Assembly: GCF_002252445.1 (NCBI RefSeq)
Contig: NZ_NNRJ01000018.1
Coordinates: 1 to 64,000 of the forward strand
Direction: 5' to 3'
DNA from: Brucella thiophenivorans
GTDB taxonomy: Bacteria > Pseudomonadota > Alphaproteobacteria > Rhizobiales > Rhizobiaceae
Length of the DNA: 64,000 bases
Below are positions 1 to 64,000 of the stretch, in pieces (position 1 is the first letter of the stretch; the number at the start of each line of letters is the position of its first letter). Under the pieces are notes generated by a model that ran no database searches, had not been told where the DNA came from, and saw nothing but the letters and a program-made list of their open reading frames with translations. Both the position numbers and the translations under genes were made by a program.

Positions 1-195
1 ATCACCCGCAAGCGTGGTCAGATCAATGCACTCAATTGCCCGAACAAGCCATGCCGCCTGATATTCTTTCTTGATCGATCGACGCGCAGTGATGGTAGCG
101 GCGCGACGTTCCGATGCACTGCGGTTCACAACAATATCCTCAAACCAATCAGCCTTGAGCAAAGTGCCAACGTTGCGGGGAAAAGTTTCGGTCAT
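1..195 (-). CDS. deoC: Deoxyribose-phosphate aldolase, N-terminal fragment cut by window edge
   Basis: This is the first 65 codons of a gene that runs off the left edge. The minus-strand translation starts at an ATG (complement 193-195) and ends in the stretch YQAAWLVRAIECIDLTTLAG. That stretch resembles the N-terminal part of rhizobial class I 2-deoxyribose-5-phosphate aldolases, which cleave deoxyribose 5-phosphate to glyceraldehyde 3-phosphate and acetaldehyde. The next gene upstream is a DeoK-type kinase that would make its substrate, so the context fits well. The catalytic lysines lie outside the window and could not be checked. The identification rests on a short stretch and on the neighbour. 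Confidence 0.7.
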   Translation of the reverse strand, partial: MTETFPRNVGTLLKADWFEDIVVNRSASERRAATITARRSIKKEYQAAWLVRAIECIDLTTLAGD

Positions 196-215
196 TTTAT
201 TGTCCGTGTGTGAGG

Positions 216-1154
216 TCATGAGCGTTCAGGCGCGTGATCGCGGCAGAACGTTTCGAATTCTTCGGCACTGGCGTAAGCTTTTTGGGTGCCGGGGCGGGTG
301 ATGGAATGAGCGGCATAAAGCGCCGCTTTTTTCAGTGATGCTTCCACTTCGCCGGTTTCCGCATAAAAGCGGGCAAAAGAGCCGATAAAGGCGTCGCCTG
401 CGCCGGTGGTGTCTTTGGGCGTCACTTTAACCGGCGGGATATTGACGATTTCGTTTGCTGTAATCATGCGCGCACCACGTCCGCCAAGCGTCACGATCAC
501 CGTGCGAATGCCACGCTCGATCAGTGAACGGGCAGCGATGACGATCTCATCGTTTGTGTCAGTCGGGAGGCCGGACAAGAGTGCAAGTTCGCTCTCATTT
601 GGAACGAGAAATGTCACCTGCCGGATACGTTCCGGATCGAGATCAGCCGCCGCAGGTGCGGGGTTCAGAATGGTTTCGATGCCGTTTTCCGCGGCAAATG
701 AGATGGTGTGGTAAACGGTCTCGACCGGCACTTCCATCTGCATCAGAATGAGGCCGCATGTCTTCAAATCCTCGGAAGCCTTGTCGACTTCGGCAGGCAG
801 AAGATCGGCATTTGCACCTTTGACGATGAGAATAGAGTTTTCGCCTGAAGGCTCAACGAAGATAGGCGCCACGCCGCTCGACTTGCCTGAAATTTTCACG
901 ACATGGCGTGTGTCGACGCCAAAGTTGTTGAGGTTGCGGATTGTATTGTCGGCAAACACATCATCGCCAACGCGCGTTACCATCATCACGTCTGCACCAA
1001 GACGCGCAGCCGCAACTGCCTGATTTGCACCCTTGCCGCCGCAACCAATTTCGAAAGTTGGTGCTTCAAGCGTTTCGCCGGGACCGGGCATACGGTTCAC
1101 ATAGGTAATGAGGTCAACCATGTTGGAGCCGACCACTCCGATCTTTCTGGTCAT
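216..1154 (-). CDS. deoK: Deoxyribokinase (PfkB/ribokinase family)
   Basis: This is a 312-residue PfkB-family sugar kinase. The N-terminus carries GSNMVDL (about residues 9-15) and the substrate-binding GCGGKGANQAVAAA (about 37-50). The C-terminus carries DTTGAGDAFIG (248-258), with the catalytic Asp in GAGD at 254. It resembles Salmonella DeoK (GSNMVDLIT, GETLEAP and SSGVAPIF blocks), as recalled from memory, more than generic ribokinase, so phosphorylation of 2-deoxy-D-ribose is the best call; D-ribose is the alternative. I chose the ATG at 1154 because AGGAAA lies just upstream; an in-frame extension to 1430 has no family similarity. It sits between the deoC fragment and a DUF4432 epimerase-like gene in one operon. 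Confidence 0.85.
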   Translation of the reverse strand: MTRKIGVVGSNMVDLITYVNRMPGPGETLEAPTFEIGCGGKGANQAVAAARLGADVMMVTRVGDDVFADNTIRNLNNFGVDTRHVVKISGKSSGVAPIFVEPSGENSILIVKGANADLLPAEVDKASEDLKTCGLILMQMEVPVETVYHTISFAAENGIETILNPAPAAADLDPERIRQVTFLVPNESELALLSGLPTDTNDEIVIAARSLIERGIRTVIVTLGGRGARMITANEIVNIPPVKVTPKDTTGAGDAFIGSFARFYAETGEVEASLKKAALYAAHSITRPGTQKAYASAEEFETFCRDHAPERS

Positions 1155-1173
1155 GAGAGTTTCCTTTGAAATT

Positions 1174-2256
1174 TCAGAGTGCCTTGATCTTGGCTTCAAA
1201 CTGTTCGGCTGAAGGCTGATCGAGATAGCCAAGGCGCACGGGGAAGATGGCGCGCTCGCCCGATGCCAATATCCGAACATTGTTTTTGGCTTTCTCGGCG
1301 AGATAACCTTCCGGTTCGCAAGTGGAGGGCAGGGCGAAGGCTGCAACCTGTGCATCGCCATTGACGAGAATCCAGCGCACGGTCTTCGGAAAAGCTTTGA
1401 GCGGATACGAGATCGCAAATCCGTCCCCATCTGGAAGCTGCATCATCTGATGCGTCTGGCCTTCACTATCGGCAGGCAAATCACGAATGTAGAAAACCTG
1501 CTCCGGGTCGTAGCGTTCTGGCTCGTTGAGCACTTCCATAGCGGAAGGGTCAGCGGCCAGTTGATCGATAAATGAGAGATAATCATCATTGGGTGTCACA
1601 TGCCCCGGAACCGATGTACGCACCTGCACATTCTGCGGCGTAAACGCCACCGGCTGCACGATGCGCGCACCGTCCTCATGGGCAAAATTGACATGGCACA
1701 TATACATCAGCTCCATCGGAGCGGATGATAGGTTTTCAACATCCATGGTTATGTCGAACAGCGTCTCTTTTGCGTGAAGTCGAACACTTGGGCGGGCAAG
1801 ATAATGCGCGCCAAAGCCCATCACATATTCGTATTCGCCAGTGACCTCGACAAAGGCACCCTGTTCGTCTTCACCGAACAAAAGGCCTGCTTTGTCCATC
1901 TTTCCGCAGGCCATTTCACCATGCAGAAGGTGATTATCCTGTGGTGACGGGCAACCATTGCGCAGCATGCCACTATGGAAAGCAAAGCAGCCATAGGTTT
2001 CTACGATAGTGGTCGCCGGGCGCGGCATGGAAAAGCTGTTACCCATGGTGAGATCGACGCCGTCGAACTCTGCACCCCAAACCATCTGCCCCATGAATGG
2101 GAGCACAATGATATTGCCACGGTCGTTTTCGATCAGCAGCGCTTCAATGCCGCTTGGATAGCGAAAGGCTGTTACGCTCAAGCCGTCCGCGCTCGCAATG
2201 ATATGCGGCTGCTCAGTAAAATGCTCGCGACGAAGATGAAATTCAATGTCCTGCAT
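1174..2256 (-). CDS. DUF4432 family aldose 1-epimerase-like protein
   Basis: This is a 360-residue protein of the DUF4432 / aldose-1-epimerase-like fold, recognised by its overall pattern: an N-terminal beta-rich part containing PFMGQMVWG, a central HGEMACG with conserved His, and a C-terminal FPVRLGYLD. Family members occur in sugar catabolic operons and are presumed to interconvert anomers of the imported sugar. Here it lies between the sugar kinase and two sugar permeases, spaced 19 and 6 bases, so it is clearly part of the operon. Its likely job is to mutarotate deoxyribose (or the true substrate) before phosphorylation. There is no signal peptide, so it should act in the cytoplasm. Family membership is fairly secure; the reaction is inferred. 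Confidence 0.75.
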   Translation of the reverse strand: MQDIEFHLRREHFTEQPHIIASADGLSVTAFRYPSGIEALLIENDRGNIIVLPFMGQMVWGAEFDGVDLTMGNSFSMPRPATTIVETYGCFAFHSGMLRNGCPSPQDNHLLHGEMACGKMDKAGLLFGEDEQGAFVEVTGEYEYVMGFGAHYLARPSVRLHAKETLFDITMDVENLSSAPMELMYMCHVNFAHEDGARIVQPVAFTPQNVQVRTSVPGHVTPNDDYLSFIDQLAADPSAMEVLNEPERYDPEQVFYIRDLPADSEGQTHQMMQLPDGDGFAISYPLKAFPKTVRWILVNGDAQVAAFALPSTCEPEGYLAEKAKNNVRILASGERAIFPVRLGYLDQPSAEQFEAKIKAL

Positions 2257-2262
2257 TTAGGA

Positions 2263-3261
2263 TCACCTGCCTTGATTGCGCGAAGCATTGATCGCAATGA
2301 CGAGGATGAGGAACGCGCCCCAGATGAAATCGATGAGGTGATTGGAGAACCGCATCATCTGAAAGCCAGAGGAGAGAAGCATCAAGGCAACCAGTGCAAT
2401 CGCGATACCCAGCACGCGCCCTTTGCCGCCAGCTGGATTGGTGCCGCCAAGGACAGCGATCAGAACTGCTTGCAGCAGATAGGATGAACCATAATCGGAC
2501 TTGGCTGCATTGGTGCGACCAGACAGAATGATCCCTGCAAGCGAAGCAAGAACGCCGGTCAGCATATAGGAATAGAGGATCATGCGATCCTTGCGGATAC
2601 CGGCAAAGACTGCGGCGCGTGGATTGGTGCCGATCAGCATGAGATTGATGCCAAGCGTTGTGCGGGTCAAAAGAATTGCTACGAGTATGCTGACGGCAAT
2701 GAACAACAGGAACGGCGTGGCAATGCCCATGATTTTTCCGTTGCCGACCCAGTTCCATGTATCGGGGAAACCAACGATTGCCGGGCCACCCGTGAGTACC
2801 AGCGCAAGCCCCATCAGGACCTGACCGGTGCCGAGTGTTGCGAGAATGGGTGTGATGCGGAGTTTCGCAATAAGCAGGCCATTCACAAGGCCGGATAAAA
2901 GCCCGATTAGCATGGCAAGAAGAATGCCGATGATCGTGTAGAACAGCATACCGGAACCCGATGTCTGTGCTGCCTGCACCATGGACGAGTGGAAATAGAC
3001 GCCTGCAACGATTCCCGCGAGATTAGCGATGCCGACAACTGAAAGATCAATGCCGCCGGTCAGCATTGCGATCATCATGGCGATTGCGAGGATACCAAGC
3101 TCCGGCATGATGTAGCTGATGGATTCAAAGTTATAATAGCGCAGGAACTTGTCCGGATTCATCCAGGTCATCAGCGCAAATACGATAATCGTAATGACGA
3201 CGAGCTGGATGATGTTGTTGTCTCCGCCAAGGATGCGGCGCATGTCGAAAGACTGTTTCAT
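2263..3261 (-). CDS. Sugar ABC transporter permease, RbsC type (second of two)
   Basis: This is a 332-residue polytopic inner-membrane protein of the RbsC/BPD_transp_2 family. It shows the family blocks GGIDLSVVGIANLAGIVAG near residue 68, SGLVNGLLIAKLRITPILATLG near 120, and a C-terminal LGGTNPAGGKGRVLGI. It pairs with the permease immediately upstream (15-base gap) to form a heterodimeric channel energised by the double ATPase of the same operon. Two different permeases with one double ATPase is the LsrCD/RhaPQ-like arrangement rather than the single-permease RbsC arrangement. Substrate is presumed deoxyribose from the neighbouring deoK and deoC. Confidence 0.88.
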   Translation of the reverse strand: MKQSFDMRRILGGDNNIIQLVVITIIVFALMTWMNPDKFLRYYNFESISYIMPELGILAIAMMIAMLTGGIDLSVVGIANLAGIVAGVYFHSSMVQAAQTSGSGMLFYTIIGILLAMLIGLLSGLVNGLLIAKLRITPILATLGTGQVLMGLALVLTGGPAIVGFPDTWNWVGNGKIMGIATPFLLFIAVSILVAILLTRTTLGINLMLIGTNPRAAVFAGIRKDRMILYSYMLTGVLASLAGIILSGRTNAAKSDYGSSYLLQAVLIAVLGGTNPAGGKGRVLGIAIALVALMLLSSGFQMMRFSNHLIDFIWGAFLILVIAINASRNQGR

Positions 3262-3275
3262 GTCGCTTTCTCCCT

Positions 3276-4253
3276 TCAGGCGATGCTTTTGCGATCACGC
3301 CATGCTGTGATGGCTGTGGCTGCAATGATGATGACGCCAACCACGACACGCTGCCATGTGGTGTCGACTTTCATGATGATGAGAGAGTTCTTGACCATCA
3401 CCAGCATGAAGACGCCCATGAGTGTGCCAAGCACTGTGCCGCGCCCCCCGAAGATGGAAGCGCCGCCGAGAACCACGGCTGCAATCACATCCAGTTCGAG
3501 GCCGACAAAGTCACGCGGATTGGCAAGCCAGATCATCGATGAGTGCAGAAGTCCCGCAAAGCCTGCCAAGGCACCCGCAACGCAATAGACGAAGAAGATG
3601 GTGCGGCGCGTGTTGAAGCCAACGCGTTTTGCCGCTTCCGGCGAACCACCATAGGCGTAAACACTGCGTCCGATCATCGTGTGGGTGAGGATCAGGTGGA
3701 TCAGCAAAGCAATTGTCAGATAAACGAGGAACATTGCTGTGAGGCCGAAAGTCGTGCCGGTCGCAGAGGTCAGCGAAACAACGTCCGTTTTGCCAAACTC
3801 AATAAGTTCTTTTGGCATTTTGTTGATGTTGACGATACTGGTGCCGACAAGACCAAGCACAAGGCCGCGCACGATAGAGCCGGTGCCAAGTGTCACAATC
3901 AGCGGGATCATTTTGAAGCGATGGATGATGAAACCGTTGAATGCGCCGAGCATAAGACCGATGAGCGTTGCCGCGATAAACGGAATGAACACGCCGTCAT
4001 AGCCAAAATAGACCATAGCGCGGACGGTTAGATACATGGCGGCAATGGCGAAAGCCGTAAAGGACACGTCGATACCGCCGGAAATCATCACCAGCAAAAC
4101 GCCGAGCGCCATGATGCCGATAACAACATTGGAGCGAAGAAGGCCGAAAATATTATCCAATGACCAGAAGGCAGGATTGATAAGGCCGATCGTGATCATT
4201 GCGATGAGAAGCACACAGGCAATGATGAATTCGGTACTGCGAAGGAATTTCAT
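3276..4253 (-). CDS. Sugar ABC transporter permease, RbsC type (first of two)
   Basis: This is a 325-residue RbsC-family permease with about nine hydrophobic segments. Family blocks are GVLLVMISGGIDVSFTAFAI near residue 53, FNGFIIHRFKMIPLIVTLGTG near 113, and VVLGGASIFGGRGTVLGTL near 269. The start ATG at 4253 lies 10 bases after the ATPase stop. It forms the partner of the downstream permease. The pair, the ATPase and the binding protein make a complete importer. The HP-rich loops and lack of any nucleotide-binding motif exclude a different role. Confidence 0.88.
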   Translation of the reverse strand: MKFLRSTEFIIACVLLIAMITIGLINPAFWSLDNIFGLLRSNVVIGIMALGVLLVMISGGIDVSFTAFAIAAMYLTVRAMVYFGYDGVFIPFIAATLIGLMLGAFNGFIIHRFKMIPLIVTLGTGSIVRGLVLGLVGTSIVNINKMPKELIEFGKTDVVSLTSATGTTFGLTAMFLVYLTIALLIHLILTHTMIGRSVYAYGGSPEAAKRVGFNTRRTIFFVYCVAGALAGFAGLLHSSMIWLANPRDFVGLELDVIAAVVLGGASIFGGRGTVLGTLMGVFMLVMVKNSLIIMKVDTTWQRVVVGVIIIAATAITAWRDRKSIA

Positions 4254-4263
4254 GTCCGGTTCC

Positions 4264-5766
4264 TCAATTCAGGGTCTTGAGCCGGTCATTGACGGCATCT
4301 TCGGTCATGCTTTCACCGGATAATTCATCGACGAAACGGCCGCGATGCATCACCAGCACACGATTGCAGTTCTGAACCAGTTCGGGTACGTCATCGGAAA
4401 TCATCAGGACGGCCAAGCCCTCATCCTGTGCGAGCTTACGGATGATTTTGTGAATTTGTGCTTTTGACCCGACATCAACGCCAACGGTCGGTCCGTTGAG
4501 GATCAGGATTTTGGCCCCTGTCAGAAGCCAGCGGGCCAGAACTACACGTTGCGCATTGCCGCCCGAAAGATGGTTGACCGGGGTATGCGGACCAGGCGCG
4601 ACAATATTCATTGCCGAAAACATATCTCGGGTGGTGGCATCTGCCTTTTTGCGATTGATGAACAGGCCGCGTACGAATTTGTCGATTGAGGTGACAATGA
4701 TATTGCGTTCAATGGATTGAGTGAGGAAAAGCCCTTCCGTCAGCCGGTCTTCCGGCACATAGGCGACGCCGCAGGCAATACCTTCCTGCACGTTCTTTGG
4801 ATGAACCGACTTGCCTTCAATCCGCACAGTGCCTGTGAAATCCGGTTTCATGCCGAAGAGCGCTAATGCAAGCTCTGTACGACCGGAACCGATCAGGCCA
4901 GAAATACCAACGATCTCTCCAGCGTGAAGCGTCAGGTTGGCTTTCTCTACGGAACCCGGAACGGTCAGATTTTCGACTTCAAGGCTTGGGGTACTGCTCG
5001 CTCCCTCACGCGCGGTCCAGCTATAGCTATGTGCTGTCAGTTCCTGTCCGGTCATCGCATGGGTGATTGAGGGTTCGTCAAACTCGGTAATAGGGCCTTC
5101 TGCGACCTTTTTGCCATTGCGAAAAACAGTCAGCCTTTCGCTGATTTCGAGCATTTCGCGCATTTTATGGCTGACAAAAAGCACAGCGATGCCCTGCGCC
5201 TGAAGATCGCGCACGATCTTGAACAAAGCATCGACCTCATGACGGGTGAGGGCGGTTGTCGGCTCATCCATGATCAGAAGCCGCGCGTCAGCCATGACGG
5301 CGCGCGCAATTGCCACGATCTGCTTGCCAGAGGTTGGCAGGCTGTCCACATCGGCGTCCAGATCCATCTGAATGCCAAGACGGTCTAGCGCCTGCTGCGC
5401 AAGTTTGCGCACGCGCTTCCAGTCTACAGCCTTACGGTCTTCCATAAGAAACGTATTGATCGCGAGGTTTTCAGCGACGGTGAGATTTCCGAACAGGGAA
5501 AAATCCTGATAAATAACCTGAATGCCATGATGCACGGATTTGACGGGGTCCAGCTTGCCGACAGTCTTGCCGTCGATCAGGATTTCACCGTCTTCCGGCG
5601 TGTAAACGCCGGACATGATCTTGATAACAGTGGATTTGCCAGAGCCGTTCTCGCCCGCAAGGCAATGAATTTCGCCGGGCTTGATCGCAAAGGACACATC
5701 GTCCAGCGCTTTCACGCCACCGAAGCGCTTGCCGATATGGCGCAACTCGATAAGATTTTCAATCAT
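4264..5766 (-). CDS. Sugar ABC transporter double ATPase, RbsA type
   Basis: This 500-residue protein has two nucleotide-binding domains. Domain 1 has Walker A GENGSGKST (38-46) and Walker B LLIMDEPTTAL, with a divergent signature LPTSGKQIVAIARA. Domain 2 has the usual degenerate Walker A (GLIGSGRTE), an intact LSGGNAQRVVLARW signature, and an altered Walker B, ILILNGPTVGVDVG, where the Asp and catalytic Glu are Asn and Gly. So only the first site looks fully catalytic. I chose ATG 5766 because GAGG precedes it and it begins the conserved MIENLIELRHIGKRFGG; the longer in-frame start at 5841 overlaps a stem-loop. It is co-transcribed behind the binding-protein gene. Confidence 0.88.
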   Translation of the reverse strand: MIENLIELRHIGKRFGGVKALDDVSFAIKPGEIHCLAGENGSGKSTVIKIMSGVYTPEDGEILIDGKTVGKLDPVKSVHHGIQVIYQDFSLFGNLTVAENLAINTFLMEDRKAVDWKRVRKLAQQALDRLGIQMDLDADVDSLPTSGKQIVAIARAVMADARLLIMDEPTTALTRHEVDALFKIVRDLQAQGIAVLFVSHKMREMLEISERLTVFRNGKKVAEGPITEFDEPSITHAMTGQELTAHSYSWTAREGASSTPSLEVENLTVPGSVEKANLTLHAGEIVGISGLIGSGRTELALALFGMKPDFTGTVRIEGKSVHPKNVQEGIACGVAYVPEDRLTEGLFLTQSIERNIIVTSIDKFVRGLFINRKKADATTRDMFSAMNIVAPGPHTPVNHLSGGNAQRVVLARWLLTGAKILILNGPTVGVDVGSKAQIHKIIRKLAQDEGLAVLMISDDVPELVQNCNRVLVMHRGRFVDELSGESMTEDAVNDRLKTLN

Positions 5767-5803
5767 AAGGGCCTCGTACAAGGCTGCAATTGCAGATGGA
5801 GAG

Positions 5804-5831
5804 GGAGAAAGAGGCGGATGCCCCTTTCTCC
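5804..5831 (-). other. Stem-loop between binding-protein and ATPase genes
   Basis: Arms at 5804-5815 and 5820-5831 pair over 12 positions with one mismatch around a GGAT loop. It lies just after the stop codon of the binding-protein gene and before the ATPase start. No T-run follows it on the transcribed strand. It therefore looks like a 3' stabilising or partial attenuating hairpin that would keep binding-protein mRNA more abundant than downstream mRNA. Function is inferred from position. Confidence 0.6.
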
Positions 5832-5844
5832 GGTTCAGCAACGA

Positions 5845-6891
5845 TCAGAAATCGTACTGATCCATATTATCCTTGGTTACACCGACCCAGCCTGCACCAT
5901 AAAGCAGGTTTGGCTTGGCAGCATCAGGAGCGAGCAGGCTTTCATAGCCTGGCAGACCGAGATTAAGACCGGCTTTGATCTGCTCGTTCTTCTTTTCGAG
6001 TGCTGCAACAGCCAGCATGTTCATGGCATAGCCCGCAACTGCTGGGTCCCAGAACTGGATATACTGAATATCGTCGTTCTTGATGTATTCGCCAGCAACC
6101 GAAACAAGACCGGTGCCTGCAAAGAAGACTTTACCCTTCAGGCCGCCTTCAGCGATCAGACGACCAGCACCAGCCGATGTCGGCATTGGAGCACCCAGAA
6201 TTCCGGTGATGTCCGGATAGGCAGTCATTGCTTCCTTTAGCTTGTTATAATCCGTGTTCGCATCGTCATAGGTTTCGAGGCGCTCGGTTACGAGTTCCAT
6301 TTCCGGGAAATTGGCCTTCTGATATTCAACAGCGCCATCAATCCATTCCATCTGTGATTTGGAGGTCAGGCTGCCGACGGTCGCGACATATTTGCCCTTG
6401 CCGCCCATCGCCTTGCCGAGTTCCTTCATCAGGTTCGCGCCATAAGCCTTGTTATCAAAAGCTTCGATGTTGAAATCGACATTCTGGATGTTCGATGCTT
6501 CATGGCTGACAACAACAATGCCGCGATCACGCGCTTTTTTTAGTACCGGTTCCACGGCTTCCACCGAGAAAGGAACGATAGCGATAGCGTCTACGCCCTG
6601 TGCAATCAGATTTTCAACAATCTGCACCTGAGCGGCGGCATCTGCCTGACTTGGGCCAACCATCCAGACATCGTTGCCGGTATCGGTTTTGAACTGTTCA
6701 ACACCGTCACGCATACGGTCGAACCAGGCAATGCCGTCGACTTTCACAACCGTCGCAATTGTATATTTTTTGTCGTCTGTGGTCGTGATCAGCTCTTTGT
6801 TGATCTTGGACGTATCGACGACGCCTTCAGCAAAAGCATGAGGCATGGCCACAGACATGGCGATTGCCATGGACGCGATAAATTTTTTCAC
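5845..6891 (-). CDS. Periplasmic sugar-binding protein (LsrB/RhaS-like)
   Basis: This is a 348-residue periplasmic binding protein of ABC importers (Peripla_BP_4 type I fold). A signal peptide ends near AMPHAFAEG (about residue 22). The mature part shows the family landmarks VVKVDGIAWFDRMRDGVEQF, QIVENLIAQGVDAIAIVP and GAPMPTSAGAGRLI. Its general pattern resembles LsrB and RhaS proteins, so a pentose or deoxy sugar ligand is reasonable and fits the deo context. I chose the GTG start at 6889-6891 because a strong GGAGG lies 7 bases upstream; the longer frame to 7032 has no signal-peptide character. It is the first gene of the operon, transcribed from the intergenic region facing deoR. Confidence 0.88.
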   Translation of the reverse strand: MKKFIASMAIAMSVAMPHAFAEGVVDTSKINKELITTTDDKKYTIATVVKVDGIAWFDRMRDGVEQFKTDTGNDVWMVGPSQADAAAQVQIVENLIAQGVDAIAIVPFSVEAVEPVLKKARDRGIVVVSHEASNIQNVDFNIEAFDNKAYGANLMKELGKAMGGKGKYVATVGSLTSKSQMEWIDGAVEYQKANFPEMELVTERLETYDDANTDYNKLKEAMTAYPDITGILGAPMPTSAGAGRLIAEGGLKGKVFFAGTGLVSVAGEYIKNDDIQYIQFWDPAVAGYAMNMLAVAALEKKNEQIKAGLNLGLPGYESLLAPDAAKPNLLYGAGWVGVTKDNMDQYDF

Positions 6892-7222
6892 CGGTATTTC
6901 CTCCCTGGAAACGAATAGCGCCCCGTCCAAACGTCTAATCGTCAGACGAGATTGGTGACTACTGATCTTGACGCCGTGCTTTGCAGTTTGCTGCTGACAC
7001 GATCGTCTCCTCCTTTTGGCTATCGGCTGCATGGATGTCGCCGCTCGCCAAAATTAATATTGTCAAATCCTCCCGATAATGCGAATTATAATGTTATAAT
7101 CCGATCATTATGTTTGGATCGTTTCATATTTTTGTTTGACCTGTCAAGTATGCTGCATCACAATTGCACCAAATGATGAAGCGGGTTAAACGAAACTGAA
7201 CCGCACGGGAATTGGGGAATCA
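6892..7222. promoter_or_regulatory. Divergent control region of deo-type operon and its repressor
   Basis: This 331-base region has no convincing gene. It holds a perfect dyad of 7-base arms with a 2-base spacer, ATTATAA at 7085-7091 and TTATAAT at 7094-7100, which also contains a TATAAT hexamer on each strand. That makes it a good candidate operator overlapping divergent promoters. A separate promoter-like pair for the repressor gene is TTGACC (7136-7141) with CACAAT (7159-7164), 17 bases apart. The assignment to the adjacent DeoR protein is inference from position. Confidence 0.55.
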
Positions 7223-7933
7223 GTGAGCAGGATCAGTCGAAAAGATGAACGCATTGCTGAAATCGCTGCTCTTGTTGAAGAGATAGGGGTGTTACGTCTT
7301 CGGGACGCAGCCACAAGGTTGGGTGTTTCCGAGATGACGATCCGGCGTGATATTGGCAGCGATGCCGGGACACTCAATTGTTTGGGTGGTTACATTATTC
7401 CTGTGCAAGAAGGTGCAAATGGCAGCGATTATGTCTTTGATCTTGAAAAAGACTGTCATGCCAACGCCAAGATTCAAGCCTGCACCGCGGCTGCCGCATT
7501 AATCGAACCGCATGACACAATCTTCATAGATTGTGGCACGACAACACCGCATCTGGCGCATCTCATTCCACAGAACCAGCACTTAACAGTCGTCTGCTAT
7601 TCGTTGAATGTTGCCGAGATTCTTTCGCGCCGAACCGATGTTCGGCTGATCGTGCTTGGTGGCGTCTATCACCCGGAAGCCGCATCGTTTTCCAGCGATG
7701 AGGGGATTGAGGTGCTCAAGCGCGTCAATATCAACAAGGCTTTTTTATCCGCCGGTGGCGTTGATAATGAGCATGGCGTGACTTGTTCCCATTTCCACGA
7801 GGTTCCGGTCAAGCAGATGGCCATGCAGCGTGCTTTGCAGAAATATCTTGTTGTTGATGAGAGCAAATTCGGCAAGGTCCGTGCTGCACGTTTTGCCGGA
7901 GTAGCTGACTTTAATTCAATTGTTTCAAGCTGA
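7223..7933 (+). CDS. deoR: DeoR-family transcriptional repressor of the deo-type operon
   Basis: This is a 236-residue DeoR-family regulator. The N-terminal winged helix carries LRDAATRLGVSEMTIRRDIG (about 26-45), the classic DeoR recognition helix. The C-terminal DeoRC sugar-phosphate sensor domain carries DCGTTTPHLA, VCYSLNVAEIL and LVVDESKFGK. It starts at GTG 7223 after a weak GGGGAA. It is transcribed divergently from the binding-protein gene, so it probably represses that operon and is relieved by a phosphorylated sugar such as deoxyribose 5-phosphate. The length and domain order are normal for the family. The effector is inferred. Confidence 0.85.
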   Translation: MSRISRKDERIAEIAALVEEIGVLRLRDAATRLGVSEMTIRRDIGSDAGTLNCLGGYIIPVQEGANGSDYVFDLEKDCHANAKIQACTAAAALIEPHDTIFIDCGTTTPHLAHLIPQNQHLTVVCYSLNVAEILSRRTDVRLIVLGGVYHPEAASFSSDEGIEVLKRVNINKAFLSAGGVDNEHGVTCSHFHEVPVKQMAMQRALQKYLVVDESKFGKVRAARFAGVADFNSIVSS

Positions 7934-8000
7934 TCTTAAGAATCGTTGAAGTCTTTTTGCCTGCACATTTTTTGTGTTGAAAAAGGATTGAAATAATATA

Positions 8001-8017
8001 TTGAGTGATTCACTCAA
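8001..8017 (+). promoter_or_regulatory. IRO-type palindrome (candidate RirA operator)
   Basis: TTGAGTGA-T-TCACTCAA is a perfect 17-base palindrome with 8-base arms. It contains TGA-N9-TCA (8002-8016), the consensus of the iron-responsive operator bound by RirA in Rhizobiales. It lies about 63 bases before the TonB-receptor start and next to an AT-rich AATAATATAT stretch. Iron-repressed control of the downstream operon is the natural reading; binding by RirA is inferred from the consensus only. Confidence 0.65.
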
Positions 8018-8079
8018 CTTTAGCCAGCAAGTTCCCATGAGCAAGCCAGCGATTTCGCAATGCTTATCTCGGGGACATT

Positions 8080-10440
8080 ATGCTGAGAATTCCGTCTACC
8101 CAAAATTCCGTCAATCGTCGTTGGCTGAACATGTTTTCAGCCTCTGTTGTGGTCTTTGCAGCTTCGCACGCTCACGCTCAAACTGTTACTGAAAAAGTAA
8201 AACAGGACGCGGTGCCACAAAGCCTGAGCACAGCGGTCGAGACCGAAAGTCCTGAAACGATCAGACTTGAAACCATCACGCTTTCTGCCGAACGCGCTGC
8301 CAAGAATCTGCTTGATGTTCCCATGTCAATCAGCGTGATTGATCGCGATACGCTCGAACGCCATCAGGTGCGCGATATTCAGGATATGGTGCGCTATGAA
8401 CCCGGCGTGAGCGTTGATCGCCAGACATCGCTGACAAATCCGTTCGGACAGCTTAACAGCTTTAACATACGTGGTGTGGGTGGAAACCGTGTGCAAATTC
8501 TCGTCGATGGTGCACGTGTTCAGGAGCGCATCACCGATGGTAGCCGTGACTTTGTTGATCCTTTCAACATGAAATCTGTCGAAATTACCCGCGGCCCTAA
8601 CTCTGTGCTTTGGGGTGCGGACGCTTTAGGCGGCGTTGTGTTTTTTAGAACAATCGATCCGGACGATTTGCTGGATGGTACAAAGCCGTGGGCGGTTGAA
8701 ACGAAGTTCAGCTATGACAGCTTTGACAAGTCGTTCCGTCAACAGATTACGGGTGCTGCAGAAGCGGGTGACTTTAAAGTTCTTGGTAGTTTTGGACACA
8801 TAAGCGCATCTGAACCGGATATGCGGAAAGCCCGCGCTGATGGCGGGATATGGGGTTGTCCGCGTGAAGCAATCTGGCCATGTAACAAAGCGTCTCCAAT
8901 GGATACGGATGCCTATAACGGCCTTATGAAGCTTCAGTGGAATCCATCGGCGGATCACGAATTCAAGCTGACGGGCGAGTGGTTCGAGCGTAACACGGAT
9001 GTGGATCAGAAATATGATTCCGGCGCTGCCAATCCGCTATATCTGAACATGCCCAGCTTCTATTATGAAAATGAGAGCTGGGATCGTTCGCTTAAAATGC
9101 AGCGCGCGCGCTTCGCACTCGATCATCGCTGGACAGTCGGTGCGTCATGGCTGGATGAGGTGAAGTGGAACGTTTCCTATTCGCCTCAGAAGCGCGATAC
9201 GACAAGCAATCAGCTTCGCAATTATTCGCGTCTTGCAGTGCCGCGCCGCGAACAGCGTATTCAGATCCGCAATTATAGCGAAGATTTTTTGCAAACGGAT
9301 GTTCAGCTCACATCTTCCTTTGATCTTGGTCAAACCAGCCACAAACTTATTTATGGCTTCGCGGGCGACATCACCAAGAGCAATTATGATGGTGAGAATA
9401 TCACCACAAATCTCAATACGGGTGTTACCACCGTTACGCCGAGACAAGGTTTCAACTTTCCAAAAGTCGATACAGTGCGGGCCGATTTCTATGTTCAGGA
9501 TGAAATCAAGATTCTGGATGACCGTCTGACGCTGACACCGGGCTTACGTCTCGCTACCTATTCCATTGATCCCACCAAGGATGGTGATTACGTCCCTCTC
9601 GATGGATTTGAACCTGAAAAGATGGATGAGACGCGTCTGATCAAGCGTCTTGGCGCGATCTATAAACTGGATAATACCTATTCGCTATTCGGCTCCTATG
9701 GCGAAGGTTTCAAAATGCCGACTGCACAACAGCTCTTCGTATCTTCCACCTCAATCGGTGCGACGAGCATGGTCGAAGTCATTCCTAACCCGAACCTCAA
9801 GCCGGAATTTGTGCGCAGCTACGAAGCTGGTTTACGCGGCGAGTATGATCGGGGCTATTTTAGCGCTTCTGCATTCTATTCGGATTACCGAGACTTCATT
9901 CGGAGCCTGCAACAGGTTCCGGGGACTGCTGATAAATATACGTCCGATAATGTCGAAAGCGTAAAAGTATGGGGCATCGAGTTTGGCGGCGAATATGAGG
10001 TCTATAATAACCTCTTCGCAAATGCTGCCCTGTCTTACATGCGCGGTGATCAGCGTGTAGATGCGGGTTCTGAAAAAACACCATTTGATGGCGCCGTTCC
10101 GCTGACGACTGTTCTGGGATTACGTTACATCATTCCAGACTGGAATCTTGAAACGGAATTCGTCGGTACATTTGCGTCGGGTGTGAAGCGTCGTGCCGAT
10201 GAGAATGCGTTCAAACCTTCGAACTATTCGGTGTTCGATGCCTATGCAAAGTGGTCGCCCACCAAGCATATCGACGTTAATTTTGGTGTCGAGAATATCT
10301 TCGACAAGCGCTATTTCCCGAATACGCTGACCGGTTACGCCAACACACCGGAAACGTCATCTGTCGCCAATGTCAATCCATTGGAAATGCAGATTGCGCC
10401 GGGGCGTACCTTCAAAATTGGCGCAACAATGCGTTTCTGA
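8080..10440 (+). CDS. TonB-dependent outer-membrane receptor, hemoglobin/heme receptor-like
   Basis: This is a 786-residue outer-membrane receptor. A signal peptide ends at AHA-Q (33/34), followed by a TonB-box-like ETITLSA (64-70). The plug domain follows (DIQDMVRYEPGVSV, FNIRGVGGNRVQILVDGARV, VEITRGPNSVLWGADALGG), then a 22-strand-type barrel ending in a C-terminal Phe. The plug and the NPNLKPEFVRSYEAGLRGE block resemble the hemoglobin/transferrin/lactoferrin receptor family. The usual FRAP motif reads FKMP, and no His lies between it and NPNL, so heme as ligand is uncertain; a ferric siderophore is possible. ATG 8080 has GGGGAC upstream. An IRO-type palindrome precedes it, and an ABC transporter and a ChaN-family gene follow. 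Confidence 0.88.
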   Translation: MLRIPSTQNSVNRRWLNMFSASVVVFAASHAHAQTVTEKVKQDAVPQSLSTAVETESPETIRLETITLSAERAAKNLLDVPMSISVIDRDTLERHQVRDIQDMVRYEPGVSVDRQTSLTNPFGQLNSFNIRGVGGNRVQILVDGARVQERITDGSRDFVDPFNMKSVEITRGPNSVLWGADALGGVVFFRTIDPDDLLDGTKPWAVETKFSYDSFDKSFRQQITGAAEAGDFKVLGSFGHISASEPDMRKARADGGIWGCPREAIWPCNKASPMDTDAYNGLMKLQWNPSADHEFKLTGEWFERNTDVDQKYDSGAANPLYLNMPSFYYENESWDRSLKMQRARFALDHRWTVGASWLDEVKWNVSYSPQKRDTTSNQLRNYSRLAVPRREQRIQIRNYSEDFLQTDVQLTSSFDLGQTSHKLIYGFAGDITKSNYDGENITTNLNTGVTTVTPRQGFNFPKVDTVRADFYVQDEIKILDDRLTLTPGLRLATYSIDPTKDGDYVPLDGFEPEKMDETRLIKRLGAIYKLDNTYSLFGSYGEGFKMPTAQQLFVSSTSIGATSMVEVIPNPNLKPEFVRSYEAGLRGEYDRGYFSASAFYSDYRDFIRSLQQVPGTADKYTSDNVESVKVWGIEFGGEYEVYNNLFANAALSYMRGDQRVDAGSEKTPFDGAVPLTTVLGLRYIIPDWNLETEFVGTFASGVKRRADENAFKPSNYSVFDAYAKWSPTKHIDVNFGVENIFDKRYFPNTLTGYANTPETSSVANVNPLEMQIAPGRTFKIGATMRF

Positions 10441-10460
10441 TCGCCATTGAAGGCCTCTTT

Positions 10461-10494
10461 GCCGGAGCGGCTTCACAGCTGCTCCGGCTTTCTC
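10461..10494 (+). terminator. Stem-loop between TonB receptor and ABC transporter genes
   Basis: GCCGGAGC (10461-10468) pairs perfectly with GCTCCGGC (10481-10488) and is followed by TTTCTC. The T-run is weak, so this may be an attenuator that lowers expression of the downstream transporter rather than a full stop. Confidence 0.5.
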
Positions 10495-10513
10495 ACATTG
10501 GTACTGGTTGATT

Positions 10514-12244
10514 ATGCTTATTGTCTTCAGACAGTTTTCGCAGTTGTTCAAATATTGCAATTCAGGTTCTGGAAAGGTTCTGAACTGGTCGCTACTCGTC
10601 GTAATCTTCGCTCTGCAACTGGTTGGTATTTATACGGGTCTGTGGCTCATCAAATGGACGGCAGATTTCTATAATGCGCTCGAACAGCGCAATGTTACTG
10701 TTGCGATAAATCAGATCGGTATCTTTGGCCTGATTGTTCTTGTGAACACCTGTCTAACTCTGACGGGCAATTATCTGGAGGGCACACTTAGAATTCGCTG
10801 GCGCCAGAAGCTCACCGAGACGGCTATCGCGTTCTGGATGTCCAATAAGGCTTACTGGAATTTTGCCATCGGCCGCGACGGGCAGGTGCCGGATAATCCC
10901 GATCAGCGTATCGCTGAGGATTGCGAACTCTTTGTCAAGCATACGCTTAAAGAAGGATTGGGCCTGATAACGAATATCATAGCCCTATTTTCTTACGTTG
11001 CGGTTCTCTGGTCACTTTCGACCTACGCTCTTAATTTCAATCTATTGGGGATCGATTTCGTCATTCCAAGATATATGCTCTGGGCAGCATTTATCTATGT
11101 GTTCATCTCTTCATTTATGACGCACTTCTTCGGGCGGCGCCTGAAAGCAACCTTCGTTGAGCAGCAAAAGAAAGAAGCGGATTTTCGATTTGCAATGGCG
11201 CATATTCGTCAGCACGCTGGCGATATTGCCGTAATGAACGGGGAAGAGTACGAGAAAAAGATATTGGCAGACAAGTTTTCTGCTGTCCGCGAGAACTGGT
11301 ATCGACTGGTTTTGCGACAGGTTCAGCTTGATTTGTTCATATTTCCCTATCGCCACAGTATTTTTCGAATTCCGACTTTTCTTGGCCTGCCGGGATATTT
11401 TGCAGGCACATTGACGTTCGGCGGATTAATGCAACTGGGGCAGGCCTTCTCGCAAGTATCGACCAATCTGTCATGGTTCATTTTCAATTATAAAACCCTG
11501 GCTGAACTGGTATCGGCGATTTCGCGCCTGTCAGGTTTCATCAACGCCATCCACCGCGTTGACGTTGCAGGCAATATGGTGACAGCGCAGCCTTCTCATT
11601 CTTCGCTGCATCTAATGGATGTTTCGGTGAAGACACCTGATGCGCGGGATTTGCTCAACATCTCAAATCTTGAAATAGCAAAGGGCCAAACGGTGTGGCT
11701 GCGCGGTCGCTCGGGGCTTGGCAAAACCACTCTGCTTCGGCTGATTGCAGGTGCATGGAAGTTTGCAAGCGGGACGCTCCATCGTCCAGATGCCACGATG
11801 CTTGTGCTTTCGCAAAAGCCCTATATGCCGAATGCTGGCCTATATGATGCCGTAGCTTATCCGCTTTCGGCAGAGAAGTTCAGTACGACAGAAATTACGC
11901 AAGCACTCACAAAAGTTAGATTATCGAAGCTGTTGCAGAGTGACGCTTCCCTTAGCCATATCGCGCCGGGAACGCTTTCTGGTGGTGAGATGCAACGCCT
12001 CGCCCTTGCGCGGTCAATCCTGATCAAGCCCGACTGGCTGTTTCTTGATGAAGCGACGAGCGCACTGGACAAGGCTTCGGAGGCTGAGTTGCTGGAGTTG
12101 TTGCGTCGTGAACTTCCCGATTCCACCATCGTAATTCTGGCTCATCGAGAGCCCGGAAATCTTTCAATCGACAGCGTCATCGATCTGGAAAGTTTTTGCA
12201 GCACGCAAAAGCCGTCAGACACAGCTGTTCTCCAAACTGCATGA
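10514..12244 (+). CDS. BacA/SbmA-like ABC transporter with fused ATPase (YddA / Rv1819c type)
   Basis: This is a 576-residue inner-membrane ABC transporter. The N-terminal half has about six membrane segments of the SbmA/BacA type (WTADFYNALEQRN, GTLRIRWRQKLTE, DNPDQRIAEDCELF and NLSWFIFNY are family blocks). The C-terminal domain is a nucleotide-binding domain with Walker A GRSGLGKTT, signature LSGGEMQRLALARS and Walker B WLFLDEATSAL. Relatives import hydrophilic molecules such as cobalamin, peptides and bleomycin. Here it follows a TonB receptor, so it may carry the same ligand across the inner membrane. Start is uncertain: ATG 10514 or TTG 10508, both with poor ribosome sites. It ends in an ATGA overlap with a spurious ATG, and the next gene follows at once. 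Confidence 0.85.
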   Translation: MLIVFRQFSQLFKYCNSGSGKVLNWSLLVVIFALQLVGIYTGLWLIKWTADFYNALEQRNVTVAINQIGIFGLIVLVNTCLTLTGNYLEGTLRIRWRQKLTETAIAFWMSNKAYWNFAIGRDGQVPDNPDQRIAEDCELFVKHTLKEGLGLITNIIALFSYVAVLWSLSTYALNFNLLGIDFVIPRYMLWAAFIYVFISSFMTHFFGRRLKATFVEQQKKEADFRFAMAHIRQHAGDIAVMNGEEYEKKILADKFSAVRENWYRLVLRQVQLDLFIFPYRHSIFRIPTFLGLPGYFAGTLTFGGLMQLGQAFSQVSTNLSWFIFNYKTLAELVSAISRLSGFINAIHRVDVAGNMVTAQPSHSSLHLMDVSVKTPDARDLLNISNLEIAKGQTVWLRGRSGLGKTTLLRLIAGAWKFASGTLHRPDATMLVLSQKPYMPNAGLYDAVAYPLSAEKFSTTEITQALTKVRLSKLLQSDASLSHIAPGTLSGGEMQRLALARSILIKPDWLFLDEATSALDKASEAELLELLRRELPDSTIVILAHREPGNLSIDSVIDLESFCSTQKPSDTAVLQTA

Positions 12245-12252
12245 GGAAAACT

Positions 12253-12966
12253 ATGAGCGAACAACCAATCCGTGCGAAAATTCTGGCCGCTGCGGCTGAT
12301 GTTCTTAAGACGCTGCCTTTGATGGGAAAGCTGATGATCAATACCAAAAGCGGAGGTGCGACCCACGAACGTATCGGCGTTGTGGAACAGGTCGAGGTTC
12401 GCGACGGCTGGATTTATTTTACCGGTGATGAACATCATTCCCGGATCGAATTGACAGCGATCGCATCGCTGATTGCGGATCGCAGCAGCGTCATGCAGGA
12501 GAAGGTTTATCCGCGTATCGATCTTCTTGCAGCGGATGAAACTGTGATTGGCAGTGTGATCGGCTTCGAAGGCGCAGAACCTTTCGATAAAGCGCTTCAT
12601 GGCTTTGAATTCACGGCACTTGAACCAAAGGAAAAAGAGCAGGGTGCAACGGAAACACTGGAAGTTGGCGAGGATGATCCCGGACTAGCACCATTTGCGA
12701 AAGCGCAGCGCAACAATGCGGACGTTCGTATTGCTATTGATCTGCCATCGTTCAAGCAGGAATGGAGAGGCCAGATGCCCGAACCGCGTCTATCACGGGG
12801 TTTTATCAACGTGATGAAGCCTGACTTTCATCTGCATCTCAAAGCAGGCAACGTGACGTCATGGCGTGCTGATGAGCAAGGAGAAGATCTCGTGTTCTAT
12901 GCGCTTAACAAAGAAAATGAAGAAACGGGCCTGATCGTGTCGGGTAAAAAAGAAGCCTTCCAATGA
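12253..12966 (+). CDS. Unknown cytosolic protein of the iron/heme-type operon
   Basis: This is a 237-residue soluble protein with no signal peptide or membrane segment. I do not recognise it firmly. The first half (VEQVEVRDGWIYFTGDEHHS, SVMQEKVYPRIDLLAADE, SVIGFEGAEPFDKAL) loosely recalls the HutX/ChuX heme-carrier pattern of a strand-rich fold ending in a phe-rich helix, but the match is weak. The middle is acidic and Glu-rich (about 123-145). The start at ATG 12253 has GAGGAAAAC upstream. It overlaps the following ChaN-family gene by ATGA, so the two are translationally coupled. A cytosolic binding or handling role for the imported ligand is a guess from context. Confidence 0.7.
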   Translation: MSEQPIRAKILAAAADVLKTLPLMGKLMINTKSGGATHERIGVVEQVEVRDGWIYFTGDEHHSRIELTAIASLIADRSSVMQEKVYPRIDLLAADETVIGSVIGFEGAEPFDKALHGFEFTALEPKEKEQGATETLEVGEDDPGLAPFAKAQRNNADVRIAIDLPSFKQEWRGQMPEPRLSRGFINVMKPDFHLHLKAGNVTSWRADEQGEDLVFYALNKENEETGLIVSGKKEAFQ

Positions 12967-13805
12967 GTACTATGCAGTCAAAACAAAGTGCCGGGCACTG
13001 GGTTGATGCGTTATCTGGTGAGGAGCGCCCACACCGTCTGGTAATGCAGGACATGGCGCAAAAGCAGGTTGTTCTGCTTGGCGAAACGCATGATCGTTAT
13101 GATATTCACCGTTGGCAGGGCAATATATGCGCGTCACTTCTCGCACTGCGGGACGATCTTGCGGTTGGCTTTGAGATGTTTCCCCGTAGGCTGCAACCTG
13201 TACTCGATGAGTGGGTCGACGGAAAGCTTGATGCGGACACATTTCTGGAGCGCGTTGAGTGGGGGAAGGTGTGGGGTTTTGCTGCCGATCTTTATTGGCC
13301 ACTTTTCCATTTCTGCCGTGAGTTTCAGGTCAAGATGCTGGCCTTAAACTGTCGTCGTGATCTTGTGACGCGTGTCGGCAGGGAAGGTTGGGACGCAATT
13401 CCAGATGCAGAGCGGGATGGGTTAACGCCTGCAAGGCCTGCAAGCATGGCCCATCGCGAACATCTTCTGCGCCTTACCAATGGCGGCCCGCCATTTATGC
13501 AGGGAAAGACTGCCGACGCACCGGAGTTTGATCGCTTTGTTCGTGCGCAACAAACTTGGGACCGTGCCTTTGCGTGTAACATAGCGTCTTATCTGGCTGA
13601 AAAACCGGACGCGCTGGTCGTTGGCATCGTAGGACGAGGACATATGGAATATGGCTTCGGCACACCGGATCAGCTTGATGATCTCGGCGTCAAACAGGTT
13701 GGCATTCTTCTGACAGAAGATATGGGCGATGCAAAGGCTGCGTCAACGCTTGAGAATGCGTCGCCAATCGCTGATGCGGTTTTCAATTTAAAGCCCTGTG
13801 TGTAG
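12963..13805 (+). CDS. ChaN-family (DUF399) iron/heme-associated protein
   Basis: This is a 280-residue protein of the ChaN/DUF399 family. Family landmarks are VVLLGETHDRYDIHRWQ (about 36-52), VGFEMFPRRLQPVLDEW, and VGIVGRGHMEYGFG near residue 220. Characterised ChaN is an iron-regulated lipoprotein that binds heme. This copy has no signal peptide or lipobox (it starts MSTMQSKQSAGHWVD), so it should be cytoplasmic, which is unusual. It overlaps the preceding gene by ATGA and ends the operon. A role in heme or iron handling after uptake is inferred from the family and the IRO-type palindrome upstream of the operon. Confidence 0.82.
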   Translation: MSTMQSKQSAGHWVDALSGEERPHRLVMQDMAQKQVVLLGETHDRYDIHRWQGNICASLLALRDDLAVGFEMFPRRLQPVLDEWVDGKLDADTFLERVEWGKVWGFAADLYWPLFHFCREFQVKMLALNCRRDLVTRVGREGWDAIPDAERDGLTPARPASMAHREHLLRLTNGGPPFMQGKTADAPEFDRFVRAQQTWDRAFACNIASYLAEKPDALVVGIVGRGHMEYGFGTPDQLDDLGVKQVGILLTEDMGDAKAASTLENASPIADAVFNLKPCV

Positions 13806-13818
13806 TTCACATTGACGA

Positions 13819-14559
13819 TCATGTCTCCGTTATATTGCTTAACGGAGACCCCATGCTTCCAGAGAAGCCGCGATAGCGTTGGTGACTGCGTGTGAGATGG
13901 GCTTGCATTGCATCGCGGGCTTGCCCGGCATGGCCCGCGCTGATGGCTTCACAGATCGCGCGATGTTCGATCACCGTATTCTGTATATATTTGGGTGTAA
14001 TCAGCGCGGGATTGAGATTGCGTGAGAATGCAGGTTGCGGCAGCATCTTCATGCTCATTACGCTGAAAAACTCTATGAATGCCAAATTGTTAGTCGCTTC
14101 GGCGATGCATCGATGGAAGACAAAATCCAGTTCATCCAGCGCTGCCTCGTCTTCCTGCGAGGCTTCAAATTGTTTCAGAGCTTCCCACATTTTAGCTTCC
14201 TGCGCCCACGACCTTCGCTGGGCAGCCAAGCCTGCCGCATGTACCTCGAAGGCCATTCGCAATTCCAGCAGGTCCATGAACGGTAGCGACAAAAGACCCA
14301 GCGGTTCCAGAATTGTGGAGGCGTCACCGCTTGTCGCGTTGGCCTTGTCCTGATCGCGGATGAAGATACCCACTCCATGCCGGGCCTCGAGCAGCCCATC
14401 CGAACGCAGAGCGGCGATGGCTTCGCGGATGACCGTACGACTGACACCAAGCTTGTCACCCAACTCCGCAAGAGTGGGGAGCTTATCTCCATTTTGGAGT
14501 GTGCCATCGCTGATCAGTGACTTCAGATTGTCGATCGTTCGTGAAGTAAGTGTCTTCAA
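13819..14559 (-). CDS. GntR-family regulator, FadR subfamily (FCD domain)
   Basis: This regulator is about 246 residues long. The N-terminal winged helix has NGDKLPTLAELGDKLGVSRT and VIREAIAALRSDGLLEARHG. The C-terminal all-helical FCD domain carries the metal-ligand pattern (DFVFHRCIAEATNN, EHRAICEAI, AHLTRSHQRYRGF). I prefer the TTG at 14557-14559, with GGTGG 7 bases upstream; a longer GTG start at 14628 would place a TATAAT hexamer inside the coding region. It is divergent from the RidA/ABC/HyuAB operon. Identical-type palindromes lie before its own promoter (14649-14661) and before that operon (14936-14948), so autoregulation and operon control are likely. The effector is unknown, probably a carboxylate or amino acid derivative. 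Confidence 0.85.
   Translation of the reverse strand: MKTLTSRTIDNLKSLISDGTLQNGDKLPTLAELGDKLGVSRTVIREAIAALRSDGLLEARHGVGIFIRDQDKANATSGDASTILEPLGLLSLPFMDLLELRMAFEVHAAGLAAQRRSWAQEAKMWEALKQFEASQEDEAALDELDFVFHRCIAEATNNLAFIEFFSVMSMKMLPQPAFSRNLNPALITPKYIQNTVIEHRAICEAISAGHAGQARDAMQAHLTRSHQRYRGFSGSMGSPLSNITET
13823..13849. terminator. Convergent-gene stem-loop
   Basis: GTCTCCGTTA (13823-13832) pairs perfectly with TAACGGAGAC (13840-13849). It lies between the converging ChaN-family gene and the gntR gene, overlapping the last codons of gntR. No clear T-run follows on either strand, so its efficiency as a terminator is doubtful. Confidence 0.45.
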
Positions 14560-15013
14560 TGAAAATCCACCCCGCCAAATTTGATCTTCGCTCTTAGAGC
14601 TTTGATACGCTGTCGGAATATTATACACAAGGTAGTATCATTAATCTAGTGATATTATCACTTGTCTAATTTATTTCCTTTTTGGTTAAAATTCATCTTC
14701 TGTGTTGACTGATTTTAAATGGCATTTTGACGATCAGGCAGGGGATTCAAAAAAATTTCGATCACAAAAAATTACACGTGGAAGATGGATTTTTGATCGA
14801 TTATGGCAATAAACATATGATAAATAATAATTATATCCAATATAGTAGTAAGATTATGGTGTTGTATGACGTCTAATAATCATTCTTGACAAGAGGTATT
14901 ATTTCCGCGAATTTAACGTCATAACAAAAAGCCAAGTGATAATATCACATCATTTTTCTGTCACATAACAGTTGCTGTAAAATGAGAGTGCGAAAAAACA
15001 AAAGAGGGGAAAC
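14560..15013. promoter_or_regulatory. Divergent AT-rich control region with two matching operators
   Basis: This 454-base region is strongly AT-rich and has no gene. It contains GTGATA-T-TATCAC at 14649-14661 and GTGATA-A-TATCAC at 14936-14948. The two are the same palindrome differing only at the central base, and each is flanked by A on the left. A TATAAT hexamer for the leftward gntR promoter is at complement 14620-14625, right beside the first palindrome. The second palindrome lies 66 bases before the ridA start. A TTGACA at 14886-14891 has no good -10 partner. The paired operators suggest that the GntR protein represses both directions. Confidence 0.65.
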
Positions 15014-15484
15014 ATGATGGGATCGGTTTCATCCAGACTAAAAGAGTTGGGTATCAGCCTGCCAGAAATCACCGCTCCTAGCGGTACTTATGTTCCGTTC
15101 AGGCTCAGCGGCAACACACTTTACATTTCAGGTCAGGTTCCGCGCGTTGATGGCATTGATTGCTATCTAGGCTTGGTGGGTAGCACGATGGATGTGAAAG
15201 AGGCTTATCAGGCAGCGCGTGTCTGCGCGCTCAATATCCTTTCACGTGTTTCCACGGCACTTGACGGAGACCTTGATCGTGTTTCGGCCTGTCTGCAAGT
15301 GCGTGGTTTCGTCAATGCGGTTCCAGACTTTAAAGATCATCCAGCAGTCATTGATGGGGCTTCTGATCTTCTGGTCGAAATCCTTGGTGAAAAAGGTCGG
15401 CACGCACGAACAGCGTTGGGTGCGGGTTCTTTGCCGCGTGGCTTCGCCGTTGAAGTCGATGCGATTTTTGAAGTCCGGGCGTAA
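15014..15484 (+). CDS. RidA/YjgF/Rid family protein
   Basis: This is a 156-residue protein of the Rid (YjgF/YER057c/UK114) family, identified by LSGNTLYISGQVPRVDG (about 31-47), AARVCALNILSRVST and VEVDAIFEVRA at the C-terminus. Archetypal RidA deaminates reactive enamine/imine intermediates. Diverged Rid proteins in catabolic operons often act as imine or amide hydrolases for a pathway-specific intermediate. This one is slightly longer than RidA (about 128) and is the first gene of an operon with an amino acid importer, HyuAB and an aminotransferase, so it probably removes an imine made there. The start at 15014 follows AGAGGGGAAAC; a second ATG is directly adjacent. Confidence 0.85.
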   Translation: MMGSVSSRLKELGISLPEITAPSGTYVPFRLSGNTLYISGQVPRVDGIDCYLGLVGSTMDVKEAYQAARVCALNILSRVSTALDGDLDRVSACLQVRGFVNAVPDFKDHPAVIDGASDLLVEILGEKGRHARTALGAGSLPRGFAVEVDAIFEVRA

Positions 15485-15528
15485 GTGCGCTGTTTCCATT
15501 CTGCTGATACATACGAAGCGAGAGATAG

Positions 15529-16269
15529 ATGACTGATAAAGCCATCAAGATGAGTTCGGTCAACAAATGGTATGGCCAACTTCACGTCCTCAGAGACATC
15601 AATCTGGAGGTCAATCGCGGCGAGCACATCGTCCTATGCGGCCCATCCGGTTCTGGTAAGTCCACGCTTATCCGCTGCATCAATTTTCTGGAAGAAATCC
15701 AGGACGGCATTATCGATGTAAACGGAACCCGTTTGGGTAACAAAGGTGCGAATGTCGATCATATTCGCCGTGATGTTGGCATGGTGTTCCAGCAGTTCAA
15801 TCTGTTTCCGCATATGACTGTGCTGGAAAATTGCATGCTTGCGCCGCGCCGTGTGCACAAATCTTCGGTGCCGGTTGCCAAGGAAAAGGCGATGCATTTC
15901 CTCAATCGTGTTCACATCGCCGATCAGGCCGAAAAGTTTCCGGCACAGCTATCGGGCGGTCAGCAGCAACGTGTCGCGATTGCACGCGCACTTTGTATGG
16001 ATCCCAAAATCATGCTTTTCGACGAACCGACTTCGGCGCTTGATCCCGAGATGGTCAAAGAGGTGCTTGATACCATGGTTTCCCTCGCGGATGACGGCAT
16101 CACTATGATCTGCGTGACCCATGAAATGGGTTTTGCACGCGCGGTTGCGCATCGCGTCATTTTCATGGACCGCGGTGAGATTATCGAAAGCGCTCCGCCG
16201 AACGAATTTTTCAACAACCCCAAACACGAGCGCGCCAAAGCGTTTCTGGGGCAGATTCTCAACCACTGA
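15529..16269 (+). CDS. Polar amino acid ABC transporter ATPase (GlnQ/HisP type)
   Basis: This is a 246-residue ATPase. It has Walker [10 protein letters not shown] (38-46), signature [15 protein letters not shown], Walker [17 protein letters not shown], and the H-loop [11 protein letters not shown] typical of polar amino acid importers. It energises the two permeases encoded directly downstream. The gene begins 45 bases after ridA, and the importer with a substrate-binding protein is complete. The substrate is not shown by this subunit. Given HyuAB downstream, a cyclic or N-substituted amino acid derivative is a reasonable inference. Confidence 0.92.
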
Positions 16270-16307
16270 AAATAAGGGGAATAAAGGCAATAAGTGGGAG
16301 ATAGCGA

Positions 16308-16976
16308 ATGCATTATATATTTGACTTTGGACCAGTGTTAGCAGCTTGGCCTGCACTTGTTAATGGCGCAATCCTGACGCTGAAAATATCGTCCACGTCG
16401 ATGATTTTAGGCTTGCTGCTCGGTATCGTTTTCATGCTCATGCGCATGAGTTCAATCAAGGCAATTTCGCTTATCGCGTTTGGTTATATTGAATTGATCC
16501 GAAATACGCCGTTTCTCGTGCAGTTGTTTTTTATATTCTTCGGCATGCCTTCGATGGGGATCACGCTGACTGCGGAACAAGCAGCAATTCTGGCAATGAC
16601 GCTCAATTGCGCCGCCTATGCTGCTGAAATCGTTCGTGGAGGGGTTGAATCGATCAAGGTTGGTCAGATTGAAGCAGGGAAGGCATTAGGACTTCATACG
16701 TTCGATATTTACCGCTTCATTATCTTCCGTCCAGCCATTCGTGCGGTCTATCCAGCTCTATGCAGCCAGTTCATCCTTATGATGCTCAACTCGAGCTTGG
16801 TGGCATCCATTTCAGCGGAAGAACTGACCTATGTCGGACAGATGATAGATTCAGAAACGTTCCGCAGTTTTGAAGTCTATTTCGTGCTCGGCGTTATCTA
16901 TCTCGCACTTTCGCAATTCTTCTCCATCGTTCTGCAAGTCATCGGCAGAACCTACTTTTCCTATCCGTCGAAGTGA
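16308..16976 (+). CDS. Polar amino acid ABC transporter permease 1 (HisM/GlnP type)
   Basis: This is a 222-residue inner-membrane permease with the His/Glu/Gln/Arg family fold. Blocks include GYIELIRNTPFLVQLFFIFF (about 63-82) and CAAYAAEIVRGGVESIKVGQIEAGKAL, the EAA loop that contacts the ATPase. It starts after GTGGGAG and is followed 9 bases later by the second permease. The two presumably form a heterodimer. Confidence 0.9.
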   Translation: MHYIFDFGPVLAAWPALVNGAILTLKISSTSMILGLLLGIVFMLMRMSSIKAISLIAFGYIELIRNTPFLVQLFFIFFGMPSMGITLTAEQAAILAMTLNCAAYAAEIVRGGVESIKVGQIEAGKALGLHTFDIYRFIIFRPAIRAVYPALCSQFILMMLNSSLVASISAEELTYVGQMIDSETFRSFEVYFVLGVIYLALSQFFSIVLQVIGRTYFSYPSK

Positions 16977-16985
16977 GGCCCAGCG

Positions 16986-17636
16986 ATGATCCGTAGTTTT
17001 GGTTCAGGAGAATTCTTTTTCATCCTTGAAGGCGCACGCTGGACGGTCTTGCTGTCAATCCTCGCTTTTACTTTCGGAGGCCTTGCGGGTTTGCTAGTTG
17101 CGCTTGGGCGTACCAGCCGGATGAAATGGCTTCGTTATACCATGGCGACCTATATCCAGATTTTCCAGGGTACTCCGCTGCTTATCCAGCTCTTCTTCGT
17201 TTATTTTGGCCTGCCGCTTTTGGGGCTGCGCGTCGATGTTTGGGTGGCCATGATTGTTGGGCTTTCATTGCATGCCAGCGCATTTTTGGGTGAAATCTGG
17301 CGCGGAAGCATTGAAGCTGTGCCTGCTGGTCAGGATGAGGCCGCACGTGCACTCGGCGTTGGATATTTTGATCGCATGAAAGATGTCGTCCTGCCGCAAG
17401 CATTTCGCATTGGCCTGCCAGCAACCATCGGATTTCTGGTCAATCTGATTAAGGGAACGGCACTGGCCGCGCTGCTTGGTCTGACGGAACTTACCCGTTC
17501 GGGGCAGTTGATGGCCAATATCACATTCGAGCCGATGAAAGTCTTTGGCACGGTAGGTCTGATGTATTTCGTCATTTGTGTGCCGCTCACTTACTACAGC
17601 GCCCGGATCGAGAAGCGCCTCAACGCTTCGCGCTAA
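16986..17636 (+). CDS. Polar amino acid ABC transporter permease 2
   Basis: This is a 216-residue permease of the same family as its upstream neighbour, with YIQIFQGTPLLIQLFFVYFG (about 56-75) and the EAA loop block SAFLGEIWRGSIEAVPAGQDEAARALG. The ribosome site is GAGG, 9 bases before the ATG. Together with the upstream permease it should form the channel for the SBP_bac_3 protein encoded 30 bases downstream. Confidence 0.9.
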   Translation: MIRSFGSGEFFFILEGARWTVLLSILAFTFGGLAGLLVALGRTSRMKWLRYTMATYIQIFQGTPLLIQLFFVYFGLPLLGLRVDVWVAMIVGLSLHASAFLGEIWRGSIEAVPAGQDEAARALGVGYFDRMKDVVLPQAFRIGLPATIGFLVNLIKGTALAALLGLTELTRSGQLMANITFEPMKVFGTVGLMYFVICVPLTYYSARIEKRLNASR

Positions 17637-17666
17637 ATCAACAATAAATAAACTAGAGGTAAGAAC

Positions 17667-18506
17667 ATGTTTAATCGAAATTCTACGCTTTCGAAGCTCG
17701 CATTCAGTCTGGCAGCAGGTGTTGTTGCATCTCTTTGGACTTCGGGTGCAGCATTGGCTGCATCGCCGGAAGAAATCAAAGCCAAGGGCGTTGCCGTGGT
17801 TGGGGTTCAGATGGACCAGTTTCCATGGGGCTTTATCGATGAGAATGGCAAGAATGGCGGCTACGATATTGAGGTTGCCAATTTGATTGCCAAGGAACTT
17901 GGCGTGGAGGTCAAGTTCGAACGCGTTACCGGCCAGAACCGTATTCCATTGCTGACCAATGGAATGGTGGATTTTCTTGTGCCGTCTATGACGATCACGC
18001 CGGAACGCGCCAAAGTTATTCAGTTTGTGCTGCCTTACTCCGCAAACGACATCACTGTTTGGGGCAAGAAAGACCTCGATATCAAAGGCAATGAAGACCT
18101 TGCTAACTATACAATCGGTGTCAATCGTGGCAGTGCGTTTGAGCCGATCCTTAGAAGGGTTGCACCAGCGGGAACGAAAACCAAAGGTTTCGATGATGAC
18201 GCAACAACCGTGCAAGCCCTTTTGTCTGGACAGGTAGACGCTATTCTCGGAAGTCTGACCTATGGTTTGGTGATCGACAGCACGGGGAATGGCGGTAACT
18301 ATGACCGCAAGTACAAGGCTGCAGATAATATTCAGGCCATGGCCGTTCGTAAAGGCGATCAGGAAATGCTCGACTATCTCAATGATTTCGTAACGCGTCA
18401 TAACGCGGACGGATCATTGGATGCGCTTTACAAAAAGTGGATCGGTGTCGACCGCCCGAAATTGCCGACCCAGCTTGAAGGCGTGGATTTTACGGGCAAG
18501 CAATAG
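17667..18506 (+). CDS. Periplasmic amino acid-binding protein (family 3)
   Basis: This is a 279-residue solute-binding protein of family 3. A signal peptide with an ALA cleavage motif ends near residue 31 (SGAALAASPEE). The mature protein shows VVGVQMDQFPWGFIDENG, GGYDIEVANLIAKELGVEV and TNGMVDFLVPSMTITPERAK, all family landmarks. It carries the specificity of the importer, which I cannot name from sequence. The usual Arg after the MTIT block is present in PERAK, consistent with binding a carboxylate. Two stem-loops follow the gene before hyuA. Confidence 0.9.
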   Translation: MFNRNSTLSKLAFSLAAGVVASLWTSGAALAASPEEIKAKGVAVVGVQMDQFPWGFIDENGKNGGYDIEVANLIAKELGVEVKFERVTGQNRIPLLTNGMVDFLVPSMTITPERAKVIQFVLPYSANDITVWGKKDLDIKGNEDLANYTIGVNRGSAFEPILRRVAPAGTKTKGFDDDATTVQALLSGQVDAILGSLTYGLVIDSTGNGGNYDRKYKAADNIQAMAVRKGDQEMLDYLNDFVTRHNADGSLDALYKKWIGVDRPKLPTQLEGVDFTGKQ

Positions 18507-18530
18507 TTCAGCCTGTGGCCTGAAATAGAA

Positions 18531-18609
18531 GGTGTGTGGGGCTAACCGCACACCGACCACCAAAGCATTCACATTCAACGACATTGAACCCGCAAAGGAT
18601 ATTTGCGGG
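18531..18609 (+). other. Two stem-loops between binding-protein gene and hyuA
   Basis: The first hairpin pairs 18531-18539 with 18546-18554 (one G-T wobble). The second, perfect over 8 bases, pairs CCCGCAAA at 18589-18596 with TTTGCGGG at 18602-18609. Neither has a T-run. They sit in the 187-base gap before hyuA and could protect the binding-protein message or adjust hyuAB expression. Confidence 0.55.
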
Positions 18610-18693
18610 AACTGATAAACACGTGCCGCTCTACAGCTTACCGGCTGCGCCCGCACATACCGTATTGATCTCTTTCTGGGAGTTAAGCAGAAC

Positions 18694-20781
18694 ATGACGA
18701 TAGATGGCAAACTGATCAGGGTTGGTGTCGATATTGGCGGAACCTTTACTGATGTGGCGATGGAAGTGGGTGAGACTCTTCATTCGACCAAGGTGCTTAC
18801 GGATTACGCATTTCCGGAAAACGCTATCATCAAGGCTATTTGTGAAGTCGCCGAAAAAGCTGAAGTCAAGCTTGAGCAGATCGACACCGTTATTCACGGC
18901 ACAACACTTGCCACCAATGCCCTCATTGAGCGGCGCGGTGCCAAAACTGCACTGGTAACAACCAAAGGCTTCCGCGACGTTATCGAAATGCGCACTGAAA
19001 GCCGCTTTGAGCAATACGATCTGGATATTGTCCTGCCCGCACCACTTGTTCCGCGCAACGACCGATTGGTTATCGATGAGCGTATTGGAGCGAATGGCGA
19101 AATTCTAAAGCCGCTTGATGATGCGGAAGTCGATGCGCTTTGCGACCGCATTATTGCGGATGGGTATGAAAGCGTCGCTATCGGCTTCATTCATTCGTAC
19201 CTGAATGGGGAACATGAGCGCCGTTTCCGCGATCGGTTGTTAGCCAAAAAACCTGATCTCTCGGTTTCAATTTCGTCGGAGGTCTCGCCACAGATGCGTG
19301 AGTTCCAGCGCTTTAATACGGTTTGTGCGAACGCCTATGTAAAACCCCTGATGGCTTCTTATCTCAATCGCCTTGTTGGGCGTTTGCGCGAAGAGGGGCT
19401 GCTTTCGCCGGTATTCATGATCCATTCGGGCGGCGGCATCATCAGCATTGAAAGTGCGATTGAATTTCCAGTTCGTCTGCTTGAATCAGGCCCCGCAGGA
19501 GGCGCAATTTTTGCAGCCTACATTGCGGCCAATCACAAACTCGATCAGGTTGTCTCCTACGATATGGGTGGGACAACTGCAAAAATATGTCTGATTGAAC
19601 AGCAGGTTCCAAAGACTTCCAAGACCTTTGAAGTCGCGCGTACATATCGCTTCAAGAAGGGCAGCGGCATGCCAATTTCCATTCCGGTTATCGAAATGGT
19701 CGAGATCGGCGCTGGTGGTGGCTCGATTGCAACGGTGGATTCCATGCGCCAGATCCGAGTAGGTCCGCATAGTGCTGGTTCCGAGCCTGGACCTGCATGC
19801 TATGATCGCGGTGGTGTTCATCCAACCGTTACTGATGCCGATGTTATTCTTGGTCGTCTTGATCCCGATAGCTTTGCTGGCGGTGCTATGAAGTTGTCCC
19901 GCGGCGCGTCTGAAAAGGCGATGGAAGCCGATATTGGTAGTAAGCTTGGTTCCGATGTTGCAACGGCTGCTTATGGTTTGAGTGAAGTCGTCGACGAGAA
20001 CATGAGCAACGCAGCCCGTATGCACGCAGTTGAAAACGGGAAGGAATTGTCAGAGTTCACCATGATTGCTTTTGGTGGAGCAGCCCCTGTTCATGCGGCA
20101 CGTCTTTGCGAAAAGCTGGGCGTCAATGATCTTCTCATTCCACCCGGTGCAGGCGTCGGTTCAGCGATTGGCTTTTTACGTGCCCCTTTTGGTTTTGAAT
20201 CAGTGCGCAGTGCCTATAGCCGCCTAAGCCGTTTTGATGGCACCGCGATCAATACGGTCATCAGCGAATTGGTTGACGAGGCAACCTCCTTTGTCCGTTC
20301 GGGTGCGCCTGATGCCGACCCATCGCTCGAATGCACAGCCTATATGCGCTATGCGGGCCAAGGCTGGGAAGTGCCTGTCACCATCGAAGTTCGCGACTAT
20401 CAGGATGCAGATGCTACCCTTTTCCGCAGCCTTTTCGATGAATGCTATGAACGTTTCTTCGGTCGTGTGATTGATGATCTCGACGTTGAAATTGTGAGCT
20501 GGTCGTTGCGTGCAAGTGCAGATGCGGCCGCTCCATCGCCAGCAAAGCCTGTAAACAAACAGTCGCAAGCATCCGTATCTGGTCAGCGACAGATATTCGA
20601 TGTTCTGGAGGAACGTTTTCTGGACGCGTCTGTGGTTGAACGTGCCGATATGAAACCGGGTGATTGGATCGCCGGACCTGCTGTCATCACAGAACGCGAA
20701 ACATCAACCATCGTGACTGCTAGCCGCGAAGTGATCATGCAGGCCGATGGATGCCTGTTGTTGCGCGCAAAAGCTGCTTGA
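18694..20781 (+). CDS. hyuA: Hydantoinase/oxoprolinase family protein, subunit A (HyuA-like)
   Basis: This is a 695-residue protein of the HyuA / 5-oxoprolinase / acetone-carboxylase beta superfamily. The N-terminal ATP-binding actin-like domain starts with RVGVDIGGTFTDVAME (about 8-23), followed by HGTTLATNALIERRGAKTAL. Further blocks are MIHSGGGI, LESGPAGGAIFAA, SYDMGGTTAKICLIE, GSEPGPACYDRGG and PPGAGVGSAIGF. These enzymes hydrolyse ATP to open a cyclic amide or carboxylate substrate together with subunit B, encoded next. Subfamily substrates include 5-oxoproline and N-methylhydantoin. No separate dihydropyrimidinase or carbamoylase is present here, so the substrate is open. The start is ATG 18694 after GGAG. 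Confidence 0.9.
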   Translation: MTIDGKLIRVGVDIGGTFTDVAMEVGETLHSTKVLTDYAFPENAIIKAICEVAEKAEVKLEQIDTVIHGTTLATNALIERRGAKTALVTTKGFRDVIEMRTESRFEQYDLDIVLPAPLVPRNDRLVIDERIGANGEILKPLDDAEVDALCDRIIADGYESVAIGFIHSYLNGEHERRFRDRLLAKKPDLSVSISSEVSPQMREFQRFNTVCANAYVKPLMASYLNRLVGRLREEGLLSPVFMIHSGGGIISIESAIEFPVRLLESGPAGGAIFAAYIAANHKLDQVVSYDMGGTTAKICLIEQQVPKTSKTFEVARTYRFKKGSGMPISIPVIEMVEIGAGGGSIATVDSMRQIRVGPHSAGSEPGPACYDRGGVHPTVTDADVILGRLDPDSFAGGAMKLSRGASEKAMEADIGSKLGSDVATAAYGLSEVVDENMSNAARMHAVENGKELSEFTMIAFGGAAPVHAARLCEKLGVNDLLIPPGAGVGSAIGFLRAPFGFESVRSAYSRLSRFDGTAINTVISELVDEATSFVRSGAPDADPSLECTAYMRYAGQGWEVPVTIEVRDYQDADATLFRSLFDECYERFFGRVIDDLDVEIVSWSLRASADAAAPSPAKPVNKQSQASVSGQRQIFDVLEERFLDASVVERADMKPGDWIAGPAVITERETSTIVTASREVIMQADGCLLLRAKAA

Positions 20782-20792
20782 GGAATGTTATT

Positions 20793-22430
20793 ATGACAAA
20801 GAAACCTATTTCTGACGTCCATATGCAGATCATGTGGAACCGCCTTATTTCCGTTGTTGAAGAACAGGCAGTGACACTTATCCGCACCGCTTTCAGTACA
20901 AGTGTGCGTGAATCTGGTGATCTTTCGGCGGGTGTTTTCAATCGTGCTGGCTTGATGATCGCACAAGCTGTGACTGGTACGCCAGGACACGTCAATGCCA
21001 TGGCGGAAGCAGTCGGCCATTTCATCAATGACATTGGCCGTGAGAATATTTTTGAGGGTGATGTTTACATTACCAACGATCCTTGGAAGGGTACAGGACA
21101 TCTGCATGACTTCACTGTTGTGTCGCCAAGCTTCCGCAAAGGCGAGCTGACTGGCTTTTTTGCGTGTACGGCACACGTTGTTGATGTGGGTGGCCGTGGC
21201 TTTGGACCGGACGCAAATGAGGTTTATGAGGAAGGCATTTTTGTGCCGATCATGAAATTTGCGGAACGCGGTGTGGTCAACAAGGACCTCGTCAATATTT
21301 TGCGTAACAACGTGCGCGAAAGCCATCAGGTTGTCGGCGATGTCTACTCATTGGCGGCTTGTAATGAGATCGGTCATCGCCGCTTGATGGACATGATGGA
21401 TGAATTCCATCTCGACGATCTTGAAGGACTGGCTGATTTCATTTTCAAGCGCAGCTATGATGCGACGCTCGAACGGCTCGCTGCCTTGCCGCATGGAACA
21501 TATTCTAATGTTATGCGGGTCGATGGTTATCTTGATCCCATCGACATTGTTGTGCGCCTTGATGTGCATTCCGATCATATTCTGGCAGACTTCACCGGTA
21601 CGTCCGCGCCAAGCCCAAAGGGGATCAATTGTCCGCTGATCTATTCAGCAGCCTATGCGTGTTATGGCCTGAAATGTTCCCTTGCGCCGGAAATTCCCAA
21701 CAATCATGCCTCGCTGCTGCCATTCAAGGTGACGGCGCCGAAGGATTGCATTCTTAATGCGCAGCGTCCGGCACCTGTTTCAGTCCGCCACGTTCTTGGT
21801 CACCTCGTGCCGGATGCGGTACTTGGTGCGGTTCACAAGATGCTGCCGGGAAAAATTCCGGCGGAAGGATCAGGCGCCTTGTGGAATCTGCATGTCAGCG
21901 CGCGTCCATTGACCGGCGCGGAAGCACCAAAGGATGGTGGCCATCGCGCTGAAGTGCTGTTGTTTAATAGTGGAGGAACGGGAGCGCGTCCGCAACTTGA
22001 TGGTTTGAGTGCGACGGCCTTTCCAAGTGGCGTGCATTCTATGTCGATTGAAGCCACCGAACATGTCGGTCCGGTTATCTTCTGGCGTAAGGAATTGCGC
22101 GATGGGTCTGGCGGTGCGGGGCAATATCGTGGTGGCCTTGGACAGGTTGTTGAGATCGCGCCAACCGAAGGTCATGAGATTTATTTCAATGCCATGTTCG
22201 ACCGCATCAAGCATCCGCCACGTGGTCGCGAGGGTGGCGAGAATGGTGCTGCAGGCGCAGTCGTTCTTGATGATGGTACGGTCCTCAACGCCAAGGGCAG
22301 ACAGCACGTACCCGCTGGTCGTCGTCTGATCCTTGAGCTGCCCGGTGGCGGTGGCTATGGTCCGGTCGATAAGCGGTCGGAAGAGGCTGTGCAGCGAGAT
22401 CTTGAATTTGACTATGTCATAAACGGGTAA
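20793..22430 (+). CDS. hyuB: Hydantoinase/oxoprolinase family protein, subunit B (HyuB-like)
   Basis: This is a 545-residue HyuB-family subunit. Landmarks are MQIMWNRLISVVEEQAVTLI near the N-terminus, SGDLSAGVFNRAGLMIAQAV, ITNDPWKGTGHLHDFTVVSP (metal-binding His/Asp block), NCPLIYSAAYACYG, and a glycine-rich C-terminus LPGGGGYGPV. It forms the catalytic complex with HyuA. I chose ATG 20793, 11 bases after the hyuA stop, with GAGGAATG upstream. A terminator hairpin follows, so the aminotransferase downstream may be expressed at a lower level. Confidence 0.9.
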   Translation: MTKKPISDVHMQIMWNRLISVVEEQAVTLIRTAFSTSVRESGDLSAGVFNRAGLMIAQAVTGTPGHVNAMAEAVGHFINDIGRENIFEGDVYITNDPWKGTGHLHDFTVVSPSFRKGELTGFFACTAHVVDVGGRGFGPDANEVYEEGIFVPIMKFAERGVVNKDLVNILRNNVRESHQVVGDVYSLAACNEIGHRRLMDMMDEFHLDDLEGLADFIFKRSYDATLERLAALPHGTYSNVMRVDGYLDPIDIVVRLDVHSDHILADFTGTSAPSPKGINCPLIYSAAYACYGLKCSLAPEIPNNHASLLPFKVTAPKDCILNAQRPAPVSVRHVLGHLVPDAVLGAVHKMLPGKIPAEGSGALWNLHVSARPLTGAEAPKDGGHRAEVLLFNSGGTGARPQLDGLSATAFPSGVHSMSIEATEHVGPVIFWRKELRDGSGGAGQYRGGLGQVVEIAPTEGHEIYFNAMFDRIKHPPRGREGGENGAAGAVVLDDGTVLNAKGRQHVPAGRRLILELPGGGGYGPVDKRSEEAVQRDLEFDYVING

Positions 22431-22444
22431 TTGCAAGAATTTCA

Positions 22445-22472
22445 GAAGCCGCCGCATGGGCGGCTTCTTTTG
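22445..22472 (+). terminator. Intrinsic terminator after hyuB
   Basis: GAAGCCGCC (22445-22453) and GGCGGCTTC (22459-22467) form a perfect 9-base stem with a 5-base loop, followed by TTTTG. It lies 15 bases after the hyuB stop and 28 bases before the next start codon, so the aminotransferase gene is either a read-through product or has its own start signals. Confidence 0.75.
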
Positions 22473-22500
22473 TCTCAATGATTGGAAAAGAGCGTTCAAA

Positions 22501-23703
22501 ATGAATTATGAAAACCGCCGATCAGCAGGTGTGAAGGCTTCGCCCAGCATGGCAGTTTCGATGGCCGCCAAAAAGCTCCGCGCTGAAGGCCGTGATATTG
22601 TCGATCTCTCTTTGGGAGAGCCAGATTTTGAGCCACCCGTAAATGTTGTGGAGGCGGCGTGTGTTGCAGTGAAAGCAGGCGGCATCCGTTATGGCGCGGC
22701 CGCAGGAAATGAAGCGCTTCGGAATGCAATCATTGCCAAGTTCAAACGAGATAACCAGCTTGATTTCAGCCTCGACGAACTGACAGTCGCCAATGGTGCG
22801 AAGCAGATTTTGTTTGATGCATTTCTTGCAACACTTGAAGAGGGTGACGAGGTTATTATTCCGACGCCATGTTGGGTTTCATATGCCGATATTGTTTCAC
22901 TCCACGGCGGCAAACCGGTTTTCGTGAATTGCGGAGCCGAAACAGGTTTCAAACTCACATCAGCGCAACTAGAAGCAGCGATCACCCCGCGCACGCGTTG
23001 GCTGATGCTGAACTCACCATCCAATCCCACTGGCGCGGTTTACAGTGCAGACGAATATGAGCAATTGGCTGCTGTACTCGAAAAGCACGAACGGATTCTC
23101 ATCCTTTCCGACGAGATTTATGAGCATATCCTGTTAAGTGAAGTGCCTTTTGTCTCGTTTGGGAGTGTATGTCTGCAATTGCGTGAGCGCACGCTGATCG
23201 TCAACGGTGTTTCCAAAGCCTATGCCATGACTGGTTGGCGTGTCGGTTATGCGGCGGGGCCTAAGGCACTGATTGCTGCGATCAACAAAATGCAATCTCA
23301 AAGTGTCACGTCCGTCTGTGGTGTAGCACAGGCAGCGGCAAAAGCGGCGCTTGATGGCGATCAGGGTTTTGTTGCGAAAGCCGCTCAAACCTTCAGCCAG
23401 CGTGTTGACTTGGTATCTGGTTATCTTAGCCAAATAGCTGAGATTGAGTTTCTCAAACCAGCAGGGGCTTTTTATGCATTTATCGGTGTCGAACAGTTGA
23501 TCGGAAGGCAAACGCCGTCGGGCGTGACGCTCAATGATGATACGGACATTGCAAGTTATTTGCTCAATGCGTTTGGTGTTTCCAGTGTGCCGGGGATCGC
23601 GTTTGGTGCGCCGGGTTTTATTCGATTATCTATTGCGGCTTCCGATGAAGAGCTTATCAAAGCATGTGCTCGGCTGAAAGATATGGTCGCTTCTTTATCG
23701 TAG
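22501..23703 (+). CDS. Class I PLP aminotransferase (aspartate aminotransferase-like)
   Basis: This is a 400-residue fold-type I aminotransferase of subgroup I-gamma, similar in layout to rhizobial AatA. Landmarks are LSLGEPDFEPP (37-47), the PLP-stacking PTPCWVSYAD (121-130), NSPSNPTGAV (171-180) and the Schiff-base lysine in NGVSKAYAMTGWRVGY (Lys239). It transfers amino groups between an amino acid and a 2-oxoacid. After HyuAB ring opening it could deaminate the released amino acid. ATG 22501 is chosen; the longer frame from 22456 runs through the terminator. Convergent with kdgD. Confidence 0.88.
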   Translation: MNYENRRSAGVKASPSMAVSMAAKKLRAEGRDIVDLSLGEPDFEPPVNVVEAACVAVKAGGIRYGAAAGNEALRNAIIAKFKRDNQLDFSLDELTVANGAKQILFDAFLATLEEGDEVIIPTPCWVSYADIVSLHGGKPVFVNCGAETGFKLTSAQLEAAITPRTRWLMLNSPSNPTGAVYSADEYEQLAAVLEKHERILILSDEIYEHILLSEVPFVSFGSVCLQLRERTLIVNGVSKAYAMTGWRVGYAAGPKALIAAINKMQSQSVTSVCGVAQAAAKAALDGDQGFVAKAAQTFSQRVDLVSGYLSQIAEIEFLKPAGAFYAFIGVEQLIGRQTPSGVTLNDDTDIASYLLNAFGVSSVPGIAFGAPGFIRLSIAASDEELIKACARLKDMVASLS

Positions 23704-23714
23704 CAGATTGCGTA

Positions 23715-23750
23715 AAACAAAGCCGCAGGTAAAAGCCCGCGGCTTTGTTT
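23715..23750. terminator. Bidirectional intrinsic terminator
   Basis: A perfect 12-base stem pairs 23715-23726 with 23739-23750 around a 12-base loop, with A-rich and T-rich outer ends on both strands. It separates the converging aminotransferase and kdgD genes. Confidence 0.8.
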
Positions 23751-23761
23751 GTTGTTGTGAC

Positions 23762-24730
<969 letters not shown>

Positions 24731-24757
24731 TTAGATGATGAGTGTCAACAAGTTATA

Positions 24758-25492
24758 TTATAAGTTATCGCGGGCCTGCCGCAAAATTGCGCGATAGCGC
24801 ATTTGGCTTCCCTTCAGGTGGCTTCGCATCGCTTCGCGGGCACCATCTTCATCGCCAGTGGCGATAGCCTCAATAATGCGCTCATGCTCTTTATGAAGAT
24901 GTGCAATATAGTTGCCGGAACTGGCATCATTTCCGGGTTGCAGTGCTGCGCGCGGGATGACGCCGCTGCCGATCATTGTCAGGAATTCACGAAACCGCGG
25001 GTTATTGGAAGCGTCGGCGATGGCAATATGTAACGCAAAGTCGGCCTCGGCAGTTGATTGACCCGCTTCAAGGCAGGCGAGAACCTGCCTGTGACACATG
25101 ATGATATTCTCTTCCTGCTGCGGGGAGCGACGTATGGCAGCAAGACCTGCGGCTTCGATCTCGACGCCTGTTCTGAGCTCCAGAAGTTCGATAACAGACG
25201 AGATACGTTCATAATTCAGGTTTTGAAATGGCAGCATCTCCTGCGGCTGTGTTTCGAGGACGAACACACCCGCACCCTGCCGTGCTTCAACCAAACCGTC
25301 TGCGCGTAAGGCTGCAATCGCCTCACGTATGACTGTGCGGCTCACACCCATAGATTCGGTTAGCTTTGCCTCGCTTGGCAATTTCATGCCAGGTTTGAAG
25401 GTGCCTGACTGGATGACCTCTCTAAGCTCGCCGCTTACTCGTACGACAAGATTGCCGGTTGCGCGTGATGAAGGCTCGTTTTTACTGATCAA
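24758..25492 (-). CDS. GntR-family regulator, FadR subfamily, of kdgD
   Basis: This is a 244-residue FCD-type GntR protein: winged helix GMKLPSEAKLTESMGVSRT and VIREAIAALRADGLVEARQG, then an FCD domain with DFALHIAIADASNN and AHLHKEHERIIEAI metal-ligand blocks. It lies 72 bases upstream of kdgD on the same strand, so it probably regulates glucarate-type catabolism and itself. The TTG start at 25492 has a poorly spaced GAGG; a start slightly downstream is possible. A short dyad TTATATTATAA (24753-24763) overlaps its 3' end in front of kdgD and may be an operator. It is not the partner of the GntR at 13.8 kb: the two share only family-level similarity. Confidence 0.83.
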   Translation of the reverse strand: MISKNEPSSRATGNLVVRVSGELREVIQSGTFKPGMKLPSEAKLTESMGVSRTVIREAIAALRADGLVEARQGAGVFVLETQPQEMLPFQNLNYERISSVIELLELRTGVEIEAAGLAAIRRSPQQEENIIMCHRQVLACLEAGQSTAEADFALHIAIADASNNPRFREFLTMIGSGVIPRAALQPGNDASSGNYIAHLHKEHERIIEAIATGDEDGAREAMRSHLKGSQMRYRAILRQARDNL

Positions 25493-25906
25493 TGCCTCGA
25501 TCTTTCTGAATGGCTGATTTCAATCTTGTAACAAGACTGGTTTCAAACGACAAGGCGAGCTTAAGCTATTGTCTGATATGTTGACGGATTTTGATTAAAT
25601 CATAGCATAAGTGCAGGTATTGCTCACGCATGCCCATTGATTTCAGGGTGTGACAGTTATGGAGGGCAGCACTTGGATTTCTGAGCCTAGAGCGTGTCGC
25701 GCTCAATCGTATCCACCGGGCTCGCTCTATCCAAATGTTTTTAAGCATGTCTTTATCCCACAACCGGTTCCCACTTTTGGGAGACATGCGCTAGATATTT
25801 AAGTGGAGCGGTTGTGTTCAGAGTGATAAACCTGCGGAGCGGAATCAACGAGCCCGAAAAGCAAATTACTTTACCGCGCATTTCGTAGCCGCGGGGGAGA
25901 TCGAAC
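25493..25906. other. Intergenic region without a gene, holding one repeat element
   Basis: This 414-base gap between the gntR and EamA-family genes holds a Bru-RS-like element (25687-25794, listed separately). Apart from that there is only an AT-rich stretch next to gntR. A 73-codon minus-strand frame at 25566-25787 covers most of the repeat and has no protein character, so I do not call it. Confidence 0.7.
25687..25794. repeat. Bru-RS-like palindromic intergenic repeat
   Basis: The element runs from CTAGAGCGTGTC to GACATGCGCTAG, so its ends are inverted copies matching at 10 of 12 positions, and it is bounded by CTAG on both sides. The interior (ACCGGGCTCGCTCTAT, AAGCATGTCTTTATCCC, CCGGTTCCCACTTTTGGGAG) resembles short intergenic repeats common in Brucellaceae. 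CTAG fits the YTAR target preferred by IS711, which is known to insert in Bru-RS elements. Identification is from memory of the pattern, not from a search. Confidence 0.6.
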
Positions 25907-26800
25907 TTGCCGATTTATGAATTGGCTGCTTTGGGAGCGGCTTTTTGTTGGGCTTTAACAGGGCTTATATCGGCAGGACCAGCGGGGCATCTTGGTGCAC
26001 CGACATACAATCTGGTTCGTCAGTTATTCGTGACGAGTATTCTACTTGTCTATGTGCTTGTCACCGGCACGTGGCGACAGCTTGATAGCTACAATCTTGG
26101 GCCACTTATCCTGTCGGGGTTTATTGGAATTTTCCTCGGTGACACGGTGCTTTTCGCTACGCTCAATCGCTTGGGACCTCGTCGCGCAGGCATTCTTTTT
26201 GCAATGAATGCACCTATTGCTGCGGTTCTGGGCTGGATGGTTTTGGGTGAGACACTGACGGCACGTTCCGTGCTTGGAATTGTTTTCACCATTGCTGGCG
26301 TATGTCTCGCTATTTTCTTTGGTAAAAGACGATTGCAGAAGCACCCATGGGAAGCCGTCAAAGGCGCATTATGGGTTGGGATCGTTTTTGGAATGCTGGC
26401 GGCTCTCGGGCAGGCCATTGGCTCAATTATTGTGCGTCCCGTCATGGAAACCGGAATTGATCCGTTCGTTGGCTCTCTGATGCGCGTTGGTGTTGCGGCA
26501 GCATGTCTAAGTGTATTGACGCAATTGCCAATCTCAACTGTCAAACCGCGAAATCCTCCGACATTGCCAATCCTTGCGATGACAGCTCTTTCCGGATTTG
26601 TTTCATTGGCAGTAGGTATGACATTGCTTTTGTTTGCCTTGTCTGGCGGCAAGACCGGAATTGTCTCAACGATTTCTGCAACGACACCGGTGATTATTTT
26701 ACCGCTTTTGTGGTTGCGGACAGGTGAAAGACCTGCTGCAGGTGCTTGGGTTGGTGCGGCATCCGTCGTTATAGGATTGGCTTTGATTGTCTATCGATAG
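25907..26800 (+). CDS. EamA-family (DMT superfamily) transporter
   Basis: This is a 297-residue membrane protein with ten predicted helices arranged as two EamA repeats (about 1-135 and 150-297). Blocks are ALGAAFCWALTGLI at the N-terminus, LGDTVLFATLNRLGPRRAGILFAMNAP and LGETLTARSVLGIVF in repeat 1, and a second-repeat end AAGAWVGAASVVIGLALIVYR. Such proteins export metabolites or amino acids. Substrate cannot be told from sequence. The start is TTG 25907, with GGGGGAGA 7 bases upstream; no ATG is suitable. It is monocistronic. Confidence 0.83.
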   Translation: MPIYELAALGAAFCWALTGLISAGPAGHLGAPTYNLVRQLFVTSILLVYVLVTGTWRQLDSYNLGPLILSGFIGIFLGDTVLFATLNRLGPRRAGILFAMNAPIAAVLGWMVLGETLTARSVLGIVFTIAGVCLAIFFGKRRLQKHPWEAVKGALWVGIVFGMLAALGQAIGSIIVRPVMETGIDPFVGSLMRVGVAAACLSVLTQLPISTVKPRNPPTLPILAMTALSGFVSLAVGMTLLLFALSGGKTGIVSTISATTPVIILPLLWLRTGERPAAGAWVGAASVVIGLALIVYR

Positions 26801-26896
26801 TCAATAAACAGATATTGGTTGCGCGTGTTTCGATGATAGCCAACAAAAGCAGCGCAGGCATAGGATAATAATAGAAAAATCCTCCCACTATTGTGA

Positions 26897-27574
<678 letters not shown>

Positions 27575-27580
27575 CATGAG

Positions 27581-27614
27581 AAGGCCGGAGATATTATGTC
27601 TCCGGCCTTTTTTG
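27581..27614 (+). terminator. Intrinsic terminator after gst
   Basis: AAGGCCGGAG (27581-27590) pairs perfectly with CTCCGGCCTT (27600-27609), followed by a run of T. It also separates gst from the converging sensor operon. Confidence 0.85.
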
Positions 27615-27639
27615 TAAGTGCTTGGGAGTTGAAGGCTAT

Positions 27640-28659
27640 TCACTCGTGGACGATCAGCTGAAACCAGGTGTCCAGAAAACGGCTGCGTTTCAGTCCATCC
27701 AGATAAACCAGAAGCTCAGGACCAAGCTCAACCGGTTGAAGTGAAGCCAGATCAGACGAGCTTTCTCCCGAGGCCAAACCGGTCTGTTCGAGCAAGGATT
27801 GCCCTTTCTCGGACAATAAGAATGTGATGGCTTGTTCCGCAATATTTGCGTATTTGCTGCGCTCAGGAATAAGCGCTGTCCATGGCAGTGCAACAACGTA
27901 ATCCTGTGGCATGATCACTTCAAATTCTTCGTGGTCATAGTGCCATTTTCTGATGTCCGACAAGGGCACATTATAAGCGAGATCAATGCGTCCCACCGTT
28001 AAGGCCTGCAACAGCTCTTCGCTTGTGTCGTAGATGCGAGCTTGTGAAACACCAAAAGCCCGCACGATGCGCCAGAAAAGCGGTGAACGTATCGAATCCT
28101 GTGCTGCAAGTGTGTAGCTGACATTGTCGATACCGATATTGACCACACCGACACGGCGTTGAAAACGCGATGGATTTTGCTCAAGAATGCGCGCCAGTTC
28201 GATACGAGTCGTCGGAAGTTCGTTTTCCAGCGCCTTGCGTCTCGCCACGCTCACCGCAGTATCAAAGCCAATACTAAATAGCTCGTTGCGCCATTGCGCC
28301 TGTGGTGGCAATCCGGCGTTACGCACAATTGCCGGGCGCTGTTGAGCGGCACCTTCGTTCGCGATCAGCACAGCAAGGTCGGGAGTGGAGAGAATGACAA
28401 GATCGGCACCATTTGCTTCATCAGCCCCCGCAAGAAGCCGCGACGTCCATTCGCCGGGTCTCACCTGCCGATAGCTGATATTGATGCCGGATAGTTGTTC
28501 AGACAGTCCTGCCGTGACTGACGTAATTGTTTCGGGTGCGATGTCGCCAACAATACGGAACTCTGGCTTGGAAGCCTGATCATTCTGCGCATGAGCATTC
28601 TGCCATGAAAACGCAGTCAAGCTTAGAGCCGCAAAGAATTGCAATATCATGCTTTTCAT
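27640..28659 (-). CDS. Periplasmic binding protein of a two-component sensor operon
   Basis: This is a 339-residue periplasmic solute-binding-like protein. A signal peptide ends near NAHAQ (about residue 25). The mature part is of the ferric/phosphate-sugar (SBP_bac_8-like) type, with RQVRPGEWTSRLLAGADE, ALTVGRIDLAYNVPLSDIRKW and AITFLLSEKGQSLLEQTG. It overlaps the upstream histidine kinase gene by ATGA, and no permease or ATPase follows. It is therefore probably a sensing accessory, as in PgtC or HptA, whose systems detect phosphoglycerate and hexose phosphate. The ligand is unknown. Confidence 0.8.
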   Translation of the reverse strand: MKSMILQFFAALSLTAFSWQNAHAQNDQASKPEFRIVGDIAPETITSVTAGLSEQLSGINISYRQVRPGEWTSRLLAGADEANGADLVILSTPDLAVLIANEGAAQQRPAIVRNAGLPPQAQWRNELFSIGFDTAVSVARRKALENELPTTRIELARILEQNPSRFQRRVGVVNIGIDNVSYTLAAQDSIRSPLFWRIVRAFGVSQARIYDTSEELLQALTVGRIDLAYNVPLSDIRKWHYDHEEFEVIMPQDYVVALPWTALIPERSKYANIAEQAITFLLSEKGQSLLEQTGLASGESSSDLASLQPVELGPELLVYLDGLKRSRFLDTWFQLIVHE

Positions 28660-30062
28660 GTGCTTTGTCCTTGCGGGTCAGCTGCTGGCAAAGTGACCAC
28701 AACGCTTGTTCCCCCGCCTTGTCTTTCCAGTAAATCTATTTGCCCACCCAGTGCCTCAGCGACCATTTTTGCAATGGATAATCCTAAGCCCGAGCCGGGC
28801 TTGTTTTGATCCGCACGGACAAAGCGATCAAAGGCGCGGTCTTTCATTTCGGGCGAAAGTCCTGGGCCTCTGTCATGAACCGCAAATTCAATGAGATCAT
28901 CTCTTTGGCAGAGATCGATGTTGACGGGGCCTGGCGCGTGGGTAAGCGCATTTTCGATGATGTTGCGGATCATCTCGCGCAGGCTGATGGTTTCTCCATT
29001 TACATAAAGTGGGCCGTCTGGACCATCAAGATTGATCGTCTGGTCTAAATCCTGATAGCCACCCTCGGTGCGTAACCTGCGGATTGCTTCGTGCACAATC
29101 TGGCGCAAATCGAGAATTTCAAGATTACGCGACTGGATGCTGTGAAGGGTTGTTGCTTCAGACAAAAGCTGATTGGCGAGCAGGCTGGCGCTGATGGAGT
29201 TGGCGTGGATGCGCGCGAGAATTTCTTGTTTACGCTTGGGGTCTGTTTCCTCCAGCGACAATTCGGTCAAGGCGCGTAAAGCGGTCAAAGGTGTCCGCAT
29301 CTGATGTGCTGCATCGGCAGTGACCAGTTTTAGTCCACCCAGAACCCTATTAAGACGATCCATGAAGTCGTTAAGCGCTAAAACCAATGCGCTGACTTCT
29401 TTGGGGATCGGACCTGAAACGGGGCTTAGATCAGAGGATGAGCGCCGACGAAGATCAGATTCCACGCTACGCAATGGTCTGAAGGCCAGCCTGACGGCGA
29501 GCCATATGAGTGCGAGCGCGAGGAAGGCCACTCCTAAGGCTGGTAAGATGGTGTTGAGGCTGAGTTGCATCGTCAATTGCCTGCGGGCTTCCCGCGTTTC
29601 ACCGACCAGCACATCAACCCAGCCACCGCCTTGAGCATCGCTATGATAGCGGGCCACGGCTGCAATGCGCACCTTTTCACCGCGATAAACACTGTCACTC
29701 AGGCGCACGCGACTATTGCTGCCATGTGGGATTTCCAATCCCAGAATGGGTGAACCCGTCAGCAAACTGCCATCGGGCGCGACCACCCGATAAAAAATGC
29801 GATTAAGACGCGATGTGCCAAGAATGGAAAAAGCAGAATGGGGGAGATCGACGCTCAGGGCCCCATCCTGCAGGGTTATCGTATCTGCAATGGAAAGTGC
29901 TGCAGCGCCGAGAACGCGATCAAAGGCTTCGTCGGCTGCGCGGTGAGCATACCAGCGCCCGAGAAAAAACAGCAGAACAGTCACCGCAAGCAATGTCAGT
30001 CCACCGCCCACGAGAATGCGGCGCTGGATTGAATATTCTTTGTTTGCAGTAGTTTTCGTCAT
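28656..30062 (-). CDS. Sensor histidine kinase (TctE/QseC type)
   Basis: This is a 468-residue inner-membrane kinase: TM1 about 20-36, a periplasmic sensor domain 37-170, TM2 about 171-190, HAMP-like linker, phospho-acceptor His253 in AAHQMRTPLTALRAL, N-box NIIENALTHA, and G-boxes DRGPGLS and GSGLGLSIAKM. The architecture fits kinases that sense tricarboxylates or other anions via a periplasmic binding protein, here encoded immediately downstream with a four-base overlap. Its partner is the response regulator upstream, whose stop codon overlaps this start by one base. Confidence 0.9.
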   Translation of the reverse strand: MTKTTANKEYSIQRRILVGGGLTLLAVTVLLFFLGRWYAHRAADEAFDRVLGAAALSIADTITLQDGALSVDLPHSAFSILGTSRLNRIFYRVVAPDGSLLTGSPILGLEIPHGSNSRVRLSDSVYRGEKVRIAAVARYHSDAQGGGWVDVLVGETREARRQLTMQLSLNTILPALGVAFLALALIWLAVRLAFRPLRSVESDLRRRSSSDLSPVSGPIPKEVSALVLALNDFMDRLNRVLGGLKLVTADAAHQMRTPLTALRALTELSLEETDPKRKQEILARIHANSISASLLANQLLSEATTLHSIQSRNLEILDLRQIVHEAIRRLRTEGGYQDLDQTINLDGPDGPLYVNGETISLREMIRNIIENALTHAPGPVNIDLCQRDDLIEFAVHDRGPGLSPEMKDRAFDRFVRADQNKPGSGLGLSIAKMVAEALGGQIDLLERQGGGTSVVVTLPAADPQGQST

Positions 30063-30739
30063 TATTGCGAAGGTGTTTTTAGGCGCAGTAAATAGCCGAC
30101 GCCGCGTTGGGTTACGATTTCCGCGCCGCTATTCTCCAGTTTCTTCCTGACGCGTGAGATCAGTAACTCTATCGCATTGGGCGTTCCGGTGTCATCATGC
30201 CCGAATAATTTGAGAACCAGCATATCCTTTGGCACCGTGACATTGATGCGGGTTGCGAGCATTTCGAGAACGTCAAACTCGCGGCGTCCGAAATCAAGGG
30301 GCTCCTCGCCTTCCATAACCGATCTCTGGGTGAGATTGATCGACAATTTACCGAGCCTGATTAGCGGTTGCGCAACCCCCATATGACGCCTTGCAACAGC
30401 GCGGATGCGGGCTACAAGTTCTCTCAAATCGAAGGGTTTGACCAAATAATCATCGGCACCAAGTTCGAGCAGGTTGATCTTGTCCGCGATCTGATTGCGT
30501 GCCGTAATCACAAGAACCGGGCAGGGCAGATAGCGTTCACGCATGCTGCGCAAAATTGCAAAACCGTCGCGGCCCGGCAGATTGATGTCCAGCACGACGA
30601 GATCAAAAGAGCCGTTAATGGCAAGATCTTCACCCTGCACCCCGTCGTAAACGGTAGTGACTGTGTAGCCTTCTTTTTCCAGCTTCGATGCAATTGCGAA
30701 CGCAATGTCGATTGTGTCTTCTATGAGAAGGATACGCAT
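30062..30739 (-). CDS. OmpR-family response regulator
   Basis: This is a 225-residue regulator. The receiver domain has Asp8, the phospho-acceptor Asp51 (DLVVLDINLPGRDGF) and Lys in VKPFDLREL. The C-terminal winged helix has RREFDVLEMLATRINVTVPK and the recognition part NAIELLISRVRKKLENSGAE. It is the first gene of a response regulator, kinase, binding-protein operon and is divergent from a PhnD-like/AfuABC-type operon, its probable target. A GACAGG direct repeat with an 11-base period lies in the gap (30775-30791). Confidence 0.92.
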   Translation of the reverse strand: MRILLIEDTIDIAFAIASKLEKEGYTVTTVYDGVQGEDLAINGSFDLVVLDINLPGRDGFAILRSMRERYLPCPVLVITARNQIADKINLLELGADDYLVKPFDLRELVARIRAVARRHMGVAQPLIRLGKLSINLTQRSVMEGEEPLDFGRREFDVLEMLATRINVTVPKDMLVLKLFGHDDTGTPNAIELLISRVRKKLENSGAEIVTQRGVGYLLRLKTPSQ

Positions 30740-30774
30740 GGTGTGTTCAATGTTTCAATTCGATGTTTTAGGAC

Positions 30775-30791
30775 GACAGGATTCTGACAGG
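30775..30791. promoter_or_regulatory. GACAGG direct repeat, candidate response-regulator site
   Basis: GACAGG occurs at 30775-30780 and again at 30786-30791, an 11-base period typical of tandem OmpR-family binding sites. It lies between the divergent response regulator gene and the PhnD-like gene. Binding by the adjacent regulator is inference. Confidence 0.45.
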
Positions 30792-30869
30792 TAGAATTGG
30801 TAGTGTTGGAGAACTTAGAGGAAGAGGCTGAAGCCCTTGTATCATAGCAAGAGCTCAGGGGAGTGAAAA

Positions 30870-31838
30870 ATGTTCTGGCGTCGGTTGGCATGTCGCATAG
30901 GCATGGCCTTGTTAGGCCTGCAATTGAGCATCGCGCATGCAAATGCGGTTGATGCTGCTTGCGCCTATCGCGGTGCGCTTGATGAGCGCTATTGCGATGA
31001 AAACCGCGACCTTGTTGCAGACCTTCCAAAAGATAGTTCCCAGTGGCGCGACCCGCAGACGCTTGTCTGGGCTTATTCGCCTATCGAGGACCCAGCGGTT
31101 TATGCGCGACTGTTCAAGCCCTTCACTCAGCATCTTGAAGCCTGTCTGGGGCGGCAAATTGTTTATTACCCCATTCAGTCCAGCGCTGATGAAATCGAAG
31201 CCATGCGTTCGGGGCGACTGCACTTTGCTGGCTTTTCGACTGGGCCGACGATTGAGGCCGTCAACCGGGCAGGGGCTGTTCCTTTTGCTGCCAAAGGCAC
31301 TGGCGATCAGATGCGAGGCTATCGACTTGTGGCTGTAGTTCGCGCCGATGGTCCTTATGAAAAGCTAAGCGATCTAAAAGGGCGGCGCATTGCCCATGCC
31401 TCGCTTTTCTCCAATTCTGGCAATCTCGCGCCACGCGCACTATTCCCCAAAGACGGGCTGACGCCGGGGCAGGATTATACGCCGATCATGTCGGGTGGAC
31501 ACGACAAGTCGATCCTTGGTGTGGTTGCCGGTGATTATGATATGGCGGCTGTTGCATCCGATGTGCTGGAGCGCATGATTGAACGTGGCCTTGTAAAGCG
31601 CGACGCTGTGCGCCTGATTTATCAAAGCGATATGTTTCCGACATCCTCTTTTGCCTATGCGCATAACCTTGCCCCATCGCTTGTGGCAAAGATGAAGCGT
31701 TGTTTTTTCAACTTCACTTTCACGCCTGAAATGAAGGCCGAGTTTCAGGGGGACGATCATTTTATTCCCATTGATTATGGCCCAGCCTGGTCTGTGGTGC
31801 GTGAAGTGAGTGAAAAGGCAGGCGCACCACCTCAGTAA
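30870..31838 (+). CDS. PhnD-like periplasmic binding protein
   Basis: This is a 322-residue binding protein of the phosphate/phosphite/phosphonate (PhnD, PF12974) family. A signal peptide ends near IAHANA (about 27). Landmarks are WAYSPIEDPAVYARLFKPF, RSGRLHFAGFSTGPTIEAV, LKGRRIAHASLFSNSGNLAPR and VVAGDYDMAAVASDVLERM. Known ligands are phosphonates, phosphite and phosphorylated compounds. Two extra cysteines near the mature N-terminus (CAYRG, YCDEN) could form a disulfide. It is the first gene of an operon with a different (AfuABC-type) transporter that already has its own binding protein, so it may supply an alternative ligand or a sensor function. Confidence 0.85.
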   Translation: MFWRRLACRIGMALLGLQLSIAHANAVDAACAYRGALDERYCDENRDLVADLPKDSSQWRDPQTLVWAYSPIEDPAVYARLFKPFTQHLEACLGRQIVYYPIQSSADEIEAMRSGRLHFAGFSTGPTIEAVNRAGAVPFAAKGTGDQMRGYRLVAVVRADGPYEKLSDLKGRRIAHASLFSNSGNLAPRALFPKDGLTPGQDYTPIMSGGHDKSILGVVAGDYDMAAVASDVLERMIERGLVKRDAVRLIYQSDMFPTSSFAYAHNLAPSLVAKMKRCFFNFTFTPEMKAEFQGDDHFIPIDYGPAWSVVREVSEKAGAPPQ

Positions 31839-31969
31839 TTTGCTTCACCGCCGACAATCGTTTCGCATGACGTTCCAGACGTCAGCTCCCGCAGTAAGCC
31901 AGAAAATCACCGAGCTGAAACCTATGAGGGTTCCGGCAAGGGTCAATTCGGCTCAAAGTGGATACAAAT

Positions 31970-33766
31970 ATGAGTTATTACAAACAGCTAACATATAAAT
32001 TCAAAGTCTATAATGCAGACCCGACGACCCTCATAGGCGTGCTGTTATCGGTGGTATTTGCTTATCTCATCGCTGCTCCCATAGCGTTGTTGTTGTCGGA
32101 TGCGGTGCTTGTTCAGTTCGCGGATCGGGCACGTTCCGGTCAGCAGATTGGTGAACTGACTTTCTATTATCTTAACCGGGCGTTGTTCTCAGCAATTTCT
32201 ACGGACGTGTTCTGGCGACCGCTTTGGAACACGATTATTATTGCTGTTGGTTCGATTGCCTTTGCGCTTGTCACCGGTATTCCGCTGGCATGGCTTTTGA
32301 GCCGTACCAATCTGCCCGCAAAGAAGTGGTTCTCGACGGCACTGATCGTTCCTTACATGCTGCCGTCATGGACCTTCGCACTGGCTTGGCTGACCCTGTT
32401 TAAAAACCGCACCACCGGTGGTCAGCCAAGCTGGATGGAGGCTTTGGGTTTTTCGCCATCCGATTGGCTTGCCTATGGCATGTTGCCAATTACACTCATT
32501 CTGGCGATGCACTATACGCCTTTCGTAATCCTGCTGTTTGGCAATGCGCTTCGCCAGTTTGATTCCACGTTGGAAGATTCAGCGCGCGTCATGGGCGCTG
32601 GCAAATTGCTGATCGCACGGCGCATTATTCTGCCGTTGATGCTGCCTTCGCTGGTTTCGGCCTCAACCCTGATCTTTGCGAAATGCCTCGGTGATTTCGG
32701 TGTCGCTTATATTCTTGGCGTTCCGGTCGGCTTTGACGTGCTAGCAACGTCCTTGTTCCGAGCAATCTCAACCAGTCAGGCCGGTATGAGTGCCGTTCTT
32801 GCTGCAACGATTGTGGTTCTAGGCAGCATTTCGATTTTCCTCGATATGTATCTTCTCAAAGAGGCCCGTCGTTTTGTTACTATCGGCAACAAAGGGTCGA
32901 TGAACCGCGAGACTGATCTTGGCCGGTTCCGTCTGCCTGCATTCAGCTTCGCCATGCTTATGTTTGTTGTCAGCGCGTTCATCCCGCTGATGGCGCTTTT
33001 GCTAACGACCATTATGCGCGTGCCGGGCGTGTTTACACTTGATAATTTCACACTCGATTTCTGGATTGGCACCGACCTCAATACCACAGCTATGAGCAAC
33101 GGGATTCTGCTGACTGGCGAATTCTGGAAAGCAACATGGAATACGCTTTGGATCGTCGGCTCTGCGGCCTTGGGTGCTGGTCTTCTTGGTCTTCTGGTTG
33201 GCTATGTCGTGGCACGTACGCCTGTGGCACTCGTTGGCACATTCCTGCGTCAGGTAACGTTCCTGCCGTATCTTGTCCCCGGTATCGCCTTTGCTGCTGC
33301 CTATCTCACCATGTTTGCGGTGCAGCGTGGACCGCTGCCAGCGCTTTACGGAACACCGATACTGCTGGTTCTAGCGATCCTTGCCGATCAGATGCCTTTT
33401 GCATCGCGCGCGGGTATTTCTGCGATGATGCAGCTTGGCAAAGCCCCGGAAGAAGCAGCCCAAGTTGTGGGTGCTGGTTTCTGGAGACGCCTCGTTTCGA
33501 TCGTGGGACCTATCCAGAAGGGCTCACTGGTTTCAGGGATTCTGCTCCCGTTCATCTCCGGTATCAAAGGTTTGAGCCTTGTCGTCGTTCTGGCGGTGCC
33601 TGGCACTGATGTTCTCACCACCTATGCATTGCGCCTTGTGGATTACAGCTACAGTCAAGCCGCAAATGCAGTCGTTTTGATGATCTGTGTCATCGCTTTT
33701 GGCGGAACCATCATCGTTCAAAAACTCACCAACAGCAAATTGTCTGACGGATTGGGAGGCAAATAA
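31970..33766 (+). CDS. AfuB/FbpB-type ABC transporter permease, fused double unit
   Basis: This is a roughly 598-residue permease with two tandem BPD_transp_1 domains (about 80-290 and 395-590). Each has an EAA-type loop: EDSARVMGAGKLLIARRIILP in the first half and EEAAQVVGAGFWRRLVSIVGP in the second. Such fused permeases occur in ferric-ion (FbpB), AfuB hexose phosphate and related importers. Starts are GTG 31958 or ATG 31970; I prefer the latter. It couples to the next gene by a TAATG overlap. The 131-base gap upstream holds no clear terminator. Confidence 0.88.
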   Translation: MSYYKQLTYKFKVYNADPTTLIGVLLSVVFAYLIAAPIALLLSDAVLVQFADRARSGQQIGELTFYYLNRALFSAISTDVFWRPLWNTIIIAVGSIAFALVTGIPLAWLLSRTNLPAKKWFSTALIVPYMLPSWTFALAWLTLFKNRTTGGQPSWMEALGFSPSDWLAYGMLPITLILAMHYTPFVILLFGNALRQFDSTLEDSARVMGAGKLLIARRIILPLMLPSLVSASTLIFAKCLGDFGVAYILGVPVGFDVLATSLFRAISTSQAGMSAVLAATIVVLGSISIFLDMYLLKEARRFVTIGNKGSMNRETDLGRFRLPAFSFAMLMFVVSAFIPLMALLLTTIMRVPGVFTLDNFTLDFWIGTDLNTTAMSNGILLTGEFWKATWNTLWIVGSAALGAGLLGLLVGYVVARTPVALVGTFLRQVTFLPYLVPGIAFAAAYLTMFAVQRGPLPALYGTPILLVLAILADQMPFASRAGISAMMQLGKAPEEAAQVVGAGFWRRLVSIVGPIQKGSLVSGILLPFISGIKGLSLVVVLAVPGTDVLTTYALRLVDYSYSQAANAVVLMICVIAFGGTIIVQKLTNSKLSDGLGGK

Positions 33767-34851
33767 TGTCGAGCATAACTATTCGCGATGTCAGAAAGAG
33801 CTACGGTAAAGCCACCCGCGCCGCAGTGGAAAAACTCTCGCTTGAAATTCCAAAGTCGGAGTTTCTTTGCCTGCTCGGACCTTCGGGTTGCGGCAAGACA
33901 ACGACGCTGCGGATGATTGCCGGGCTGGAATATCCGACCGAGGGTCAGATACTGGTTGACGGCAAAAAAATTGTCTCGGTCGATGACGGCATTTATGTGC
34001 CGCCAGAAAAGCGCGGAATGGGACTGGTTTTCCAGAACTACGCGCTGTGGCCGCATATGACTGTTGAAGAAAACGTCGAATTTGGTCTCAAGATTCACAA
34101 GATCGCAAAGGCCGAGCGCGATCTAATCATCAATGATGTGCTGAAAAAGCTTGGTATCGAGCGCTATCGTGATCGTCTGCCAGCGCAAATGTCCGGTGGT
34201 CAACAGCAGCGCGTGGCACTTGCCCGCATGCTGGCACTCAAGCCCGACATCATTCTTTTGGATGAGCCACTTTCCAATCTTGATGCGAAGCTGCGTCTGG
34301 AAATGCGTGCGGAACTCAAGCGTATTCATCAGGAGATGGGGTCGACGGTCGTGTTTGTGACCCATGACCAATGGGAAGCAATGACGCTCGCAACCACTAT
34401 TGCAGTGATGAGTGAAGGCGAATTGCAGCAACTTGGTACGCCCGACGATATTTATGAACGCCCGGCAAATCGCTTCGTGGCGGAGTTTATCGGCAATCTG
34501 CCAATCAATATCACGGAGCTTAACAACACCAACAATGGTGCGCTTGCCACCTGGGCCCGCGATTATCTTAAAGTGCAAGGCTTTGCTGCTAGTGATGTGG
34601 GTTCGGTCGGTATACGGCCGGAATCTGTGCGATTGAGCGATAAGCCGATTGAACAGGGTTGCGTCGCAAAGGTTATCGACATCGTGCCGACAGGCGGAAG
34701 CTGGATCGTGGAATTGTCAGTGAACGGCGAACAGTATTTTGCAATCGCCGCAGATGCTCCGTCACAAAAAGCTGACGATCAAATCTGGTTCCACGTCGAA
34801 CGAAGCCACGTTCATGTGTTCGACACTGACGGAAAACGCATCAGCGGTTGA
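33766..34851 (+). CDS. AfuC/FbpC-type ABC transporter ATPase
   Basis: This is a 361-residue ATPase: Walker A GPSGCGKTT (38-46), signature [15 protein letters not shown], Walker B IILLDEPLSNLDAKLR, H-loop VFVTHDQWEAMTLA, then a TOBE/MOI-like C-terminal regulatory domain (GIRPESVRLS). It belongs to the FbpC/AfuC/PotA group. It overlaps the permease stop by TAATG and precedes the main binding protein. Iron(III) is often annotated for this group, but substrates include hexose phosphates and 2-aminoethylphosphonate, so the substrate is open. Confidence 0.9.
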   Translation: MSSITIRDVRKSYGKATRAAVEKLSLEIPKSEFLCLLGPSGCGKTTTLRMIAGLEYPTEGQILVDGKKIVSVDDGIYVPPEKRGMGLVFQNYALWPHMTVEENVEFGLKIHKIAKAERDLIINDVLKKLGIERYRDRLPAQMSGGQQQRVALARMLALKPDIILLDEPLSNLDAKLRLEMRAELKRIHQEMGSTVVFVTHDQWEAMTLATTIAVMSEGELQQLGTPDDIYERPANRFVAEFIGNLPINITELNNTNNGALATWARDYLKVQGFAASDVGSVGIRPESVRLSDKPIEQGCVAKVIDIVPTGGSWIVELSVNGEQYFAIAADAPSQKADDQIWFHVERSHVHVFDTDGKRISG

Positions 34852-34899
34852 TCTAATCGCTGAATGTTCTCAATAAAATAATTAACCTTGGAGGAAAAC

Positions 34900-36045
34900 A
34901 TGACTTTATATTTGCGCACCTGTGCGGCTCTCTCTTTGAGTGCAGCGCTTCTGACAAGCACAGCGGTTTTTGCAGAGCCAGTCACTGAAATCGGCATTAA
35001 GGATGCCGATTATTCGCTAGAAGCGCTGATCGAAGCTGCGAAAAAGGAACCGGCGATCACTGTTGTTGATGCAACTGGTAAGATTGTAACCATGGCTGAG
35101 GCCTTCACCGAAAAATACGGTGTGAAGGCCACTGGTGTTAAGATGAATGGTCAGAACCAGGAGCAGGTCATTCTTCGTGAAGCAGCAGCAAACAATGTCC
35201 GCACTGACGTGTTCAACATGAGCAATCTGCCGTCGGTTACGTCTGAAATTATCGTTCAGGGTGCTGGTTTGAGCTGGATGCCGGTTGATCTCAAGGATCA
35301 GATTCCAGCTGAATATCAGAATCCTGCGATTACCAGCCTCAACCCATGGGTTTGGGCGTATAATTCGGATGTTCATGGCGACAAGTGCCCGATCGACAAT
35401 ATCTGGGCGCTAACGACAGAAGAATGGAAGGGTCGCATTGCGATCCCAGATCCGCTTCTACGCAATGAAACAATGTTCTGGTTCAATCAAATTGCCGAAC
35501 ATGACGATGAAGCCATGCGCAAGGCTTATGAAGAGTTTTTCGGTGAGCCGCTAAAAACAGATGAAGAAAGCGCTACGGCCGAATGGGTCAAGCGCTTTGC
35601 CAAGAACCGGCCAAGTGTAACACGCAGCGATACCGAAGTAGGCCCGATCATTGGCGCGAAGGGACAGGAAAAGCCATTTATGGGCTTCCTCAGCACCTCA
35701 ATCTTCCGCGATGCCAAGAAGAACGGCTATACCATGGGCATTTGTGCAGGTATGAAGCCATGGGCTGGCCAACTCACACCACGCGTGGCGGTGATTGCAT
35801 CGGGAACCAAAAGCCCGAATGCTGCAAAGCTTTTCGTTCATTACATGATGACGGAAGAGGGGATGGCTCCGCAGTTGGCTGACGGGAAAATTTCGTCAAA
35901 CAAAGACGCGACGATTCCTGAAGGTGAAGTTTCGGGTATCGTGAATGTCATCGACCAACTTTACGTCCCGCATTCTGAAACTGCTGAGAGTGATTACTCG
36001 AAACTTCAAGATTGGCAGGATTTCTGGACGATCAACTCGCGCTGA
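34900..36045 (+). CDS. AfuA/FbpA-type periplasmic binding protein
   Basis: This is a 381-residue binding protein. A signal peptide ends at VFAEP (about residue 23). The fold is that of the FbpA/AfuA (SBP_bac_6/8) group, with AKKEPAITVVDATGK, NPWVWAYNSDVHGDKCP, TTEEWKGRIAIPDPLL and FVHYMMTEEGMAPQLADG. The tyrosine pair typical of FbpA iron binding is not evident, which speaks against ferric iron and in favour of a phosphorylated or anionic ligand. The start is ATG 34900 with GGAGGAAAAC upstream. Confidence 0.87.
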   Translation: MTLYLRTCAALSLSAALLTSTAVFAEPVTEIGIKDADYSLEALIEAAKKEPAITVVDATGKIVTMAEAFTEKYGVKATGVKMNGQNQEQVILREAAANNVRTDVFNMSNLPSVTSEIIVQGAGLSWMPVDLKDQIPAEYQNPAITSLNPWVWAYNSDVHGDKCPIDNIWALTTEEWKGRIAIPDPLLRNETMFWFNQIAEHDDEAMRKAYEEFFGEPLKTDEESATAEWVKRFAKNRPSVTRSDTEVGPIIGAKGQEKPFMGFLSTSIFRDAKKNGYTMGICAGMKPWAGQLTPRVAVIASGTKSPNAAKLFVHYMMTEEGMAPQLADGKISSNKDATIPEGEVSGIVNVIDQLYVPHSETAESDYSKLQDWQDFWTINSR

Positions 36046-36162
36046 GCTTTTCTTATTATGATCAAACCTCACAGAACGCTCTAAGTATTTGTTTTGTCGC
36101 AATATCGGACGCTAATTGCTTCGCAATTCTGCTGGGAAGGTTCTGAGAAAAGCCCTTATATT

Positions 36163-36190
36163 ACAAGAGGGCAGTTATCTGCCCTCTTGT
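36163..36190. terminator. Perfect 12-base hairpin between convergent genes
   Basis: ACAAGAGGGCAG (36163-36174) and CTGCCCTCTTGT (36179-36190) form a perfect stem with a TTAT loop. No strong T-run follows on either strand. It probably ends the AfuABC-type transcript and the converging acetyltransferase-like transcript. Confidence 0.65.
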
Positions 36191-36196
36191 TAGAAA

Positions 36197-36649
36197 TTAT
36201 CCGACTACGATTTTAATCTGCGGAGCAGCCAGTTCAAAAAGCCATGCACCGTCTTCCTGACCCTTTTGCTTATAGCCGATCACTTTGAACCATTTGATGG
36301 CATCTGGGCGGTCGAGCCAGCTTCTGGAGTGAACAGGCAGATCCCCTGAAAGTGCCTGAATGTGGCGTATATGTTTTTTGCAAAAGCGGACTGTCTTGGC
36401 GTTGAAGAATTCTTCTTTAGCCGCAAAAAGAGTGTCCGCAGCATCATTGCTTTCTTGCCATGCGATGATTGCGACCACCTTGTCATCCTGAACCAGCGCA
36501 TGCGCACGACCTTCGCGCAGGTTCATCATCAAATTATCATAGGCCGCTTTGGTGTTTTTACCCGCAGCAATGTATTCCGTGGTTATACGGGGTGAAAGGT
36601 CGTGAAAAACGCTTTCTAGATCGCCAACAGTTGCTGTGCGTGCCTTCAT
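36197..36649 (-). CDS. GNAT-like protein resembling phage internal virion acetyltransferases
   Basis: This is a 150-residue soluble protein with a probable GNAT fold: an N-terminal MKARTATVGDLESVFHDLSP, a central VQDDKVVAIIAWQ strand pair, and a C-terminal WFKVIGYKQKGQEDGAWLFEL. The organisation recalls the short acetyltransferase-like proteins of T7-type phages (gp13-like) and their chromosomal relatives. The acetyl-CoA pyrophosphate loop is not clearly present. The start is ATG 36649 near GAAAAATG. It stands alone between convergent and small genes; there are no other phage genes here. The family call is tentative. Confidence 0.65.
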   Translation of the reverse strand: MKARTATVGDLESVFHDLSPRITTEYIAAGKNTKAAYDNLMMNLREGRAHALVQDDKVVAIIAWQESNDAADTLFAAKEEFFNAKTVRFCKKHIRHIQALSGDLPVHSRSWLDRPDAIKWFKVIGYKQKGQEDGAWLFELAAPQIKIVVG

Positions 36650-36887
36650 TTTTCTGACCTCATCTTGTGTTGCGTTGATACCTTACCCAGCCATTTTACT
36701 GCACAGTTCCCTCGGAGGGAACCGCAGCTATAAACGTCTTAGCGGATGTCAGGTTCCGCAGGTCCTAAGCCTTGCTGATAATCTTGCGCAAAGCGACGCC
36801 AATTTAGGGGCAGCAACTCAACAGTCTTCAACGAGTTCAAGATGAAGCGGTAGATTAATTTATCCGATTATTTCAATTGCAAATTAA

Positions 36888-37112
36888 TCAACCAAAATCC
36901 TGTACGCCAGTTGGCGAGCGGTAATAGATAGGAAAGATCAATCCATAAGGAATGATCACGACATTATCCGTATAAACACCATCCGTCTTATCGCTGGATT
37001 CAGGCATTTTCTGCAAGTTCTCCTTGGATGAGTAGATTGCAAACAGTATTGCTCCCCAAAGCAGGAAGGGCAGCAGTGCGATTAAAATGTAAATATAGCT
37101 TGTGTGGTCCAT
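36888..37112 (-). CDS. Small single-pass membrane protein, unknown
   Basis: This is a 74-residue protein with one hydrophobic segment (about 6-27, YIYILIALLPFLLWGAILFA), then a polar, soluble tail (KENLQKMPESSDK) that ends in a beta-like hydrophobic part (VVIIPYGLIFPIYYRS). I do not recognise a family. The membrane segment and amino acid composition suggest a real gene, but no ribosome site is strong and no neighbour suggests a role. Confidence 0.45.
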   Translation of the reverse strand: MDHTSYIYILIALLPFLLWGAILFAIYSSKENLQKMPESSDKTDGVYTDNVVIIPYGLIFPIYYRSPTGVQDFG

Positions 37113-37297
37113 GCCGCGAATGGTGATCTAATAGTTCTGCGCCATCAAGCAAAGGACTTCTGAAATAATATTTCTCAGAGCCAAATTTTTCTCTTGTAAG
37201 TTTAATCAGGCTTACGAAAAGGTGGAAAGCTGTTTAAATAAGGCTTCAAATCCTCTGAAGAACGATTCAGAGATATACCCCATAACAAGGCTGTAAA

Positions 37298-37492
37298 ATG
37301 TTTGAATTTGATGATCCCCGATTTCGACCCTTGTGGATACGGGTATTGATCTCAGGAAGCTGTCTTGCATGGGCCGCATTTGAGATTTCGATTGGCGCGG
37401 TCGGCTGGGCTATGTTGTTCGGTGCACTGGGCCTTTGGTCTGCATGGCGATTTTTTGTGACGTTTAACCCGGATAAGAAAAAGCAGGATTAG
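37298..37492 (+). CDS. DUF3329-like small membrane protein
   Basis: This is a 64-residue protein with two hydrophobic segments (about 13-31 and 36-54) separated by a tight Gly turn. The arrangement FEFDDPRFRPLWIRVLI at the start, AMLFGALGLWSAWRFFVTFNP at the end and a basic tail is typical of small DUF3329 proteins in Rhizobiales, as far as I remember. Function is unknown. It lies 327 bases upstream of fbp in the same direction. Confidence 0.65.
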   Translation: MFEFDDPRFRPLWIRVLISGSCLAWAAFEISIGAVGWAMLFGALGLWSAWRFFVTFNPDKKKQD

Positions 37493-37818
37493 AGCGCTGC
37501 TGCGATCTGGACCAGATCATTTAATTTTCTCATAAGAGCGAGTCACCAGCGCGCTAAAGCCAGTTGCATGCCTGTCGCATCGCGAAATGACGTAGCTTAT
37601 CTTGAATTAACAACATTTTAAAACTCAATATCACATTTCAATCGTTATAATGTTATCGCCATTATTGTGATGATCTCAAAACGGTGTTACGCCCTCCTTG
37701 TCTCGACCCACTTTAGAGCGTCCTGAAGACATCCGTATGGAGTTTGCGTGTAAATGAAATCTGTTTCCCCCGTTTCCAATATACTGCTGCCTGCGAAATC
37801 TTGCCGGGAGCAGGGCGA
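37493..37818 (+). promoter_or_regulatory. Upstream region of fbp-fba with deoR-like half-sites
   Basis: This 326-base gap has no gene. A perfect short dyad GATCTGG-A-CCAGATC (37504-37518) followed by a T-rich stretch lies just after the DUF3329-like gene and may be its terminator. Further on, ATCACA (37630-37635) and TGTGAT (37666-37671) form an inverted pair 30 bases apart, matching the half-sites of the palindrome before the ery-linked deoR. A TTATAAT hexamer (37645-37651) lies between them and may be the -10 of the fbp promoter. Confidence 0.5.
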
Positions 37819-38850
37819 ATGACAATGGCAGGAAATTTCGCACCACTGGTGCTTGCTGGCGATAATGACCGTGTGGACGCACTGGCAGTCGGTGAATATC
37901 TCGACGCTTGGGCAGGTCAGGACAGCTTGCGCCTTGCAACGAGCAATGCAATCAAGGCCATCCTCGCAGGATCAGGCCGTCTTGCAGGTCGTATCGCACG
38001 GGGTTCGCTGCCCGGCAATCCGGGTAAGCTGGTTGGCGTCAACAGTGATCAGGACCAGCAGAAGAGCATCGATGTCGGTGCGCACAATCTCTTTGTTGAA
38101 CTGCTGATTGCGGCGGGTGCCGCATCGGTTCTGTCGGAAGAAGCTGAGCTGCCGGTTCCCGGCAAATCTGATGGTTTGATTGCGGTTGCGATCGATCCGC
38201 TCGATGGTTCAGGCAATGTCGGGCTTGGTGCGCCGCTTGGCACCATTTTCTCGATTTTTCCCGCAGATGTGGGGGAGCCTTTCCTGCAACCCGGCAGTCG
38301 CCAGATTGCCGCTGGTTATGTATCATTTGGCAATTCCGTTGATCTCGCGCTCTCGGTTGGCGAAGGCGTGATTTTCGCGACGCTTGATCCTGTCAGCGGT
38401 ATTTTCCAGATCACACGTGAGAATGTGACGCTTCCTGAGCGTACATCTGATCTCGCATATAATGCTTCGGTTTATCGCCATCTATCGGCTGGTATGAAGG
38501 CATATGTTGATGATTGCTACAACGGTAAGGACGGTCCGCGCGGCCGCAATTTCAACATGCGCTGGCTTGGTGCTGCTGTGGGCGACATGCACCGCATCAT
38601 GCAGCGCGGTGGCATCTTCTTCTACGTAGACGATGTGCGCCCGGGTTATGAAAAAGGCCGTCTGCGCCTCGTTTATGAAGCCAATCCGATTGCTTTCCTT
38701 AGCCAACAGGCTGGTGGCAAGGCGACCAATGGCTCGAAACCGATCCTCGATATTATTCCGGAAACCTACCATGAGCGTAGCGCGCTGGTGTTTGGTGTTG
38801 CCGAGGAAGTCGATGTGCTCGGCGAATATTACGCGCGTTCGCGCAATTAA
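37819..38850 (+). CDS. fbp: Fructose-1,6-bisphosphatase, class I
   Basis: This is a 343-residue enzyme that hydrolyses fructose 1,6-bisphosphate to fructose 6-phosphate. It is class I, not GlpX: the metal site is AIDPLDGSGN (124-133, usual DPLDGSSN with a Ser-to-Gly change), followed by PLGTIFSIFP, and the class I signature RLRLVYEANPIAF lies near residue 290. ATG 37819 is chosen, with GGGAG upstream; MAG at 37825 is also possible. The gene is followed 16 bases later by fba. In the ery context the pair turns triose and erythrose phosphates into hexose phosphate. Confidence 0.9.
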   Translation: MTMAGNFAPLVLAGDNDRVDALAVGEYLDAWAGQDSLRLATSNAIKAILAGSGRLAGRIARGSLPGNPGKLVGVNSDQDQQKSIDVGAHNLFVELLIAAGAASVLSEEAELPVPGKSDGLIAVAIDPLDGSGNVGLGAPLGTIFSIFPADVGEPFLQPGSRQIAAGYVSFGNSVDLALSVGEGVIFATLDPVSGIFQITRENVTLPERTSDLAYNASVYRHLSAGMKAYVDDCYNGKDGPRGRNFNMRWLGAAVGDMHRIMQRGGIFFYVDDVRPGYEKGRLRLVYEANPIAFLSQQAGGKATNGSKPILDIIPETYHERSALVFGVAEEVDVLGEYYARSRN

Positions 38851-38866
38851 CTAGGAGGAAACTCAG

Positions 38867-39931
38867 ATGGCACGTATTACGCTCCGTCAATTGCTCGACC
38901 ACGCTGCTGAACACAGCTATGGCGTTCCGGCCTTTAACATTAACAACATGGAACAGGCGCTTGCGATCATGGAAGCGGCGGATGCAACAAATGCGCCGGT
39001 TATCCTGCAAGCGTCGCGCGGTGCGCGTTCTTACGCAAATGACATTATGCTGCGTCATATGATGGATGCAGTCACGGAAATTTATCCGCATATTCCGGTT
39101 TGTGTGCATCTTGATCATGGCAATGAGGCCGCCACTTGCATGACCGCAATTCAGGCAGGCTTTACCTCCGTCATGATGGACGGTTCGCTCAAGGCTGATG
39201 GCAAGACGCCAGCTGACTGGGATTATAACGTCTCCGTCACGCGTCAGGTCAGCGAAATGTCTCATCTTGGCGGTATTTCCGTCGAAGGTGAGCTTGGCGT
39301 TCTCGGTTCGCTTGAAACCGGCATGGGTGAAGCCGAAGACGGTCACGGTGCGGAAGGTCAGCTTTCGCATGACCAGCTTCTGACCGATCCTGATGAAGCC
39401 GTGAAATTTGTTCGTGAAACCAAGGTCGATGCGCTGGCGATTGCCATGGGCACCTCACATGGCGCCTATAAGTTCAGCCGTAAGCCTGATGGTTCGGTGC
39501 TTGCCATGAACGTGATCGAAGAAATCCATCGCAAGCTACCAAACACACATCTCGTTATGCATGGATCGTCTTCAGTGCCGGAAGATTTGCAGGAAATCAT
39601 CAACAAGTATGGCGGCAAGATGAAGCCAACCTGGGGTGTACCTGTTGAAGAAATCCAGCGCGGCATCAAGCATGGCGTTCGCAAGATCAACATCGATACC
39701 GATAACCGCATGGCGCTGACGGGCCAGATCCGTCGCGTGTTGCAGGAAGATCCAAGCGAATTCGATCCGCGCAAGTATCTCAAGCCTGCAATGGCTGCGA
39801 TGACCAAGCTCTGCAAGGATCGCTTCGAGCAATTCGGCACCGCTGGCCATGCTCAGTCAATTCGTCCGATCCCGCTGTCAGATATGGCAAAGCGTTATCG
39901 CGATGGTTCGCTGGACCCTAAGTTCAGCTAA
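38867..39931 (+). CDS. fba: Fructose-bisphosphate aldolase, class II
   Basis: This is a 354-residue zinc-dependent aldolase of the CbbA type. Metal and catalytic residues are in VHLDHGNEA (Asp83, His84), then [14 protein letters not shown] (Glu), [10 protein letters not shown] and the C-terminal [10 protein letters not shown] phosphate site. It condenses dihydroxyacetone phosphate with glyceraldehyde 3-phosphate (or erythrose 4-phosphate in sedoheptulose-type reactions). It is co-transcribed with fbp. Strong GAGGAAAC precedes the ATG. A bidirectional terminator follows. Confidence 0.93.
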
Positions 39932-39952
39932 GAATTGCAATTTACGGCAACA

Positions 39953-39982
39953 AAAAAGCGGCGGGTTTCCCCGCCGCTTTTT
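39953..39982. terminator. Bidirectional intrinsic terminator between fba and rpiB
   Basis: A 13-base perfect stem pairs 39953-39965 with 39970-39982 around a TTTC loop. It begins with an A-run and ends with a T-run, so it works for both the fbp-fba and the converging deoR-tpiA2-rpiB transcripts. Confidence 0.9.
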
Positions 39983-40004
39983 CGTATTCTAAATAGTCAA
40001 GCTA

Positions 40005-40460
40005 TCAGCACTTGTTGTACTTGGCATCAACTTCGTTGATCGCGTCAACATTGCCAGCCGAACGACCATTTTCGTCAAAAGTCTGTGCAAGGAATGCATC
40101 AGCAATGGTCTTTGCAACTTCCGAACCGATAACGCGTGCGCCCATGGTGATGATCTGCGCGTTGTTGGAGAGTGCTGCACGTTCTGCCGAATAGGTGTCG
40201 TGCGTCAGCGCTGCGCGGATGCCCGGAACCTTGTTGGCTGCAATGCAAACACCGATGCCGGTGCCGCAAACGATGATTGCACGATCATAAGTGCCGTCGA
40301 GAACGGCAGAGGCGACGCGATCCGAGAGGTTTGCGTAAAATGCTTCGGCACCTGCGTCTGTGCGCGAGATTTCCGACACTTCAAAGCGATCCTTGAGGTG
40401 TTCTGCAAGAATCTTGGCCAGACCTTCACCAGCGCTGTCGCCTGCTACTGCTACTTTCAT
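40005..40460 (-). CDS. rpiB: RpiB-like sugar phosphate isomerase (D-erythrulose 4-phosphate isomerase, EryI)
   Basis: This is a 151-residue RpiB/LacAB-family isomerase with the active-site Cys65 in [16 protein letters not shown] (62-77) and the phosphate-binding GDSAGEGLA near the N-terminus. In the established Brucella erythritol pathway this paralogue (EryI) converts D-erythrulose 4-phosphate to D-erythrose 4-phosphate, the last step. It is the third gene of the deoR-tpiA2-rpiB operon (11-base gap to tpiA2) and ends just before a terminator. Confidence 0.9.
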
Positions 40461-40471
40461 GATAATGCTCC

Positions 40472-41242
40472 TTAATTAGCTGCAATTTTCTTGGCGCATT
40501 TCGCCAGAATGTCGAGATAGCCTTCCACGCTCCATGCCGAACGACCGATAAACAGGCCATCGATATGCGGGCAGGCGATGAGTTCTTCGCAATTGCCGGG
40601 ATTGACCGAGCCGCCATAAAGGCATGGAACGCGACGGCCAAGAATGCCTTCTGCAACAGCAATAATTTCGGCCTGACGAGCATCGGCATACTCTGCCGAG
40701 GCTGGAATGCCGTTTTCGCCAATCGCCCAGACTGGCTCATAAGCAAACAGGACTTCGGCCTTTTTCTGTTCATCCGAAAGCTTTGAAAGCGCACCGTGCA
40801 CTTCTTCGGCAAGAACTTCCGCTGCACGTCCGCCTTCGCGATCTTCAAGCGTTTCGCCGATACAGATAAGCGGTATCAAGCCGTTCCGGACGGCTGCTTC
40901 AACCTTGAGGCCAACTGTTTCGTTGGTTTCGCCGAAATTTGCACGACGTTCAGAATGGCCAAGCTCAACAATGTCGAGGTTGCAATCTTTGAGCATTAGC
41001 GGCGAGATTTCGCCGGTCCATGCGCCTTGATCGGCCCAATGCATGTTCTGTGCACCGACCTTGACGGAGGTTTCCGACAGAATGTCCTTCACTTCGCGGA
41101 CATAGGTAAACGGTGGAATGACAAAGCGCTGAATATCTGCCGAACGGCCAGCGTCGGCTTCCTTCAATGCGTTCGCAAAGACGCGGGCTTCTGCCAGCGT
41201 CTTGTTCATTTTCCAGCTCGTACCAACCCAGAATTTAGACAT
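40472..41242 (-). CDS. tpiA2: Triosephosphate isomerase-like L-erythrulose 1-phosphate isomerase (TpiA2, EryH)
   Basis: This is a 256-residue TIM-barrel isomerase. Active-site Lys11 (SWKMNKT), His96 in ELGHSERR and Glu169 in AYEPVWAIG are present. The N-terminal Asn of the usual GNWKMN motif is Ser here (TSWKMN), a mark that separates this TpiA2/EryH group from housekeeping TpiA. In Brucella EryH it converts L-erythrulose 1-phosphate to D-erythrulose 4-phosphate. It lies between deoR and rpiB. Confidence 0.9.
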
Positions 41243-41267
41243 GATAAATGCTCTTTCTACTCGTATT

Positions 41268-42029
41268 TTACTCTGCGATTGTTAGTTTGATGCCGGCTGG
41301 TTCCAGATCGGCCACAAGTTTCTCTCCCGGCGATTGATCCGTAATAATGGCATCAAAATCGCCAAGATCGGCCATCACATGCAGTGCTGTGCGGCAAAAA
41401 CGCTGGTGATTGACCAGCAAGCAGGTGCGGGTGGCCGAAGCCGTCATGGCGCGCTTGGTACGAACGACATTTTCGTCCATGTGATAAACGAGGCGTCCGC
41501 TAACTGCGGGTGCCGAAATGAAGGCAATGTCGGCGCTCAGCTTGGAAAGTGCTTCCTCGGTCAGAAGACCAAAGAAAGCATTGAACTTTGCCGAAAACAC
41601 ACCGCCAAGCGCAATCAGATTGATGCCCGCTTCGCCTTTGAGATTCTCGATAATGACAGCATTGTTGGTAATCACTGTCAGCGGACGTTTTTCAACCAGC
41701 ATGCTGCCAAGAACCGCCGCCGTCGATCCGTCATTGATCATCACCGTCATGCCGGGTTCAATGAGTTCCAGCGCTGCGCGGCCCATTTGTATCTTGGCGT
41801 CATTGTCCTGCTGCACGCGAAAACGGAAATCGCTTTCAAACTGGGATCCTGCATCCATCGTTGCACCGCCGCGCACCTTGCGCAGTACGCCTGACTCTTC
41901 AAGAGAATCCAGATCGCGGTGGATGGTCATTTTTGAGACTGCAAAACGCTCGGCAAGATCGTCCAGATCGACTGCATGATTTTCAATCAGTAGATTGATG
42001 ATCGCCTGTCTTCTGTCGTCGCGTTTCAC
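41268..42029 (-). CDS. deoR: DeoR-family regulator of the tpiA2-rpiB branch
   Basis: This DeoR-type repressor is about 253 residues long. The winged helix has VDLDDLAERFAVSKMTIHRD near 20-38, with the DeoR signature continuing LEESGVLRKVRGGA. The sensor domain has MTVMINDGSTAAVLG and a C-terminal LVNHQRFCRTALH. I prefer GTG 42029, with GGA upstream; an in-frame TTG at 42068 would extend it by 13 residues. Immediately upstream is a perfect 15-base-arm palindrome (42075-42119), a likely autoregulatory operator. It is distinct from EryD, which lies just upstream. Confidence 0.85.
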   Translation of the reverse strand: MKRDDRRQAIINLLIENHAVDLDDLAERFAVSKMTIHRDLDSLEESGVLRKVRGGATMDAGSQFESDFRFRVQQDNDAKIQMGRAALELIEPGMTVMINDGSTAAVLGSMLVEKRPLTVITNNAVIIENLKGEAGINLIALGGVFSAKFNAFFGLLTEEALSKLSADIAFISAPAVSGRLVYHMDENVVRTKRAMTASATRTCLLVNHQRFCRTALHVMADLGDFDAIITDQSPGEKLVADLEPAGIKLTIAE

Positions 42030-42074
42030 GAAAATTCCGATCTCAAAGCGTGGTTGCTTATGACGCAAGTTTAA

Positions 42075-42119
42075 ATCACAAAATCACATAATAATCCATA
42101 TAAAATGTGATTTTGTGAT
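42075..42119. promoter_or_regulatory. 45-base palindrome upstream of ery-linked deoR
   Basis: ATCACAAAATCACAT (42075-42089) and ATGTGATTTTGTGAT (42105-42119) are perfect 15-base inverted arms with a 15-base AT-rich spacer. Each arm itself contains two direct ATCACA half-sites 8 bases apart. It lies in the gap between the eryD stop and the deoR start. It can act as a DeoR operator and also as a terminator-like hairpin at the end of eryABCD. Confidence 0.75.
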
Positions 42120-42141
42120 GTTTTGTTGAGTGAGGCGCGCC

Positions 42142-43077
42142 TTACTCCACAAGAGCTTTTGCGGTGCGCTCATCGGTGATGAGGCCATACAGACGACCGC
42201 TTTTGAGAACGGCGCGAATAGCTTCCGCTTTTGACAGACCGCCAGCCAGACCGATGATGCGGCTCATATCAGCGTTTTCTACCGATGCGGCAATTGTGCG
42301 GGCTGTCAGCTTTGTAGCTAGTCGCGTGCCATTCTTATCAAAGAAGTGTCCGAGCATTTCACCGACTGCACCATATTCAGCAATCTCTTCCATCTCAGTC
42401 AAATCAATCACGCCTGATGTGACGAGCTGTGCATGGGCATCAACGGTGCCGATACCGACAATTTTCAGTTCCGCACGACAGCCCATGTCAAAAACGGTTA
42501 TGACGCCCTTTTGCGCCAGCAGCACTTCGCGATCTTCTGCTGTATTGGCAAAGAACGGCACAGGCATCACGTAGGCGGGTCTGCCGGTCTTCTCGGCAAT
42601 GCGGTGCATTACGTCATGCGGGTTAGCTGCAAAGTTTCGCGTCAAGCCACCGAGCAGCGAGACAAATTCTAAATCCTTTGCCGCAACGCGCGGCATATGG
42701 CTGACCGCCGCCGAAAGTGTGCGGCCATGTCCGAGGCCGATTACTTCATGGTCGCCGTGTTCAATCTCACGACGCAGAAATTCCGCACCTGCGTTGCCTA
42801 ATGAGAGCAGGGGCAGGGCGTCTTCGCCAAGATCGGGTGCGACTTCGCAATATTCGAGGTTATATTTTTCAGCGAGCTGATTTTCGAGATCGATACATTC
42901 CGAAATATCGCCGTCGATGGTGACCTTCACCGCGCCGTCTGCAACGGCCTTAGCGATCAAACGATGTGCTTTTACAGAAGGCAGCCCGAGCCGCTTTGCA
43001 ACTGCTGACTGGGTCATTCCGCCAATAAAGTGAAGCCAGGCTGCACGAAGGGCTAAGGAATCCTCTGCATCTGCCAT
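42142..43077 (-). CDS. eryD: Erythritol-responsive regulator EryD (SorC family)
   Basis: This is a 311-residue SorC-family regulator. The N-terminal HTH is GGMTQSAVAKRLGLPSVKAH (about 19-38). The sugar-phosphate-binding domain has NAGAEFLRREIEH, VIGLGHGRTLSAAVSHMP and a C-terminal IGLAGGLSKAEAIRAVLKSG. In Brucella, EryD represses eryABCD and is relieved by erythritol or a phosphorylated product. It is the last gene of the eryABCD operon, 42 bases after eryC. Confidence 0.92.
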   Translation of the reverse strand: MADAEDSLALRAAWLHFIGGMTQSAVAKRLGLPSVKAHRLIAKAVADGAVKVTIDGDISECIDLENQLAEKYNLEYCEVAPDLGEDALPLLSLGNAGAEFLRREIEHGDHEVIGLGHGRTLSAAVSHMPRVAAKDLEFVSLLGGLTRNFAANPHDVMHRIAEKTGRPAYVMPVPFFANTAEDREVLLAQKGVITVFDMGCRAELKIVGIGTVDAHAQLVTSGVIDLTEMEEIAEYGAVGEMLGHFFDKNGTRLATKLTARTIAASVENADMSRIIGLAGGLSKAEAIRAVLKSGRLYGLITDERTAKALVE

Positions 43078-43119
43078 TTTCGTGCTGCCTGCTCCCGATT
43101 CTTTATTTTTTTCTTGTGG

Positions 43120-44052
43120 TTATATTTTCAAATCTCCAGCGCCGGTGTCAATGTGCGGAGCCCAGAAGGCCACACTTTCCGCAATCTGTGGAATGACTTC
43201 ACGGTCGTTTGGATCGCGTTCTTTGAATGATAGTTCGAGGCAGATTTCGTTGTCCACTGCGCCGCCTTCGGCAAAAGCTTTGAGCAGCGGTTCTGGCTGA
43301 ATGCGACCCTTGGCATTGAAAGCTGCTGTGAACGGGCGATGACCGCCCTTGTCCATCAGGCTCTGCTTGATGTGAATGATTGGTGATACTTTTGGAACCG
43401 CGCGCGCCCATGCGTAAGGGTCGAAATCATCCGGGTTCGATGAGGTGACATCGCCATGATCAATATCGGCCATCATCCACATTGGGATTGCCATATTCGC
43501 AGCCGTCAAGCGATCCTGAAGCTTGATGCTTTCAGCGATTGTATCGCCAAATTCACGGCCAATGCTCATTGGTTCCCAGAAGACATAATCAAGGCCAGCA
43601 CCAGCCGCATGTTCGGCAACTTCCGCCCAGCAGTCGATCGCGATCTTGATCAGCTCTTCGCGGCGTTCAGGACTGTCAAAATCCTTATAGGTGAAAATGG
43701 CAAACTGTGTTCCGACCGACTTGCCGCCGAGATCGCCGATAATATCGGCAAATGTTTTGAACCAGTCCACATAATAGCGGCGCACGTCGGCATCCGGATG
43801 GCCGAAATGGTTGAGACGACCGTAAGGGCCCGTCATGCCGGAGGTGACGCGAACGCCTGTGCGCTGCAGTGCTTTGTCCATATCGCGGGTGAGCCGGCGG
43901 ATGGTTGAAGCCTGCCAGCTTGGATTGATGAACTCGTGCGTGAGCTGCAAATCACGCAGGCGCAGGTCGCGCGCAACAGTTTCGATCAAATCATCCGGCT
44001 CTGCAAAGCGGTTTACAAGCGGATTGGTGTTTAGTGAAAGCGTAAGGGCCAT
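43120..44052 (-). CDS. eryC: Tetrulose phosphate epimerase EryC
   Basis: This is a 310-residue xylose-isomerase-like TIM-barrel protein. Metal-ligand blocks include VFWEPMSIGREFGDT (Glu), MMADIDHGDV (Asp/His) and IHIKQSLMDKGGH. In the Brucella pathway it epimerises D-erythrulose 1-phosphate to L-erythrulose 1-phosphate (also called L-3-tetrulose 4-phosphate racemase). ATG 44052 is chosen because it begins MALTLSLNTNPLVNRF; a longer frame to 44118 overlaps eryB. Deletion in the Brucella S19 vaccine strain involves this gene; here it is intact. Confidence 0.92.
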   Translation of the reverse strand: MALTLSLNTNPLVNRFAEPDDLIETVARDLRLRDLQLTHEFINPSWQASTIRRLTRDMDKALQRTGVRVTSGMTGPYGRLNHFGHPDADVRRYYVDWFKTFADIIGDLGGKSVGTQFAIFTYKDFDSPERREELIKIAIDCWAEVAEHAAGAGLDYVFWEPMSIGREFGDTIAESIKLQDRLTAANMAIPMWMMADIDHGDVTSSNPDDFDPYAWARAVPKVSPIIHIKQSLMDKGGHRPFTAAFNAKGRIQPEPLLKAFAEGGAVDNEICLELSFKERDPNDREVIPQIAESVAFWAPHIDTGAGDLKI

Positions 44053-44059
44053 TGTTTCC

Positions 44060-45568
44060 TCAGGCAGAAATTTTCGCGTTGTCGAACCATGCAATGAATG
44101 CGGCGCGTTCGGTTTCACTCAAGTGCAGATAATGCTTTGTGCGGCGATAAAGGATATCGTTCGCCGTTTTTGCCCATTCCTTGGAAACGAGATAGCGGAC
44201 TTCCGCTTCATAGAGATTGCCGCCGAAATGCTGGCCAAGGCTTGCAATGTTGCTCACGTCCTCAACGATGTCCTTAGTGCGTGCGCCATAGAGACGTCCA
44301 TAATGCTGGACCAGCTTGCGCGGCATCCAAGGATAGCTGTCGCGCAGACTATTGGCGAAGCTTTCATAATCCGCATTCGGAATTTCGCCGCCGGGCAGGG
44401 GCGAGCCATGCGTCCAGTCACCGCCCATCTTCGGGAAAATGTGCTTGAGACGATGCATGCCGCGCTCTGCTAGCTCGCGGAACGTGGTGATCTTGCCGCC
44501 AAATACGTTGAGAAGAGGCGCGTCGTTGGTTTCGTCAAGATCGAAAACATAGTCGCGGGTGACAGCGGATGGGTTGCCCTTGCCATCGTCAAACAGTGGA
44601 CGCACACCAGAGAAGCTATGCAGCACGTCTTCGCGACGCAGCTTTTCCTTGAAATAGCGGTTTACAGCGGTGAGCAGGTAGTCGATTTCTTTTTCATCAG
44701 CACTGACATCTTCCGCACGACCTTCATAAGCAATATCGGTGGTGCCGATGAGCGCCTTGTCGCCTTCATAGGGATTGATGAATATCACGCGCTTGTCGTG
44801 GTTCTGCACCAGATAGGCATTCGCACCCGCCCAGAATTTTGGCACGATGATATGGCTGCCCTTGACCAGGCGCACATTGCGCGAAGAATTCGATCCAGCA
44901 ACATTGGTGATGACGTCTGTTACCCATGGGCCTGCGCAATTAACGATGCAGCGCGCGCGGAAGCTGCGCACTTCACCGGTATCGCGGTTCTTGGTTTCAA
45001 CGATCCAGCCGCCTTTTTCGCGACGTGCGGAGGTAACTGGCGTACGGGTGAGAATAGTTGCACCCTTTTCAGCGGCACCTACGGCGTTGAGCACGACGAG
45101 ACGGGCATCATCCACCCAGCAATCAGAATATTCGAAACCCCTGGTGTATTGATCAAGGATTGGGGTGCCTTCCGGGTCGCGCCTGAGATCAAGCGTGCGG
45201 GTGCCGGGGAGTTTCTTGCGGCCGCCGAGGTGATCGTAAAGGAACAGGCCAAGACGCACCAACCAAGCCGGACGATCCTGCGGGCTGTGCGGGAGCACAA
45301 AACGCATCGGCCAGATGATATGCGGCGCGGCGTTCAACAGAACTTCGCGCTCGATCAGCGCTTCACGTACCAAACGGAATTCATAATATTCGAGATAGCG
45401 CAGGCCACCATGCACAAGCTTGCCGGAACGCGATGAGGTGCCTTCTGCGAGATCGTCTTTTTCCGCCAGCACAACCTTGAGGCCGCGCCCGGCTGCATCG
45501 CGGGCAACACCCGCGCCATTGATACCGCCGCCAATCACGAACAGGTCGTAGGTTTCCGGTTCAGCCAT
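44060..45568 (-). CDS. eryB: Erythritol phosphate dehydrogenase EryB (GlpD family)
   Basis: This is a 502-residue FAD-dependent dehydrogenase of the glycerol-3-phosphate dehydrogenase family. FAD motif FVIGGGINGAGVARDAAGRG is near residue 10, followed by EGTSSRSGKLVHGGLRYLEY, with SGVRPLF and VFGGKITTFRELAER later. In Brucella it oxidises D-erythritol 1-phosphate to D-erythrulose 1-phosphate and passes electrons to quinone. ATG 45568 is chosen, with AGGAGC upstream; a longer start at 45607 has no support. Confidence 0.92.
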   Translation of the reverse strand: MAEPETYDLFVIGGGINGAGVARDAAGRGLKVVLAEKDDLAEGTSSRSGKLVHGGLRYLEYYEFRLVREALIEREVLLNAAPHIIWPMRFVLPHSPQDRPAWLVRLGLFLYDHLGGRKKLPGTRTLDLRRDPEGTPILDQYTRGFEYSDCWVDDARLVVLNAVGAAEKGATILTRTPVTSARREKGGWIVETKNRDTGEVRSFRARCIVNCAGPWVTDVITNVAGSNSSRNVRLVKGSHIIVPKFWAGANAYLVQNHDKRVIFINPYEGDKALIGTTDIAYEGRAEDVSADEKEIDYLLTAVNRYFKEKLRREDVLHSFSGVRPLFDDGKGNPSAVTRDYVFDLDETNDAPLLNVFGGKITTFRELAERGMHRLKHIFPKMGGDWTHGSPLPGGEIPNADYESFANSLRDSYPWMPRKLVQHYGRLYGARTKDIVEDVSNIASLGQHFGGNLYEAEVRYLVSKEWAKTANDILYRRTKHYLHLSETERAAFIAWFDNAKISA

Positions 45569-45627
45569 CTCATGCTCCTTCGGATGCCGATTGTTCGGCA
45601 TAATCATGTGTCGTTATAATGCGTTGC

Positions 45628-47181
45628 TTATCGGTCAGCGGCGAGCTTGTCCCAGATGGGCGCAAGCGCCAGTCGCGCATCCTTATAAGCGTCGAAGAGT
45701 TCTTCATAATGCTGCGCGCGGGCTGCATCAGGCGCTTCGCCCGAGCCGAGCAGAGGCGCAACCCATTCCGCGATACAGTCATCCATGTTCGAATAAGTAC
45801 CGATTGCAACCGCTGCCATCATCGCGGCACCGGCAGCACCGGCTTCTTCGCGTGAGGAAACGCGCACAGGTGCGTTGACCGCTGCGGAAAGCGTGCTGCG
45901 TAAGGCACGTGAGCGTGCAGCGCCGCCGGTTATGCGCAGTTCGGCAGGCATACCGCCCATCGCAGCGTAGCAATCACGCGTCGCCATGCCGAGGCCTTCA
46001 ACCACCGAACGCACCAGTTCGGGGAAGCGGTCGCGGCTTGAAAGCCCGATAAAGCCAGCGCGCGCAAAGGCATTGACGAAAGGCCCGCGTTCGCCAGCTT
46101 CTGAAATATAAGGATGGTAAAGCAGTGCGCCGGGGCGACTTGCGTTAAACCATTCATCAAGGCGCGGTATCAAATCGCTCAGCGAGACTGCTTTGTTCGG
46201 CGTGGACATTAGATCGGCAGCGACCTGCAAAATCCAGTCAATATTGATCGTCGCGCCCATATTGGTCTGGACTTGCGTGACGATGCCGGGAACTGGCAGC
46301 GCGATAACGTAGCCCGTGCCTTCCGCATTCAAATTAATCTCGGAAACAGGCTTTGCACGCATATGCACGCCCGTTGATCCAATGGTCGAGCAACCCGCAT
46401 CGGCACTGCCACAATAAACGCCAGCGCCAAGTGCTGTCATCACCATATCGACATAGCCGAGACTCACCGGCGTACCGGCCAGAAGACCAGTTGCAGCGGC
46501 CGCGTGGGGGGACAAAGGATGCTGCGCCAGAGTGCCATCCACGATTTCGGGCAGCAGGTTGCGGCGCTTAATAAGGCCGAGCGCTTCAATCACCACATCA
46601 TCATATTGACGATTGCGGAAATTGCCGAAAGTGAAACTGGCTTCCGAGGGGTCCGTGGCACGGACGCCGGTGAGATTGAGATAAAGCCAGTCCTTGCAGT
46701 GCAGGGCGACTTCCGCATGATCGAGCAATTCCGGGTAGAAACTGTCCATATGCGCCATTTGTGTACCTTGCTGGCAGGTGTTCAGCCCGGTGCCGGTCGC
46801 TTCAAAGCGCACACGGTTCATCGGTCCTGCTGCAAGTTTGGTAACAGTATTGGCGGCGCGCGCGTCGAGCCATATCCAGGCATCGCCGACGGGCTTGTTA
46901 TCGCGCCCAACCAGCCATGTACCGTCACCTTGGCCGGTGACAGAAACAGCAGCAGTGCGTTGGCTTAAGTTTGGAATTTTCTCGGCAAGGCCACGCAATG
47001 CACTGGCGCAATCTTCCCATGTCTGAGATAGCGACTGTGTAACAGCGCCATGTTCGCCGGTTTCATATTTGTTTCGGACAGCTGCCGAATCGAGTTGCCG
47101 ACCGCTAAGGTCGAATGCCACAGCCTTGACGACGGATGTGCCCGCGTCGATGCCGATGATTATATCACCTTGACCACGCAT
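45628..47181 (-). CDS. eryA: Erythritol kinase EryA (FGGY family)
   Basis: This is a 517-residue FGGY-family kinase that phosphorylates erythritol to D-erythritol 1-phosphate, the first step. N-terminal ATP/phosphate block IIIGIDAGTSVVKAVAFD (7-24), GQGDGTWLVG, C-terminal ITGGAARSRALRSTL and EEAGAAGAAMMAAVA are typical. I chose ATG 47181, which starts the conserved MRGQGD and leaves the normal EryA length; the frame is open to 47343 but not conserved-looking. Its own ribosome site is poor. A 10-codon leader ORF with a strong Shine-Dalgarno ends 7 bases upstream and probably couples translation. Confidence 0.93.
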   Translation of the reverse strand: MRGQGDIIIGIDAGTSVVKAVAFDLSGRQLDSAAVRNKYETGEHGAVTQSLSQTWEDCASALRGLAEKIPNLSQRTAAVSVTGQGDGTWLVGRDNKPVGDAWIWLDARAANTVTKLAAGPMNRVRFEATGTGLNTCQQGTQMAHMDSFYPELLDHAEVALHCKDWLYLNLTGVRATDPSEASFTFGNFRNRQYDDVVIEALGLIKRRNLLPEIVDGTLAQHPLSPHAAAATGLLAGTPVSLGYVDMVMTALGAGVYCGSADAGCSTIGSTGVHMRAKPVSEINLNAEGTGYVIALPVPGIVTQVQTNMGATINIDWILQVAADLMSTPNKAVSLSDLIPRLDEWFNASRPGALLYHPYISEAGERGPFVNAFARAGFIGLSSRDRFPELVRSVVEGLGMATRDCYAAMGGMPAELRITGGAARSRALRSTLSAAVNAPVRVSSREEAGAAGAAMMAAVAIGTYSNMDDCIAEWVAPLLGSGEAPDAARAQHYEELFDAYKDARLALAPIWDKLAADR

Positions 47182-47188
47182 GACTGAA

Positions 47189-47221
47189 TTATGCTTTCCC
47201 AATGAGGTCCATGACGGACAT
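47189..47221 (-). CDS. 10-codon leader peptide MSVMDLIGKA upstream of eryA
   Basis: On the minus strand, GGGAGGAAATCCAA precedes an ATG (complement 47219-47221) of a reading frame encoding MSVMDLIGKA that ends in TAA 7 bases before the eryA ATG. The ribosome site is far better than eryA's own. This looks like a translated leader that delivers ribosomes to eryA, but a non-coding explanation (misplaced start of eryA in another frame) cannot be excluded from sequence alone. Confidence 0.5.
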   Translation of the reverse strand: MSVMDLIGKA

Positions 47222-47686
47222 TTGGATTTCCTCCCGCGACGAAATTTGTCGCTCGCTGCCCATTGTTTTAATCGAAATAGGCTTTCGCGTATAGTTGAGA
47301 TAACATAAGGATGCAGGCATGTCTGTAAAATTTTTGTGCACAAGCATTTTTTTTCACCAAAAGGTGATGGCAGTAAATTTCACTGCATTTTATCGGGGTT
47401 TATATCGATGCAAAGAAGTATTATTTGGATAATTTAAGGTGGCTTAATTCTTTTAAATTATTGTTTTAATTAACAAAAATTTAGATTTATCTCCGGGAGG
47501 CGTACTTTCTGTTTTTCGGAGTATTGGGTTAGGCATTCTAGCTTTCGCGGCGAAATTCGCCGGAGTTGCGTGTATTTTTGGCGTTCAAATGTGCAAAATG
47601 AGGCGCCTTTCAAAAAGTCATGATTGACAGTTATATGTCTTTATAACATGATTATTGGAGTTGATAACATGCTGCTATCATAGATC
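47222..47686. promoter_or_regulatory. Divergent eryA / eryE control region with several dyads and TAACAT repeats
   Basis: This 465-base gap has no gene. ATAACATG is repeated at 47643-47650 and 47664-47671 (21-base spacing, two helical turns), and GATAACAT occurs at 47299-47306 nearer eryA. Dyads are TCACC-AAAA-GGTGA (47354-47367) and GCAGT-N7-ACTGC (47370-47386). A promoter toward eryE is possible: TTGACA 47624-47629 and CATGAT 47647-47652, 17 bases apart, with the first ATAACATG overlapping the -10. EryD is the likely binder; which element is used is not shown. Confidence 0.55.
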
Positions 47687-47914
47687 ATGACGGCGGCATA
47701 TTTGTTTCCAGGCTACGCGGAGGGGCGGTGCCGGCAACATGCGGAGGATTTATGTTTCAGATTTCTGCTCCTGTTTGTTTTGCCGCTTTGGCTGCTCGAT
47801 ATTTCGCGGTCGCTAAGGTTACGCATCATCCGCGCAGTCATGAGGCTGTATAGGTCTAACCGCATCACCCGTTTCTATAACGACAATCCGGCAGAATTTG
47901 CTGAAGGCGTTTGA
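47687..47914 (+). CDS. Possible small membrane-associated protein before the eryEFG genes
   Basis: This is a 75-residue frame with a hydrophobic stretch (about 27-38, RFLLLFVLPLWLL) and a strongly basic tail (RLRIIRAVMRLYRSNRITRF) ending FYNDNPAEFAEGV. Its stop lies 2 bases before the DUF2291 start, so coupling is plausible. However the ATG at 47687 has no ribosome site, and a different frame has an excellent GGAGG-ATTT-ATG start at 47752 that gives 33 codons. I cannot tell which, if either, is translated. Confidence 0.4.
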   Translation: MTAAYLFPGYAEGRCRQHAEDLCFRFLLLFVLPLWLLDISRSLRLRIIRAVMRLYRSNRITRFYNDNPAEFAEGV

Positions 47915-47916
47915 TA

Positions 47917-48570
47917 ATGAGTACACAAGCTAATCAAGTTACACCAAAGCCCGCCAAATCAAGTCGCGCCGTCCTCTGGAGCGTGATCGCTGCGGTGGTG
48001 GTTATCGGTGCAATTGGATTTGACACGAAAGTCGTGAAGATCGGTTCTGATGCCGATGTGCGTCAGCAGGTATTCTCGCCTGAAGCTTACGGTGCCGCAG
48101 AGTTTCCAACCGTCAAGGCCAGTGTTGAAGAACGTGCAACCGATGCTGTTGAAGTTGGTACAGCGCTTGCAGCCGACAAGGATGCAGCCGGTAAGAAATA
48201 CGGCGTTGGCAGTGTGAACCCGGTTATCCCGGTGAAGTTCACTGGCACTGTCGAAGAACGTAAGTCCAACTATAATGTTATTAAGGTCGATGGCTTTCCT
48301 GAAGGCATGGCGATCCGCGTTCAGACTGGCCCGGCAGTGAACGGCACCGATCTGCGTGACGCCACAGGCACAATCGAATTTGGTCAGTTCAAGAATCAGA
48401 TCGAATTCCAGAATGCTGGTTCTGCTCTCAATAATGAGATGAAGAAACAGGTTCTTGAAGGCGTCGACGTTGATAATCTCGTCGGCAAGACAGTGTCAGT
48501 GACGGGTGTTTTCAAGCTTGTTAATCCTAAAAACTGGCTTGTAACGCCAGTGGGGCTCGAAGTAAAATGA
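47917..48570 (+). CDS. DUF2291 protein, membrane-anchored, of the erythritol transporter
   Basis: This is a 217-residue DUF2291-family protein. The N-terminus has one membrane anchor (about 19-36, VLWSVIAAVVVIGAIGF) without a lipobox Cys, so it is probably held in the inner membrane facing the periplasm. The conserved part includes RVQTGPAVNGTDLRDA, EFGQFKNQIEFQNAG and LVGKTVSVTGVF, shared with the DUF2291 lipoprotein in the apiose cluster. The start is ATG 47917, not the in-frame TTG at 47911. It ends in an ATGA overlap with the ATPase gene, so it is part of the transporter operon. Function unknown; a periplasmic accessory for sugar-binding protein is a fair guess. Confidence 0.85.
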   Translation: MSTQANQVTPKPAKSSRAVLWSVIAAVVVIGAIGFDTKVVKIGSDADVRQQVFSPEAYGAAEFPTVKASVEERATDAVEVGTALAADKDAAGKKYGVGSVNPVIPVKFTGTVEERKSNYNVIKVDGFPEGMAIRVQTGPAVNGTDLRDATGTIEFGQFKNQIEFQNAGSALNNEMKKQVLEGVDVDNLVGKTVSVTGVFKLVNPKNWLVTPVGLEVK

Positions 48571-50111
48571 GTCCTGACAGGAAGACAATTGAAGGCAAGC
48601 ACGGCGACGTTGTTCTCAGCGCGCATGATGTTGCCAAGGCCTATGGCCGCATTCATGCCCTCAAGGGTGTGAATTTCGAAATCCGTCGCGGTCAGGTCAC
48701 CACGCTTTTTGGCGAAAACGGTGCAGGAAAGTCGACGCTGATGAAAGTTCTGTCGGGTGTTATTCAGCCGACATCAGGCACGATTATTCTTGATGGCGAA
48801 CCTGTCACATTCAATTCCGCCTCGGAAGCCCGTGATCGCGGTATTTCGATCATCCACCAGGAATTGAGCCTCGCGACCAACATGAATGTGCGTGACAACA
48901 TTTTCATGGGGCGCGAAATCCGCGGTGCATCGGGCGTGAACTTCGCTGAAGAAGAACGCCTGACCCGCGAATTGCTTGCAGAGCTTGAAGAAGACATTGA
49001 TCCGCTGACGCCTGTTGAAGAACTACGTCTTGGTCAGCAGCAGGTTGTCGAAATCGCACGTGCGCTTTCGGTCAATTCTCGCATTCTAATCATGGATGAG
49101 CCGACGTCTGCCTTGAGTGCGTCGGAAGTTGAGGTGCTGTTTAAGGTCATTCGTGATCTGACAGCGCGTGGCGTGGCGATTGTTTACATTTCGCACCACC
49201 TCGAAGAAGCACTTCAGATAACCGATCATGCCGTGGTTCTGCGCGATGGTGCGATGACGGCTTATGCGCCGCGTGCCGAGATTGATCTTGAGTGGATCGT
49301 CCGCAACATGGTTGGCGAAAACTTCGATCTTGGTTCGCCTCCGACTGGCTACGAATGGGGCGATGTCGCACTTTCCGTGGAAGGGCTTACCGTTCAGGAT
49401 AAGTCTGGCGATTTCGCACTTGTCGATAACATGTCGCTCAATGTGCGTGCCGGTGAGATCGTTTGTATCTACGGTTTGATGGGGGCAGGTCGTACCGAGC
49501 TTCTCGAAACCGTTGCAGGCCGCCTGAAAGCAAGTTCGGGCAGCATCCTGCTTAAGGGTCAGGACGTCGCGGGTCTGACGATCGCGCAACGCATCGATCA
49601 GGGTCTGGTTCTTGTACCGGAAGATCGCCAGCGCGATGGTCTTGTGCAGACGATGACAGTTGGCCGTAACCTGTCGCTCGCCAGCATTGGCGAAATGACG
49701 AAAGGCCTTTTCACCTCGAAAAAGCGTGAAAAGAGCATCGTTGATCAGTCGATTAAGAACGTTCACATCAAGACGGATGGTGGTGAAGCCGCAATCGGTT
49801 CGCTTTCGGGCGGCAATCAGCAGAAGGTCGTGATCGGCAAAATGCTGGCGACTGAGCCGAAGGTTATCCTGCTGGATGAGCCAAGCCGCGGTATCGATAT
49901 TGGCGCGAAGGCTGAAGTGTTTAAGCTTCTGGCCGAAAAGGCCAAAGGCGGTCTGGCCGTCGTTTATACCACGTCAGAAGTCGGCGAGTGCCTCAGCATC
50001 GCTCATCGTATCATTGTTATGCACCGTGGACGCATCTCGGCCGAATTCGGCTCGGATGTATCCAAGGAAAAGATCATGGCCGCCTCGGGCGAGTCCATGG
50101 TCGGCCATTAA
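48567..50111 (+). CDS. eryE: Erythritol ABC transporter double ATPase EryE
   Basis: This is a 514-residue RbsA-type protein with two nucleotide-binding domains. Domain 1: Walker A GENGAGKST (49-57), LRLGQQQVVEIARAL and ILIMDEPTSALS. Domain 2: degenerate GLMGAGRTE, LSGGNQQKVVIGKML and VILLDEPSRGID. In Brucella, EryEFG is the erythritol importer. It overlaps the DUF2291 gene by ATGA and is followed 23 bases later by the permease. The 5' end reads MSPDRKTIEG, with an extra N-terminal tail of about 15 residues before the fold. Confidence 0.9.
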   Translation: MSPDRKTIEGKHGDVVLSAHDVAKAYGRIHALKGVNFEIRRGQVTTLFGENGAGKSTLMKVLSGVIQPTSGTIILDGEPVTFNSASEARDRGISIIHQELSLATNMNVRDNIFMGREIRGASGVNFAEEERLTRELLAELEEDIDPLTPVEELRLGQQQVVEIARALSVNSRILIMDEPTSALSASEVEVLFKVIRDLTARGVAIVYISHHLEEALQITDHAVVLRDGAMTAYAPRAEIDLEWIVRNMVGENFDLGSPPTGYEWGDVALSVEGLTVQDKSGDFALVDNMSLNVRAGEIVCIYGLMGAGRTELLETVAGRLKASSGSILLKGQDVAGLTIAQRIDQGLVLVPEDRQRDGLVQTMTVGRNLSLASIGEMTKGLFTSKKREKSIVDQSIKNVHIKTDGGEAAIGSLSGGNQQKVVIGKMLATEPKVILLDEPSRGIDIGAKAEVFKLLAEKAKGGLAVVYTTSEVGECLSIAHRIIVMHRGRISAEFGSDVSKEKIMAASGESMVGH

Positions 50112-50134
50112 AATAGTTATGGAGCACTGATAGA

Positions 50135-51172
50135 ATGTCAGTCACGACTACAAAAGAAAAAGCGGCCCCGAACGGGGCGAAGCGGAAAACCAGCATCGTG
50201 CATTTGTTGCTCGAAGGGCGTGCGTTTTTTGCGCTTATCGCGATTATCGCGGCCTTTTCATTCCTTTCGCCTTATTATTTCACCGTCAATAACTTCCTGA
50301 TCATGTCGTCGCATGTGGCCATCTTTGGCCTGCTCGCGATTGGCATGCTGCTGGTTATTTTGAATGGCGGTATCGATCTTTCGGTCGGTTCTACACTGGG
50401 GCTTGCAGGCGTTGTCGCGGGCTTTTTGATGCAGGGCGTCAATATTCCAGAACTGGGCATCATTCTGTACTTCCCAGTCTGGGCAGTTGTTCTCATCACT
50501 TGTGCGCTTGGTGCATTTGTTGGTGGCATTAACGGTGTTCTGATTGCCTATCTGCGTGTTCCAGCATTCGTGGCAACGCTCGGCGTACTTTATTGCGCAC
50601 GCGGTGTAGCGCTTCTGATGACCAATGGTCTGACCTACAATAATCTTGGTGGTCGTCCTGAACTTGGCAATACCGGCTTTGATTGGCTTGGCTTTAATAC
50701 GCTTTTTGGCGTGCCCATTGGCGTTCTTGTACTGGCCGTTCTCGCGATCATCGTCGCAGTCGTGCTTAACCGCACAGCTTTTGGCCGCTGGCTTTACGCT
50801 TCGGGTGGTAATGAACGTGCAGCTGAACTTTCCGGTGTTCCGGTCAAGCGCGTGCAGATTTCGGTCTATGTGATTTCGGGCATCTGCGCCGCAATCGCTG
50901 GTCTGGTTCTGTCGTCGCAGCTGACTTCAGCTGGCCCAACCGCAGGTACGACCTACGAGCTGACGGCGATCGCCGCAGTGGTTATTGGTGGCGCAGCGCT
51001 GACGGGTGGTCGCGGTACAATTCTGGGCACGCTTCTGGGTGCCTTCGTTATCGGCTTCCTTTCCGATGGCCTCGTGATCATCGGCGTATCGTCCTACTGG
51101 CAGACCGTATTTACCGGCGCGGTTATCGTGCTCGCGGTTCTGCTCAACAGCATTCAATATTCCCGACGTTAA
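50135..51172 (+). CDS. eryF: Erythritol ABC transporter permease EryF
   Basis: This is a 345-residue RbsC-family permease: VILNGGIDLSVGSTLGLAG near residue 80, INGVLIAYLRVPAFVATLG and VIGGAALTGGRGTILGTLLG near the C-terminus. It probably forms a homodimer, since this operon has only one permease (unlike the deo-type operon). A GGAG site precedes the ATG 50135. Between it and eryG lie two stem-loops. Confidence 0.9.
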   Translation: MSVTTTKEKAAPNGAKRKTSIVHLLLEGRAFFALIAIIAAFSFLSPYYFTVNNFLIMSSHVAIFGLLAIGMLLVILNGGIDLSVGSTLGLAGVVAGFLMQGVNIPELGIILYFPVWAVVLITCALGAFVGGINGVLIAYLRVPAFVATLGVLYCARGVALLMTNGLTYNNLGGRPELGNTGFDWLGFNTLFGVPIGVLVLAVLAIIVAVVLNRTAFGRWLYASGGNERAAELSGVPVKRVQISVYVISGICAAIAGLVLSSQLTSAGPTAGTTYELTAIAAVVIGGAALTGGRGTILGTLLGAFVIGFLSDGLVIIGVSSYWQTVFTGAVIVLAVLLNSIQYSRR

Positions 51173-51182
51173 AAACCACTAC

Positions 51183-51307
51183 GGCTCCGCTCACCGTTCC
51201 GGGCGGAGCCAGTTCTTCGGGGGTAGCGAAAACATTCCACAACGGCGATCAAGTAAAATGCCTCGCCTTTTGGAAATGGTAACGCCGGGAAACCGGCATT
51301 GTGCAAC
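51183..51307 (+). other. Two stem-loops between eryF and eryG
   Basis: GGCTCCGC (51183-51190) pairs with GCGGAGCC (51203-51210), and GCCGG (51294-51298) pairs with CCGGC (51303-51307) around a GAAA tetraloop of the stable GNRA type. There is no T-run. The second hairpin lies 24 bases before the eryG start. They are likely mRNA stabilisers at the 5' side of eryG, consistent with high binding-protein expression. Confidence 0.55.
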
Positions 51308-51331
51308 GATAATCTTTTACGGGAGTGAGAC

Positions 51332-52279
51332 ATGTTTAAGAAGGGTATGCGCGTTCTTTTTGCTGCTGCAGCAGCATTACCGCTTATCGCCAGCACCGCA
51401 TGGGCTGAAGGTCTGATCTCAATCGTGGTCAACGATCCTTCGAACCCATATTGGTACACTGAAGGCGAAATCGCCAAGAAGACCGCTGAAGGCCTCGGCT
51501 ATTCGGCTGTTGTTGGCGGCCACAAGGGCGACACCAACACCGAAAGCAACCTGATCGACACTGCGATCACCAACAAGTCGGTTGCGATCATTCTTGATCC
51601 TGCAAATGCTGATGGTTCTGTTGGTGCAGTTAAGCGCGCTGTCGCAGCTGGCATTCCAGTTTTCCTCGTGAATGCTGAAATCAACCAGGAAGGCCTTGCT
51701 AAGGCACAGCTCGTTTCCAACAACGCACAGGGTGCAGCACTTGGTGCAACGCAGTGGGTTGAGAGCGTTGGTGAAGAAGGCAAGTATGTTGAGCTGTTCG
51801 GTTCGCCATCAGACAACAATGCAGCCACTCGGTCGAACGGCTACGAAACTGTTCTGTCGCAGTACCCAGACCTCGTAAAGGCGGGTCAGGACGTTGCGAA
51901 CTGGAACCGTACTCAGGGTCACGACAAGATGCAGGCTTTGCTTCAGGCAAACCCAGACATCATCGGCGTTATCTCGGGTAACGACGAAATGGCTCTCGGT
52001 GCAATCGCTGCTCTGAAGAAGGCTGGCAAGCTTGATCAGGTTAAAGTTGGTGGTTTTGATGGTTCGCCAGATGCAGTTGCTGCAATCAAGGCCGGTGAAC
52101 TTCAGTACACCGTTCTTCAGCCAGTTGCGATTTTCTCGGAAGCTGCTGTTAAGCAGGCCGACAACTTTATCAAGACAGGCAAGACCGGCGTTGACCAGGA
52201 AAAGCAGCTTTTTGATTGCTTCCTGATCACCAAGGACAATGTTGACAAGTATACTGCTCCATTCGTTCTGGAACAGTAA
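51332..52279 (+). CDS. eryG: Erythritol periplasmic binding protein EryG
   Basis: This is a 315-residue Peripla_BP_4 binding protein. A signal peptide ends at TAWAEG (about residue 26). Landmarks are VVNDPSNPYWYTEGEIAKK, SVAIILDPANADGSVGAVK and NPDIIGVISGNDEMALGAIA. The Lys codons are almost all AAG and codon use is strongly biased, as expected for an abundant protein. It differs from the apiose-cluster binding protein in its C-terminal half but shares the same layout. An intrinsic terminator follows. Confidence 0.92.
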   Translation: MFKKGMRVLFAAAAALPLIASTAWAEGLISIVVNDPSNPYWYTEGEIAKKTAEGLGYSAVVGGHKGDTNTESNLIDTAITNKSVAIILDPANADGSVGAVKRAVAAGIPVFLVNAEINQEGLAKAQLVSNNAQGAALGATQWVESVGEEGKYVELFGSPSDNNAATRSNGYETVLSQYPDLVKAGQDVANWNRTQGHDKMQALLQANPDIIGVISGNDEMALGAIAALKKAGKLDQVKVGGFDGSPDAVAAIKAGELQYTVLQPVAIFSEAAVKQADNFIKTGKTGVDQEKQLFDCFLITKDNVDKYTAPFVLEQ

Positions 52280-52292
52280 GACCTGATGAAAT

Positions 52293-52325
52293 GGGGCGCG
52301 GTTTAGTCTGCGCCCCGTTTTATAT
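52293..52325 (+). terminator. Intrinsic terminator after eryG
   Basis: GGGGCGC (52293-52299) pairs with GCGCCCC (52310-52316), followed by GTTTTATATTTT. It ends the eryEFG operon, so the DeoR-family gene downstream is probably transcribed from its own promoter. Confidence 0.8.
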
Positions 52326-52393
52326 TTTAGTACCGAGGCTATGAATCGGGACCGGCCAATAGGAAATTGGCGGGCTGGGGACGAGTGATAGGC

Positions 52394-53242
52394 ATGGTTA
52401 CAAGCAACAAAGCAAGCATAGACAGTCTGATGACAGAGCAGGTGCCGAACGATAGTCGGCACGCACGTCAGCTGGTTCGCCGCCAGCAAATCGCCGAATT
52501 GATTATGTCCGAAGGATCGGTTCGGATCGAAGATCTGACCGAGCGTTTTGCAATCAGCCTCATGACCGCGCATCGGGATGTGGATGAACTGGTTAGTCGC
52601 GGCCTGTTTCGCAAATCGCGCGGCATTGTTTCCGCAGCCCCGACGAGCCTTATTGAGGCAAGCGACCTCTATCGGGTTGCTCGCCAATCCGAAGAAAAGA
52701 AGCTGATCGCTGAAGCCGCGATGCAATTCGTAGAGCCGGGTCAGGCTATTTTTCTGGATGATTCCACAACCGTTCTCCAGATGGTGCCATATCTAGTCGA
52801 GAAGGGTCCGCTGACTGTTATCACCAATTCGCTGATCCTGATGAATGAAGTGCGCGATATAAAAGATGTCACGCTGCTGGGTCTTGGTGGTCAGCTTTAT
52901 AACTGGTGCAACGCCTTTGTCGGTGGCATGACCATCCATGAAATTCGTCGTCTGCGCGCTGATGTGGTGTTTATTTCTATCGCCGCAATTACCGATGATC
53001 TGTTGTTTCACCAATCGCCGGAAATGGTGGAAACCAAGCGGGCGATGCTGGAGAGTTCTGCAAAACGCGTGCTGTTGACCGACCACACAAAATTCGAACG
53101 TCGCGCGCTGCATAATTTTGGCGCGCTGAAAGATTTTGATGTGGTGATTGTCGATGACAAAACGCCGCTCGAACATGTTGAACGGATGCAGGCACAGGGC
53201 ATCAATGTGGTCATCGCCGGCTTGAGCGGAACGAAAGATTAG
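52394..53242 (+). CDS. DeoR-family regulator of the second kinase-dehydrogenase module
   Basis: This is a DeoR-type regulator of about 282 residues. HTH RIEDLTERFAISLMTAHRDV (about 45-64) is slightly unusual, with TAHRD in place of TIRRD. The sensor domain contains AIFLDDSTTVLQMVPYL, VITNSLILMNEVR and VLLTDHTKFERRALHNF. The start is uncertain: ATG 52394, or ATG 52430 nearer the HTH. It is followed by an FGGY kinase (47-base gap) and a GlpD-like dehydrogenase, so it probably controls that module. Confidence 0.83.
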   Translation: MVTSNKASIDSLMTEQVPNDSRHARQLVRRQQIAELIMSEGSVRIEDLTERFAISLMTAHRDVDELVSRGLFRKSRGIVSAAPTSLIEASDLYRVARQSEEKKLIAEAAMQFVEPGQAIFLDDSTTVLQMVPYLVEKGPLTVITNSLILMNEVRDIKDVTLLGLGGQLYNWCNAFVGGMTIHEIRRLRADVVFISIAAITDDLLFHQSPEMVETKRAMLESSAKRVLLTDHTKFERRALHNFGALKDFDVVIVDDKTPLEHVERMQAQGINVVIAGLSGTKD

Positions 53243-53289
53243 CCGCAAGGCTTAAGAATTTAGCGCATACATATCAGGAAATACGATCC

Positions 53290-54804
53290 ATGCCGTCTCT
53301 GTTGGGAATTGATAGCGGACTGACCGTCACGAAAGCCGTTATATTCGACGTCGATGGCACAACGCTTGCCGTTGCGCGCCGCCGTGTCCCTCAATATTTT
53401 CCAAAGCCTCGCCATGTCGAGCGCGACATGGATGAGTTTTGGAATGCAACGGAAGATGCCATTGCCGAAGCACTCGCAAAAAGTGGACGCCCAGCATCGG
53501 ATATTCTCGCTATTGCAACCACTGCGCATGGCGATGGAATTTATATGCTGGACAAGGACCGTCGCCCGCTTGGCAAAGGTATCTTGTCGCTCGATAGTCG
53601 TGCCGTTGATGTTGCTGAACGTTGGTTAAGCAGCGCAGTCGCGGACCAGTCGATTGCTGTTACTGGCCAACTGCCGCATGCTTCGGCTCCCTCCGCTATC
53701 TTGGCTTGGGTCAAGGAAAATGAGCCTGACCGCTATAATCGCATTGGTCATGTGATTGCCTGTAAGGACTGGCTGCGTTTTTGTTTGACGGGCGAAGTTG
53801 GTACTGACCGCACCGAGGCATCGACGTCTTTCACTGATTATAAAACGCAGGACTATTCCAAAGATGCGCTCAAACTTTTTGGCCTTGAAGCACTCTGGGA
53901 TGCGCTGCCGCCTATGTCGCGCTCAGACGAAATCATCGGTGGTGTTTCGCAGGAATGCGCCAGCCGTACCGGGCTTGTTGCGGGAACGCCAGTCGTCGGC
54001 GGTCTGCACGATGTGACGGCTTCGGCCCTTGGTGTCGGCGGTCTTAAGATCGGTACGGTTGCGGTCGTGGCTGGCACATACTCGATCAACGAAACGCTGT
54101 CGTCCAAGCCAAATGTCGACAAGAGCTGGTTCTGCCGCAATGGGATTGCGCCGGGAGAGTGGAACAATATGTCCATCTCGCCTGCTTCCACTGCAAATTA
54201 CGACTGGTTCCTGGACAAGCTCTGCGCGGCGGAACGCCGTGAAGCGGAAGAAACAGGCCGCTCCATTCATGATATGCTGCGCCCGGAAATTGATGCAGCA
54301 TTAGCTAAGCCTTCAACGGCGATGTTCCATCCTTATCTCTTTGGCTCGCCTTATGGTGCAATGGCAAGCGGTGCGTTCTTCGGACTTCGCGGTTGGCAGG
54401 AACGTGGCGATATGCTGCGCGCGGTGTGGGAGGGCATCGCCTTCAATCACCGTATTCATGTCGACCATCTCAAAGACGGCTTCGAAATTTCCGCAGCACG
54501 TTTGACTGGTGGCGTTTCGCGCAGCCCATCCTTTGCGCAGATGTTTGCGAATGTGCTGGGTATGCCGGTCACAGTCACTGATACGGATGAAGCGGCAGCA
54601 TGGGGTGCAGCACTTTGCGCGGGCAAGTGCGCTGGCGTTTTTGCTGATGTTTATAGCGATCCGCGCGATCTTGATGCAATTGGCCGTACCTACACACCGG
54701 ATGCAGCGCGCAGCGAGCAGTATGAAAAGCGCTATGCGTTGTTCAAGGAAATCGCATCTGCACTTGGACCGATCTGGCCTAAGATCGATGCCCTGACGGA
54801 TTGA
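53290..54804 (+). CDS. FGGY-family carbohydrate kinase, unassigned polyol
   Basis: This is a 504-residue FGGY kinase with LLGIDSGLTVTKAVIFD at the N-terminus, ATTAHGDGIYML, GGLHDVTASALGVG in the middle, and LTGGVSRSPSFAQMFANVLG near the C-terminus. It is paralogous to EryA in layout but clearly separate. Together with the downstream dehydrogenase it repeats the EryA-EryB logic: phosphorylation then oxidation of a polyol. Candidates are another tetritol, a pentitol or a ketose, none shown by sequence. AGGAAA precedes ATG 53290. Confidence 0.87.
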   Translation: MPSLLGIDSGLTVTKAVIFDVDGTTLAVARRRVPQYFPKPRHVERDMDEFWNATEDAIAEALAKSGRPASDILAIATTAHGDGIYMLDKDRRPLGKGILSLDSRAVDVAERWLSSAVADQSIAVTGQLPHASAPSAILAWVKENEPDRYNRIGHVIACKDWLRFCLTGEVGTDRTEASTSFTDYKTQDYSKDALKLFGLEALWDALPPMSRSDEIIGGVSQECASRTGLVAGTPVVGGLHDVTASALGVGGLKIGTVAVVAGTYSINETLSSKPNVDKSWFCRNGIAPGEWNNMSISPASTANYDWFLDKLCAAERREAEETGRSIHDMLRPEIDAALAKPSTAMFHPYLFGSPYGAMASGAFFGLRGWQERGDMLRAVWEGIAFNHRIHVDHLKDGFEISAARLTGGVSRSPSFAQMFANVLGMPVTVTDTDEAAAWGAALCAGKCAGVFADVYSDPRDLDAIGRTYTPDAARSEQYEKRYALFKEIASALGPIWPKIDALTD

Positions 54805-54849
54805 AATCCAATGCGCCTCTAAGCGCACCGAATATGTAAAGACAGTGAA

Positions 54850-56577
54850 ATGAACGATTTCGTAAGCAGTGCCCAAATGAAGAGCCGCATCAGTCAACTC
54901 GAAGCTGAAGGTGTTGATGTGCTCATTTTAGGGGCTGGCATCAATGGCGCGGGGCTCTATCGCGATTTGAGTGAACAGGGCGTGAGCTGCTTCATTGTTG
55001 ATAAGGGCGACTTTGGTTCTGGTACCAGTGCTGCTCCTTCGCGTCTTATTCACGGTGGCCTTAAATATCTGGAAACCGGCGAATTTGGTCTCGTGGCGCA
55101 ATCAACTGTTGAGCGTAATATCCTGCTCAAAAACGCGCCGCATAATGTCCGTCCGCTGCCGACATTTATTCCGGTTTTCTCCTGGACTAAGGGTATTGCC
55201 GCAGCACTTCGTACCCTATTCGGTTCAACCACAGCACCGCGCAGCCGTGGCGCGGTTCTCATCAAGATTGGTCTTGGTCTTTACGATTATTTTGGTGCGC
55301 GTGAGCGCGTCATGCCAAAGCATAATTTTCTCTTCAAAAAGAGTGCCTTGAAGGAAATGCCATACATGACGCCTTCTATCGTGGCGGGTGGCATTTATTA
55401 TGATGCATGGGTCAGCAAGCCGGAACGTCTGGTTTATGAGCTTGTCAGCGACGGCGTGAAAGCCAATCCCAAGAGCGCAGCAGCCAATTTCAGCTCCATT
55501 GTTGCAGCCCGCGACGGTGCAGTGAGCTTTGAAGGGCCGGATGGTGCTGCTTTCACGATCAAGCCAAAGATCGTCATCAATGCCGCTGGTCCATGGATCG
55601 ATCATGTAAATGCGGCGCTTGGCAAAGAAACCAAGATGATTGGCGGCACCAAGGGCTCGCATATTCTTGTAAATCATCCCGAGCTGGTGAAGAGCCTGAA
55701 GGGCCGGATGATCTATTTCGAGGCGGATGATGGTCGTATCTGTCTTGTCTATGATTATCATGGTCTTGCGCTGGTCGGTTCGACGGATATTCCGGCAAAC
55801 AATCCGGATGAGGTTTTCGCGGAAGACAAGGAAATCGATTACTTCATCGAGAGCCTGCGTTCGCTGCTGCCGAAGCTGAAATTTGATCGCAGCCAAATCG
55901 TCTACACCTATAGTGGCATTCGTCCGCTGCCTGCGTCGAATGCGTCTGAGCCGGGCCTGATCAGTCGTGATCACTCGGCTCCGGTTATTGAGCCGGATGC
56001 TGGTCGTCCGTTTCCGATCATTTCGCTGGTTGGTGGCAAGTGGACCACGTTCCGCGGCTTTGCCGAAGAAGTCGCTGATACGGTGCTCAAGCGCTTTAAT
56101 CGTGAGCGTCTCAAATCAACCCGCACTTTGACCATCGGTGGCGGCAAGGATTACCCGACTGATGACCGTGCACGCGCCGCATGGGTGGCGAAAAACGCCA
56201 AGGAAACCGGGCTTGCAGTCGAACGTGTCGAGACACTTTTGCAGCGTTATGGCACGACCGCTCTGCCGATCATTCATGATGAAGCCAAAGTTGGCGTTAC
56301 ACTTCTGCCTGATACGGACAGCATCAGCCGTGCGGAAATCGCGTGGATTGCGCGCAATGAGCTGGTGGTGCATCTCTCGGACGTTGTGCTGCGACGCACG
56401 ACACTGGCAATTGACGGCGCGTTGTCGAATGCCAATCTTGCGGCAATCGGCGACATTCTCAGTGTTGAATTTGGTTGGGATGCGGAACGCAAAGCGCGGG
56501 AAATTGAGGCCGTGACCGTCGAACTGAGCAAGCGACATGGCATGAAGCTTGGAGAGTTTCCTGCAAAACGCCGCTAA
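54850..56577 (+). CDS. FAD-dependent polyol phosphate dehydrogenase (GlpD family)
   Basis: This is a 575-residue GlpD-family dehydrogenase, longer than EryB by a C-terminal domain of the DAO_C type (about 430-560). The FAD motif is LILGAGINGAGLYRDLSEQG (about 25-44), followed by SGTSAAPSRLIHGGLKYLET. Further blocks are GTKGSHILVN, ALVGSTDIPANNP, YSGIRPLP and LVGGKWTTFRGFAEE. It could be a true glycerol 3-phosphate dehydrogenase or act on another polyol phosphate. It lies 45 bases after the kinase; a terminator follows. Confidence 0.87.
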   Translation: MNDFVSSAQMKSRISQLEAEGVDVLILGAGINGAGLYRDLSEQGVSCFIVDKGDFGSGTSAAPSRLIHGGLKYLETGEFGLVAQSTVERNILLKNAPHNVRPLPTFIPVFSWTKGIAAALRTLFGSTTAPRSRGAVLIKIGLGLYDYFGARERVMPKHNFLFKKSALKEMPYMTPSIVAGGIYYDAWVSKPERLVYELVSDGVKANPKSAAANFSSIVAARDGAVSFEGPDGAAFTIKPKIVINAAGPWIDHVNAALGKETKMIGGTKGSHILVNHPELVKSLKGRMIYFEADDGRICLVYDYHGLALVGSTDIPANNPDEVFAEDKEIDYFIESLRSLLPKLKFDRSQIVYTYSGIRPLPASNASEPGLISRDHSAPVIEPDAGRPFPIISLVGGKWTTFRGFAEEVADTVLKRFNRERLKSTRTLTIGGGKDYPTDDRARAAWVAKNAKETGLAVERVETLLQRYGTTALPIIHDEAKVGVTLLPDTDSISRAEIAWIARNELVVHLSDVVLRRTTLAIDGALSNANLAAIGDILSVEFGWDAERKAREIEAVTVELSKRHGMKLGEFPAKRR

Positions 56578-56597
56578 CTGATTCAAATCTATTTGAT

Positions 56598-56625
56598 AAA
56601 CGCCGGTCATGAGATCGGCGTTTTG
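56598..56625 (+). terminator. Intrinsic terminator after the second GlpD-like gene
   Basis: AAACGCCG (56598-56605) pairs with CGGCGTTT (56616-56623), followed by TTGC. It ends the DeoR-kinase-dehydrogenase module and separates it from the cupin gene. Confidence 0.75.
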
Positions 56626-56677
56626 CTATTTCTTTGCCATGTCATGACGCTATCTTATGCACGGACAGGAGAACGCT

Positions 56678-57076
56678 ATGGAAATCAAAAGAAATGGATC
56701 TGCGCCATCAGGTGTGGGTCCTGTAGACTGGTTCACGGGCAAGGTTCGCATTGATCCGTTGTTTTCGCCCAATGAAGCGCGGCGCGCTGCAGCGGCTACC
56801 GTGACATTTGAACCGGGTGCCCGGACCGCTTGGCATACCCATCCACTGGGACAGACACTGATTGTTACCGCTGGTTTGGGGTTGGTGCAGCGTGAGGGCG
56901 GACCGATTGAAAAAGTCCATCCCGGCGATGTTGTCTGGTTTGAGCCAAATGAAAAGCATTGGCATGGTGCGTCACCAAAAAATGCGATGACCCATATTGC
57001 CATTCAGGAACAACTCGACGGTAAAGTCGTCGACTGGATGGAGCATGTGACGGACGCTCAGTATCCGAGTGTCTAA
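56678..57076 (+). CDS. Small cupin-domain protein
   Basis: This is a 132-residue single-domain cupin. Metal ligands appear in the first motif [14 protein letters not shown] (His, His) with a later Glu and in the second motif [10 protein letters not shown] (His). The overall pattern, [18 protein letters not shown] and [21 protein letters not shown], is that of (R)-mandelonitrile-lyase-like / carboxymuconolactone decarboxylase-associated cupins, common stand-alone proteins in soil bacteria. The reaction is unknown. ATG 56678 is chosen for its AGGAG; a longer ATG at 56657 lacks one. Convergent with apnL. Confidence 0.82.
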
Positions 57077-57079
57077 ATG

Positions 57080-57104
57080 AAAAACGGGCCATTGGCCCGT
57101 TTTT
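57080..57104. terminator. Bidirectional terminator between cupin gene and apnL
   Basis: AAAAACGGGCC (57080-57090) and GGCCCGTTTTT (57094-57104) form a perfect 11-base stem with an ATT loop and T-runs on both strands. On the minus strand it overlaps the apnL stop codon. Confidence 0.85.
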
Positions 57105-58930
57105 TAGATCATGCTCAACTGCAAGCCATAGGGTGGCAAAGTCATCATCTTGCTACCTGCAACCACCACATCCTGTTCATGTGGTGTAATATTGACCAGC
57201 CAGACCTTCTTTTCTACCGCCATTGCCAAAACGTCCGATGGACGCGAAGACTGGCATAGCCTGAAGTTTTTTCCGGCAAGCTGTGCAAGCATTTTTACAG
57301 CATTGAACAAAGGGCGCGTGTTACCAGTAGCGACCGGTTCATTCTCGTCTGCAATGAGTCCGAAAGGCCCGGTGAGGGCTGAAAGCGTAAGGCTGTCGAG
57401 ATCAGCATTCAGCACCGATATTGCATAGGCCAATGCGAAGCTTTCCGCGAATTTCCCATTATGGCGCGGGTCGCGATTGGCCATCGCAATGCGCTTGCCA
57501 TTCGGGTTTTCCATCGTCCTGCTGCCATAAGGGTTCTGGCGCATGGGGATGGTCGACGGCCCGATGCGATAGGGCTTGTCGCCGTAGATCGCGCGTACCG
57601 AACGGGTAATGAAAGGCAGCGCCTCCAGCGTCTGCATGACGCTCAGATCATCCGCCGCATGCACAATCGGATTGGTGCAGTGTGAGACGAAGTCAATAAG
57701 ATCACTGGGAACGCGCTTGCGATTAAGCTCGGTGAAATAGCTCAGCATGCCGCCGCCAAGCTTCACGTCCGGAAAAGCTACTCTTGCTGCCACATAGACG
57801 TCTTCAAGCGGCGGGCAGGGCGGCCATGCACTGCCGGGAGGTGTCGATTGTCGGTCGATTGCTGGTGAGATCATGATCGCGTCTGGCGTAAAGCCTGCCG
57901 CTTTCATGTCTGCGGCGATGGCCTTCGTCTCATCAAAGAGCGATTTCTCGCAAGGCAATGCGATTTCAAGCGAAACGCGACCCTTGTGAAGCTTTGCCAG
58001 TGCTGCAAAATCGACGAATGCTGATCCGTCATGGCCCGCCAGCGGGTCGTAGTGAAACAGCAAATCCTGCGGTGCTACCTCGTGCAGAAGATCAATTGCG
58101 GCAAGGCTTGCTTTGGCTTCTTCCGGCGTGATGATGATGCCGATATTCGGCATTTTGCCGCTTGTCTTACCGAGCGTAATGCGCACGGGTCCAGCACTTT
58201 TGGTCGTCTTTGAAGCAGCTTCGCGCGTGTCGCGAATATTGAGGACAACGCGCTGGTGCAGAGGCTGTGATGCTTCGATCGGGTAAGGCCACGGCAGAGC
58301 GAGCGGGCGCACATAGGTTTTATAAGAGGCATCAGACCAGTTGCGCTGATCTTCCATCTCAAACGTATCGCCTTCCATGCGGCATTCGGCGAAAACGCCC
58401 GGCATTGCCTCGTGGGTGATGGCGCGCATATCTTTGAAAGGTTGCCATGGCTCAATCAGGTCAGGCAGATGGGTTTCGTTGCGCGTGCCATCGACATGTT
58501 CAACAGTGACAGGCGAACCGGCAACGCCAACAATCGGATGTAGAATACAGAAACCGCAGCGGTTCGTTTCAAAGCCGGTTGCGGTGTTGGCCACAGCGTC
58601 AAACGTCAGTGTTCCATTGTTATCAGCCTCAATACGCACATCGATGGCGAGTTTTGTGGCATCAGGGCCTTCGCAACGTGCCTGATAGCTCACGCTAAAG
58701 CCGTGGTCGCTTTGCTCGACATTCAGATCGTGGATTGCCGGATTATAGGTTCCCCAATCCCGATCACGCACCAGATAGGACACACCACGCAAAACCTCGA
58801 CACCATCATATTTTATGGTGCGGAGATTGCCGTCGCTCAGATCAACGCAAAGCAAGCCAGCCTTGAGGTTTTTAGGCGGGGTTTCAGCCTCACGTGTGCC
58901 ATACAGCAGGAAGGGATCGATGCTGCTCAT
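57104..58930 (-). CDS. apnL: D-apionolactonase
   Basis: This is a 608-residue protein matching, from memory, the ApnL family of Rhizobiales, which hydrolyses D-apionolactone to D-apionate. Landmarks are the N-terminal LLYGTREAETPPKNLKAG, VLRGVSYLVRDRDWGTYNP, and a later TIM-barrel-like half with ALPCEKSLFDETKAI, VSHCTNPIVHAADD and GPSTIPMRQNPYGSRTM. There is no signal peptide. It overlaps the dehydrogenase gene by ATGA and is the last gene of the operon. The lactonase call is supported mainly by pairing with ApdH; the family itself is distinctive but rarely annotated. Confidence 0.78.
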   Translation of the reverse strand: MSSIDPFLLYGTREAETPPKNLKAGLLCVDLSDGNLRTIKYDGVEVLRGVSYLVRDRDWGTYNPAIHDLNVEQSDHGFSVSYQARCEGPDATKLAIDVRIEADNNGTLTFDAVANTATGFETNRCGFCILHPIVGVAGSPVTVEHVDGTRNETHLPDLIEPWQPFKDMRAITHEAMPGVFAECRMEGDTFEMEDQRNWSDASYKTYVRPLALPWPYPIEASQPLHQRVVLNIRDTREAASKTTKSAGPVRITLGKTSGKMPNIGIIITPEEAKASLAAIDLLHEVAPQDLLFHYDPLAGHDGSAFVDFAALAKLHKGRVSLEIALPCEKSLFDETKAIAADMKAAGFTPDAIMISPAIDRQSTPPGSAWPPCPPLEDVYVAARVAFPDVKLGGGMLSYFTELNRKRVPSDLIDFVSHCTNPIVHAADDLSVMQTLEALPFITRSVRAIYGDKPYRIGPSTIPMRQNPYGSRTMENPNGKRIAMANRDPRHNGKFAESFALAYAISVLNADLDSLTLSALTGPFGLIADENEPVATGNTRPLFNAVKMLAQLAGKNFRLCQSSRPSDVLAMAVEKKVWLVNITPHEQDVVVAGSKMMTLPPYGLQLSMI

Positions 58931-59961
58931 TTGAGCAGCGCAATCACGTCGATGCGGTTGCCACTAGCAGCACTGTCATAGGCCGCTTCAACAAGCGCGA
59001 ACGTTTTGAGATTGTCTGCCCCTGATGTCGAGGTTTCTTCACCTGATGCAAGCTTATCCACCCAATGTTGCTGAATGGCAAAAACGCTTTCCTGAATATT
59101 GTGCCAAGGTCTCGAGGCCCACGAAAGCAGTTTTGGCGAAACGTTGGAAACCGCGGTGCCAGAAGGTGTAATCACCTCAAGGCGATAGCCCTGATAAAGC
59201 CGGATCGAACCGTCGGTGCCGTCGAGTTCAATGAGGGTTTCCGGGAATGGATCGGTTTCAAGCTTGGTCGCATAGCTCACATCGACAATTGATGTGGCAC
59301 CATTTTCATGGTCCATAAGAATGGTTGCAACATCCTCGCCCTTGATCTTCGGATTAACGCGTTTGGTACGCGCAACAAGGCTGGTCACATCGCCCAGAAT
59401 GAAGCGCGCAATATCAAGCGTGTGGATGCCGAGATCCTCGATGATGAAGCGTTCGCCCTCGGCCAAGTACGGCTGACCGGAGAATACATCAAAGCCCGAA
59501 CGGAAGGAAAAACGTCCCCAGAAAGGTGCGCCGATGACACCGCTATCAAGCGCTTTACGTACAGCTTGAATAGGCGCCTGCCAGCGGAAGTTTTCATGTA
59601 CCATCAGCGGAATGCCTGCCTCACGGCAGACTTTCACCATGGCTTTTGCATCATCAAGTGTCTTGGCAAATGGCTTTTGGCAGATTGCTGGCACTTTATG
59701 TTCGGCTGCAAGTTCGACCAGAGCGCGATGGCTGGAGACTGTGGTGGCGATATCGACAAAGTCGATACCACCATCATAAAACAGCGCGTTTGCATCTGTG
59801 TAGCGGCGTTCGATGCCGAACTGATCGCCGACAATCTTCAACCGCTCAGGATCACGGTCGCAGATTGCCACAATTTTGGCACCTGAAACGTCATTCCATG
59901 CATGCATCTGATTGATTGCGAAGAAGCCACAACCTATGAGAGCGCCATTCAAGTCTGCCAT
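58927..59961 (-). CDS. apdH: D-apiose dehydrogenase (Gfo/Idh/MocA family)
   Basis: This is a 344-residue NAD(P)-dependent oxidoreductase. The Rossmann motif is GALIGCGFFAINQMHAWND (6-24), the family EKP-like motif reads CQKPFAKTLDDA (about 93-104), and the C-terminal domain has HENFRWQAPIQAVRKA and EDLGIHTLDIARFILGD. It resembles D-apiose dehydrogenase, which converts D-apiose to D-apionolactone. The adjacent apnL gene and a complete sugar importer support this. It lies 2 bases after the permease stop. Confidence 0.8.
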   Translation of the reverse strand: MADLNGALIGCGFFAINQMHAWNDVSGAKIVAICDRDPERLKIVGDQFGIERRYTDANALFYDGGIDFVDIATTVSSHRALVELAAEHKVPAICQKPFAKTLDDAKAMVKVCREAGIPLMVHENFRWQAPIQAVRKALDSGVIGAPFWGRFSFRSGFDVFSGQPYLAEGERFIIEDLGIHTLDIARFILGDVTSLVARTKRVNPKIKGEDVATILMDHENGATSIVDVSYATKLETDPFPETLIELDGTDGSIRLYQGYRLEVITPSGTAVSNVSPKLLSWASRPWHNIQESVFAIQQHWVDKLASGEETSTSGADNLKTFALVEAAYDSAASGNRIDVIALLK

Positions 59962-59963
59962 TT

Positions 59964-61028
59964 TTATCCTGCTTTTGCCATTTGCATGAGTGTTACGCGC
60001 TGCTGGAGGCGGCGCTGTGCCTGATCGACCACCACGGCAATGATGATGACAAGCCCTTTGATGACCATCTGCCAGAAGGACGATACGCCCATCATGACCA
60101 GACCGTCGGAGAGAATACCTATAACGAAAGCACCGATAATTGTGCCGCCGATTGTGCCGCGTCCGCCTGACATGGAGGTGCCGCCCAGAACTGCCGCAGC
60201 AATCGCGTTCAGCTCGAAAGAGTTACCCGTTGCCGGATGCGACGCCATCAATTCTGACGAGATGATAAGACCTGCAATTGCCGCACAGAAGCCCGAAAAC
60301 ATGTAAACGAACATCTTGACGCGATCAACGCGAATACCGGACATGCGCGCCGCACGTTCATTGCCGCCAACGGCGAAAATCTGTCGGCCAAGGGGCGTGT
60401 AACGCGCGATATAAGCGGCTGCGAGTGCGACAACGACCAGAATCCAGATCGACACTGGCAATCCAAGAATGCTGCCCGCGCCCAGGAAACCAAAGCCCTG
60501 TGTGCCGAGGTCTTCACGGCCGACGAGGTTCGGGAAGGTCTGACCGTCGGATGATAGCAGTGCCAAGCCGCGCGCGACATAAAGCGTTCCGAGTGTTGCG
60601 ATGAACGGCGCAACATTGAGCCGCGTTATGAGCAATCCGTTGACGAAGCCAACGGCCACACCGACTGCAAGCGTGATAAGTGAGATTTCAATCACGTTGA
60701 AATACATCGTGTAGCCGATGCCAAGGTCAATGCCGTAGATCAACAGGCCGCCAGCGACCATGCCGCAAAGGCCGACGATGGAGCCAACCGACAAATCGAT
60801 GCCGCCGGTGATAATGACGAATGTCATGCCCATCGCAAGGAATGCGTTGAGAGCTACGTGCTTCGACATCAAAATGAGATTGGCTGTCGAAAGGAAGTTT
60901 GGTGCTGCGAATGCGAAGAAAATAAATACTGCAAAAAGCGCAATAAAGGTTCGCAGTTTCATCAGCGTCAGCAGAGCTGAACCGCTCGAAAAGGTTGGGT
61001 CAGAGGCTGCCGTGGTTTTGGCTGTCAT
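59964..61028 (-). CDS. D-apiose ABC transporter permease (RbsC type)
   Basis: This is a 354-residue RbsC-family permease with VIITGGIDLSVGSIVGLCG near residue 75, VNGLLITRLNVAPFIATLG and VLGGTSMSGGRGTIGGTIIG near the C-terminus. It has an extended cytoplasmic N-terminus and a short basic C-terminal tail. One permease gene implies a homodimer. It overlaps the ATPase gene by ATGA and precedes apdH by 2 bases. Layout is nearly identical to EryF. Confidence 0.88.
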   Translation of the reverse strand: MTAKTTAASDPTFSSGSALLTLMKLRTFIALFAVFIFFAFAAPNFLSTANLILMSKHVALNAFLAMGMTFVIITGGIDLSVGSIVGLCGMVAGGLLIYGIDLGIGYTMYFNVIEISLITLAVGVAVGFVNGLLITRLNVAPFIATLGTLYVARGLALLSSDGQTFPNLVGREDLGTQGFGFLGAGSILGLPVSIWILVVVALAAAYIARYTPLGRQIFAVGGNERAARMSGIRVDRVKMFVYMFSGFCAAIAGLIISSELMASHPATGNSFELNAIAAAVLGGTSMSGGRGTIGGTIIGAFVIGILSDGLVMMGVSSFWQMVIKGLVIIIAVVVDQAQRRLQQRVTLMQMAKAG

Positions 61029-62596
61029 GACGCGAGTTCCCTTGTTTGTTGGTCATGGTCGTTGACATGTCCGTGGCCCTTGGCCGAAGCGGCAACAATG
61101 TCGGCTTCTGTCGCGTTTTCGCGGTCAAATATGGCAATCAGCTTCCCATTGCTGAGCACCGCGATGCGATCGGAGAGCGCCATGACTTCTTCCAGATCAG
61201 ATGTTGAAAACAGAATAGCGAGCCCTTCACCGGCAAGCCTGCGCATGGTGCGGAAAACGTCAGCTTTTGCGCCAACATCAATACCGCGCGATGGCTCGTC
61301 CATCAGCAGAACTTTCGGATTGGTCATCAAAGCCTTGCCGATAACAACCTTCTGCTGGTTGCCGCCTGACATTGAAGTGACCTCAAAATCAGGGTTGGGC
61401 GCTTTGATCGCCAAATCTTTGATGGCTTCCTGGATGGCCTGTTTTTCACGCTTGGGCGAAATGTGGAAAAAACGCGCAAGACGATCAAGGCTCGCCAGTG
61501 TCAGATTGCTGGCAATCGACAAGATTTGCACCAGACCTTCGCGCTGCCGATCTTCAGGGATCAGCGCCAGTCCGCGTCTGATACGACGGGTGGTGTCACG
61601 CTCGGTCACTTTCTTGCCGTCGATGTAAATCTCGCCGGTGGAATGCGCGTGCTGTCCCATGATGCATTCAAAGAACTCGGAGCGTCCGGCACCCATAAGG
61701 CCGTAAATTCCGAGCACTTCACCTGCACGAACGCTGAGCGATACATTGTCTACAGCCAGACCGCCAATTGCGCGAGGCAGGGTGATGTTTTCGGCGCGAA
61801 ACATTTCGCCACCCATCTTGTGCGTCACTGCCTTGGCGAAATCCTTGGCATCAGAGCCAATCATCGACCGCACAATCCATTGCGTGTTGATGTTTTTGAT
61901 TTCTTCCTGACCGGTAATCTGCCCATCACGAAGCACGGTGATGTAATCGCCAATGCGCATCAGTTCTTCCAAACGATGCGAGATATAGACGATAGCCACA
62001 CCGCGACTTTTGAGGTCTGCGATTACCTTGAAGAGAATATCCACTTCAGCGGCTGAAAGAGCCGAAGTCGGCTCATCCATGATAACGATACGCGCATCAA
62101 TCGAAATGGCTTTGGCAATTTCGACGAGCTGTTGCTGACCGATCGGCAGGTCTGCAACCATGGTTCGGGCATCAATGCCCGCATCCAGACGGTCGAGATA
62201 TTCATTGGCCTTTTTGATCTGCGCCTTGTGGTCAATCCCGCGTATGCCGCGAGTGATTTCACGCTTGGCAAAGATATTTTCCGCGACTGACATGTTTGAA
62301 AACAGGTTCAGTTCCTGAAAAATCATCGCAATGCCGCGTTTTTGCGCGTCAGCGGGGCTATCGAAGGATACTTCTTCGCCGTCGAGAATGATCTTGCCAA
62401 TGGTAGGACGTTCAACACCGGCGATGATTTTCATCAGCGTAGATTTGCCAGCACCATTTTCACCAACCAGCACATTGACTGAACCACGGCGCAATTCGAG
62501 ATTGGCGCGCTTGACCGCGACAATGCCTGAATAGACCTTCGACACGTCCTCAAGTCTGAGGACGATGTCGTCCTTGTTATGTGTTTCGTCTTCCAT
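61025..62596 (-). CDS. D-apiose ABC transporter double ATPase (RbsA type)
   Basis: This is a 523-residue double-domain ATPase. Domain 1: Walker A GENGAGKST (45-53), IGQQQLVEIAKAI and IVIMDEPTSALS. Domain 2: degenerate GLMGAGRSE, MSGGNQQKVVIGKAL and VLLMDEPSRGID. It is a paralogue of EryE. It overlaps the permease gene by ATGA; the DUF2291 gene ends 3 bases before it. The transporter organisation therefore repeats that of the ery operon: DUF2291, ATPase and permease. Confidence 0.88.
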   Translation of the reverse strand: MEDETHNKDDIVLRLEDVSKVYSGIVAVKRANLELRRGSVNVLVGENGAGKSTLMKIIAGVERPTIGKIILDGEEVSFDSPADAQKRGIAMIFQELNLFSNMSVAENIFAKREITRGIRGIDHKAQIKKANEYLDRLDAGIDARTMVADLPIGQQQLVEIAKAISIDARIVIMDEPTSALSAAEVDILFKVIADLKSRGVAIVYISHRLEELMRIGDYITVLRDGQITGQEEIKNINTQWIVRSMIGSDAKDFAKAVTHKMGGEMFRAENITLPRAIGGLAVDNVSLSVRAGEVLGIYGLMGAGRSEFFECIMGQHAHSTGEIYIDGKKVTERDTTRRIRRGLALIPEDRQREGLVQILSIASNLTLASLDRLARFFHISPKREKQAIQEAIKDLAIKAPNPDFEVTSMSGGNQQKVVIGKALMTNPKVLLMDEPSRGIDVGAKADVFRTMRRLAGEGLAILFSTSDLEEVMALSDRIAVLSNGKLIAIFDRENATEADIVAASAKGHGHVNDHDQQTRELAS

Positions 62597-62599
62597 GGA

Positions 62600-63244
62600 T
62601 CATTTCTCCATGGAAATTGAAACAGGGGTGAACAGCGGCAACTGACCCTTTGATGGCATCGAGAAAGCGCCGGTTGCAGTCACTTTCATACCGATCAGCT
62701 CTTCACGCGGCAGTTTTGTAAGCGTTTCGTCGTTTATACGAATATTGAACGACTTACCGAATTGCGCCCATTCAATCTGATTGCGAAATTCGTTGAAGTT
62801 GACGATTTTAAGAGCGTCGCGGATTGCAGTGCCACGCACTGTCGGCCCGATCTGAACGCGCGCATCTGCTTTGCCGTCGCCATTGCTGTCCACATCAACA
62901 TAGGCGGCACGCGATTTGGTTTCTGCGTCAACCACAGTGCCTTCAAGCTTGGTTGCGAAGGTCCATGGCGCATTGCCTTGCTTCTCGCGATGACCGAACT
63001 TTTCGCCAGCCTCATCAAGATTGCTATTGGCAGCATCCATCACTTCGCCGAGCGATATGGATTTTTCTGCGAAATAAGGAACGACTTTGCTTTCCCAGAT
63101 TTCGGCAACCGAGCGATCCGGGTTGAAATTATCGCCGCGTGCTTCTGCGGCTTCTTCTGCTGTTGGCGTTTTGATGATCTTGCAGCCCGAAAGCGCGACG
63201 CCGCAGGCCAGCAGGACAATGGAAGCTGACTTCAGCACTGACAT
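62600..63244 (-). CDS. DUF2291 lipoprotein of the apiose transporter
   Basis: This is a 214-residue DUF2291-family protein. It has a lipobox LSGC with Cys21, so it should be a lipoprotein, unlike its relative in the ery operon, which has a plain membrane anchor. Shared core: RVQIGPTVRGTAIRDA, NFNEFRNQIEWAQFG and LIGMKVTATGAF. It lies between the binding-protein and ATPase genes. Role unknown; the repeated association with sugar binding-protein importers suggests an accessory at the periplasmic face. Confidence 0.85.
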   Translation of the reverse strand: MSVLKSASIVLLACGVALSGCKIIKTPTAEEAAEARGDNFNPDRSVAEIWESKVVPYFAEKSISLGEVMDAANSNLDEAGEKFGHREKQGNAPWTFATKLEGTVVDAETKSRAAYVDVDSNGDGKADARVQIGPTVRGTAIRDALKIVNFNEFRNQIEWAQFGKSFNIRINDETLTKLPREELIGMKVTATGAFSMPSKGQLPLFTPVSISMEK

Positions 63245-63274
63245 GAGAATATCCTCGATAGAAGAAATGCTGTT

Positions 63275-63302
63275 GGGAGCGCTAACATTTGTCGGCGCTC
63301 CC
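63275..63302 (-). other. Stem-loop between apiose binding-protein and DUF2291 genes
   Basis: GGGAGCGC (63275-63282) pairs perfectly with GCGCTCCC (63295-63302), with a 12-base loop and no T-run. On the minus strand it follows the binding-protein stop, so it probably stabilises that mRNA end. Confidence 0.55.
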
Positions 63303-63322
63303 GTCCTCGCAAGCCTTGGGAG

Positions 63323-64000
<678 letters not shown>

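What the first reader, a model, noticed from the sequence alone, without database searches (positions are those of the whole stretch)
8001..13805. Iron-type operon linking a TonB receptor to a BacA/SbmA-like ABC transporter and a ChaN protein
The operon has a perfect TGA-N9-TCA palindrome in front and lacks the usual periplasmic binding protein and FecCD-type permease. The only inner-membrane transporter is a BacA-like ABC protein of the type that imports cobalamin and other hydrophilic molecules. This may be an alternative uptake route for heme, a siderophore or a metallopeptide. Palindrome and gene order are seen; the family roles are established; the linked pathway is inference.
Basis: partly seen in the sequence, partly recalled or inferred. 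Interest (0 to 1): 0.7.

Follow-up and report, generated by a model that had tools for sequence, protein, structure and literature searches.

The report
Heme-type uptake operon, BacA-like importer
A co-inherited set of up to four bacterial genes looks like an iron- and heme-controlled route for bringing heme, or something built like it, into the cell through an unusual one-piece importer in place of the standard heme pump.

Summary
The operon is real: heme-family TonB receptor (8080-10440), BacA/YddA-type ABC transporter (10508-12244), miniature HemS-type carrier (12253-12966), ChaN-family protein without export signal (12963-13805); no binding protein or FecCD permease. In 150 genomes of the order, the dedicated ABC clade occurs in 8; all 8 adjoin the same receptor type, 7 also the mini-HemS. 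The palindrome is one version of a TGA-N9-TCA box present in 35 of 40 leaders of this gene order (shuffles 1.3), but in only 5 of 35 of the others. GCCAGC repeats like published HmuP-responsive elements follow it; the genome encodes RirA and HmuP. Most likely a second heme (or heme-derived) uptake route beside a classical hmu cluster. That the ABC protein carries heme is inference. Against plain heme: the usual axial-ligand positions are missing in receptor and carrier. I found no description of it in an open-access library. New variant of a known kind.

The parts
8001..8017 (.). Palindrome TTGAGTGA-T-TCACTCAA holding a TGA-N9-TCA (RirA-type, IRO) box at 8002-8016
   Evidence: TGA and TCA kept in 9 of 9 stretches while the middle changes; box in 35 of 40 leaders of this gene order against 1.3 in shuffles
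8022..8050 (+). Two AGCCAGC repeats resembling HmuP-responsive elements (HPRE) in the receptor leader
   Evidence: published HPRE of chuR read in passages of PMC9131926; HmuP gene in the genome
8024..8086 (+). Possible leader stem that pairs the first repeat with the start-codon region of the receptor
   Evidence: (z -2.0); weak: 1 of 21 pairs with a change on both sides, and the outermost pair is broken in the window
8080..10440 (+). TonB-dependent receptor of the heme/hemoglobin family, F[K/R]MP subtype
   Evidence: Over cut-off for TIGR01785 and TIGR01786; best solved relative PhuR 8the
10508..12244 (+). BacA-like ABC transporter, membrane part and ATPase in one chain; in-frame ATG at 10514 is a likelier start than TTG 10508
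   Evidence: PF06472, PF05992, PF00005; 6tqe best; 34% identical to YddA over 522 residues
12253..12966 (+). Miniature HemS-type protein (237 aa)
12963..13805 (+). ChaN-family protein (280 aa) without signal peptide or lipobox

Best explanation
A second, dedicated uptake operon for heme or a heme-derived tetrapyrrole. Under iron shortage RirA leaves the TGA-N9-TCA box, and HmuP acts on the HPRE-like leader to allow receptor synthesis (both inferred from motifs and from the presence of the regulators). The TonB receptor brings the ligand into the periplasm. The BacA-like ABC protein, presumably a homodimer and without a binding protein in the operon, moves it across the inner membrane. The mini-HemS receives it in the cytosol, and the ChaN-like protein stores or processes it there. 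Shown: gene content, co-inheritance, families and predicted folds, conserved regulatory sequences. Inferred: cargo, import direction, regulation, cellular place and order of the steps.
For: Receptor over the NCBIfam heme cut-offs, PhuR best in PDB. Mini-HemS fold; ChaN fold. RirA-type box 35 of 40 and GCCAGC 26 of 40 leaders of this gene order against 1.3 and 3.2 in shuffles; RirA and HmuP in the genome; the classical receptor of the same genome has both kinds of element before it. Four genes together in 61 of 79 loci; ABC clade beside this receptor type in 8 of 8 sampled genomes and one clade in the tree.
Against: No usual heme axial ligands: plug position Ser/Asn/Thr/Gly and never His in 77 rows, barrel position Phe in 45 and Tyr in 32 of 77; the segment with the HemS His196 equivalent is a gap in the carrier. 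In the other gene orders the box is in 5 of 35 leaders, no more than some shuffles, and GCCAGC in 10 of 35. 39 of 47 carriers also have a close HmuU relative, so a second heme permease is not needed there. No solved relative of the ABC protein is a heme importer as far as I know.
Confidence: 0.6

Rival explanations
1. The cargo is a heme-bearing peptide or hemoprotein fragment: the BacA-like transporter imports the conjugate and the cytosolic ChaN-like protein helps to break it up.
For: BacA/SbmA-type transporters take peptides (recalled; SbmA abstract in the listing). ChaN-like members keep E41, H43, E71 and H227 in 64 of 64 rows; Ere esterases of the same fold use E47, H50, E78, H289 (passages of PMC7979712). 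Missing free-heme ligands in receptor and carrier.
Against: No protease or peptidase family was recognised in the operon. The corresponding residues were not superposed, and C. jejuni ChaN, reported to bind heme, aligns with Glu, His, Glu and His at these places too.
Confidence: 0.18
2. A ferric siderophore or metallopeptide route that merely belongs to the iron regulon.
For: RirA-type box; SbmA-like transporters take peptides (recalled); an HPRE also stands before a siderophore receptor gene, vbuA, in C. violaceum (passages).
Against: Receptor scores over the heme cut-offs and just under the siderophore one (TIGR01783 220.9, cut-off 223.5); a HemS-fold and a ChaN-fold partner.
Confidence: 0.1
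3. The ABC protein is an exporter (of heme, porphyrin or a drug-like compound) placed beside a heme receptor for protection.
For: E. coli YddA, 34% identical, was studied as a putative drug exporter (PMC9728188, title and abstract start in the listing). 39 of 47 carriers have another close HmuU relative for import.
Against: Box and leader predict expression under iron need, not heme excess. 8 of 47 carriers have no HmuU relative at 50% identity or more, yet keep the receptor-ABC pair.
Confidence: 0.07
4. Cobalamin uptake, as proposed for Rv1819c.
For: Best solved relative is 6tqe, which I recall as the cobalamin transporter Rv1819c.
Against: Receptor far below the BtuB-type cut-off (118.8, cut-off 599.7); no Rfam match such as a cobalamin riboswitch at 7900-8300; HemS- and ChaN-fold partners.
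Confidence: 0.05

Closest known systems
Fus (FusABCD) and PqqL-YddB-YddA protease-associated import systems
   Same: TonB receptor and fused FusD/YddA-type ABC transporter in one operon, gene order varying between species, linked to iron in print (passages of PMC5095587 and PMC6793856); ABC protein 34% identical to YddA.
   Different: No M16 protease or FusB-type gene among the four; receptor not related to YddB at BLASTP significance (best E 0.19) and far below the PqqU cut-off; HemS-type and ChaN-type partners instead.
Classical Hmu/Phu/Chu heme uptake (receptor, HmuS, HmuTUV)
   Same: Heme-family receptor, HemS-type cytosolic protein, RirA and HmuP type control.
   Different: No binding protein, FecCD permease or separate ATPase; the carrier is 237 aa and lacks the axial-His segment; the classical set lies elsewhere in the genome.
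Rv1819c/BacA-like ABC importers
   Same: SbmA/BacA-like membrane part fused to an ATPase.
   Different: A separate clade tied to a heme-type receptor; Rv1819c is reported to import cobalamin (title and abstract of PMC3603451 in listings; the link to 6tqe is recalled).
ChaN of Campylobacter jejuni
   Different: 2g5g is named a putative lipoprotein; here 0 of 63 tested have a hydrophobic leader or lipobox.

Membership tests
Fus/PqqL protease-associated import system | FusD/YddA-type fused ABC transporter | tested here: met
   34% identity to YddA over 522 residues, E 4e-97
Fus/PqqL protease-associated import system | Periplasmic M16 protease in the cluster | tested here: not met
   None among the seven proteins scanned at 5845-14628; no conserved fifth gene of 110 aa or more in the 79 loci apart from a generic ABC ATPase family
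Fus/PqqL protease-associated import system | FusA/PqqU-type receptor | tested here: not met
   PqqU model 60.8 bits, cut-off 1200; BLASTP with YddB best E 0.19
BacA-like ABC transporters | SbmA/BacA-type membrane domain fused to an ATPase domain | tested here: met
   PF05992 90.6 and PF06472 140 bits plus PF00005 69.6 bits; 6tqe 262.5 bits
BacA-like ABC transporters | Import of hydrophilic molecules | not testable with these tools
   Needs a transport assay
Heme TonB receptors (TIGR01785/TIGR01786) | Score over the curated cut-off | tested here: met
   360.8 (cut-off 316.85) and 376.3 (cut-off 323.75) bits
Heme TonB receptors (TIGR01785/TIGR01786) | Axial heme ligands of PhuR/ShuA type (recalled) | tested here: not met
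   Window has Ser155 and Phe553 at these positions; the classical receptor of the same genome also lacks the plug His but has the Tyr
HemS/HmuS/PhuS carriers | Two-repeat HemS fold | tested here: met
HemS/HmuS/PhuS carriers | Axial histidine (HemS His196; role recalled) and about 345 residues | tested here: not met
   HmuS His that aligns to HemS 196 faces a gap; 237 residues
ChaN family | PF04187 domain and ChaN fold | tested here: met
ChaN family | Exported lipoprotein, as in C. jejuni | tested here: not met
   0 of 63 with hydrophobic leader or lipobox by a simple script
ChaN family | Cofacial heme binding | not testable with these tools
   Needs protein
RirA regulon | Conserved TGA-N9-TCA box before the operon, RirA in the genome | tested here: met
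   RirA 287.9 bits, cut-off 193
RirA regulon | Iron- and RirA-dependent expression | not testable with these tools
   Needs expression data
HmuP/HPRE regulon | HPRE repeats in the receptor leader, HmuP in the genome | tested here: met
   Two AGCCAGC repeats at 8022-8050; HemP/HmuP 64.5 bits, cut-off 25; HPRE read
Classical HmuTUV-type uptake | Binding protein and FecCD permease in the operon | tested here: not met

The most novel reading that the evidence does not exclude
A clade of BacA/YddA-type ABC transporters is a dedicated, binding-protein-free inner-membrane importer of heme or a heme-derived compound. It works with an F[K/R]MP-type receptor, a miniature HemS and a cytosolic ChaN that bind or process the cargo differently from the classical His-ligated route, and in some Hyphomicrobiales it is the only inner-membrane heme route.
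Probability: 0.45. Interest if true: 0.78.

Novelty: new variant of a known kind. Interest (0 to 1): 0.62.

Why it matters
Heme uptake in Gram-negatives is described as ending with a binding protein and an ABC permease-ATPase set, besides peptide permeases of the Dpp/Opp type (passages of PMC11442138). A co-inherited cassette without a binding protein and with a BacA-like half-transporter would add a new kind of inner-membrane heme importer. It would also give this transporter group, whose natural cargo is in good part unclear, a testable one, and place a small HemS and ChaN in the cytosol as its partners. The conserved RirA- and HmuP-type elements make the prediction easy to test.

Tried and rejected
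Rejected or left out: (1) a TetR/GntR/DeoR-type operator reading of the palindrome, because only TGA and TCA are kept; the neighbouring regulators (DeoR type 7223-7933, GntR/FCD type 13819-14628) were not tested as binders. (2) Cobalamin control: no Rfam match with E up to 1 at 7900-8300. (3) A conserved fifth gene: among frames of 110 aa or more within 6 kb, the only family found in more than 9 loci (44) is a generic ABC ATPase. (4) Other copies of the leader pattern in this genome: seven places with up to 3 mismatches, the window exact; the two with 2 mismatches (L128, L129) lie by unrelated genes; the four with 3 mismatches were not looked at. (5) An Irr-type half motif in the other gene orders: 5 of 35 leaders against 0.7 in shuffles, too weak. 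(6) The leader stem: z -2.0 with 6 of 200 shuffles folding as well; 1 of 21 pairs changed on both sides in 9 sequences. (7) Promoter scan: 4 sites, shuffles 6.1.

Limits of the counts: many loci are close relatives, so they are not independent. In one search two receptors (L037, L051) were dropped for lack of a start, starts were chosen by a ribosome-site rule, and 60 shuffles were used. In the ABC tree L095 (cut short) and four of ten paralogs (L014, L016, L019, L021; stop in the cut stretch) were dropped. One search tested 63 of 64 ChaN rows and 70 of 80 mini-HemS rows. For one search, 53 handles were named and 52 searched; one search covered 47 of these 52.

Full report
What is there. The window lies in a genome of the genus Brucella in the broad sense that includes former Ochrobactrum: the contig of same-genus genome G034 has the length of NZ_NNRL01000151.1, Brucella grignonensis, and near named proteins come from Ochrobactrum sp. 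BH3 and B. gallinifaecis. The species of the window was not established. At 8080-13805 four genes follow each other on the + strand: a TonB receptor, a fused ABC transporter, a HemS-type protein and a ChaN-family protein. The last two overlap by 4 bases, and 8 bases separate the ABC stop from the HemS-type ATG at 12253.

The receptor passes the NCBIfam cut-offs for heme/hemoglobin receptors, and its best solved relative is PhuR. It belongs to a subtype with F[K/R]MP where PhuR has FRTP and ShuA FRAP: in the 77 aligned rows position 545 is Lys in 74 and Arg in 3, 546 is Met in 76, 547 is Pro in 77. The place of the PhuR plug histidine is Ser, Asn, Thr or once Gly in 76 rows (one gap); that of the barrel tyrosine is Phe in 45 and Tyr in 32. 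Which PhuR and ShuA residues bind heme is recalled. The genome's classical receptor, also over the heme cut-offs, likewise lacks the plug histidine but has the tyrosine, so the missing histidine alone does not exclude heme.

The ABC protein matches 6tqe best; that this entry is Rv1819c is recalled. It is 34% identical to E. coli YddA over 522 residues. In a tree with YddA and nine other non-operon paralogs, the 74 operon copies used (window included) and the operon copy of genome G054 form one clade, local support 0.978, with no paralog inside.

Co-inheritance. A scan of named genomes with the mini-HemS profile found 114 places that encode a relative; the best 80 were kept, giving 79 loci, mostly Hyphomicrobiales with a few Rhodobacterales. 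All four genes on one strand: 60 of 79, in three orders (37 receptor-ABC-HemS-ChaN, 20 receptor-HemS-ChaN-ABC, 3 HemS-ChaN-receptor-ABC). All four but divergent: 1. Receptor, ABC and HemS without ChaN: 13. Fewer: 5; these five (L067, L072, L079, L093, L094) are cut by contig ends.

Because that scan was seeded with the mini-HemS, I made a second test in 150 genomes drawn evenly from the order. The ABC profile gives 8 genomes at 754-883 bits and then drops to 543 and below. The mini-HemS profile gives 9 genomes: 7 at 253 bits or more, each within 1 kb of that ABC gene, and two at 154-167 bits without it (of these two G178 was read and is lone; G209 was not read). ChaN at 418 bits or more occurs in 5 genomes, all among the 8; in three of them it is unlinked. 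Two operon genomes (G180, G200) have no ChaN match, one (G228) a distant one beside the ABC gene. Against a strict link, two genomes without the ABC clade have ChaN relatives too: G116 (213 bits, in two pieces) and G127 (76 bits). All 8 ABC genes adjoin a receptor of the F[K/R]MP type (seven fetched, and the window). G228 has receptor, ABC and ChaN but no mini-HemS. The receptor-ABC pair is thus the core.

Within the genus, 8 of 34 other genomes searched have a full ABC ortholog at 66% identity or more, and one more, G013, only a C-terminal piece. Its locus holds a ChaN, a mini-HemS in two pieces and that ABC piece.

Regulation. The perfect palindrome is in 2 of 9 comparable upstream stretches, but TGA and TCA are kept in 9 of 9 while the bases between them change. 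Among leaders of loci with the ABC gene before the mini-HemS, the box occurs in 35 of 40 (shuffle mean 1.3, maximum 4); in the other orders in 5 of 35 (mean 1.4, maximum 4), little more than chance. GCCAGC occurs in 26 of 40 (3.2) and 10 of 35 (1.7), twice or more in 17 and 8 (0.2 and 0.1). This repeat is in the HmuP-responsive element quoted for chuR of C. violaceum (passages of PMC9131926; Amarelle 2019 was seen only as a reference there and in PMC11442138, its abstract recalled). The genome encodes HmuP and RirA, and a TGA-N9-TCA and a CAGCCAGCG stretch stand before the classical receptor. That RirA binds TGA-N9-TCA is recalled. In the genus the leader can fold so that the ribosome site and AUG are paired, which is thinly supported.

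Relation to the classical route. This genome has an HmuS-T-U-V cluster with its own receptor elsewhere, so the operon is an added route here. Of 52 carriers searched 29 have a full HmuS. Of 47 searched 39 have an HmuU relative at 53% identity or more, 4 have only 44-48% relatives and 4 none at E 1e-60. In these 8 the operon's ABC may be the only inner-membrane heme route; some are drafts or MAGs, and general peptide permeases, not searched, could also serve.

How it most likely works. Heme or a heme-derived compound enters through receptor and ABC protein and is handed to mini-HemS and ChaN; 0.6 overall. That the ABC protein itself carries heme inward is the least supported step. The contrary signs are the missing ligands, the weak box record in the other gene orders, the frequent presence of HmuTUV beside it, and the study of YddA as a putative exporter (listing). 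They leave a modified tetrapyrrole or a heme peptide open.

Known or new. Receptor plus FusD/YddA-type ABC transporter in an operon is known from the Fus and PqqL systems (passages of PMC5095587 and PMC6793856). Here the protease is absent, the receptor is of the PhuR type, and heme-type proteins take its place, so it is not a member of that family though it may work like one. Searches of the open-access library (listings and some passages seen) showed no description of this operon; subscription papers were not covered. I rate it a new variant of a known kind.

Noticed in passing
L031 (G013:C1:293000-308000): Decayed copy in a congener: ChaN present, mini-HemS in two pieces, only the C-terminal part of the ABC gene, no receptor match.
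   Followed up: partly
L037 5791-8180 and L028 5323-7712: Receptor gene in two overlapping frames in the B. pseudogrignonensis record; real break or sequencing error not decided, left as it is.
   Followed up: no
L135 (G000:C57:1500-9000): A short HemS-domain (HutX-like) gene beside a radical-SAM gene in two overlapping frames and a TonB receptor start; looks like a third, perhaps decayed, heme locus (the HutW/HutX names are recalled).
   Followed up: partly
L042: Contig titled Bacillus subtilis SK6B4 carries the operon in a form very close to Pseudochrobactrum (L041, L043); probably a mislabelled or mixed assembly.
   Followed up: no
L141, L142, L143 (G144, G054, G211): In three operon-bearing genomes of one genus the ChaN gene of the same kind lies far from the operon.
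   Followed up: partly
window 8022-8110: The first HPRE-like repeat can pair with the start-codon region of the receptor; a candidate way for HmuP to act.
   Followed up: partly
L139 (G228:C17:802000-811811): Receptor-ABC pair with a distant ChaN and no mini-HemS, showing that the pair is the core.
   Followed up: partly
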